From: Candidatus Liptonbacteria bacterium
GTDB lineage: Bacteria > Patescibacteriota > Minisyncoccia > UBA6257 > 2-01-FULL-56-20
Assembly (NCBI GenBank): GCA_016204335.1
Contig: JACQKU010000003.1
Location: 1-41,159 of the forward strand
Direction of reading: 5' to 3'
Length of the DNA stretch: 41,159 bases
Of this stretch, positions 1 to 41,159 are shown in pieces. Positions within the stretch are counted from its first letter, which is position 1. Each line of letters begins with the position of its first letter. The notes under the pieces were generated by a model, which was not told the origin of the DNA, searched no databases, and was given only the letters and a program-made list of their open reading frames with translations. The translations under genes were made by a program, and so were the position numbers.

Positions 1-136
1 GTTGTGAGAAAATAGAAATTAGTAATGGAAAATTGAAATAAGAAATTGGTCAGCTATTTTCCAATCTCTCATTTCGATTACTATTTTCCAATTTCCAGCA
101 ACTAATTTCCCCGTAGAAATTAATCTACAAAAAAAT

Positions 137-1243
137 ATGCAGAACCCTTTCAAGTTTTTACAGCCACTTCGTTTTTTGAAGCAAACGATAACGCCTTCGT
201 ATCTTGGCGTTGACATAGGAACCACATCCGTGAAAGTGGTGGAGGTTAAACAAGGCGAACGGCTGCCACAGATTCTCAATTACGCCATTCTGGAAAGCCG
301 GAGTTCTTTGTTGCGGGTCAACACCGCTCTTCAAACAAGCGCCCTCAAACTTTTTGAGCGCGAAATTATAGACCTTTTGAAAGCGACAATCGCGCATATG
401 AAGCCCCAAACGAGAGAAGCCGTCGCCTCGTTTCCGATTTTTTCGGCTTTTACCACCATTCTCACGTTTCCGGAAATGTCGAAAAGCGACCTCGAAAAGT
501 CAATTGCGTTTCAAGCAAAACAATATATTCCCGTTCCGATTTCCGAAGTCGCGATTGACTGGATGAAAGTCGGCGAGTATCGCGATGAAAAGGGATTCAA
601 TTATCAGCAGATATTTTTAATTTCGGTTCCCCGCGAGCAGATAGCGAGATATCAGCGGATTTTCAGAGAAGCGGGCATGAATTTGGGGACGTTGGAAATA
701 GAGAATTTAAGTTTGACGAGGGCTCTGGTCGGCGCCGACCAGACGCCGACTTTTATCATCGACATCGGCAGCCGTTCAACGGTCGTCGTGATTGCCGACA
801 AAGGGACGGTTCATTTCAGCGGCCAAAGCGATTTTGCCGGCGCGTCCCTGACCCAGGCGCTTTCTTCAAGCTTGAATATCAATCCGCTTCGCGCCGAAGA
901 ACTCAAAAAAGAAAGGGGCATTATCGGAACGGGACCGAATTACGAGTTATCCACAATCATGTTGCCTTTTGTAGATGGTATAATCAATGAAGTGAAAAGA
1001 GTGCAATTTAATTATAAAAGTCAGGTTCCCGGAGCGAGAGAAATTGAGCGGGCGATTTTAAGCGGCGGCGGCGCGAATCTCCTTGGCATCGAGAAGTATG
1101 TCCAGCAACGTTTGGGCATACCAACCGTCAAAGCCGCTCCTCTGTTGCGGTTCGAATATCCTCCGGGCATAGAACCGCTGGCGGGAGAATTAAATCCTTT
1201 GTTGAGCGTGGCTCTGGGATTGACTCTTCGAGAATTCTCGTAA
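137..1243 (+). CDS. pilM: Type IV pilus assembly protein PilM (actin-like ATPase)
   Basis: 368 aa; 'YLGVDIGTTSVKVVEV' actin-fold phosphate-1 motif, 'FIIDIGSRSTVVVI', 'AILSGGGANLLGIEKYV'; first gene of a pilN/O/B/T/C cluster. Confidence 0.93.
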   Translation: MQNPFKFLQPLRFLKQTITPSYLGVDIGTTSVKVVEVKQGERLPQILNYAILESRSSLLRVNTALQTSALKLFEREIIDLLKATIAHMKPQTREAVASFPIFSAFTTILTFPEMSKSDLEKSIAFQAKQYIPVPISEVAIDWMKVGEYRDEKGFNYQQIFLISVPREQIARYQRIFREAGMNLGTLEIENLSLTRALVGADQTPTFIIDIGSRSTVVVIADKGTVHFSGQSDFAGASLTQALSSSLNINPLRAEELKKERGIIGTGPNYELSTIMLPFVDGIINEVKRVQFNYKSQVPGAREIERAILSGGGANLLGIEKYVQQRLGIPTVKAAPLLRFEYPPGIEPLAGELNPLLSVALGLTLREFS

Positions 1244-1331
1244 TCCAAAAATCAAATATCAAAATGCAAAATTACAATGTAAAATGAAAAAAGATTTCAA
1301 CTTTATTATCTTTGCATTTTAAATTTTTATC

Positions 1332-1895
1332 ATGGCGCTTCCCGAACAAGTTGTTGACCGATTAAGCCGAGAGCCGGTTCATACGCCGGGCTGGTCGGGT
1401 CAGCTTTTGATGTTCGCCGCCACGATTTTTTTCATAAGCGTAGGGGTTTACCTCGGCCTGATGTTCGGCTATAAACCGTATCTGAATTCTAAAATCAGCG
1501 GTCTTGACGCTCAAATCCAGAAATTTACCCAGGAAATTCCGTTAAGCGACCAAGAACAGCTTATTTCATTTTACTCCCAGCTTTCAAACCTCGGCGGGAT
1601 TCTTCAAAAACATGTCATATCGTCCGCGCTCTTTGATTGGCTCGAAAAAAATACCAGCGCCAATATCTATTACACGAGGTTCAATTTCAGCCCGGGAACC
1701 AATCAGCTCGCGTTGACCGGCGCGGCGAAAACAACAAACGATTTCATCCAGCAACTCCAGGCCTTTCAAAACGAGTCGGCAGTCGAACGAATCAATGTGA
1801 ATAGTTTGAATGTTTCCTCAAACGGCACGTGGCAGTTCGATTTTGTTCTTTTTTTTACTCGGAGCTTTTTTAACCAATCGTTTTCGTCCCCATAG
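1332..1895 (+). CDS. pilN: PilN-like inner-membrane protein
   Basis: N-terminal TM segment then coiled/ferredoxin-like region; position directly after pilM. Confidence 0.6.
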   Translation: MALPEQVVDRLSREPVHTPGWSGQLLMFAATIFFISVGVYLGLMFGYKPYLNSKISGLDAQIQKFTQEIPLSDQEQLISFYSQLSNLGGILQKHVISSALFDWLEKNTSANIYYTRFNFSPGTNQLALTGAAKTTNDFIQQLQAFQNESAVERINVNSLNVSSNGTWQFDFVLFFTRSFFNQSFSSP

Positions 1896-2061
1896 AGCGA
1901 ATCTCTAAATCATAATCTCTAATTTCTAAACAATGTCAAAAACATGAAATCTCAAAAACGACTTTTACAAGTTTTGGAATTTGAGATTGTTTTCCGCCAA
2001 AGGCGGATCAGCCTCGGGCTGAAGAGATTAGAACTTAGAGATTAGAGATTTAATATCGAGT

Positions 2062-2670
2062 ATGAAACAATCAACAAAAAGATTTTTTAGTTTAATCGCC
2101 GCCTTTGTTTTGGTGACGGCCGCTTTCCTTATATATTTCAACCTCGCAGAACCCGTCTATCAGGAGGCGCAAGAGCGGAAAGCGCAGGCCATGAGTCGGG
2201 AGAGTTTCGTTCAAAACCAACGGGCCTCCATATTGCAGGTTAAAAACTCAATCGCTTCGTATAAGGGCGAAGGACAGTTTCAGGATGTGGTTTCGCTCGC
2301 GTTGCCGTTAAATCCCGATTTAGCCGGAGCATTCGCCCAAATCACAAGCTTGGTTCAGAATAATCGCTTGGCGCTTCAGGGCGTTACGGTAAACGTGCCG
2401 GTTATGCAGACCGCATCTGTTAAATCCAAAGCGCTTTCGGGAAAAACCGTCGGAGCTTCCGCAACAGCGATACTGAAACCATTCGGGGTCATCACATTCC
2501 AAATACGGCTCATCGGCAGCTATGAGGACTTCAAAGCGTTCCTTAAAAATCTGGAATCGAACATCAGGATTTTCGATATCCAAAAAATAAGTTTCCAGCC
2601 GGCCGCCAAGCCGGACCAGAACCTTTACATGTATGATTTAACTGTCAGTACATACTATCAAGGTCAATAA
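2062..2670 (+). CDS. pilO: PilO-like protein
   Basis: N-terminal TM, 'VITFQIRLIGSYEDFKAFLKNLESNIRIFDIQKISF' typical of PilO; position after pilN. Confidence 0.75.
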   Translation: MKQSTKRFFSLIAAFVLVTAAFLIYFNLAEPVYQEAQERKAQAMSRESFVQNQRASILQVKNSIASYKGEGQFQDVVSLALPLNPDLAGAFAQITSLVQNNRLALQGVTVNVPVMQTASVKSKALSGKTVGASATAILKPFGVITFQIRLIGSYEDFKAFLKNLESNIRIFDIQKISFQPAAKPDQNLYMYDLTVSTYYQGQ

Positions 2671-2758
2671 ACATAATCTAAACCCCAATCTCAAGAGTAA
2701 TTAGCGATTTGAAATTGTTTGGAGATTAGAACTTGGAGATTGGAAACTCATCAAAATC

Positions 2759-3049
2759 ATGGCAATTATAGTTGAAGAAAAAAGAAACAGCGGAAGTATT
2801 GTTAATTTTCTGACATGGATTGCCGTTTTGGCAATAACCGCCGCGAGCGTCTATTATATTTTTTTCAAAAACCCGGAGTTGGTTGAATTTACCGCTTCGC
2901 CTTCTTTCAAAAACGTCCAGCAACTCTCTAAAATAAACATCAATCCGCAAGAATTGCTTGACAATGCCGCGTTCCAGGCGTTGAAGCAGTATGTTACTTT
3001 GACGCCTCCGCAGAACTTGGGGAGGAGCAATCCGTTTTTGGGCTTTTAA
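2759..3049 (+). CDS. Small single-TM protein of the pilus cluster (possible PilP-position protein)
   Basis: 96 aa, TM 'IVNFLTWIAVLAITAASVYYIFF'; between pilO and pilB; C-terminal 'LGRSNPFLGF'. Confidence 0.6.
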   Translation: MAIIVEEKRNSGSIVNFLTWIAVLAITAASVYYIFFKNPELVEFTASPSFKNVQQLSKININPQELLDNAAFQALKQYVTLTPPQNLGRSNPFLGF

Positions 3050-3156
3050 ACATCTTTGCTACGAAATACGAAAAAATACGAATATACGAAATTGAAACAA
3101 GTAAGATTTTCGTACTTTCGTAAGTTATTCGTATTTCGTAGCGGAGCAAAGCGACT

Positions 3157-4884
3157 ATGACTAACGAACAACTTTTGGAGGAATTTCAGAAACAAGGTCT
3201 GCTGAATCAAGATGCCGTAAATAAACTGGGGCGGGAAGCGCTTCTTTCCGGTCGTTCCGCGGAAGAACTGATTTATACTAAGCGTTTGATTGACGACGTG
3301 AAAGTCGCGCGGATTAAAAGCGAGCTTCTCAAAATTCCGTACCAAAAAGTTGATATTGACCATTTTGACGGCGCGCTTCTGCAGCTCGTTCCCGAAGAAA
3401 CCGCGAGAACATACGGCGCGATACCTATCACAAAAAAGGATAATCTCTTGATTGTCGGCATGCTTCATCCTGACGACCCTAAATCGCAGGAAGCGCTGAA
3501 ATTCATCGCGAGGCGCGATCGTATGAACCTTGGCGTCTATCTCGTCTCGTACGGCGACTGGCAGGAAATCGTCAAAAAATATTCTCCTTATAAAACAGAG
3601 ATCGAGGCGGCGGTCCAGACGCTCAACCTGAAAACCGGCGCCGGCGGACGCCCCCTTGTCAAGCTGGAAGAAACGGCTGTCGTGAACAGCGAAGAGGCGC
3701 CGATTATCAGGATTGTAGCGAGGACTTTTACGGAGGCCGTCCAGAGCGGAGCATCGGACATTCATATCGAACCGCAGGAAAATTATTTGAGAATTCGTTT
3801 TCGGGTGGACGGCAAGCTCCGCGAGGAAGCCGCGCTTCCGCTTGAACTTTCCCAATCGATTATCTCTCGCGTTAAGGTTATTTCCAATCTGAAAATAGAC
3901 GAAGCGAGAGTGCCGCAGGACGGCAGGTTTCGGGCTAAAGTATTTGACAGAAGCATCGACTTCCGTGTTTCCACGTTTCCGACTCCGCTCGGCGAAAAAG
4001 CCGCGATTCGCGTGCTCGATTCCGTCACCGGGCTTAAAAACTTCGACCAATTGGGGTTGATAGGAAAAAATTTGGAGATAGTTCGCGAGGGCTTGGCAAA
4101 ACCGTTCGGCATGATTTTGATTACTGGACCGACGGGTTCCGGCAAGACGACCACTGTCTACGCGCTTCTCCAGACACTGAACAAAGAAGGCGTTAACATT
4201 TTAAGTTTGGAAGACCCGATTGAATATTTTGTCGCGGGAATCAATCAGTCGCAGGTGCGGCCGGAAATCGGTTATGATTTCGCTTCCGGCTTGCGGCAGA
4301 TTCTCCGCCAAGACCCGGATATAATTATGGTGGGCGAGATCAGGGACAACGAGACAGCCGGACTCGCGGTTCACGCCGCGCTTACGGGTCATATCGTTCT
4401 CTCAACGCTTCATACCAACAATGCAGTCGGAGTGATACCGAGGCTGATTGATATGGGAGTAGAGCCGTTTCTTTTGCCATCTTCCCTTAATTTAATGGTT
4501 TCTCAGCGGCTTGTGGGCCGGTTATGCGACGGCTGTAAAAAAGCGGAAGTCGCGCCGGCGGAAATCCAAAAGCTCATAAAGAAGTCCTTGAGTGATGCGC
4601 CGCGGGAAACAACTTCCTCATACGAAGAACCATACGCCATTTATCACAGCGCGGGATGCGTGAAATGCCAGTATCGCGGCGTTATCGGCAGAGTGGCGAT
4701 TTTCGAGGTTTTAAAAATGTCGTCCGCTCTCGCCGAAATCGTTAATACCGGACCGACATCGCAGAAGATTTTTGAGGAAGCAAAGCGCCAGGGAGTCACC
4801 ACGCTCCGCCAGGACGGAATCCTGAAAGCCCTGTCGGGGATGGTCTCGCTTGAAGAGGTTATTCGGGAAACCGAAGAAGCTTAG
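3157..4884 (+). CDS. pilB: Type II/IV secretion ATPase PilB/GspE
   Basis: Walker A 'GPTGSGKTTTVYALLQ', Asp box 'RQILRQDPDIIMVGEIRDNETA', 'TGHIVLSTLHTN', C-terminal CxxC pairs. Confidence 0.97.
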   Translation: MTNEQLLEEFQKQGLLNQDAVNKLGREALLSGRSAEELIYTKRLIDDVKVARIKSELLKIPYQKVDIDHFDGALLQLVPEETARTYGAIPITKKDNLLIVGMLHPDDPKSQEALKFIARRDRMNLGVYLVSYGDWQEIVKKYSPYKTEIEAAVQTLNLKTGAGGRPLVKLEETAVVNSEEAPIIRIVARTFTEAVQSGASDIHIEPQENYLRIRFRVDGKLREEAALPLELSQSIISRVKVISNLKIDEARVPQDGRFRAKVFDRSIDFRVSTFPTPLGEKAAIRVLDSVTGLKNFDQLGLIGKNLEIVREGLAKPFGMILITGPTGSGKTTTVYALLQTLNKEGVNILSLEDPIEYFVAGINQSQVRPEIGYDFASGLRQILRQDPDIIMVGEIRDNETAGLAVHAALTGHIVLSTLHTNNAVGVIPRLIDMGVEPFLLPSSLNLMVSQRLVGRLCDGCKKAEVAPAEIQKLIKKSLSDAPRETTSSYEEPYAIYHSAGCVKCQYRGVIGRVAIFEVLKMSSALAEIVNTGPTSQKIFEEAKRQGVTTLRQDGILKALSGMVSLEEVIRETEEA

Positions 4885-4961
4885 AGTAATCGCGAATATG
4901 CAAATTGCAGGTAATATACAAATTCGTATATTTGAGTTGATTCGCATATTAGCGATTACTC
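4884..4961. repeat. Intergenic inverted repeat between pilB and pilT
   Basis: GAGTAATCGCGAATATGC (4884-4901) vs GCATATTAGCGATTACTC (4944-4961), one mismatch in 18. Confidence 0.75.
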
Positions 4962-5034
4962 CTGAAAGTGGTATACTAATCTTACGGGACAAATGCGGAA
5001 GCAAAAAATAATATAAAAACCAAAACCTAATTTT

Positions 5035-6108
5035 ATGCCGGAACTTAAAGAAAAATTAAAGGACTTGTTGGTGACTACCGCGCGGCAGAATGCGTCTGAT
5101 TTGCATCTTGCCGTAGGCAGGCGGCCGACGCTTCGTATTGACGGCGTGTTGGTATCGCTTGAGAAAGAACCGATGATTACGCCGGAGAGCGTAGAAGAAA
5201 TGATTTCCGCCATTTTGACCCCCGGACAGAAAGAGAGTTTTTTGAAAAACCGCCAGCTTGATTTTGCCTATAGCTTCGAGGACAAAGCGAGATTCCGGGT
5301 AAATGTCTATTTCCAGCGAGGTTATATGGCGGCTTCACTGCGCTTGATTCCGGCGCGTATCAGGACAATTGAAGAGTTGGGTCTTCTGCCTATTCTTCAC
5401 GATTTCACGAAACTTTCGCAGGGCTTTATTTTGGTCGTCGGTCCGGCCGGCCACGGAAAATCGACGACTCTCGCCGCTCTTCTCGACGAAGTCAATCACA
5501 ATCGCACAGACCATATCGTCACCATCGAAGACCCGATAGAATATCTTTTTACGCAGGATAGGTGCATTGTTTCCCAGCGCGAAGTCGGCACCGACACGCC
5601 GACGTTCCACGCGGGACTTCGCACGATTCTCCGTCAGGACCCGGATGTCATTATGATAGGGGAAATGAGAGATGCGATTTCCATTTCAACCTCGATGACT
5701 GCCGCCGAAACGGGACACATTGTTTTTTCTACGCTTCACACCAATTCGGCTTCGCAGACCGTCGACAGAATAATCGATTCGTTTCCGGCGGAACAGCAGG
5801 GACAGGTGATTTCCCAGCTTGCTTCGACGCTGGTCGCGATTGTTTCCCAGCGGCTTTTGCCTCGTCTCTCCGGAGGGCGCATACCGGCGCTCGAAATCAT
5901 GATTGTCAATCCGGCAATCCGGAATTTGATTCGGGAACGGAAAGTGTACCAGATTGATTTGGTTATCGAAACCAGTTTACAGGAAGGGATGACCACCATG
6001 AACCGTTCACTTGCGAATCTTGTAAAAAACAAGGAGGTGTCGCTTGAAAACGCCGAGCTCTATTCTTCCAACCCGGCAGAGCTTCGGATATTGTTGGAGA
6101 GAATTTGA
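5035..6108 (+). CDS. pilT: Twitching/retraction ATPase PilT
   Basis: 'VVGPAGHGKSTTLAALLDEVN', 'VGTDTPTFHAGLRTILRQDPDVIMIGEMRD', AIRNLIRE motif. Confidence 0.96.
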   Translation: MPELKEKLKDLLVTTARQNASDLHLAVGRRPTLRIDGVLVSLEKEPMITPESVEEMISAILTPGQKESFLKNRQLDFAYSFEDKARFRVNVYFQRGYMAASLRLIPARIRTIEELGLLPILHDFTKLSQGFILVVGPAGHGKSTTLAALLDEVNHNRTDHIVTIEDPIEYLFTQDRCIVSQREVGTDTPTFHAGLRTILRQDPDVIMIGEMRDAISISTSMTAAETGHIVFSTLHTNSASQTVDRIIDSFPAEQQGQVISQLASTLVAIVSQRLLPRLSGGRIPALEIMIVNPAIRNLIRERKVYQIDLVIETSLQEGMTTMNRSLANLVKNKEVSLENAELYSSNPAELRILLERI

Positions 6109-6238
6109 TAGTAAATTAAAAAATCAAACATCAAAATGCAAAATGAAAAAGTAAAAACAGAAAAAGAATCTAGTGTTAATTTCTTTTTGCATTTGAATCT
6201 TTCATTTTGATTTTTGCACTTTGATATTTGATTTTCTT

Positions 6239-7453
6239 ATGAAGTTTAAATACCAGGGTAAAACCAAAGAAGGCGAGAACCAGGTGGGTATCATTGAAGC
6301 GGGCAACAAGGACGCCGCCGTAAATATTTTAGCCACGCACAATGTTTTCACTTTAAGCTTGGAAGAAGCCGAGGGCGCTCACTGGTATGAAAGAATCGCC
6401 GGCTATTTTTTCGGCAGGGTAAAGCGGCGCGACTTGGTTGTTTTCGCGCGCCAGCTCGCAACTCTTCTTGAGGCGCGCGTTCCCCTGAATAACAGTCTCA
6501 GAATTCTTTACGAGCAAACCGCTCATCCACGCCTGAAAGAAGCCGCACTTCAGATTTCGGAAGATATTGACGCAGGACTCTCTTTTTCTCAGACGCTTGA
6601 GCGCCAGCCGGACGTTTTTTCGAGATTTTTTGTCAGTATGGTTCGTTCAGCCGAAATCACGGGCAATCTCCAAAGCGTCGCAGGGTTTCTCGCCGATTAT
6701 CTCGAACGCGAGTACGCGCTCATTACGAAAGCCCGTTCGGCGCTTATCTATCCGGTTATCGTCATCGGCCTCTTCATTGTTGTGGCGTTTATTTTGGTGG
6801 CTTTCGTTCTTCCTCAAATTGGGCCGATTTTCGTAGAAGCGGGAGTTGCGCTTCCGTTTTTCAGTTCGGCTCTTCTTAATCTCGGCGGATTTTTGGGCCG
6901 GTGGTGGGCGGTATTGCTTCTCGGGACAGGAGTGGCGGTTGTCATGGTTCTCGATTATTTCCAGACACCCGAAGGGATGGCGACCAAAGATGAATTGAAA
7001 ATTCATTTGCCGATTATCCGCAAGATTTATCTTCCGCTTACGATTACGCATATAGCGAATACCGCCTCGATGCTTCTCCGCGGCGGCATTCCTGCGGTTC
7101 AGGCGATGGAAATAATCGGCGAGACAACCGACAATGTCATTTACAGGGAAATTTTTCATGAGATCGCCGAAAATGTCCGCCAGGGGCAGCCGCTTTCTTC
7201 GTCAACTGCAAAGTATTCCGACTATTTTCCGGCTATGTTCACTCAAATGCTCGCAGTTGGAGAAACCGCGGGCCAGCTGGAGACGACTTTTTCGCGCCTG
7301 TCGAATTTTTACGGCAGGGAAGCCGATACGATGATAGATAACATTGTAGAACTGATTCAACCAATTTTAATCGTCGGCATAGGCGGGTTGGTCGGACTGC
7401 TTTTCGCTTCAGTATTGCTACCCTTGTATCAGCTTATAGGGTCAATTCATTGA
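6239..7453 (+). CDS. pilC: Type II secretion/pilus inner-membrane protein PilC/GspF
   Basis: 'RDLVVFARQLATLLEARVPL' and 'MLLRGGIPAVQAMEIIGETT' GspF repeats; ATG at 6239 preferred over the upstream TTG of the ORF track. Confidence 0.95.
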   Translation: MKFKYQGKTKEGENQVGIIEAGNKDAAVNILATHNVFTLSLEEAEGAHWYERIAGYFFGRVKRRDLVVFARQLATLLEARVPLNNSLRILYEQTAHPRLKEAALQISEDIDAGLSFSQTLERQPDVFSRFFVSMVRSAEITGNLQSVAGFLADYLEREYALITKARSALIYPVIVIGLFIVVAFILVAFVLPQIGPIFVEAGVALPFFSSALLNLGGFLGRWWAVLLLGTGVAVVMVLDYFQTPEGMATKDELKIHLPIIRKIYLPLTITHIANTASMLLRGGIPAVQAMEIIGETTDNVIYREIFHEIAENVRQGQPLSSSTAKYSDYFPAMFTQMLAVGETAGQLETTFSRLSNFYGREADTMIDNIVELIQPILIVGIGGLVGLLFASVLLPLYQLIGSIH

Positions 7454-7517
7454 CGGCCGGTTTTCAACAGCTTGTGGATAATGATGGGATTTGTGTGGTA
7501 TAATTGCAACTAATAAT

Positions 7518-8006
7518 ATGAAAATGGATGAACAAAAGAATTTGATGCGAGGGTTTACTTTAATAGAAATTTTGATTGTCGTCGCAATCATCGCGGTTCT
7601 GGCATCCGCGGTTTTGGTGGGATTGGGGCCCGTTCAGCGGCAGGGTCGGGACGCGCGCAGGATTTCCGACTTGCGGCAGGTGCAAACCGGCTTGGAATTG
7701 TATTATACGAAGTGCGGCTATTATCCTGGCGGAGAGGAGCCAGAAATGTTCTGCACGGGAGATAATACGGTGCAACCTGATAGCTGGGATGCTTTAACCC
7801 TTGCGCTCATCAATAGCGGAATCGGGATAAAACAGATTCCTAATGACCCGACTGCAAGCAGGGACTATTTTTATTGGGTATCATTCAACGGGGACAGTTA
7901 CGTATTGGGAGCCACATTCGAGGACCCCAACAACTCGGCTCTTCAAAATAGCGCCGTAGACGCAGCGCCTTTCTGCACGGAATCCACTTACTGCATCCAT
8001 TTCTAA
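7518..8006 (+). CDS. Major-pilin/GspG-like prepilin
   Basis: 'MRGFTLIEILIVVAIIAVLASAVLVGL' prepilin motif, GspG-like 'RDARRISDLRQVQTGLELYYTKCGYYP'; ATG 7518, 13 nt after the -10 box at 7499-7504. Confidence 0.9.
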   Translation: MKMDEQKNLMRGFTLIEILIVVAIIAVLASAVLVGLGPVQRQGRDARRISDLRQVQTGLELYYTKCGYYPGGEEPEMFCTGDNTVQPDSWDALTLALINSGIGIKQIPNDPTASRDYFYWVSFNGDSYVLGATFEDPNNSALQNSAVDAAPFCTESTYCIHF

Positions 8007-8025
8007 TAGTTTCAGCGGTTAACCA

Positions 8026-8895
8026 ATGGAGTTCATTCTTTTTGCTTTCGGCGCTTCTGTCGGAAGTTTTTTGAAGGTCATAGCCGACAGATACGAGGAA
8101 CACTTATTTTTGTGGGATGCAAAAATCATCGGCGGTTTCTCTGTCAGCCAGTCAAGCCGTTCAAGGTGTCCGTCATGCGGCGCCGAACTTCGATGGTTTG
8201 AACTGATACCGATCTTCAGTTTTTTTATTCAAAAAGGCAGATGCCGAAGATGCCGTCGGAGAATCTGTCTCCAATATCCGTTGGTTGAATTTATCAGCGG
8301 TTTCGTTTTTGTATTCGTTCCCTCGCAACTCGCGCGTTTTTTCACTCTCCAATCCTCATTATTCGTTATTCTTTCCGCGTTGTGGATTTCAGTGTTCTCG
8401 ATACTTCTGCTCATTTCCTTGATTGATTTCCGGCTTCGGATAATTCCAGACGAAGCGAATATCATGCTTCTCGTTCTCGGAATTTTCATAATTTTCTTTC
8501 AGCCCTTCAATAACCTTCAAGGTTCTTTTCTCGGGCACTACGCTCTTTTGTCCGGCTTGCGCCAGAATGTTTTACTCAATCATTTATTCGCTCTTTTCGT
8601 CGCCGGGGCGTTTTTCGCGTTTCTTATTTTGCTTACAAGAGGCAGGGCAATGGGGGTCGGCGACTTGAAGCTCGCTTCCGCGCTCGGTTTCGTCTTCGGC
8701 TGGCCCGACATTATTTTAATAAACGTTCTTTCTTTCGTTATCGGTTCGTTCATCGGCATTGGAGCGATTATGTTGAACAAGAAAAAAATGAAAAGTTATA
8801 TTGCGTTCGGGCCGTTTCTGGGGGCCGCCTCGCTTGCCGTATTTTTTTTCGGCTATCAGATCGTGGATTTTTATTTAAGGTTGTTCAAACTTTGA
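8026..8895 (+). CDS. pilD: Prepilin peptidase PilD (A24 family)
   Basis: 'FGASVGSFLKVIADR', 'CPSCGAEL...CRRCRRRI' zinc pair, 'LIDFRLRIIPDEAN', 'GVGDLKLASALG'. Confidence 0.93.
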   Translation: MEFILFAFGASVGSFLKVIADRYEEHLFLWDAKIIGGFSVSQSSRSRCPSCGAELRWFELIPIFSFFIQKGRCRRCRRRICLQYPLVEFISGFVFVFVPSQLARFFTLQSSLFVILSALWISVFSILLLISLIDFRLRIIPDEANIMLLVLGIFIIFFQPFNNLQGSFLGHYALLSGLRQNVLLNHLFALFVAGAFFAFLILLTRGRAMGVGDLKLASALGFVFGWPDIILINVLSFVIGSFIGIGAIMLNKKKMKSYIAFGPFLGAASLAVFFFGYQIVDFYLRLFKL

Positions 8896-8947
8896 GCACC
8901 CGAAAGGAGTCGTTTTTATGCAGTAGAAAGAATGATACAATTAACGT

Positions 8948-9205
8948 ATGAATGGAATCGAAAAAAATATAGGCATCCCTTGTCCATTTGGCGCAGAAGT
9001 TCGCGTGTCGTATAAAGAAGCGGCCGATTTAATTGAGCGGCATCCCAATTTTCAAGTTAGGAAAGATAAAAATGTCTCTGGGAATATGACCCTCTCCCAG
9101 TATGTGAATTACTGCAGAGAACGCTCTCGGGAAAATTATACGAACGAAACCACCGAGGATGCTCAGAGATTATTTGAACAATTTTGGAAACTGCTCGAAA
9201 GTTAA
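8948..9205 (+). CDS. Hypothetical protein within the pilus cluster
   Basis: 85 aa ORF; -10-like TACAAT (8936-8941) 6 nt upstream of ATG. Confidence 0.6.
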   Translation: MNGIEKNIGIPCPFGAEVRVSYKEAADLIERHPNFQVRKDKNVSGNMTLSQYVNYCRERSRENYTNETTEDAQRLFEQFWKLLES

Positions 9206-9213
9206 TCACCTCG

Positions 9214-9882
9214 ATGACAAAGTTTTTCCGTGATGTATTCAACAAACGCATTCGCAAGCGAAGGGGATTTACACGGTACATAAACGGATTATGTGCCGGG
9301 TTCACTTTCATCCTTCGACACGCTCAGTATCGGGCAAAAGGCCGAAAGGCTTTTACTCTGATCGAACTTCTGGTTGTGCTTGTCGTAACCAGCGGACTCT
9401 CCGCTTTTCTGATTATCTACAATCATGCCAGCAGGCAGCAGGTCGCTCTATACGTTGAGGAAGCGAAGCTTGTGCAGGTTATTTCGCGCGCAAAATCACT
9501 TTCTCTTTCAACGTACCGCGAGGAATCAGCGGAAATCTGCGGCTACGGCATCCATATCGATTATGGCAACAATCGTTATTCGCTTTTCAGTTATGCGAAG
9601 CCGTCCGGCATAGAGTGTAAAAAAATAACGAATATCGATTTAGAAGCGGAAGTGCAAATATCCCAATTTTCTTTGAGCAATGACCTGGTATTTATTTCTC
9701 CGCCTCCAAAAGGCGGAGACAGAATAGACGATATAATTTTTATTCCTCCCGACCCGACCACTCTGATGGATTCCGGCGGCTCTTTTATTTCCGATGGTTT
9801 CGGCAATATAGCGTTGGGAACTCAAGATGGTTCCGCCGTAGTAACGGTGACAGTGAGTTCGGCGGGACAAATTACGTTCTAG
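9214..9882 (+). CDS. Prepilin-type N-terminal cleavage/methylation protein (GspH-like minor pilin)
   Basis: 'GRKAFTLIELLVVLVVTSGLSAFLI'; exact start uncertain because the in-frame leader is unusually long. Confidence 0.8.
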   Translation: MTKFFRDVFNKRIRKRRGFTRYINGLCAGFTFILRHAQYRAKGRKAFTLIELLVVLVVTSGLSAFLIIYNHASRQQVALYVEEAKLVQVISRAKSLSLSTYREESAEICGYGIHIDYGNNRYSLFSYAKPSGIECKKITNIDLEAEVQISQFSLSNDLVFISPPPKGGDRIDDIIFIPPDPTTLMDSGGSFISDGFGNIALGTQDGSAVVTVTVSSAGQITF

Positions 9883-9945
9883 AATCGTTTCCGATAAGCG
9901 CGCGAAGGGTTTATAGCCATACGCAATACCTGTTATACTATTCAG

Positions 9946-10443
9946 ATGAGGCCGAATAATCGCGACGGTCAGTTGTTGATAGAATCGTTGATGGCAATTT
10001 CGCTCTTGGTTGTGGGTTTTTTAGGGGTATTTTCTTTATTGAGCCGTTCAATCAGCTTAAACAGGGTGGCTGGGGATAATTATATCGCTACTTATCTCGC
10101 GGCAGAGGGCATCGAGGTCGCGCGGAATATCGTCGACGCGAATACTATCCAAAAAAAATCTTGGAACGCAGGACTTGACCCCGGCGATCACGAAATTGAG
10201 TACGATGAATCGAACAACAGCTTTTCATTAACGCCGAACCTCGGCCGTTTTTTGTCGTTTGACCCGGCAAATAACACATATAGTTACAGCGGAACCATCC
10301 AGACGAATTTCAGCCGAGTAATAAAAATTATTTGGGTTAGCCAAAATGAGATACAAGTCAACTCTAAAGTTTCCTGGACGACGCGCGGCGGCGGAAGTTT
10401 CACGGTTAATTTGGAAGACCATTTTTTTGATTGGCGTTCCTAA
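9946..10443 (+). CDS. PilV/GspI-like minor prepilin
   Basis: 'NRDGQLLIESLMAISLLVVGFLGVFSLLSRSI' with Glu at +5; between prepilin genes; -10 TATACT 6 nt upstream of ATG. Confidence 0.75.
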   Translation: MRPNNRDGQLLIESLMAISLLVVGFLGVFSLLSRSISLNRVAGDNYIATYLAAEGIEVARNIVDANTIQKKSWNAGLDPGDHEIEYDESNNSFSLTPNLGRFLSFDPANNTYSYSGTIQTNFSRVIKIIWVSQNEIQVNSKVSWTTRGGGSFTVNLEDHFFDWRS

Positions 10444-10446
10444 TGC

Positions 10447-11056
10447 AATGAAAAAAAATCTTTTGCGGAATAAAAAAAGGGGATTTTCTTTCGCGCCGGA
10501 ACGGATATTAAAAAATTCTGGCGTCGCAGGCGCGCATGCTCGTTTGGCGCGGGGGTTCACCCTAGTCGAACTCCTTGTCGCTATGGGAATTTTTTCCGTA
10601 GTTATTCTTTTGGGAGTGGGAGGTTTTGCGCGGGCGTTAAGGACACAGCGCCAGGTTTCCGCGTTTTCTTCCGCAAACGGCAATATGAGTTTGGTTCTTG
10701 AGCAGATTGCGCGGGAGGTAAGAACCGGGATTAATTTCTGCGCTAACGGCACCGTATGCGGTTCTTCAAGCGTTCTTTCGTTTATAAACGCGAAAGGCGA
10801 TACCGTCACGTATTGTTTTGACGCTGAAGCTGTCGGACGGTTTATCGGCAACGGTTCCTGTGGCAACAGCCAGAAACTCACCGCAGACAGTATTTCTGTG
10901 CAATATCTGACGTTTATAATTTCCGGCAACCAGGATGATGACGGCCGTCCTCCGCTCGTTACAATTTTGACCGGCGCGAATCCAAGAGGCGTTTCTGGCG
11001 GAAGTTATACGGTGCGTTTTGAAACAACGGTCAGCTCGCGCGTTTTGGACGGATGA
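10447..11056 (+). CDS. PilW/GspJ-like minor prepilin
   Basis: 'LARGFTLVELLVAMGIFSVVILLGVGGFARAL'; ATG at 10447 preferred over the ORF-track start at 10346, which overlaps the previous gene. Confidence 0.8.
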
Positions 11057-11089
11057 TATAAACAACTGACAACTAATGACTAACTACCA

Positions 11090-11452
11090 ATGACTATAAA
11101 TAAAAAAGGGCAGGTTATGATTTTGAGCGTTCTTGCGCTCGGCGGCACGATTCTCGGTGCCACGACTATCGCCGGACTTTTGATGGTATATCAGCTTCGT
11201 TCGACATCGGATGTCGCCAACTCCGCAAAAGCCATTTTTGCGGCTGACGCGGGTATTGACTGGATGTTGTATCAGTTTGCCAACCCTGGCTCCGCAGACA
11301 CTAAACCTGCGTTCTCAAACGGCGCGAGCTTTACGGCCACCTGTTATAATTCTTTTTCAAACGCAATTGATTGCCAGGACCAATCCGCAGTTACATTCCG
11401 TTCAGTCGGTCGGTCGGGTGCTTCCTATCGCGCCTTAGAGTTGAATTTCTGA
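11090..11452 (+). CDS. PilX/GspK-like minor prepilin
   Basis: 'KKGQVMILSVLALGGTILGATTIAGLLMVYQ' leader/TM without Glu5, 'AIFAADAGIDWMLYQ'; end of minor-pilin set. Confidence 0.65.
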   Translation: MTINKKGQVMILSVLALGGTILGATTIAGLLMVYQLRSTSDVANSAKAIFAADAGIDWMLYQFANPGSADTKPAFSNGASFTATCYNSFSNAIDCQDQSAVTFRSVGRSGASYRALELNF

Positions 11453-13549
<2,097 letters not shown>

Positions 13550-13551
13550 CT

Positions 13552-13603
13552 CGTCATTGCGAGCCCTTCGATGCGACTCAGGATAAACTCCGCGAAGCAA
13601 TCC
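13552..13603 (+). repeat. CGTCATTGCGAG...CGCGAAGCAATCC dispersed repeat with an embedded REP-like CCCTTCGATGCGACTCAGGA
   Basis: CGTCATTGCGAG at 13552-13563, CCCTTCGATGCGACTCAGGA at 13564-13583, CGCGAAGCAATCC at 13591-13603; between ligA and tRNA-Asp. Confidence 0.6.
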
Positions 13604-13647
13604 AGAATTTGATTTATCTCGAAAGAAAATATAGAATTTTTGTGAAT

Positions 13648-13721
13648 GCGGGCGTAGCTTAGCGGTCTAAAGCGCTTCCCTGTCACGGAAGAGATCGCCG
13701 GTTCAAATCCGGTCGCCCGCG
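13648..13721 (+). tRNA. tRNA-Asp(GUC)
   Basis: Acceptor GCGGGCG/CGCCCGC, anticodon loop CTGTCAC (GTC), T-arm GCCGG-TTCAAAT-CCGGT, discriminator G; no encoded CCA. Confidence 0.93.
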
Positions 13722-13722
13722 C

Positions 13723-14080
13723 CCTTCGACAAGCTCAGGGCTGCGGCGCTATCATTTGGATGATGGCTTATTTTGTTTATATCCTTCTTTGCGACCAGAA
13801 AACTTTTTATGTGGGCAGGACGCAAAATATAACTAAGCGCTTGAATGAACATAGACAAAGGTTTTCACCTTACACGAAAAAGTTTGCCGATATCGAACTC
13901 GTATATGTTGAACGATGCAGTAATGTTAAAGAAGCTGAGAAACGAGAACTTCAACTCAAAGGCTGGTCGGTCGCAAAGAAGAAAGCGTTGATTGCGGGGA
14001 ATAAATTGTTATTGCAAAAGTTGAGCCGCAGTCATGAACTTGACGATGCGACCGGTAAGAAATCCTGAGCCTGTCGAAGG
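13723..14080. mobile_element. Putative minimal GIY-YIG cassette with terminal inverted repeats
   Basis: Left end CCTTCGACAAGCTCAGG (13723-13739), right end CCTGAGCCTGTCGAAGG (14064-14080; reverse complement differs at one base); flanked by an exact 16-bp direct repeat ATCCGGTCGCCCGCGC (13707-13722 and 14081-14096). Confidence 0.6.
13760..14068 (+). CDS. GIY-YIG nuclease superfamily protein
   Basis: 'FVYILLCDQKTFYVGRTQNITKRLNEH' GIY-YIG signature, C-terminal 'KKKALIAGN'; stop codon lies in the right inverted repeat. Confidence 0.9.
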   Translation: MMAYFVYILLCDQKTFYVGRTQNITKRLNEHRQRFSPYTKKFADIELVYVERCSNVKEAEKRELQLKGWSVAKKKALIAGNKLLLQKLSRSHELDDATGKKS

Positions 14081-14210
14081 ATCCGGTCGCCCGCGCACGA
14101 TTGAGCACAGTTTGAGAGACCGACTTACATCGGTCTTTCAACGTTTTTTGAGGATAGCTTTAAACGAAAAACCAACGACTGCGGCTGGATTTGAACTGCA
14201 AAGAGAAGGG

Positions 14211-15029
14211 TCAATCAAAAAGCGTAAAAAGCAGCTTATGGACTTCCTCGCTCAAGCCAAAGGCTTTTGGGTATTTCATCAAAAGAAAAAATTTACTTGA
14301 CGAATGATTCAATTTTCCAAAGCAGCATTTCTTGGATTTCGTTTTCTTACCACATGGACATTCATCATTTCTGCCGATTTTGGGTACTATTCTTTTAAAA
14401 TCATCCTTTAATTTTACGTCCTGCTCGTAAAGAAACTTCGCCACTATAGGTAAATGGCAGTTCCTATAAAGCTTGCTCGTCATTCCACACGGACAAAGCT
14501 TATTGGGATCAACGGGACCATTCTTAACCTCATGCTCCAAAAACGGGATAACTCCATGAGGCTGGCCGTCTAGCCATTTGCCATAATGCTCAAAATACCA
14601 CTGGCGAATAAGGAACACGCAGATGTAATCGACCACATTCTTTACACGGGTTGCCGCTAAAAAATCGAGCTGCGGATCAAGTCTGTTTCCGTAGCATATT
14701 GCTGAATTGGCTCCTTGGTTAATGGTGAGGTGCGGGCATTTGTGTTTCGCCAGTAGGCTGTCTGAATCAAAGACTTGAGGAAAGACGATCGGATATTCTC
14801 GCGAGCATTCTACTTTGACGTTCAGTGAGTACAGTTCGGAGCCGTCCGGCTTGAACGCAGTTGCTTTCCCAAGCCAATAAATATTTTCACCCTCCTGATG
14901 GTGGAGGGTGAAAGCGGGGTACGCAGATCGCATCAGTTTTATCTCTTCAGTTAGTCTGTCAGGATAAAGCTGATACCATTGCTTGTTTTTATTCTCCCCA
15001 AGATCGTGGAGAAGAGATTCTTCCGTCAT
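14211..15029 (-). CDS. E2-like (ubiquitin-conjugating-fold) protein with two C-terminal SEC-C zinc motifs; CBASS ancillary candidate
   Basis: E2-like core 'YPIVFPQVFDSD...HKCPHLTINQGANSAICYGNRLDP' with candidate catalytic Cys; SEC-C motifs 'CPCGMTSKLYRNCH' and 'CPCGKKTKSKKCC'; ATG 15029 (MTEESLL...) overlaps the CD-NTase end by about 41 nt; the ORF-track start at 15206 is probably too far upstream. Confidence 0.7.
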   Translation of the reverse strand: MTEESLLHDLGENKNKQWYQLYPDRLTEEIKLMRSAYPAFTLHHQEGENIYWLGKATAFKPDGSELYSLNVKVECSREYPIVFPQVFDSDSLLAKHKCPHLTINQGANSAICYGNRLDPQLDFLAATRVKNVVDYICVFLIRQWYFEHYGKWLDGQPHGVIPFLEHEVKNGPVDPNKLCPCGMTSKLYRNCHLPIVAKFLYEQDVKLKDDFKRIVPKIGRNDECPCGKKTKSKKCCFGKLNHSSSKFFLLMKYPKAFGLSEEVHKLLFTLFD

Positions 15030-15990
15030 CAAAGCTTTTCTTAACGAAGACGCCTCCGCCACCAGGATAGAATCCGCCACTCTTAACGGCTTCAGCGGTT
15101 TCCAAGCCGTCGTCGGGAAAAACTTTCTGCCATTCTTTAACGGCGTCTTCTTTGCCGGCCTTTTCCAATTCCAGTGCTCTAGTCGCAAGGTCGTTTTCCG
15201 TGGCAAGAAGTGTCAAAAGCGCGCCTCTTGTTCCGTCATCATCGAGATAGCCGTCAACGCACATTTCGCTATTCGCCGGATCTTTAAGGCAGGATTCTTT
15301 GAGATACTCTGACGCTTTTGCGAAGAAAGTTCCCAGGCCGCTTGAGAACGAATCCATCTTGCCATTGCCAAGGATTTTCACCGCGAGCAATTCCACATGA
15401 AAGGATTTCACGTAATCGCATTTCTCGCGTTTCCATGCCTTGAGCATCTTTACTACCGGCACGAGCTTGCCGCCCGTCTTCTCGTTGGCCTCGGTGAGCA
15501 GCTTGCCATGAAGCTTCGGGTTCGACTTAACGGGCTTCAACGTCCTTTTGTCGAATATCTTATAGAGCTTGTCTTTCTCGATTTCAATCGCGGGAACCAC
15601 GTCGATTTGGAAGTTGCTCCCAAACCTGATCCCAATAGATCGCCGTTGCTTCTCATCTATCTCCGTGACCCCCAAATCTTTATTTTCATCCTTGATTTCC
15701 TTCAGGGCATTGGCCGTGAGATCGTGGAGTTCTGAAAGTTCCTTATCGCCGTAATCTTCATTATCGAAGGCGATGAAGAAATCCACGTCAAATTCCTCCT
15801 CGTCATCTTTCGGCTTTATGATCGTCTCGCGCGCATATGACCCCGTGAGAAAGTCATCTTTTAAGGGCAATTTCTCCCTAAGTTTTTCGCGGAGGGCATT
15901 CTGCTTTTCCTGGATGAGTTTCCGTTCATTGTCGTCGATCTTTAAATTGATGCGGCCAAGCAGGGATTCAAAAAATTCATTAAGTGTCAT
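14989..15990 (-). CDS. CD-NTase / CBASS-type oligonucleotide cyclase (OAS-like nucleotidyltransferase)
   Basis: 'FLTGSYARETIIKPKDDEEEFDVDFFIAFD' (GS-Y plus DxD) and third acidic residue in 'SNFQIDVVPAIE'; 333 aa. Confidence 0.88.
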   Translation of the reverse strand: MTLNEFFESLLGRINLKIDDNERKLIQEKQNALREKLREKLPLKDDFLTGSYARETIIKPKDDEEEFDVDFFIAFDNEDYGDKELSELHDLTANALKEIKDENKDLGVTEIDEKQRRSIGIRFGSNFQIDVVPAIEIEKDKLYKIFDKRTLKPVKSNPKLHGKLLTEANEKTGGKLVPVVKMLKAWKREKCDYVKSFHVELLAVKILGNGKMDSFSSGLGTFFAKASEYLKESCLKDPANSEMCVDGYLDDDGTRGALLTLLATENDLATRALELEKAGKEDAVKEWQKVFPDDGLETAEAVKSGGFYPGGGGVFVKKSFDDGRISSPRSWGE

Positions 15991-15994
15991 GGAT

Positions 15995-16501
15995 TTATTT
16001 TTCGTAACTTGTGGTTATCATTGACGCGACGATGTCATTCAGTAGTCTGCCGCGGAAATTCGTCACAGCAGTGTGCCTTTTGCCGTCCAAATTTTTCATT
16101 TGCTCGTCCGGGATTCGACTGAGATCATACGGAGCGTAGACAACTAGAGCGCATTGGTCGGATTTTTGCCGCAAAATTTCCTCGATGTTTGTGGCCCAAT
16201 CATGCCAAAATACTAGATACAGAGCCGCGTTTTCCGCGCGGCCAATGTCGTCGAGCTTAGTTATCTCGCAAATATTCTTCTGGTTGAATAGTTTTGAATC
16301 CAAGAGGAGGTTTCTGAGGCTGCCAACATTTTCTCCCTTTGCGAAAATCGCAATCTTGCGTTTCGCGAGACCATTACCCAGTCGCAGAAGCACTGGGGTA
16401 ATTCCTCTCGCCCACAAAATAAAACCCCAAATTATCGCGGCCGCCAAGACGATGGTGTCTATGATGCCGACAAGGGTAAGAATTGTTATGATCCAGTCCA
16501 T
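15995..16501 (-). CDS. Single-TM protein with C-terminal Rossmann-like domain; candidate CBASS effector
   Basis: 'MDWIITILTLVGIIDTIVLAAAIIWGFILW' TM then soluble domain 'KRKIAIFAKGENVGSLRNLL...AALYLVFWHDW...CALVVYAPYDLSRIP'; sits 4 nt from the CD-NTase start and 1 nt after the LexA-like stop. Confidence 0.7.
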   Translation of the reverse strand: MDWIITILTLVGIIDTIVLAAAIIWGFILWARGITPVLLRLGNGLAKRKIAIFAKGENVGSLRNLLLDSKLFNQKNICEITKLDDIGRAENAALYLVFWHDWATNIEEILRQKSDQCALVVYAPYDLSRIPDEQMKNLDGKRHTAVTNFRGRLLNDIVASMITTSYEK

Positions 16502-16502
16502 A

Positions 16503-17162
16503 CTATTCGTAAATAATTTGATATTCTTCATTTTTTTCGACCCTGATCACTTCTATTACCCTACCGAATACCTTGAAATCGCGGCGAAGAATGATCGGTT
16601 GATAAATCGGATCATTTGAAACCGGATTAAGAATAACGGCGTTGTTCGCGAAAGATATTTTTTTGATAACGGCGTTGTCGTCGATGATGGCGACCACGAG
16701 ATCGCCTTGTTCCACGTCTTCAGTCATTTCAACGAGAACAAAACTGCCGTCGGAAATCCACGCATCCACCATCGATTCTCCGGATGCCTTAATGACAAAC
16801 AGATTATCGCGTTCACCATCGACAAGATTCGAGGAAACCGTAATGTACTCATCGAACGTACGCTCTGCGATAACGCTGGGGCTACCGCAACCAGCGGAAG
16901 CGAAGACCGGGAGGGAGACAAACTCTTCTTTGTCCCCATCTTTTTTAATAAGTTCTATCCCGCGTTGAACATATCGGTTGCGTCGAATTAGACCCTTTCG
17001 CTCAAGAGCTTCAAGATATTGAGTGACAGAGCGAATTGAGCCCGCTCCTATTTCCTTTGCTATTTCGCTCAATGTAGGCGATCGTCCGCTTTTCGAAATG
17101 CGGAGTTTTATAAATTCGTACACTCGCCGCTGACTTGGGGTAAGGATTTCTTTCTGTGGCAT
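16503..17162 (-). CDS. lexA: LexA-like repressor (wHTH + S24 autoprotease)
   Basis: 'LTPSQRRVYEFIKLRISKSGRSPTLSEIAKEIGAGSIRSVTQYLEALERKGLIRRN..QRGIEL' LexA DNA-binding domain; 'FASAGCGSP' Ala-Gly cleavage site; catalytic Ser in 'ASGESM' and Lys in 'VAIIDDNAVIKK'. Confidence 0.9.
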   Translation of the reverse strand: MPQKEILTPSQRRVYEFIKLRISKSGRSPTLSEIAKEIGAGSIRSVTQYLEALERKGLIRRNRYVQRGIELIKKDGDKEEFVSLPVFASAGCGSPSVIAERTFDEYITVSSNLVDGERDNLFVIKASGESMVDAWISDGSFVLVEMTEDVEQGDLVVAIIDDNAVIKKISFANNAVILNPVSNDPIYQPIILRRDFKVFGRVIEVIRVEKNEEYQIIYE

Positions 17163-17168
17163 GAGTCC

Positions 17169-17197
17169 ATGATAGGGCATAATTTATCCGATGTCAA
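17169..17197 (-). promoter_or_regulatory. Promoter of the lexA-like/CBASS-like operon: TTGACA-17-TATCAT
   Basis: On minus strand TTGACA (17192-17197), 17-bp spacer, TATCAT (17169-17174); the expected +1 falls at about the ATG at 17162. Confidence 0.7.
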
Positions 17198-17213
17198 TAT
17201 CCACTATATCCAC
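17198..17213. promoter_or_regulatory. Direct repeat TATCCAC-TA-TATCCAC abutting the -35 box (candidate operator)
   Basis: Two exact 7-bp copies at 17198-17204 and 17207-17213, 9-bp period, immediately upstream of the -35 element. Confidence 0.45.
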
Positions 17214-17249
17214 CTTTGAGTCGAACCTTCCGGGCTTCCTTAACGCGAG

Positions 17250-17384
17250 TTAAATCAACTTTGGTCTATATAAAATAGCCCTCTCTCCGATTAGTTCAAT
17301 TTTTGTTTTTCTAGCGCCACCACTTTTTTCGTGATTACGAATTTGCTTTTGATACAGCCCATAAATTCTCTTTGTTCAGTCATC
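17250..17384 (-). CDS. Possible small ORF (44 aa) upstream of the CBASS-like operon
   Basis: MTEQREFMGCIKSKFRNHEKSGGARKTKIELIGERAILYRPKLI; purine-rich AAGGAAGG upstream of ATG; the frame stays open further upstream without ATG, so it could be a remnant. Confidence 0.25.
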
Positions 17385-17532
17385 GTGCCTTCCTTCAGAA
17401 CGTAGCGAGCATAGTCCTTGAAGATGACTTTAAGAAATATCAATTTAAGGATTTTGAAAACATCGTTAGCTTCCTTGGAAAATAGCGAGTGGCAGGGTGG
17501 GGCAGGTTTTGATACAATTAGTCAATCAATAA

Positions 17533-17745
17533 ATGATGAAATTCGGCGGAAGACATAAAAGCAGTTGTAAATGTTGTCCAAATTGTTGGGAATGGGGCGG
17601 AAAGCATCTGGCGACCTGCAAGTGTCCTAATTGCGGCGAGCGGGGCGGCAAACACCAGAGCAGTTGTCGATGCCCAATCTGCAAGGACAGCGGAGGGAAA
17701 CACCAGTCGAGTTGTAAATGCCCGCAATGCGGTCAGTATGGTTAA
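17533..17745 (+). CDS. Cys/His-rich tandem-repeat mini-protein
   Basis: Four repeats GGRHKSSCKCCPNCWEW / GGKHLATCKCPNCGER / GGKHQSSCRCPICKDS / GGKHQSSCKCPQCGQYG; extended -10 TGATACAAT (17510-17518) upstream. Confidence 0.75.
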   Translation: MMKFGGRHKSSCKCCPNCWEWGGKHLATCKCPNCGERGGKHQSSCRCPICKDSGGKHQSSCKCPQCGQYG

Positions 17746-17781
17746 GCGTGTCCAATTGAATCGTTTTTTCTGTGAGTGCTC

Positions 17782-17907
17782 ATGCCGCCCATTCCGAGAT
17801 GGAACATCGAGAACTCCGCGTTTCAGGTCTATCTTCTCGTCGCGAATGCGTTTCTGCTCTTCGCCGTGTACAGAAAATGCCTTGGCGCGCTCGGATTGAC
17901 TTTGTAG
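17782..17907 (+). CDS. Possible small hydrophobic protein (41 aa)
   Basis: MPPIPRWNIENSAFQVYLLVANAFLLFAVYRKCLGALGLTL, one predicted TM by eye; no strong RBS. Confidence 0.25.
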   Translation: MPPIPRWNIENSAFQVYLLVANAFLLFAVYRKCLGALGLTL

Positions 17908-18018
17908 AAATTATATCTATAACTAAATCAGGCATTGATACAATGCGTTTGACATTCCGGCCGGGTTTTGCGCGTGGCTGTACTGCATAGCACCCTCCGA
18001 AACGAGAAGGAGAGGCAT

Positions 18019-18894
18019 ATGGCAGGAAGGATTCGGGGCGAGGTCCGTTTCAAAGAACCCCTCAGCTTCCACACATCTCTTCGAGTCGGCGGGCCGGCGG
18101 ACATCTTCATCGTTCCCTACGACCTGGGGGACATTCGGCTGGCTCTCGCTCTTGCGGAGCGGGAACAATTGCCAGTCGAGGTCATCGGCGGCGGCAACAA
18201 CCTCTTGTTCGGCGACCGTGGCTACCACGGCGTCGTTATCAAGATGGAAAAGTGCCTCGGCCTCGTTAAGTTCCATGGGGAAGAGGCGGTTGCGGGCGTT
18301 GGCGTGGAGCTCTCCGCGCTGATTCGGGAAGCGGTGGCGCTCAACCTCGGCGGTCTCGAATGCCTCATCGGCATTCCCGGGACCGTCGGCGGGGCAATCG
18401 CGATGAACGCGGGCAGTACGGAAGGGCGGCTCGGGGATTTCGTGTCGGCAGTGCATTTCCTGTACTCCGACGGGACACTGGGCGAGTTCAAGAAAGGAAA
18501 CGGCGTGCTAGGTTGCGATGAGTTCTGCGCGCCGCCCGGCGCCGTGCTCATTGAGGCGCGGATTCAGTTTCATCGGCGGCCGCAAGCTGAGATTCAAGAG
18601 GAGATAAAGCGGCGACTGAAAGAGAAGAAGACCGCGCAGCCCATAATGACCTCGGCGGGGTATATTTGGAAGAACCCTCTCGGCGAGGTCGCCGGGCGTC
18701 TCATCCAGAATGTGGGTCTGAATGGCAAGCGGCTCAACGGAGCCGAGATTTTCCGGACAAACCCGAACTTCATCGTCAACCGCGGCGAGGCGACTGCGGT
18801 CGACATCAAGGCGCTTATGTACATCGCGCGCGAGCGCGTCCAGGCGGAGTTCGGCATCGCGCTCGAGCCGGCAATCAGAATCATCGGTGACTGA
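18019..18894 (+). CDS. murB: UDP-N-acetylenolpyruvoylglucosamine reductase MurB
   Basis: 'TSLRVGGPADIFIVP', 'VIGGGNNLLFGDRGYHGVVI', 'LIGIPGTVGGAIAMNAG', 'AGYIWKNP'; ATG 18019 preceded by AGGAGAGG. Confidence 0.93.
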   Translation: MAGRIRGEVRFKEPLSFHTSLRVGGPADIFIVPYDLGDIRLALALAEREQLPVEVIGGGNNLLFGDRGYHGVVIKMEKCLGLVKFHGEEAVAGVGVELSALIREAVALNLGGLECLIGIPGTVGGAIAMNAGSTEGRLGDFVSAVHFLYSDGTLGEFKKGNGVLGCDEFCAPPGAVLIEARIQFHRRPQAEIQEEIKRRLKEKKTAQPIMTSAGYIWKNPLGEVAGRLIQNVGLNGKRLNGAEIFRTNPNFIVNRGEATAVDIKALMYIARERVQAEFGIALEPAIRIIGD

Positions 18895-18982
18895 CCCGCT
18901 TCGAAGGCGGCGGGCAGAAAACCGGGGGGTGTTGGAGGAATTCAACATCCCCCAACACTTTAAAAAATTATCTCAAATTTTT

Positions 18983-19282
18983 ATGACATTCAGAATCAAT
19001 AATCTTAATTACAATCTTACGGAACTTGTTCGGCGGCTCGGATACAGGCCTATCGGATACACGCCGCAGAATGAATTGAACTGCGTTCGGCCGCTCGGCG
19101 GCGACTATCCCCGTTTTCATATTTATCTTAAAGAGGACCCGCGCATAATCACATTCAACATCCATCTCGACCAGAAAAAACCTTCATATGAAGGCACGGC
19201 GGCTCACGCGGGCGATTATGAAAGCGATGCCGTGAAACAGGAAGTCGAGTGGCTCAAAAAAGTTATCTACGAGAGCGCCTGA
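18983..19282 (+). CDS. Hypothetical protein
   Basis: MTFRINNLNYNLTELVRRLGYRPIGY..., 99 aa; ATG 18983 chosen because the longer ORF-track version overlaps murB. Confidence 0.65.
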   Translation: MTFRINNLNYNLTELVRRLGYRPIGYTPQNELNCVRPLGGDYPRFHIYLKEDPRIITFNIHLDQKKPSYEGTAAHAGDYESDAVKQEVEWLKKVIYESA

Positions 19283-19288
19283 AGTTTC

Positions 19289-19744
19289 TCATTTTTCAAG
19301 CGCCTTTCGCGCGAAGAAACCAACGGCAATCGCGCCTCCGACGATGTCGTTAAACAAGTCCTTCAATGTGTCAAAATGAATTCCGCCGGGAGCGTTCAAT
19401 ATGGAGTATCGTTTGATAATCAGAACATCTGTGAAAAGTTCATAAAATTCCCAGAGCACGCCGACCAAAACAGTAAATCCTACGCCCAAAATTACGAAGG
19501 TCAAAAACGATTCGGTTTTTAGAAAATTGTGGCGAACGCGGAAGAGATAGACGAAAAGCGCGCCGATAAAGACGCCTCCCATTATATGCATTGGAATATC
19601 GAACCAAAAAACCGTGTAGTACCAGCCAAAAATGACTCCGCAATAGTGAAGCGGAGTTATTACGGCAATAATGCCAAGGAGAATAAGTTGAATCCAGCGT
19701 TGCATATAAGGTTCCATTCTACGCGTATAATCCACAATGGACAA
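19289..19744 (-). CDS. Small multi-pass membrane protein
   Basis: About four hydrophobic segments: 'WIQLILLGIIAVITPLHY', 'IMGGVFIGALFVYLF', 'FLTFVILGVGFTVLVGVLW', 'LFNDIVGGAIAVGFFA'. Confidence 0.7.
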   Translation of the reverse strand: MSIVDYTRRMEPYMQRWIQLILLGIIAVITPLHYCGVIFGWYYTVFWFDIPMHIMGGVFIGALFVYLFRVRHNFLKTESFLTFVILGVGFTVLVGVLWEFYELFTDVLIIKRYSILNAPGGIHFDTLKDLFNDIVGGAIAVGFFARKALEK

Positions 19745-19772
19745 GGAAAGCGGTGTGCTATAATAAATTCAA

Positions 19773-20813
19773 ATGGCAGTAAACCAGCAACTGAAAGATT
19801 ATATCGACCAACAGGTGAAAGTTGGCGTTCCGAATAATGTCATAAAAGCCGCCCTTCTTGAAACGGGATGGCGGGAAACCGATATCAACGAGGCAATGGC
19901 GCTTTTTGTTCCGTCCGCAGGCGCGGCGCCCGCCAAGCCGGCCGAGATGATTAAGCCGGTTGAAATCAAACCGATAGAAATAAAACCGATTGATTCGACC
20001 CAGCCTTCGCCAGCGGCTACGGCGGGCACAGCAGGCTCACCGCAGATAAAATCATCGTATTTTTCCCCGGTTCTCCCGAAAGTTTCTCCGGGTTCCGGCG
20101 CGCAGGAGAAACCAGCTCCGGTTTCATTTGTCACCAGCGATATTTTCCAGCCGAAAAACGAGTCCGCGTTTGAGACAAAAGGAATTGCTTCCCAAACGCC
20201 GTTTCCCGTGAACAAACCGCAGATTATTTCCGCGGCAGGAGGAATGGGAGCGGGACCAGGAAATAATTTTTTCAAAAAACAGATTGTGCCGATTGTTCTC
20301 GGAGCGGTCTCTATACTCCTTTTTGCCGGAGCGGGAATTCTTTACGCGCAAAATAGCGGTTTACAAAACAAAATTAATTCAATTAGCGTGGAAAGCTCGT
20401 CGCTTAAAACCAATCTCGATTTGCTCGCAAGCGATAAAAACGCTCTGACTGAACAAGTTGCAACGCTTAACCAAGCAGTGAATGATTTGAGCAATCAGCT
20501 TTCCATTTATGCGTCGCCGGCGGATGCTTCAAAGACACAGGAGCTTCCGATAACCATCAAGGGCGTTCTCGGCGGAGGAGGAAAAGCGGCTTATGTTCTC
20601 ACCACGAATAAAGATATTTTGGTTGCCGTGAAAAACTCGGGCGATTCCAGAGTGGACGGCGTCTTGAAACCGCTTCTCGGAACTCAAGTTGAAATTTCAG
20701 GCACTCATTTGCTCCGGTCGGATTCCGTCACCGTGACGGCCATAAACGGCGCGCCGCTCCCGCCGCTTGAGTCTGCAACCGCAACTAGCACGAAAAACGG
20801 CGCGACACCGTAA
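19773..20813 (+). CDS. Hypothetical TM protein with N-terminal UBA-like helical segment and Pro-rich linker
   Basis: 'LKDYIDQQVKVGVPNNVIKAALLETGWRETDINEAMALF', Pro/Ala linker, TM 'IVPIVLGAVSILLFAGAGILYA', coiled coil; TATAAT 8 nt upstream of ATG. Confidence 0.75.
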   Translation: MAVNQQLKDYIDQQVKVGVPNNVIKAALLETGWRETDINEAMALFVPSAGAAPAKPAEMIKPVEIKPIEIKPIDSTQPSPAATAGTAGSPQIKSSYFSPVLPKVSPGSGAQEKPAPVSFVTSDIFQPKNESAFETKGIASQTPFPVNKPQIISAAGGMGAGPGNNFFKKQIVPIVLGAVSILLFAGAGILYAQNSGLQNKINSISVESSSLKTNLDLLASDKNALTEQVATLNQAVNDLSNQLSIYASPADASKTQELPITIKGVLGGGGKAAYVLTTNKDILVAVKNSGDSRVDGVLKPLLGTQVEISGTHLLRSDSVTVTAINGAPLPPLESATATSTKNGATP

Positions 20814-20829
20814 TTTTTTTTAGTTTTCG

Positions 20830-22359
20830 TTACCCGGAATAGAATTCCGGAATAGTTGTTCTTTCGTAATATTGGCCCAAGCCGAGAATATCCGCTTCCC
20901 GCCACGGTTTTCCGATCAACTGAAACCCTATCGGCAAAGACGCTGATTTACGTTGACTTGACGCGGACTCACGCGGAAAATTTTCTGCGTTGGTCTGCGT
21001 ATAGTCCGCGTAGTTCCGCGCTGGTATGGCCAGGGCCGGCAGGCCAGCAAGATTCACTGGAATCGTAAAAATGTCCGACAGATACATCGAAAGCGGGTCT
21101 TCGGTTTTCTCGCCGATTTTGAAGGCAGGAGTCGGCGCGACCGGCGCCAGAATCGCGTCAACTTCTTTGAACGCCTCGTCAAAATCGTTTTTTATCAGCG
21201 TTCGTATTTGTTGCGCTTTTTTGTAATATGCGTCGTAGTAGCCCGAAGAAAGGACGAACGTGCCGAGAATAATGCGCCGTTTCGCTTCCTGTCCGAATCC
21301 CGCGCCACGCGTCTTAAAATAAACGTCCTTTAAACTTGTCGCTTGTCGCTTGTCGCTTGTCGCTTGCTCATATCTGATGCCGTCAAACCGCGCGAGGTTC
21401 GCGCTGACTTCCGCCGGCATAATGATGTAGTAGGTTGAAAGCGCGTACTTCGTATGCGGTAAGGAAATTTTTTTGAATTTAACGCCGAAGCCCTCGATGG
21501 TTTTCCTCGCCGACTCGACGGCAGTTTTTACTTCATTATTAAGTCCATCCACGAAATATTCTTCGGGCACACCGATTGTCAGCTCTTTTATTTTTACAAA
21601 GTCGGGATTCAAAAGTTCGTTTCCGTAATTGGTATCTGCACTGGTTGAATCCAAAGGGTCGTGTCCGCGGATGGCATCAAAAATTATTGCGGCATCTTCG
21701 ACAGTTTTTGTAAGCGGTCCGATTTGGTCCAAGCTTGACGCCATCGCAATCAAACCCGAACGCGAAACGGCGCCGTATGTCGGTTTCAGACCCACCACGC
21801 CGCAAAATGACGCTGGCTGGCGAATTGAGCCACCCGTGTCGGAGCCGAGCCCTGCGAGCGCGAGGTCAGCCGTCACTGCCGCGGCAGAGCCGCCGGACGA
21901 GCCGCCGGGCACCCGTTCCGGGTCGCGCGGATTTTTCGTGATTTGAAAAGCGGAGTTCTCGGTTGACGAGCCCATTGCGAACTCGTCCATATTCGTTTTT
22001 CCGAGAAATATTGCCTTTTCGTTTTTCAGTTTCTTTATGACGCCGGCGTCGTAGCTTGCAGTGTAGTGTTCAAGAATTTTTGAACCCGCTGTTGCCGGTT
22101 GGCCTTTAATCAATATGTTGTCTTTAACCGCGAGCGGAACGCCGGCAAGCATGCCGACGGATTCGTTTTTCGCCACCGCGGCATCAACTGTCTCCGCTTC
22201 CCGCATCGCATTTTCTTCGTTCAAGTTCAAATACGCGCCGATTTCCGGGTCGTGTTCTTTGATATTCGCGAAAAACGTCTGCGCTACTTCAAGCGCGGAA
22301 AACTTTTTCGCCAACAACCCGTCGTGGAACTTTTTGATAGTTAGAGTGTTAAGAGACAT
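20830..22359 (-). CDS. gatA: Glutamyl/aspartyl-tRNA amidotransferase subunit A
   Basis: Amidase signature 'GSSGGSAAAVTADLALAGLGSDTGGSIRQPASFCGVVGLKPTYG'; ends LPIGFQLIGKPW; start probably 22359. Confidence 0.96.
   Translation of the reverse strand: MSLNTLTIKKFHDGLLAKKFSALEVAQTFFANIKEHDPEIGAYLNLNEENAMREAETVDAAVAKNESVGMLAGVPLAVKDNILIKGQPATAGSKILEHYTASYDAGVIKKLKNEKAIFLGKTNMDEFAMGSSTENSAFQITKNPRDPERVPGGSSGGSAAAVTADLALAGLGSDTGGSIRQPASFCGVVGLKPTYGAVSRSGLIAMASSLDQIGPLTKTVEDAAIIFDAIRGHDPLDSTSADTNYGNELLNPDFVKIKELTIGVPEEYFVDGLNNEVKTAVESARKTIEGFGVKFKKISLPHTKYALSTYYIIMPAEVSANLARFDGIRYEQATSDKRQATSLKDVYFKTRGAGFGQEAKRRIILGTFVLSSGYYDAYYKKAQQIRTLIKNDFDEAFKEVDAILAPVAPTPAFKIGEKTEDPLSMYLSDIFTIPVNLAGLPALAIPARNYADYTQTNAENFPRESASSQRKSASLPIGFQLIGKPWREADILGLGQYYERTTIPEFYSG
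21335..21369. repeat. Period-7 tandem repeat (CTTGTCG)x4 inside gatA
   Basis: CTTGTCG copies at 21335, 21342, 21349, 21356 then CTTGCTC; encodes ATSDKRQATS in-frame. Confidence 0.9.
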
Positions 22360-22382
22360 GAGACATGAAACAAGGGACAAGT

Positions 22383-22745
22383 TTATTTTTCGAATAATCG
22401 AATAAAGCCAAAAAGCAATCGACCGACTTCTGATCTTAAGACAGTCAATTCTTCATATTCACTTTTTGCTATGTATCCCAGTTGCAATACAAGTTCAATA
22501 TAATATTCGAGTTCATTAAGTGAACCACGCGCGATATAAAGAAATTGAAGTTTGTCTTTCTTAGTTCTTCTGCCATATCCTTCTACTATATTTGCTGGAA
22601 CCGATACTGCGCACCGCCGCATTTGCGATATCAACCCGAATAGTTCCTCTTTGGGGAAAGTGCTGGTGGTTTTATAAACAACTAAAACCAACCCGTTTGC
22701 TTTTTGATATACATTAAGTTTTTTATAACCCTGATTATTTTCCAT
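22383..22745 (-). CDS. Four-helix bundle protein (23S rRNA intervening-sequence protein/S23 family)
   Basis: 'LNVYQKANGLVLVVYKTTSTFPKEELFGLISQMRRCAVSVPANIVEGYGR...FLYIARGSLNELEYYIELVLQLGYI'. Confidence 0.9.
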   Translation of the reverse strand: MENNQGYKKLNVYQKANGLVLVVYKTTSTFPKEELFGLISQMRRCAVSVPANIVEGYGRRTKKDKLQFLYIARGSLNELEYYIELVLQLGYIAKSEYEELTVLRSEVGRLLFGFIRLFEK

Positions 22746-22770
22746 GTCTCTTATTGCTTGTCTCTTGTCT

Positions 22771-23061
22771 CTATTGGAATACCGGCGGAACTTTCAAAAA
22801 TCCATCTTTGGATTCCGGAAAAGCGTCAAGACCCTCGCCAATATTGGTATTTTCCCGTTCTTCGTCTTCGCGAAATACATTTGTAAGCGAAGTACCCCCG
22901 TTCATTGGTTCGATATCAGACGTATTGAGCGACTTCAACTCCTCGAAATAATCAAGTATTTTTTTAAGGTCGCTTAGGAGCTTTTCTTCTTCTCCGGGAT
23001 TAAGTTCAAGGCGCGCCAATTCCGCCAGATGTTCGAGCGATTTTTTGTCTATTGAATCCAT
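22771..23061 (-). CDS. gatC: Glutamyl/aspartyl-tRNA amidotransferase subunit C
   Basis: 'LEHLAELARLELNPGEEEKLLSDLKKILDYFEELKSLNTSDIEPM'. Confidence 0.92.
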   Translation of the reverse strand: MDSIDKKSLEHLAELARLELNPGEEEKLLSDLKKILDYFEELKSLNTSDIEPMNGGTSLTNVFREDEERENTNIGEGLDAFPESKDGFLKVPPVFQ

Positions 23062-23065
23062 AATG

Positions 23066-24634
23066 TTATTGTAGCCGTTTTACAAGTTTTTTGAACTGCC
23101 TGCCGCGTTCCGTGTAATTTTTGAACATGCCGAATGACGCGCATGCCGGAGAGAGGAGTACCACATCGCCCGGCGCGCCGACCGCATGCGCCTTTTGAAC
23201 GATTTGTTTCATATTTTTGCAACCCTCGATTATGCGGACGCGCGGATTTTTGATATGTCGCTTGATTCGCGGCCATTCTTTGCCGACGCCGATAATCGCT
23301 TTCACGGTTTTTGAGCGCGAGATTACGCGTCCGAGGCGGGTAAAATCACTGCCTTTGTGAGAACCGCCGAGTATGAGCACTTTCGGCGCGCCGAATGCGG
23401 CAATCGCGACCTCGGCGGTTTCAGGCGTCGTGGCGTACGAGTCGTTATAGTATTTCACCCCTTTTATATCCGCGACGAATTCAAGCCGATGCTCAAGCCC
23501 TTTGAAATTATGAATCGCTTTTGCAATCGCGGTATTTTTAATCCCAAGGATTTTTGCGACCGTAATCGCGGCTCCGGCGTTTTCCCAATTATGCTCTCCA
23601 GGAATCTGCAATTCCCGAGTCGCGCACACTTTTTCTTTTTTCTTTCCGTTCCTGAACCAGAAATACCCGCGTTCGACACATGTTCCTTTTTTGACCCCCA
23701 CACCAAAACCTTTGGTGCGGGGGTGAACCTCCGTATTTCGCGAAAACGTAAACACGCGTGCTTTGGTTTTGCGAGCATACGACATGCTTTTGGGATAGTC
23801 CTTTGCGATGACGGCATAGTCGTTCTGCGATTGAAAGCGAACGATATTCGCTTTTGCCTCGGCGTATTCTTTGACATCTGCGTGCCAATCCAGATGTTCC
23901 GACGTGACCATAAGCGCCACCGCGATATGCGGCGATGTTCCGAGGTCCTGTAGCTGGAAACTTGAAAGCTCCAAAATTACATACGCTGATTTACGCAGAT
24001 TATTACGCACCTGCCCGTCCGAAGCCTGGCGAAGGCGGGGATTTTCGCTGATTTTGTATCCGCGTTTATCCGCGTTTTTATCCGCGAGTATCTGCGTGTT
24101 GAACAGAAGGTCCAACGCTGGTTTGCCGATGTTGCCCGCGAGATACGCGTCTTTACCGGCATCTTTCAGTATTTTGTAGATTAGAGAAGAAGTCGTGCCT
24201 TTGCCTTTGGTGCCCGTAACGCCGATGAGTATCGGTCGCTGACTTGCGCGGACTGAACGCGGACTTACGCTGAATAATTTCTGCGTTTGTCTGCGTCCGT
24301 TCAGCGTCATTCCGCGAAGCTCTTCAAAGAAGAGCTTAGTGGGACTTGATATTTCAACTCCGACTTTTTTCGCTTTTTGGATTTCGGGCGATAAGTAGGG
24401 GATGCCCGGCGAACGGAAAATAACGTCGAATTGTTTTAGGTTTTTTAAATAATTTTTTCCGAGTTGCGTTTTTACTCCGCGCGGAATTCGAATATCAATA
24501 TTTTTATCAAGCACCCAGATTTCATCTTTATCATCCGCGTTAATCTGCGTCTTTATCCGCTTTAATCTGCGATTTTGAAGGAACTTCAAAATAGATTGTC
24601 CTTCGCGCCCGAATCCGAGAATTGCGAGTTTCAT
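23066..24634 (-). CDS. murD: UDP-N-acetylmuramoylalanine--D-glutamate ligase MurD, with repeat-derived insertions
   Basis: 'IGVTGTKGKGTTSSLIYKIL', 'LMVTSEHLDWHADVKEYAEAKANIV', 'HRLEFVADIKGVKYYNDSYATTPETA', 'LSPACASFGMFKNYTERGRQF'. Confidence 0.92.
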   Translation of the reverse strand: MKLAILGFGREGQSILKFLQNRRLKRIKTQINADDKDEIWVLDKNIDIRIPRGVKTQLGKNYLKNLKQFDVIFRSPGIPYLSPEIQKAKKVGVEISSPTKLFFEELRGMTLNGRRQTQKLFSVSPRSVRASQRPILIGVTGTKGKGTTSSLIYKILKDAGKDAYLAGNIGKPALDLLFNTQILADKNADKRGYKISENPRLRQASDGQVRNNLRKSAYVILELSSFQLQDLGTSPHIAVALMVTSEHLDWHADVKEYAEAKANIVRFQSQNDYAVIAKDYPKSMSYARKTKARVFTFSRNTEVHPRTKGFGVGVKKGTCVERGYFWFRNGKKKEKVCATRELQIPGEHNWENAGAAITVAKILGIKNTAIAKAIHNFKGLEHRLEFVADIKGVKYYNDSYATTPETAEVAIAAFGAPKVLILGGSHKGSDFTRLGRVISRSKTVKAIIGVGKEWPRIKRHIKNPRVRIIEGCKNMKQIVQKAHAVGAPGDVVLLSPACASFGMFKNYTERGRQFKKLVKRLQ

Positions 24635-24859
24635 TAAGTTAATTTTAAAATAAATAGCGCAGAATTTTAATGAAGTAGTTCGGCGCCCGTTTTCTCAAAA
24701 TTCTTAATTTCCATTAGCGGAGATTTTAGTTTTTCGGGCGGCTATCGGAGCTCCGATTTGCTTGGTTCGCCGTAGGCGAAAAGGGGAGCGAGATACAGGC
24801 GAAAATTTCCATTGGAGAAATTTTATGTCGGCGCCCGAGAAATTAAAATCGAAGCGTGT

Positions 24860-24933
24860 TGCGGGGGCGGGAGTCGAACCCGCTTCAGAAGCTTATGGGG
24901 CTTCCCGGAAAAACCCTTCCCAACCCTCCCGCG
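24860..24933 (-). tRNA. tRNA-like gene with CAU anticodon (Met-type), atypical D-arm
   Basis: Minus strand CGCGGGAGGGTTGGGAAGGGTTTTTCCGGGAAGCCCCATAAGCTTCTGAAGCGGGTTCGACTCCCGCCCCCGCA; anticodon stem GAAGC-CCCATAA-GCTTC, T-arm GCGGG-TTCGACT-CCCGC, acceptor with C1:A72-like mismatch; D-arm does not fold canonically by eye. Confidence 0.55.
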
Positions 24934-24975
24934 CATTAGAAATAGCTTTGCGAGTCTTCGAGCTTAGCTTTTCTT

Positions 24976-24997
24976 ACCTGCCTGCCGGCAGGTAGGT
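24976..24997. repeat. GC-rich near-palindrome ACCTGCCTGCCGGCAGGTAGGT
   Basis: Inverted repeat around CTGCCGGCAG between the tRNA-like gene and tRNA-Met. Confidence 0.55.
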
Positions 24998-25136
24998 GCT
25001 CTGCCGTAGCTTTATGCGAAGGCGAGCTACGATTTTATGTCAGTAGAGTCCTCCGCCAAGGCGAGCTGGATAAGTATGTTTGAAATAAATCAGATTGTCA
25101 AAAAAATAAACTAATGGCAAAATAGAATTATCGTAT

Positions 25137-25208
25137 GTCAGGGTAGCTCAACGGTGGAGCAGGGCTTTCATAAGGCCAAGGTTGTGGGTTCGAATCCCAC
25201 CCCTGACA
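25137..25208 (+). tRNA. tRNA-Met(CAU) (or Ile2)
   Basis: Acceptor GTCAGGG/CCCTGAC, D-arm GCTC..GAGC, anticodon loop TTCATAA, T-arm GTGGG-TTCGAAT-CCCAC. Confidence 0.92.
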
Positions 25209-25211
25209 CAA

Positions 25212-25676
25212 ATGCCCCACATTCACGAGAAAATCGATTTTACCGTCTCCGCGCTTATTGTTCACAAAAACGCTGTTCTTTTGCGGAGGCACGATAAGTA
25301 TAAAATGTGGTACGGGCCGGGCGGGCATATCGAACTCGGCGAAGACCCGAACGAGGCGATTATCCGCGAAGCAAAAGAGGAAGTAGGGCTTAATATCAAA
25401 CTATTCAGTAATTCTTTTTCGTTCAGCGACAGCGCGCGCGAAAAAGAACTTATTCCGCCGCGATTTTTGAATCGCCACCATATTAGCGATACTCACGAAC
25501 ATATTGATATGGTTTATTTCGCGACCGCGGACAGAAACGATATCGCTCAAAGCAATAAAGAGCTAAGCGAAGAGATTCGCTGGTTTACAAAACAGGAACT
25601 GGAAGATGAAAAGCTCGAGATGCCGGAAAGAACCCGGCGTTACGCTTTAGAAGCGTTGAAAGAGTTGGCGGATTGA
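25212..25676 (+). CDS. NUDIX hydrolase
   Basis: Nudix box 'GGHIELGEDPNEAIIREAKEEVGL'; ATG at 25212 after the tRNA. Confidence 0.93.
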   Translation: MPHIHEKIDFTVSALIVHKNAVLLRRHDKYKMWYGPGGHIELGEDPNEAIIREAKEEVGLNIKLFSNSFSFSDSAREKELIPPRFLNRHHISDTHEHIDMVYFATADRNDIAQSNKELSEEIRWFTKQELEDEKLEMPERTRRYALEALKELAD

Positions 25677-25687
25677 GAAAGACAATT

Positions 25688-26458
25688 TCAAACTTTCTTC
25701 TTCAGCAAACTCAGCGCGAAAAACCCGGCGGCTACAACGACCACCGTGGGGCCGAGGTCCAAATTATAAGCGCGGGAAATTAAAAATCCGAAGACAACCG
25801 AGAGGACGCTTAAAAGCGCCGACGTGAAAATGAACGCGCCCAAGCTGTGAGTAAGCTGTCGCGCCGCGGATGCCGGAACGATGATTAACGCTCCGGCAAG
25901 GAGCGCTCCGAGGAATCGAAGGCCGGATAGGATAGTGAGCGAGAAGAGAAGCAGAAACCAGAGATTCAGCAGGCCGACGTTTATTTTTGTCGCAGACGCG
26001 AGTTCCGGAGAAAAGAGCCCTATAATCAATTTATCTTTCAACATCCATATGGCAACGATTACCGCGACGCTTGCCGCGATGCCGAATGCAAATTCGGGCG
26101 CAGAGATGCTTCCAAAGCCGCCGAAGAGAGCGTCAATCAGTTCTTCGTTTGAGCCGATGAGAAGCGCGCCCAAAGCGACCGAGCTCGCGAAGATTACGCC
26201 GATTGCCGCTTCAGTCGAGAGCGTTGTTTTTTTCTCAAGGTGCCAAATGAGCATGCTCCCCAAGAGGAGTGTTGCGCCGCCGCCGACGAGAGGATTGATG
26301 CTCCAAATTACCGCCAATCCCAAGCCGGGTATGGCGATGTGGGACATTACGTCGCCCGCAATCACGGTTCGTTTCATAAGCGCGAAACTGCCGATTACGC
26401 CCGCCGCCGCCGCTCCGGAAATCGCCAAGATAAGCGAATAAATTTCTCCTATTGTCAT
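25688..26458 (-). CDS. Metal (Zn/Mn-type) ABC transporter permease
   Basis: ZnuB/MntB-like: 'GVIGSFALMKRTVIAGDVMSHIAIPGLGLAV', multi-TM. Confidence 0.9.
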   Translation of the reverse strand: MTIGEIYSLILAISGAAAAGVIGSFALMKRTVIAGDVMSHIAIPGLGLAVIWSINPLVGGGATLLLGSMLIWHLEKKTTLSTEAAIGVIFASSVALGALLIGSNEELIDALFGGFGSISAPEFAFGIAASVAVIVAIWMLKDKLIIGLFSPELASATKINVGLLNLWFLLLFSLTILSGLRFLGALLAGALIIVPASAARQLTHSLGAFIFTSALLSVLSVVFGFLISRAYNLDLGPTVVVVAAGFFALSLLKKKV

Positions 26459-26464
26459 GATTTT

Positions 26465-27178
26465 TTATGCGTGTTTGTTTCCATTGTGGATGTGGTGATA
26501 ATATTTTCGGGGTCCGCCGTAGAGATTTTCGAGTACGCTCGGCGTGAGCGTTTCTTCCGGCGCGCCGAAACAAATATTTATTTTGTTAAGGCAAAGGACT
26601 TTTGTCGCGTATCGGTAGACGAAACTCAAATCGTGCGATACGAGGATTACCGTCATATCTTCTTTGTCCTGAAGTTCGTGGATAAGCTCATAGATTTGGG
26701 CTTCGCCCGGTTCGTCGATTGAAGCAGTCGGTTCGTCGAGAAGCAGAACGTTCGGGTGCCCGAGAAGCGCGAAAGCGATGAGCGCGCGCTGGAATTGTCC
26801 GCCAGAGAGATGCCCCACGGGCGTTTTTTGTATTTTTTCGGTAAGCCCTGCGGAGGTGATTGCCCGTGCGACTTCCGAAAAAGGGAGTCCCAGCGCGCGC
26901 ACCTTCGCGGATAAAAGATTTTGAATTGTGATAGGGAGGTGCCGGTCGGCGTCTATTTTTTGCGGAACGTATCCGAGCCGCACGTTTTCGGCCCATTTGA
27001 TTTCTCCTTGATACGGAAGCAGGCCGAGAAGCGTTTTTAACAGCACGGTTTTCCCGGAACCGTTCGGCCCGATAATCGCGAGATTTTCTCCCTGGTTCAA
27101 TTCGAAGCTTAAATCTTTGATGACGGCTTCTCCATCGAGGGAAACGGTAAGATTTTCGACACCAAGAAAACGAAACAT
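26465..27178 (-). CDS. Metal ABC transporter ATP-binding protein
   Basis: Walker A 'GPNGSGKTVLLKTLLG', signature 'HLSGGQFQRALIAFAL', Walker B 'VLLLDEPTASID'. Confidence 0.95.
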   Translation of the reverse strand: MFRFLGVENLTVSLDGEAVIKDLSFELNQGENLAIIGPNGSGKTVLLKTLLGLLPYQGEIKWAENVRLGYVPQKIDADRHLPITIQNLLSAKVRALGLPFSEVARAITSAGLTEKIQKTPVGHLSGGQFQRALIAFALLGHPNVLLLDEPTASIDEPGEAQIYELIHELQDKEDMTVILVSHDLSFVYRYATKVLCLNKINICFGAPEETLTPSVLENLYGGPRKYYHHIHNGNKHA

Positions 27179-27347
27179 TGTTTATATTCTACCCGGAAAA
27201 CATCTTCTTGAAAAGTAAGTGTCTTAAGAATGAGCGGAAAGCAGAAATAAATATCCTACATCTACGGATAGAGATTTATTGTTGGATTAAACCGATTAAA
27301 CTAAGCGAAAACCGGAAACCGAAAAAAGAGCAAACTGGTTATGCCAT

Positions 27348-27389
27348 CCTATTCCAACCACTATGCCGCGGCATAGTGGTTGGAATAGG
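27348..27389. promoter_or_regulatory. 42-bp perfect palindrome CCTATTCCAACCACTATGCCG|CGGCATAGTGGTTGGAATAGG containing the CTATGCC core
   Basis: Left and right 21-bp arms are exact reverse complements; abuts the stop codon of the TrpR-like gene. Confidence 0.85.
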
Positions 27390-27854
27390 TTACCGTGGAA
27401 TAGTAAGCGTTCCGTATTTTGTCCTCACTCTGCGCCCTGAAACATATTTCCCGTTTCTCGATGACTGCTGATTGCGCGAATATATTCTTTTCTTGCGTTC
27501 GGTTTTACCTCGTTCGTTATAGCTACGATACTTCTTTTCTTGCAGAGCTTTTTTTATCGCGCTGATAGTCTGCGGAATAAGCCAGAGTTCTTCACCGATT
27601 TCGCGATAACTTTTTCCCGCAAGAATGCGATTAACCGCGACAGCGCGGCGTAAAAGAAGAGAGCGCTCTTTTGTCGTGATAAGCATATTAAGCACCGACA
27701 AGAGTTTGTTTTGCTTTCGCAGAGCGACAAATCGCGCAACCAAGGTCCGCCAGACATCTTCCTCCCACGCTGAACGAGAGGAAAAATGTGCAAGAAGAGG
27801 CATTTCTCGAACCACGTCGGCGAGAATTGTATTTCCTTGTCTTACATTCTTCAT
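27390..27854 (-). CDS. TrpR/YerC-family HTH regulator
   Basis: 'TTKERSLLLRRAVAVNRILAGKSYREIGEELWLIPQTISAIKKAL' Trp-repressor-like HTH; basic C-terminal tail. Confidence 0.8.
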   Translation of the reverse strand: MKNVRQGNTILADVVREMPLLAHFSSRSAWEEDVWRTLVARFVALRKQNKLLSVLNMLITTKERSLLLRRAVAVNRILAGKSYREIGEELWLIPQTISAIKKALQEKKYRSYNERGKTERKKRIYSRNQQSSRNGKYVSGRRVRTKYGTLTIPR

Positions 27855-27874
27855 ATGCAGAAGTATACCACAGT

Positions 27875-27892
27875 ACTATGCCGTGGCATAGT
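27875..27892. promoter_or_regulatory. Operator palindrome ACTATGCCGTGGCATAGT upstream of the TrpR-like gene
   Basis: CTATGCC-GT-GGCATAG core, 8 bp upstream of the TATACT -10 box (27862-27867 on minus). Confidence 0.75.
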
Positions 27893-27910
27893 GGTAGGAT
27901 ATTCACTGGT

Positions 27911-27951
27911 GCTATATGGCATAAATTACAGATGCTATATGGCATAAATTA
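27911..27951. repeat. Direct repeat GCTATATGGCATAAATTA x2 (operator half-site-like)
   Basis: Identical 18-bp copies at 27911-27928 and 27934-27951, 23-bp period; each contains GGCATA. Confidence 0.8.
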
Positions 27952-27987
27952 AAGAACCCAATATTTTTAAAAAATATCTTAAGCTTG

Positions 27988-28009
27988 CCGCTATGCCGTG
28001 GCATAGCGG
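27988..28009. promoter_or_regulatory. Operator palindrome CCGCTATGCC-GT-GGCATAGCGG
   Basis: 10-bp arms around GT; same core as the other sites. Confidence 0.75.
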
Positions 28010-28093
28010 GGTGGTATGAACAATAAGAAACCCAATAATCCTTTTATTAAAAATTCCTTTCCAAAAATTTTAAAAATATCTTGGAAATCTGTT

Positions 28094-28113
28094 CACTATG
28101 CCGCGGCATAGTG
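28094..28113. promoter_or_regulatory. Operator palindrome CACTATGCCGCGGCATAGTG
   Basis: 20-bp perfect palindrome, same core. Confidence 0.8.
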
Positions 28114-28395
28114 CTTGGCAAGCGAAGTTCGCACTCTATATTAAGTAAGTACAGTAAGTAAGTAAAAGTGAGTACAATAAGTAAATATAACTGCTGTAAA
28201 AAGCCGCGGGTATCTGTGTGAATTATTCGAACAAAAGAAAAAAGAACCCAGACGCTTGATCTAAATTCTTTTGTTGACCTTTCCGCCCGAAGACAGAAAG
28301 ATAAAATTAAGTGAGAGTTCCAAGTTTTATGTCCGGGAGCTCACAACTATAGGACGGTAAGGGGTTAATGGTAGGATGTTGGTGGTAGAGTATTG

Positions 28396-28596
28396 CTACT
28401 TCACGCCCTTATACTCCTTGATGAGTTGGCATGCTTCTGCCGTCACATCAATTAGATACATCCGGAACGTCTCGGAGTCCGCGTCAGCCACGAGCTTTAT
28501 CTTTTGCTCGTGATCATCTGTGAGCTCCATCACTGCATTCCACAGCTTCTTTGCCGTGAGCGCCACAAGGATCTTCCGGTCCATCGTTTTATCCAT
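28396..28596 (-). CDS. Small hypothetical protein
   Basis: 66 aa MDKTMDRKILVALTAKKLWNAVMELTDDHEQKIK...; strong RBS-like AAGGAGGAAGG upstream of ATG. Confidence 0.7.
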   Translation of the reverse strand: MDKTMDRKILVALTAKKLWNAVMELTDDHEQKIKLVADADSETFRMYLIDVTAEACQLIKEYKGVK

Positions 28597-28737
28597 TGCG
28601 CCTTCCTCCTTACATCGGTTTTCAAGATGCGTCCCTAGATAGGACCATTTCCTATCTTTCCATTTTAAGGTATCATATTTTTCTTATCCTGTCAAGTTTG
28701 CCCGCGAGCATATTTTTATCTAAAATTCATTTACTAG

Positions 28738-30438
28738 ATGGCAAACACTCCTGTCGAAACAATCAAAGAAAAACTCGATATCGTCGATTTTTTGAAGGGC
28801 TATCTTCAGCTCCAGCCCTCGGGCAGGAATTTCAAGGCGCTGTGCCCGTTCCATCGCGAAAAGACGGCCTCGTTTATGGTATCTCCGGAGCGGCAGACAT
28901 GGCATTGCTTCGGGTGCAACATCGGGGGCGACGTGTTCAGTTTTGTGATGAAGTATGAAAATATCGAGTTCAGCGAGGCGCTGAAAATTTTGGCGGAAAA
29001 AGCCGGCATCGAGCTGAAGCGGGTGAATCCGGCGGAATACAAATATCTCGGACTTCTTTACGAAATAAACGACGCGGCCGCGAAATTTTTCAAGCAGGAA
29101 CTCGGGCGTTCCGATGTCGCGAAAAAATATCTCATCGAGCGAGGGCTTACTGGTGAAACTGCAAAAGAGTTTGAAATCGGATTCGCCCCGAATTTGGCGG
29201 AAGCGCTGACGCTTCATCTCATAAAAACCGGATTTTATCCGGATGACATTTTGCGCGCGGGACTTTCGTTCAAAACGGAGCGCGGAATGAAGTTCGACAG
29301 GTTCCGCGGCAGAATTATGTTTCCGATACACAATCATTTGGGCAAAATAGTCGGGTTCACGGGCAGGGTTTTGCCGCAGTTCGACGACGGCAAGTCGGGC
29401 AAGTATGTAAATTCGCCAGAGACCCCGATTTTCAACAAATCAAAACTTTTGTACGGTTTTTGGAAAAGCAAAAATTCCATCCGCGACTTGAAAAGCGCGT
29501 TTTTGGTCGAGGGGCAGATGGATTTTTTGCTCAGCTGGCAGGCGGGAGTAAAAAACGTAGTCGCGAGTTCCGGCACCGCGCTGACCGAAGACCATCTCCG
29601 GACGCTACGCCGGCTCGCGGACCAGCTTATCGTGAGTTTCGACAACGATGACGCGGGCTGGCAGGCGGGCGAGCGCGCCGTTGACCTTGCCGAAGCGTAC
29701 GACTTCGACGTAAAAGCCGCCATATTCAGGGATTATAAAGACCCGGCCGACGCGGTGTTCGCGGGCAAGGAACATCTTTTTACCGCCATCAAAAACGCCA
29801 AGCCCGCAGTCGAGTTTTATTTCGAAAAGTATCTGTCCGCCGGAAAATTCGACGTCCGCCACCGCGACAGTTTGAAAAACCTCCGGATGGTTCTCGAGAA
29901 AATAAAAAATATACAGAGCCCGGTCGCGAGAACGTCGTGGATTAAAGAACTTTCAAAACGGACGGGAGTGGACGATAAAGTACTCGGCGAGGAAATGGAA
30001 AAGCTTGCTTCGAAGAAGGAAAGCGCCGTCAGAAAGCCGGAAGAGGAAATCGAACAGACAACGGCAAAAAAATTCTCGCGCTGGGAACTGCTGGCGCAAC
30101 GCTGTCTTGCGTCCGCGCTCTCGCGGGAGAAAATGGATAACTCCGAAGAATATTTTTCGTACCTGCCGGGACAGTATCGGGAAATTTTCGCGGTTTTTCA
30201 GAACGGCAAACGCCGCTCCGACGACCCGATTCTCGACGAGCTGATAAATTTCATCGTGTTTCAGCAAAAAGAGGCGGGCATCGAAGAATTCGAAGAACTG
30301 AAACGCCAGCTCTACATTGAGTATCTCAAAGAACGGCGGCAGGAGCTTGTGGATGCTGTCCGGCGCGCCGAACATTCCGGCGACGAACGATTGCACCAAG
30401 CCGCGATTCAGGAGTTGGATAAATTGCCGACGGTGTAG
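28738..30438 (+). CDS. dnaG: DNA primase DnaG
   Basis: Zinc finger 'CPFHREKTASFMVSPERQTWHCFGCNIGGDVFSFVM', TOPRIM 'FLVEGQMDFLLSWQAGVKNVVASSGTALT', 'DNDDAGWQA'. Confidence 0.97.
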   Translation: MANTPVETIKEKLDIVDFLKGYLQLQPSGRNFKALCPFHREKTASFMVSPERQTWHCFGCNIGGDVFSFVMKYENIEFSEALKILAEKAGIELKRVNPAEYKYLGLLYEINDAAAKFFKQELGRSDVAKKYLIERGLTGETAKEFEIGFAPNLAEALTLHLIKTGFYPDDILRAGLSFKTERGMKFDRFRGRIMFPIHNHLGKIVGFTGRVLPQFDDGKSGKYVNSPETPIFNKSKLLYGFWKSKNSIRDLKSAFLVEGQMDFLLSWQAGVKNVVASSGTALTEDHLRTLRRLADQLIVSFDNDDAGWQAGERAVDLAEAYDFDVKAAIFRDYKDPADAVFAGKEHLFTAIKNAKPAVEFYFEKYLSAGKFDVRHRDSLKNLRMVLEKIKNIQSPVARTSWIKELSKRTGVDDKVLGEEMEKLASKKESAVRKPEEEIEQTTAKKFSRWELLAQRCLASALSREKMDNSEEYFSYLPGQYREIFAVFQNGKRRSDDPILDELINFIVFQQKEAGIEEFEELKRQLYIEYLKERRQELVDAVRRAEHSGDERLHQAAIQELDKLPTV

Positions 30439-30501
30439 ATTGGTAAATTACGTAGTCGGCTAGTTCAGATATTTATCGACCGAGCAACCTGAAACATCAT
30501 C

Positions 30502-31317
30502 ATGCATTTGCCCATTAAATCTATTGCAATAGCTTTTGGATCTACAGAAGAGTCGGTACTTTTAAAAGGTGGGCAAGGCACAGCGTATCGCTCGGGTAAT
30601 ATTGTCGTAAAACCTGCCGACGGAGTTGAACAGTCGAACTGGCTAGCCGATATTTTTAGCAGATTACCCAAAAGCGATAATGTTCGACTGGCGGCTCCGG
30701 TTAGAGCAATAACAGGAGAATGGATATACGAAGGATTTGTCGCTTGGACATTTTTGGAAGGAGAACATGTCAATGGTGACTACGAGAAAAAAATTGATGC
30801 CAGCCTTACATTCCACAATCTCATTAAAAATATCGAACAACCCCCTTTTTTAGAATCCAGGAAAGATTCATGGGCTATAGCTGATCGGGCGGTTTGGAAT
30901 GCGCAAGAATTTGATTACGATGAAGAGTTTTTAGCTTTGATTCATCAGATAGCACCAAAGTTAAAACCTCTTAATTTACTAAGCCAATTGATTCACGGTG
31001 ATATGTCGGGGAACTTTCTTTCCCATAAAACATTATCGCCAGCTCTTATTGATTTTTCCCCTGCCTGGGCTCCGAACGGTTTTGGAGAAGGAATTATGCT
31101 CGCTGATGCTATCGCTTGGGAAAATGCAGATTTGAATTCACTGGAAGTTTTTAAGAAGTTACCTCATATTGATCAATTTGCATGGCGCGGCACATTACGC
31201 AGGATTCTTGAACAGGCGGAACATATTAAATATTGGGGGAAAAGTAAGGAGTCTGCAGTTATAGACGCATTGGAGTTTCAGAAAACAATTGATTACCTCA
31301 AGGAAAATTTTTCTTAA
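30502..31317 (+). CDS. APH/phosphotransferase-like protein
   Basis: 'GGQGTAYRSGNIVVKP', catalytic-loop-like 'LIHGDMSGNFL' and 'PALIDFSPAW'. Confidence 0.75.
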   Translation: MHLPIKSIAIAFGSTEESVLLKGGQGTAYRSGNIVVKPADGVEQSNWLADIFSRLPKSDNVRLAAPVRAITGEWIYEGFVAWTFLEGEHVNGDYEKKIDASLTFHNLIKNIEQPPFLESRKDSWAIADRAVWNAQEFDYDEEFLALIHQIAPKLKPLNLLSQLIHGDMSGNFLSHKTLSPALIDFSPAWAPNGFGEGIMLADAIAWENADLNSLEVFKKLPHIDQFAWRGTLRRILEQAEHIKYWGKSKESAVIDALEFQKTIDYLKENFS

Positions 31318-31440
31318 AATTTCCCAATCCTATTTTGGTCAAGCGAAATGCTCGAGCTTCCTTTTCAAGCAATTTTGGAATATACTGTTTACTTAGTTTG
31401 TAGCAAGTAGCTTGTAGCTTTTTCGGCAAAAGATAAATAA

Positions 31441-31469
31441 TTGACTCTCCAAGAAATCAGCCCTACAAT
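31441..31469 (+). promoter_or_regulatory. Promoter TTGACT-17-TACAAT
   Basis: TTGACT 31441-31446, 17-bp spacer, TACAAT 31464-31469; ATG at 31479. Confidence 0.65.
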
Positions 31470-31478
31470 AGAGGCATT

Positions 31479-31703
31479 ATGAGCACGATAACAATACCGA
31501 AAAAAGAATATCAAAAGCTTGTGGAAACGAGGTTGCGGTATGAGTATCTTCGGCAAGCAATGAAGGAGGATATTTTTGTTTCCCCGCCGACCAAGAAGAT
31601 TGGAAGGATTTTGGCCGAATTCAGTAGTGCCAAAAAATATAGCCGCCCGTTCTTGAAGGATTTGGAGCGAGGTTTGAAGCGTTCCTCATATTTTAGTTCA
31701 TGA
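31479..31703 (+). CDS. Antitoxin-like protein of a type II TA module
   Basis: 74 aa 'MSTITIPKKEYQKLVETRLRYEYLRQAMKEDIFVSPPTKKIGRILAEF'; overlaps the start of a toxin-like ORF by ATGA. Confidence 0.55.
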   Translation: MSTITIPKKEYQKLVETRLRYEYLRQAMKEDIFVSPPTKKIGRILAEFSSAKKYSRPFLKDLERGLKRSSYFSS

Positions 31704-31789
31704 AGGTTTTGCCGATTCACGCCGAGATTCAAAAATATCTCGAGAAGAGAAATCTTAAGAAAGCATTCGAAAAACAGAATAGAACATAA
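31700..31789 (+). pseudogene. Truncated RelE/ParE-like toxin remnant
   Basis: MKVLPIHAEIQKYLEKRNLKKAFEKQNRT* (29 aa); resembles only the N-terminus of a RelE-like toxin and runs into a CGAAT-rich repeat. Confidence 0.45.
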
Positions 31790-31875
31790 TGCGAATGCTA
31801 CGAATCTCGATTCGAATGATACGAATATCGTATTTGTTGCGTTCGTGATACCATTCGTATTATTCGCATTATATT
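31790..31875. repeat. TACGAAT-word inverted repeat upstream of rpoD
   Basis: ATGCGAATGCTACGAATCTCGATTCGAATGATACGAAT ... ATACCATTCGTATTATTCGCATTAT, mutually inverted. Confidence 0.65.
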
Positions 31876-31878
31876 TTC

Positions 31879-33288
31879 ATGAAAAAAAAGAAACGGAAAA
31901 AATTGAAGGCGAAGCGCGGGATTAAACGCAAAAAGAAAACGCGAAAACCCGTTCGGCGCAAGCAAAAGCGGGGCAAGAAAAAATCCAAGGCGGCTCGCAG
32001 GTTCCGCCAAGCAAAAAAACGGCGCAAGCTTGCGGCAAAGAAGAAAAAGAAAGCCAAGCTTCGGAAACGGTTGGCTCGGAAAGCAAAGCGTAAGAAAAAA
32101 GCTGTTCGGCTGGCGGCTGTGAAGAAGAAGCAAAAGAAGAAACTGAAATCGAAAAAGCCGAAAAAGCTCAAACAGAAAAAGCAGAAGAAAGAAAAGAAGA
32201 GTAAATTTAAACTGAACGAAGCGGCATTGAAGGAGTTGATTGACCGCGGCAAGCCGCGCGGATTCGTGACCGACAACGAAATCCTTTACTATTTCCCCAA
32301 AATCGAAAAAGACGTATCTCTCCTCGACGAAATTTACGACCGGCTCGAGAAAATCAACCTCAAAGTAATCGAGACAAGCGGTCTGATTGACCTTTCGAAA
32401 ACCGAGCCGACCAAAGCGGAAATCGATTTGGCGTCCGATTTCGAAAAAGGCGCGCCGGACGCGGTACAGATGTATTTGAAAGAAATCGGCAGGACCGCGC
32501 TTTTGACCAAAGACGAAGAAAAAGACCTCGCAAAAAAGATTTTGAAAGGCGATGAAGAAGCGCGCCAGCGACTGATGAAAGCGAATCTACGGCTGGTGGT
32601 TTCAATCGCCAAGCGCTACGCGAACCGGACGCCGAATTTGTCACTCCTTGATCTGGTGCAGGAAGGCAACATCGGCCTTTCGCGCGCGGTGGAAAAATTC
32701 GATTATAGGAAAGGATTCAAGTTCTCGACCTACGCGACATGGTGGATTAGGCAGGCGATTACGCGCGCGCTTGCCGACCAGTCGCGCACCATCAGAATTC
32801 CGGTGCATATGGTGGAAACGATTTCGAAATACGCCCAGACCAGGCGCCAGTTTATCCAGGAACTCGGCCGCGACCCGCTGGCGGAAGAAATCGCGGCAGA
32901 GATGGGAATTGACGTCGATAAAGTAAGGCAGATTCAGAAAATTTCCCAGGAGGTGCTTTCCATCGAACAGCCGGTCGGCGACGAGGACGATTCCACGCTT
33001 TCGGATTTCATTCAGGACGACAAAAATATCACGCCGGTGCAAGGGGCGGCGCAGGCGCTGATTCGCGACCTCATCAGAGACATCATAGTCGATTTGAGCG
33101 AACGGGAGCGCGATATTCTGAAAATGAGATTTGGCCTTGAGGACGGCGTGACCCACACGCTCGAAGAAGTCGGCAAAGTATTTGGCGTGACACGCGAGAG
33201 AATCCGCCAGATTGAAGCGAAAGCTCTCGAAAAAATCCGGGACCATGACAAGACGAATGCGTTGGAGGGATTTGAGAACCTCACGTAA
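31879..33288 (+). CDS. rpoD: RNA polymerase primary sigma factor with Lys/Arg-rich N-terminal extension
   Basis: Sigma-70 regions '[75 protein letters not shown]' and '[24 protein letters not shown]'; first ~110 aa almost only K/R/A/L. Confidence 0.96.
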
Positions 33289-33463
33289 TCTTTTCCGGGA
33301 ACCCGCTCCGGTTGTGAAAATGATATTCTCACAGCTCGATTTTTTGAGAAAATGAAGCGGCTCCCGTCGCATCGGCTCCGACCACTTCATTTTCAAATCA
33401 AAAAATCTTCACTGTGCTCATTCATTTTCACACAACCTCCGCTTATGGTTCTCGGAAAAGATT
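33287..33463. other. Long imperfect inverted repeat (candidate structured RNA) between rpoD and alaS
   Basis: AATCTTTTCCGGGAACC (33287-33303) pairs with GGTTCTCGGAAAAGATT (33447-33463); inner GGTTGTGAAAATGA pairs with TCATTTTCACACAACC. Confidence 0.55.
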
Positions 33464-33509
33464 CCGCTCGGTATTGGCAGAGGAAGGTATAATATATTAA
33501 ATTTTATAT

Positions 33510-35447
33510 ATGACCTCATCGGAAATCCGCAAAAAGTATCTGGAATTTTTTGAAAAGCGGGGGCATAAGATTATCCCGTCATCCTCATTGATTCCCGAAA
33601 AAGATGCGACGACGCTCTTCACCGGTTCGGGTATGCAGCCGCTTTTGCCGTATCTTCTGGGAGAATCCCATCCGGGAGGAAAACGACTTGTGAACTCGCA
33701 GAAGTGCTTTCGCGCCGAGGATATCGAAGAAGTGGGCGACAATCGCCATACCACTTTTTTTGAAATGCTCGGCAATTGGTCACTCGGCGATTACTTCAAA
33801 GCCGAACAGTTGCCATGGTTTTTTGAGTTTTTGACTGATGAAGTCGGACTCGACCCGAAACGGCTTTATGTCACGGTTTTCGCGGGTGACAAAAAAAATG
33901 GCATTCCGAAAGATGAGGAATCCTCGGCAATATGGAAAAAGCTTTTTCAGGAGAAAGGCATCGAGGTAAAGGAAGTTGAACTGGTCACGCTGGCGCGAGG
34001 CGGGGAATTCGGCATGCAAGGAGGCAGGATTTTTTACTATGACGCGAAGAAAAATTGGTGGAGTAGGACGGGCGCGCCGGAAAAGATGCCCGCGAACGAG
34101 CCCGGAGGCCCTGACTCAGAGGTTTTTTACGATTTCCATCCGGAGCTTGGGGAAAAGTGTCTTATGTCCGGCTTTGGCACATTCTGTCATCCGAACTGCG
34201 ACTGCGGGAGATTCATGGAAATTGGCAATTCGGTGTTTATGGAGTATTTGAAAAAAGAAGACGGCAGTTTCGAAAAACTGAAGCAACGAAATGTGGATTT
34301 TGGCGGGGGGCTTGAACGCATTACCGCTGCGCTTGGAAACGACAGCGATATATTTCAGATTGATATTTTCAAACCGCTTATTCTTGAACTTGTTTCGCTT
34401 TCAGGCAAAAGGTATGAGGATTCTGCGCACCAGAAATCATTCCGTGTGATTGCGGATCACGTGCGAGCCGCGACTTTCATGTTGGCGGATGGAGTTTTGC
34501 CTTCCCATAATGACCGCGGATATATTCTTCGGCGCCTGATCCGTCGGGCGCTCCGTCATCTTAATAGAATTGAAGTTTCTGGCGAGCATTTGGAAATATT
34601 GAGTAAATCCGTCATCAAAATTTACGCAGACCAATATCCGGGGCTGGCGCGTTCCGAGAACGGTATTTTAAGCGCGCTTCGCGAAGAAGAGGCGCGATTC
34701 AAAAAAACGCTTGCTTCAGGCCTCCGCTATGTACATGGGATGACCGAGCTCCAAAATATTTCCGGAAAGATAATTTCCGGCGCCGATGCGTTTATACTTT
34801 TTTCAACCTATGGCTTTCCGATTGAAATGACGGAAGAAATCGCAAAGGAAAAAGGAATGACAGTCGACATAAAAGGTTTTAAGAGCGAAATGGAAAAGCA
34901 TCAAGATATTTCCCGCGCGGGGGCCGAGAAAAAATTCGGCGGCCACGGCTTGTATCTCAAAACCGGCGAAGTGACAATCCGCGACCAGTCCGAAGTGGAA
35001 AAAGTGACGCGTCTTCACACGGCTACCCATCTTTTGCATCAAGCGCTCCGCCAGACGCTCGGCCCTGAAGTTAGGCAAAACGGTTCGGACATTACAGTGG
35101 AGCGAACGAGGTTTGATTTCAATTTCCCGAGAAAGCTCACGCCGGAAGAAGTAAAGAGTGTAGAGAAATTAGTGAATGAGAAAATAAAAGAGGACTTGCC
35201 GGTGAGTTTCGTGGAATTGCCGAAAGCGGAAGCGGAAAAAACGGGCGCCCTCTTTTTCTTCACTGCGAAATACGGCGACACAGTGAAGGTTTATTATATT
35301 GGCAAGGATTTGAATTCCGCCTGGAGCAAGGAATTCTGCGGAGGACCGCACGTAGCGCATACCGCAGAAATCGGCGCATTCAAAATTTCCAAAGAGGAAG
35401 CCGTGGCAAGCGGACTCCGCCGGATTCGCGGCATCGTTGAGCCGTAA
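33510..35447 (+). CDS. alaS: Alanyl-tRNA synthetase, compact form
   Basis: 'SSSLIPEKDATTLFTGSGMQPLLPYLLG', 'HTATHLLHQALRQTLG' and 'CGGPHVAHTAEIGAFKI' editing motifs; 645 aa, ends after the editing domain. Confidence 0.95.
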   Translation: MTSSEIRKKYLEFFEKRGHKIIPSSSLIPEKDATTLFTGSGMQPLLPYLLGESHPGGKRLVNSQKCFRAEDIEEVGDNRHTTFFEMLGNWSLGDYFKAEQLPWFFEFLTDEVGLDPKRLYVTVFAGDKKNGIPKDEESSAIWKKLFQEKGIEVKEVELVTLARGGEFGMQGGRIFYYDAKKNWWSRTGAPEKMPANEPGGPDSEVFYDFHPELGEKCLMSGFGTFCHPNCDCGRFMEIGNSVFMEYLKKEDGSFEKLKQRNVDFGGGLERITAALGNDSDIFQIDIFKPLILELVSLSGKRYEDSAHQKSFRVIADHVRAATFMLADGVLPSHNDRGYILRRLIRRALRHLNRIEVSGEHLEILSKSVIKIYADQYPGLARSENGILSALREEEARFKKTLASGLRYVHGMTELQNISGKIISGADAFILFSTYGFPIEMTEEIAKEKGMTVDIKGFKSEMEKHQDISRAGAEKKFGGHGLYLKTGEVTIRDQSEVEKVTRLHTATHLLHQALRQTLGPEVRQNGSDITVERTRFDFNFPRKLTPEEVKSVEKLVNEKIKEDLPVSFVELPKAEAEKTGALFFFTAKYGDTVKVYYIGKDLNSAWSKEFCGGPHVAHTAEIGAFKISKEEAVASGLRRIRGIVEP

Positions 35448-35521
35448 CAGTTTCGAATACGCCATTATCGCCAACGAAGTTCGTCTTACAATGCGCCGGA
35501 ATATGTGATAAAATAAACTCG

Positions 35522-36652
35522 GTGTTCAATTTCCTTCGCAAAGAGAGATTTCTTTTACTCGAGATTTCCCGCCGGAAAACGAGCGGACTTTTATTGAGCT
35601 TGGATTCCGGAAAAAAACTGCGCCTGGAAAAATTTTGGGAAAGCCCCAAAGAATCGAAATTTCTCGGCTATCTCAAGGGAATCGGCGCAATCAAAAAAAC
35701 GATAATCGCGGTAGAACCGGAATTTTCGTTCACTACGGTTATCCCGTTGTCGCTTCAACGGGAGAATGTTCGGGAATCCCTGGAAAAAGTGGAACTCGAA
35801 AATCTTTTGGCGCAGGCGGTTTCGAGGGTTTTCAACCAATACCGCCAGGAAGCGGGCCGCGAACTGAATATAGACGAACTCGACGTGATTTTGGCCGATA
35901 GCCGCGTGACCAACTTCAAAGTCGACGGTAATCAGGTAATCAACCCGCTCGGATTCCGGGCGAAAGAAATCCGCGCGGTGTTTGAAATGACGTTCAGCAC
36001 CAGACAGGTATTCGGCGAAATAAAAAGTTTTTTGAAAAATAACGACGATTTTTTCTTTACTGAAATCGGCCGCGCCGAGCTGAGGGCGATGCATAAAATA
36101 AGTCCGCCGCCCGTCAATCTTTTAATGTTGGGCGGCGGCAGAAGTTATTTTTTTTCGACCGAGAAAACGGCGGCTGGATGGCTGATGGCGAGGAAAGAAC
36201 CGCGTTGGTCGACGGGCGGACTGTCAAAAATTATTTCCGGACATTGGGCGGTGAGCGAAAAGGCGGCCGCCGGCCTGTATCGGGCGTACCTTCAAAAAAA
36301 CGTCTCTCCCGCCGTAGAGAAGTATTTCAAAAAAATTTTTACGCCCGCCATCGATTCGCTTTTACGCCAGATGCAAAAATTCAAACCGGCGGGAAAAATC
36401 TATCTTGACGCGGATGAAGCTCCCAAGGCGCTTTTAAAGGAACGCCGGAGCGCTTTGGGAGAGTTCCCCCTGAACGCGTTCCTTGAGAAAGCCGGTTTCA
36501 TTGTCAACGCGAATAAATGGTTTCCGGAGCAATCAAAGGTATTCAGAAAACTCGCGCCATTTTTCGAATTCTATTATGATAAGAGCAATACGGATATTAA
36601 CCATTGGCTCAGGCGCCGGCTTCACTGGCTCGGTTCCGGAATCACGCACTGA
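35522..36652 (+). CDS. Hypothetical protein, possibly PilM/actin-fold-like
   Basis: 376 aa, GTG start; 'RFLLLEISRRKTSGLLLSL' and 'KTIIAVEPEFSFTTVIPLS' reminiscent of PilM-type SHS2/actin-like proteins; weak. Confidence 0.55.
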   Translation: MFNFLRKERFLLLEISRRKTSGLLLSLDSGKKLRLEKFWESPKESKFLGYLKGIGAIKKTIIAVEPEFSFTTVIPLSLQRENVRESLEKVELENLLAQAVSRVFNQYRQEAGRELNIDELDVILADSRVTNFKVDGNQVINPLGFRAKEIRAVFEMTFSTRQVFGEIKSFLKNNDDFFFTEIGRAELRAMHKISPPPVNLLMLGGGRSYFFSTEKTAAGWLMARKEPRWSTGGLSKIISGHWAVSEKAAAGLYRAYLQKNVSPAVEKYFKKIFTPAIDSLLRQMQKFKPAGKIYLDADEAPKALLKERRSALGEFPLNAFLEKAGFIVNANKWFPEQSKVFRKLAPFFEFYYDKSNTDINHWLRRRLHWLGSGITH

Positions 36653-36655
36653 AAA

Positions 36656-38350
36656 ATGCAAAGAATTATCACGGACAAAAAAGATACGGTCGCAAAAATA
36701 ATCGAGAAGATTCTTGAAAGCCCGGAAGCGGAGATTGTGCTGGTTATTCCTGTTGGTTCGATTCTCTCTGCCGGAGGCGCGTCCGATTTTCAGTTGTTGA
36801 AGCGCGAAGCCGAGGCCGCCGACAAAAGGATTTCTCTCGAATCGGTTGATAAAGAAACGCTCGCGCTCGCAAAAAAAGTCCGGCTTGAGGCGGTACATCC
36901 GCTTTTTAAGGAAGAAGGAATATCGCGCTCTTTATCCGATATCGTTTCGGTAAGAAAAATTTCCGATTCTACCTCATTCGCTTCCGCTCAAGGCGGAAAA
37001 ACTTCGGAGAATTCTTTCCGCGTTGAATCCCCGCAACCCGCCGCAAGGTATTCGGATGATAAGAAAAAGAAAAAAAATCACAGGGAAGAAGAGACGTTGC
37101 CGGAAATTGAAATTGAGAAAGAATTCGAAGGTAAAAAACAAGAAGAAACGGAAAGCCGGAGAGAAATTGTGGAGGCGTTGTACGGGGAGGCCAAAACAAG
37201 AAAAATTTCACTCCGGAAATTTAAAATCCCCGGGCTAATCGCCGCGGCGGTTATATTATTCGTCGGCGCGGCGTGGGCCATCGGAGCGGCATTCGGCAGA
37301 GCCGAAGTAGCCGTAAGCTTCAAAAAAGTTCCATGGCAGTATCAGGAGACATTTCTTGGCGACAAGATATTGGCGAAAATTGACGCGAACAAACGGTCGT
37401 TTCCCGTTGAATCGTTCTCGCAGGATAAAAACGTCACTCGGCTTTTTCCGGCATCGGGCAAAACGGAAGTCAATCAAAAGGCAACCGGAAAAATCACGGT
37501 ATATAACGCCTACAACGCCTCACCCCAGCTTCTTGTGGCAAACACCCGTTTCGCGGCGCCGGACGGCAAAATTTTCCGTTTGGATAATCAGACGCTTGTT
37601 CCGGGAGCAAAAGTTCAAAGCGGCAAGATTACTCCGTCAAGCGTTGAGGCGAATGTGACGGCGGACAAGGCGGGGGAAGAATATAACATAGGTCCGGTCG
37701 CGCGCCTGACCATACCGGGTTTCAAGGACTCGCCGAAATACGACGGGTTTTACGGCGCATTTCTCGAGCAGACAAGCGGCGGTTCCACGGGGCAAAAGCC
37801 GGCCCCGACCGAACAGGATATCGCGTCCGCGAAAGATAAAACCGCCGAGAGCTTGAAAGCGAATCTCGAAAATCCGTCTTTGAATAACCGTCCGGAAGGA
37901 TTCAAAATTCTTCCCGACGCTTCGCAAATCCAAATTACAAAACTTACCGTGAATAAAACCGTTGACCAGAGCGGCAATTTCGGCATTTTTGGCGGAGCTT
38001 CGTTCCGGGCTCTCGGATTCAGGGAGGCGGACGTGAAAGCGATTCTTCAGGAATTAGCCGCGAAGGATTATCCGCAAATGACATTCAAGGACTTGAAGCT
38101 CGACTACGGCGCCGTCAAGCCGGATTTTAAGAACGGAAAATTGAGTTTTTCTTTGTCCGTTCAGGCGGCGCTCGGACCGCAATTTTCGGGCGACGAGCTC
38201 AAATCGAAAATTGGCGGCCTCAGCGTGAATGGCGCGAAAAAAATTATTCTCGCTCTGCCCAGCTTATCGGGCGCGAGGATTTCCCTCTGGCCGTTCTGGT
38301 TACGCAGCCTGCCGGCGAACGCGAAGAAGATAAATATTGTGGTGGAGTGA
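36656..38350 (+). CDS. TM protein with baseplate J/gp47-like domain
   Basis: Charged N-terminal region, TM 'IPGLIAAAVILFVGAAWAIGAAFG', 'ATGKITVYNAYNASPQLLVANTRFAAPDGKIFRLDNQTLVPGAKV...VTADKAGEEYNIGP'. Confidence 0.65.
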   Translation: MQRIITDKKDTVAKIIEKILESPEAEIVLVIPVGSILSAGGASDFQLLKREAEAADKRISLESVDKETLALAKKVRLEAVHPLFKEEGISRSLSDIVSVRKISDSTSFASAQGGKTSENSFRVESPQPAARYSDDKKKKKNHREEETLPEIEIEKEFEGKKQEETESRREIVEALYGEAKTRKISLRKFKIPGLIAAAVILFVGAAWAIGAAFGRAEVAVSFKKVPWQYQETFLGDKILAKIDANKRSFPVESFSQDKNVTRLFPASGKTEVNQKATGKITVYNAYNASPQLLVANTRFAAPDGKIFRLDNQTLVPGAKVQSGKITPSSVEANVTADKAGEEYNIGPVARLTIPGFKDSPKYDGFYGAFLEQTSGGSTGQKPAPTEQDIASAKDKTAESLKANLENPSLNNRPEGFKILPDASQIQITKLTVNKTVDQSGNFGIFGGASFRALGFREADVKAILQELAAKDYPQMTFKDLKLDYGAVKPDFKNGKLSFSLSVQAALGPQFSGDELKSKIGGLSVNGAKKIILALPSLSGARISLWPFWLRSLPANAKKINIVVE

Positions 38351-38378
38351 ATCGGAAATAAATTGCCTTATTGAATAT

Positions 38379-39197
38379 ATGGATTATTCGCTGAATTTTC
38401 GAGATAAAGTTGCGGTCGTTACCGGAGCTGCTTCAGGTATAGGAAAAGCCACTGCCATTGCTTTCGGCTCATTAGGAGCTAATGTGGTTTTAGTTGATGT
38501 CAATGAAAAAAATGGTCTCGAAGTCAGCAAAACCATTACCAATCTTGGAGTGAAATCCTTATTCATAAAAACCGATACATCAAACGAGGAAGAAACAGAA
38601 CGAATGGCAAGTATTATAAAAAAAGAATTCGGCACGCCTCATATTCTCGTAAACAGCGCTGGTATTGAATTTAACGATAGAGGTAATTTAGTGGATATGC
38701 CTTACGATCTTCTTAAAAAAATATTGGATGTTAACCTCTACGGTTATATCCACTGTGTTCGCGCTCTCGCTCCGTTAATGAAAGAAGGCGGGAGTATTGT
38801 GAATATTAGCTCCATTCAAGGACTTGCTGTTCACAGCCCTGGTACGAGCTATCAAGTTTCTAAATCTGGTATACTTGGTTTAACTCGAGCACTTGCTATC
38901 GAGTTGGCGTGCAGCAATATAAACGTAAACACAGTCGCTCCCGGGGCTATTGCAACTGAAGGTATGGGCGCCGTTCGAGGCGGTGAATCCAGCATTCTGG
39001 ATCCCTACCGCCGCCGTATTCCTTTGAAGCGAAGAGGGCGCGCCGAAGAAATCGCAGGACCAATATTATTTTTTTGCTCTTCTTTAGCAAGCTATATCAC
39101 CGGCTCAGTACTCGTTGTTGATGGCGGTTATCTTATAAATTTAACGCCGGACTTTGGTGAGGTAATTAAACCAGTTGTCGGCGATCCCGATCTTTAA
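38379..39197 (+). CDS. SDR-family oxidoreductase
   Basis: 'VAVVTGAASGIGKATAIAFGSLGANVVLVD' Rossmann, 'YQVSKSGILGLTRALAIEL' YxxxK, 'GSVLVVDGGYL'. Confidence 0.95.
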   Translation: MDYSLNFRDKVAVVTGAASGIGKATAIAFGSLGANVVLVDVNEKNGLEVSKTITNLGVKSLFIKTDTSNEEETERMASIIKKEFGTPHILVNSAGIEFNDRGNLVDMPYDLLKKILDVNLYGYIHCVRALAPLMKEGGSIVNISSIQGLAVHSPGTSYQVSKSGILGLTRALAIELACSNINVNTVAPGAIATEGMGAVRGGESSILDPYRRRIPLKRRGRAEEIAGPILFFCSSLASYITGSVLVVDGGYLINLTPDFGEVIKPVVGDPDL

Positions 39198-39259
39198 AAT
39201 TATGTTAATCCTGGATTGTGAAGAATTTGCCTCGATAGGAACGAAGGATTTTCATTCAT

Positions 39260-39289
39260 TTGACAGCTCTGCATCCCATAGCATATAAT
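39260..39289 (+). promoter_or_regulatory. Consensus sigma-70 promoter TTGACA-18-TATAAT upstream of infA
   Basis: TTGACA 39260-39265, 18-bp spacer, TATAAT 39284-39289. Confidence 0.75.
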
Positions 39290-39332
39290 CTCCTCTGTCG
39301 GTTTTAATATCCTCTATGACAACTCTCAGCTA

Positions 39333-39551
39333 ATGCCGCCCCCAGAAGCAAGTTCCTCAGCGCAAGAAGGGGTGGTTGAAGAGGCGTTTCCGGGTTTGAG
39401 TTTCCGCGTCCGCCTGAAAAATGAGCAGGAAGTGCTTGCTTATTTAGGCGGCAAAATGCGGATTAACAACATCCGCGTGTCGCCGGGCAACCGCGTGCTC
39501 GTCGAGCTGGGCCCTGACGGCAAGAGAGGCCGTATCGTGCGTCGGCTGTAA
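39333..39551 (+). CDS. infA: Translation initiation factor IF-1
   Basis: '[45 protein letters not shown]'. Confidence 0.93.
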
Positions 39552-39669
39552 AGCAAATCAAAAATCAAATCTCAAAATGCAAAATGAAAATGTAAAATGC
39601 AAAAAGGTTTCGCACGCGTTCTTTTTTAATTTTGATTTGTCATTTTGATTTTTGACTTTTACATTTTAA
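39552..39669. repeat. AAATCAAAAATC-word inverted repeat, copy A
   Basis: AGCAAATCAAAAATCAAATCTCAAAATGCAAAATGAAAATG ... AATTTTGATTTGTCATTTTGATTTTTGACTTTTACATTTT; near-identical to copy B at 39795. Confidence 0.85.
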
Positions 39670-39679
39670 TTTCACCCTT

Positions 39680-39793
39680 ATGAAGGTACGAAGTTCGGTA
39701 AAAAAAATCTGCAATAGTTGCAAAATAACCAAGCGAAAGGGAAACCTTTATGTTATTTGCAAAAACCCGAAGCATAAACAAAGGCAAGGCTAA
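39680..39793 (+). CDS. rpmJ: 50S ribosomal protein L36
   Basis: [37 protein letters not shown]; absent from the ORF track because it is short. Confidence 0.95.
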
Positions 39794-39794
39794 A

Positions 39795-39912
39795 AGCAAA
39801 TCAAAAATCAAACATCAAAATGCAAAATGAAAATGTAAAGTGCAAAAAGATTTCGAGCGCGCTCTTTTTTAATTTTGATTTGTCATTTTGATTTTTGACT
39901 TTTGCATTTTGA
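39795..39912. repeat. AAATCAAAAATC-word inverted repeat, copy B
   Basis: Near-identical to copy A (39552-39669); directly upstream of rpsM. Confidence 0.85.
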
Positions 39913-39922
39913 GTTTATTACC

Positions 39923-40306
39923 ATGAGATTACTCGGCATAAACATTCCGGACAATAAAAGGATAGAAATAGCCATGACGTATATGTACGGCATCGGTTTG
40001 TCGAGGAGCCGTGAGCTGCTTCGCGAAAGCAAAATAGGCCTTGAAAAACGAACCAAAGAGCTGACCCAAGACGAAATGAACCGCATCAAAAACTGGATAG
40101 AAAAGCATTACCGGGTCGAAGGCGATTTGCGGCAGGTCATCCGCCGGAACATCCAGCGCCTGAAAGAGCTTCAGACCTATCGCGGCACCAGGCACGCGAA
40201 GCGCCTGCCTGTGCGCGGACAGAGAACGAAAACAAATTCCCGGACGGTCCGCGGCAACGTGAGGAAAACGGCGGGAAGCGGAAGGAGGAAGACGGACCTC
40301 AAATAA
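39923..40306 (+). CDS. rpsM: 30S ribosomal protein S13
   Basis: 'MRLLGINIPDNKRIEIAMTYMYGIGLSRSRELL ... RGTRHAKRLPVRGQRTKTNSRTVRG'. Confidence 0.97.
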   Translation: MRLLGINIPDNKRIEIAMTYMYGIGLSRSRELLRESKIGLEKRTKELTQDEMNRIKNWIEKHYRVEGDLRQVIRRNIQRLKELQTYRGTRHAKRLPVRGQRTKTNSRTVRGNVRKTAGSGRRKTDLK

Positions 40307-40308
40307 AC

Positions 40309-40430
40309 AAATAACCAATAACTTATAACTTATAACTTATAACTAATAACTAATAACTAATAACTAATAACTAATAACTTTATCCGCCTAGTTGTTATCT
40401 GTTATAAGTCATAAGTTATCAGTTAATTCA
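40309..40430. repeat. Period-7 TAATAACT array followed by its inverted counterpart
   Basis: (ATAACTT)n(ATAACTA)n then GTTATCTGTTATAAGTCATAAGTTATCAGTT; between rpsM and rpsK. Confidence 0.85.
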
Positions 40431-40432
40431 TC

Positions 40433-40876
40433 ATGGGCAAGAAAAAAGTTGTTCAAAAATCAGAGGAGCTTACGAAGGAACAGTCAGCGGAAGCCGCTTC
40501 GAAACAGGTCAGCTCCAAAAAATCGAGGGCGGTCGAACGCGGACGGATATACATAAATTCAAGCTATAACAACACAACAGTCGCCGCAACCGACCTTCAG
40601 GGCAATGTGCTTGCATGGGCGTCTGCCGGCTCTCTCGGATTTTCCGGTCCGAAAAAAGCCACTCCTTTCGCGGCCTCGAAAATCGTTTCTGTCATCGCCG
40701 AGAAAGTGAAGCCGTTCGGTTTCCGGGATGCCGAAGTGTTTGTAAAAGGGGTGGGGAGCGGACGCGATTCCGCGCTCCGGTCGCTCATCAACAGAGGATT
40801 CAACATAGTTGTCTTAAAGGACGTCACGCCGATTCCTCATAACGGCCCCCGCCCGCCGAAACCACGCCGCGTATAA
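40433..40876 (+). CDS. rpsK: 30S ribosomal protein S11
   Basis: 'GRIYINSSYNNTTVAATDLQGNVLAWASAGSLGFSGPKKATPFAA ... DVTPIPHNGPRPPKPRRV'. Confidence 0.97.
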   Translation: MGKKKVVQKSEELTKEQSAEAASKQVSSKKSRAVERGRIYINSSYNNTTVAATDLQGNVLAWASAGSLGFSGPKKATPFAASKIVSVIAEKVKPFGFRDAEVFVKGVGSGRDSALRSLINRGFNIVVLKDVTPIPHNGPRPPKPRRV

Positions 40877-41057
40877 AATAATGTAAAATGAAAAAATCAA
40901 AAATCAAAATGACAATCGAAATTTCTAATTATTCTAATTTCTAATTGATCTAATTAATTTTCAAGCACCAATTTTTTTAATTACGTTCTTTAGAAATTTG
41001 AGAATTGGGGTTTGGTCATTATTTAAAAATTAGAGCAATTGGGTTAATTAGAAATTC

Positions 41058-41159
41058 ATGTCGCATACCCCCGTTCTTTTAAAAGAAGTCATAGAAGTTT
41101 TACATCCTCGTCCGGGTTCGTTTGTGATTGATGGCACAGTGGACGGCGGAGGGCACGCA
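41058..41159 (+). CDS. rsmH: 16S rRNA m4C1402 methyltransferase RsmH (5' part, truncated by window end)
   Basis: [34 protein letters not shown]. Confidence 0.88.

Follow-up and report, generated by a model that had tools for sequence, protein, structure and literature searches.

A lexA gene heads a type II-short-like CBASS operon in a Liptonbacteria genome and may link it to the SOS response

The stretch of DNA analyzed here (the window, 41,159 nucleotides of contig JACQKU010000003.1 from a Candidatus Liptonbacteria bacterium) carries on its minus strand, at positions 14211-17162, four open reading frames that showed no internal stops upon ORF inspection (Table 1). The coordinates agree with the earlier note in the tight packing of these genes, which are separated by a 1-nt gap and a 4-nt gap and end in a 41-nt overlap. 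We took 17162 as the start of lexA; an alternative in-frame ATG lies at 17180, and the +1 of the predicted promoter coincides with 17162, so that the lexA transcript is predicted to be leaderless. Similarly, the effector ATG at 16501 leaves the 1-nt gap after the lexA stop, and an alternative ATG upstream, at 16531, would overlap lexA. The operon has a tRNA-Asp and a GIY-YIG gene as neighbors, along with two genes that we take, from reading their ORFs, to be ligA and a MurB-like gene.

Table 1. Features of the operon and its flanking signals, by position in the window
Feature	Position	Strand	Description
Candidate LexA operator	17197..17213	-	exact 8-nt direct repeat, 9-bp period, GTGGATAT-A-GTGGATAT; its final base also begins the -35 box
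Sigma-70-type promoter	17169..17197	-	TTGACA-17-TATCAT; 11/12 consensus positions
lexA	16503..17162	-	LexA repressor; winged-helix DNA-binding domain and S24 autoprotease
1TM / Cam2-like CBASS effector	15995..16501	-	one N-terminal TM helix and a receiver-like alpha/beta domain
CD-NTase (oligonucleotide cyclase)	14989..15990	-	GSY..DxD..D active site; 4 nt past the effector stop
E2-like gene	14211..15029	-	candidate catalytic Cys112 (ICYG), SEC-C-like C-terminal zinc motifs; 41-nt overlap with the CD-NTase gene
Terminator-like hairpin, operon end	14172..14188	-	two found, against a mean of 0.6 in shuffles

The first gene, read in the earlier note as a LexA-like autoprotease repressor, encodes a true LexA equivalog. 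It matches TIGR00498 of NCBIfam above the cut-off (137.7 bits against 110.95), contains PF01726 (LexA_DNA_bind) and PF00717 (S24) of Pfam, both above cut-off, and aligns over its full length with E. coli LexA structures (2e-24). Its scissile bond, C92-G93, aligns with A84-G85 of E. coli, and the catalytic dyad (S130 and K167) is kept at the same Ser-Lys spacing of 37 residues; a Cys-Gly scissile bond is also that of UmuD. No WYL, HTH plus metallopeptidase, or STAS/GHKL-kinase domain was found in the regulator, in which LexA and S24 are the only Pfam domains above cut-off. The source genome also contains recA, and its only other LexA match (L001) is a fusion to an N6/N4 methyltransferase.

Upstream of lexA we found the repeat GTGGATATAGTGGATAT, an exact 8-mer with a period of 9 (Markov null, P = 0.0014; P = 0.023 for any period from 6 to 18). 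Lying at the -35 box, this 9-bp repeat is a candidate LexA operator at the gene's own promoter. Exact direct repeats with a 9-bp period also occur upstream of 7 of the 13 lexA orthologs (null 1.0, maximum 4), and those with an 11-bp period occur upstream of 41 of 63 other LexA and LexA-methyltransferase genes (null 3.9, with a maximum of 10 in 200 shuffles). An 11-bp period is likewise found in alpha-proteobacterial LexA operators, which consist of the direct repeat GTTC-N7-GTTC. The source repeat resembles the ortholog motif TGTATATAnTGTATAT with a modest matrix score (P 0.02-0.04) and deviates from the ortholog consensus by having TGGATAT for TGTATAT. Within the source genome, the lexA promoter itself is the only match: no operator-like site with <2 mismatches was found elsewhere, so a wider SOS regulon is not evident, and when this genome (G000) was scanned for such a regulon, the counts did not exceed those of the backward control.

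The second gene encodes the putative effector. It matches the PADLOC CBASS family '1TM' (PDLC00664, 1.6e-61) and a second PADLOC TM family (8.5e-55), and its AlphaFold model, built from 13 sequences (pLDDT 85.9), shows one long TM helix followed by a five-stranded, receiver-like alpha/beta domain, which bears out the single-TM protein described before. The best Foldseek matches of the model are mostly receiver domains of a generic receiver/Rossmann kind, none with E <0.001. Likened by published architecture, the modeled fold is apparently that of Cam2 of type III CRISPR, an uncharacterised TM-REC effector for which cA3 binding is predicted (PMC11229360). In addition, relatives that are 58% and 48% identical to the effector adjoin type III-B CRISPR Cmr/Cas genes on Gloeothece plasmids, which supports a role as a cyclic-oligonucleotide sensor. 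The effector family is rare, occurring in 5 of 384 genomes of the class (at a loose threshold and counting one weak match with stops) and in 8 of the 380 genomes of the phylum sample. A contig scan by effector alone gave two loci only, and most relatives came from genome searches.

The third gene was proposed to be a CD-NTase with GSY..DxD..D residues, and all searches agree with this assignment: PADLOC PDLC00823 (1.3e-54), Pfam SMODS (1.6e-18), CD-NTases of the PDB (2e-17) and, under its cut-off of 200, NCBIfam CBASS_cyclase_b (163 bits, 1.1e-47). The residues GSY, D68xD70 and D130 are invariant in an alignment of five relatives. A CCA-adding enzyme, which the earlier note had named as a competing identity to be checked, was rejected, as its model, with a cut-off of 281 bits, scored only 27.6. 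Near the C-terminus of the cyclase we observed a conserved tryptophan (SWGE in the source, SWGESK in L112), and the source and L112 have in common the overlap between the cyclase and E2 genes. By analogy, the tryptophan and the gene overlap would fit a C-terminal conjugation target, as has been proposed for other type II CBASS (PMC11153139).

The product of the fourth gene matches the PADLOC E2 (1.9e-13) and E1-E2 (6.7e-17) profiles, with relatives reaching 6.7e-25, and its candidate Cys112 is invariant in the three relatives aligned; L112 and L059 keep both this cysteine and the tail. These CBASS profile matches and the conserved cysteine uphold the E2-like reading of the earlier note, but its two SEC-C motifs hold in part: both motifs of the tail are Cys-rich, and only the second is similar to SEC-C, at a Pfam score of 10.7 bits that falls below the cut-off of 20.4. 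The protein is 272 aa long instead of the 331 aa given there. Its AlphaFold model, from 3 sequences, has a mean pLDDT of 44.7, too low to support an E2 (UBC) fold, and Pfam RWD matches below cut-off (E = 0.034). A tblastn search with the E2 protein against plasmids returned nothing.

The earlier note had also seen no E1 or JAB ORF, and this extends to the whole assembled genome (93% complete), in which profile searches with positive controls gave no match to E1 (ThiF) or JAB (Prok-JAB); the E2, if working, would thus act without a recognisable E1. Overall, the locus combines a CD-NTase that has an intact active site with a neighboring gene for an effector of a class known from CBASS. With its cyclase, its E2-like protein and no E1 or JAB, the operon fits type II-short CBASS on sequence grounds, and the type II-short-like system suggested before is supported by the CD-NTase, 1TM effector and E2 profiles.

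To place the operon among its relatives, we considered the CD-NTases of the phylum, which occur in 26 of the 380 sampled genomes. In Patescibacteria, LexA adjoins 9 of 25 other CD-NTase loci (L009, L053, L054, L055, L059, L109, L112, L114 and L118) and is absent from 16, a count that excludes the source locus and the below-cut-off CD-NTases G121 and G581; a weak effector match in a frame with stops (G345) was also left out of the counts. LexA is the immediate neighbor of the CBASS genes in eight of these nine loci, and a 67-aa ORF intervenes in L009. Further LexA-CBASS loci were found in two public genomes (L013 and L014) and on one viral-collection contig (L209); the scan of the viral collection with the cyclase gave no loci. 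Granting one LexA per genome, 0.19 pairings are expected by chance (P ~1e-13), under a null without defence-gene clustering that overstates the surprise. Judging from this recurrence, LexA at CBASS loci is more than a chance neighbor.

The arrangement of these loci varies. LexA and the CBASS genes are co-directional at the source locus and in L059, L209, L009 and L109, and divergent in L013, L014, L053, L054, L055, L112, L114 and L118. Specifically, L059 has the order hsdR-hsdM-hsdS-lexA-effector-cyclase-E2/SEC-C, and L209 has LexA-effector-cyclase, with lexA overlapping the effector start by 8 nt, and the co-occurrence of the gene set, proposed before as a check, is found in related genomes; in L112, LexA is divergent from cyclase-E2. 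Restriction-modification (R-M) genes lie near most divergent loci, including those for HindVP, TdeIII and AlwI endonucleases, and DpnII is found in the co-directional L009. The LexA of L055 is fused to a D12 methyltransferase. The space separating LexA from the divergent CBASS gene holds the repeat TTTAGGT-N4-TTTAGGT in L013, L053 and L114 and a close variant of it in L014; this space is ~60 bp long in L013, L014 and L053, so that a single operator could serve both. On well-supported branches of the LexA protein tree, the CBASS label changes five times or more; taken as it stands, the tree requires that the link was repeatedly gained or lost, with at least five origins. The recurrence of the pairing suggests that in these relatives the SOS switch probably controls immunity. 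At four plasmid CD-NTase loci (Bradyrhizobium, Methylocystis, Nostoc and Rhizobium) no LexA neighbor is annotated, and the link may therefore be lineage-biased.

We propose that the four genes probably form a type II-short CBASS operon and that a true LexA autoregulates the promoter from which they are transcribed, which would give SOS-type derepression of a membrane-attacking CBASS. We infer the link to DNA damage, with which the candidate operator, the protease residues and recA are consistent. In a healthy cell, LexA would sit on the repeat and keep lexA-effector-cyclase-E2 nearly silent. Upon DNA damage or phage replication, RecA filaments would induce LexA to cleave itself at Cys92-Gly93, thereby derepressing the operon, and the E2, acting on the C-terminus of the CD-NTase, would prime this enzyme. 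During infection, the CD-NTase would then make a cyclic oligonucleotide that binds the 1TM effector at its receiver-like domain, leading to assembly of the effector and a breach of the membrane (abortive infection).

The pairing could also be incidental to this species, with a mobile CBASS having landed directly behind a resident, stand-alone lexA and being co-transcribed as a passenger, even if SOS-inducible. The source LexA nests in a 14-member clade (99% SH-aLRT) whose other 13 members, from the same taxonomic order, stand alone among housekeeping genes, and its closest relative, 58% identical, is without CBASS. It could therefore be that CBASS was inserted after a lexA already resident there, and by its position in the tree the gene that heads the operon is a resident-type lexA. 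However, the pairing recurs in unrelated LexA lineages and at the nine other CD-NTase loci, and the two parts are joined by a 1-nt gap and a shared promoter, so that CBASS would come under this regulation however the two were brought together; we consider an incidental arrangement unlikely. It is quite improbable, in our view, that LexA instead acts as a housekeeping-type timing controller like the C proteins of R-M systems, which would be blind to RecA and damage, regulate itself and keep the dosage of defence genes low during establishment in a new host. Establishment controllers are a usual need of R-M systems, many LexA genes of the class form fusions with the DNA methyltransferases of such systems or lie next to them, and the operator is apparently confined to the lexA promoter, but nearly all of the 77 LexA proteins retain the scissile bond and the Ser/Lys dyad, which would be needless for pure timing. 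Finally, with its damage-type regulator and membrane effector, the operon could serve suicide or a stress response upon DNA damage instead of defence against phages, and the authors of PMC13373217 note that immunity and stress pathways shade into one another. We regard such a role as very unlikely, however, given that each of the three genes downstream of lexA matches a CBASS family, that their relatives sit with the restriction enzymes named above, and that those of the effector also adjoin type III CRISPR genes.

Beyond SOS-type control of the source operon, we tentatively speculate that the LexA switch of Patescibacteria has largely been turned to immunity. LexAs that stand alone or are fused in frame to DNA methyltransferases, both LexAs of the source genome included, would then be single-protein damage controllers that jointly govern R-M and CBASS, with suicide armed when RecA reports breaks. 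To our knowledge, the defences and the SOS response of Patescibacteria are almost unstudied. The idea addresses the open question of how suicidal immune operons stay silent, and if CBASS has taken up a LexA on at least five occasions, the best-understood bacterial stress switch would be tied directly to cGAS-like immunity. The direct-repeat operators and LexA-methyltransferase fusions allow a direct test of the idea, either in vitro or in E. coli.

Among the papers listed by full-text searches for LexA with CBASS, none reports the pairing in its title or abstract; LexA is unmentioned in the CapK/CapS, RptR and BrxR papers and appears in the CapW paper in a reference title only. We know of three DNA-damage controllers of CBASS, none of which is a classical SOS repressor. 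What would be new here is thus the well-understood LexA as a regulator of CBASS, a known function in an under-studied phylum. CapH and CapP, encoded upstream of CBASS, resemble the source system in placing at the operon promoter a repressor whose hold is lifted proteolytically once DNA is damaged (PMC13373217), as we presume for LexA. They differ in that CapH and CapP are an HTH repressor and an ssDNA-activated metallopeptidase acting in trans, whereas here one S24 LexA would cleave itself, presumably via RecA. CapW/BrxR (WYL) and CapK with CapS likewise repress neighboring defence operons, CBASS among them, in a damage-responsive way, as LexA would, but these proteins are unrelated to it and work by ligand binding to the WYL domain and by phosphorylation, respectively, rather than by LexA autoproteolysis. 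CapK/CapS lie downstream of R-M genes in 88 of 443 cases, and several LexA-CBASS loci similarly have R-M genes upstream. Compared with type II-short CBASS, the source operon shares the cyclase and an E2 without E1 or JAB, and differs in its LexA first gene, its 1TM/Cam2-like effector and the SEC-C tail of its E2 (a tail also found in L059 and L112). Its effector, in turn, resembles Cam2, by description and model, in having an N-terminal TM helix and a receiver-like domain, but Cam2 is paired with Cas10, whereas the source effector is paired with a CD-NTase.

In-frame fusions of LexA (HTH plus S24) to a DNA methyltransferase are very common in the class to which the window belongs, and long fusions of this kind make up 35 of the 77 LexA genes in our LexA tree. 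One of them is the second LexA match in the same genome (L001), where an endonuclease-VII-like gene follows the fusion on the opposite strand. A literature search for LexA-DNA methyltransferase fusions gave no description.

When the promoters of 63 LexA or LexA-methyltransferase genes were compared, we observed candidate direct-repeat operators with an 11-bp period upstream of the patescibacterial LexA genes and with a 9-bp period upstream of the resident LexA clade (the window LexA and 13 stand-alone LexAs of the same order, located among housekeeping genes). At four of the compared loci (L013, L014, L053, and L114), the lexA ATG lies 6 nt past the end of the -10-like box, a spacing that points to leaderless lexA mRNAs. 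In the alignment, Asp replaces Gly after the presumed scissile Cys in 9 out of 77 LexAs; the site in these resident-clade sequences reads AGCD, and, judging from this substitution, these proteins may have a displaced cleavage site or may no longer have one.

Features near the CBASS operon and at compared loci
Feature	Position	Strand	Remark
tRNA-Asp 3' end and its copy	window 13707-13722 and 14081-14096
GIY-YIG gene	window 13760-14068		between the two copies
Cys-rich ORF, 70 aa	window 17533-17745	+	upstream of lexA, opposite strand
LexA-methyltransferase fusion	L001:1276-2688		contig C20 of the window's genome
LexA-methyltransferase fusions	many loci within L022-L051, L137-L151
LexAs with Asp after presumed scissile Cys	L161-L163, L165-L170		resident LexA clade
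LexA-linked type II-short CBASS	L112:5374-6473		different putative effector

Next to the CBASS operon, the 3' end of tRNA-Asp recurs as an exact 16-nt copy 374 bp downstream, and the segment with the GIY-YIG gene that these copies bracket has the appearance of a small insertion at this tRNA gene. The Cys-rich ORF is built from repeated GGKHxSSCxCPxC units, and a Pfam search with it gave no match. Likely restriction-modification genes adjoin CD-NTase or CBASS genes even without LexA (L103, L104, L113, L117, L119, L057, and L058), several of these loci carrying type I genes. In the CBASS of L112, the putative effector (271 aa) weakly matches a 2TM membrane protein family and is accompanied by a 98-aa protein. 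Finally, on two Gloeothece plasmids (L101 and L102), type III-B CRISPR genes adjoin genes for proteins closely related to the 1TM effector of CBASS, and this effector family is therefore common to CBASS and CRISPR.
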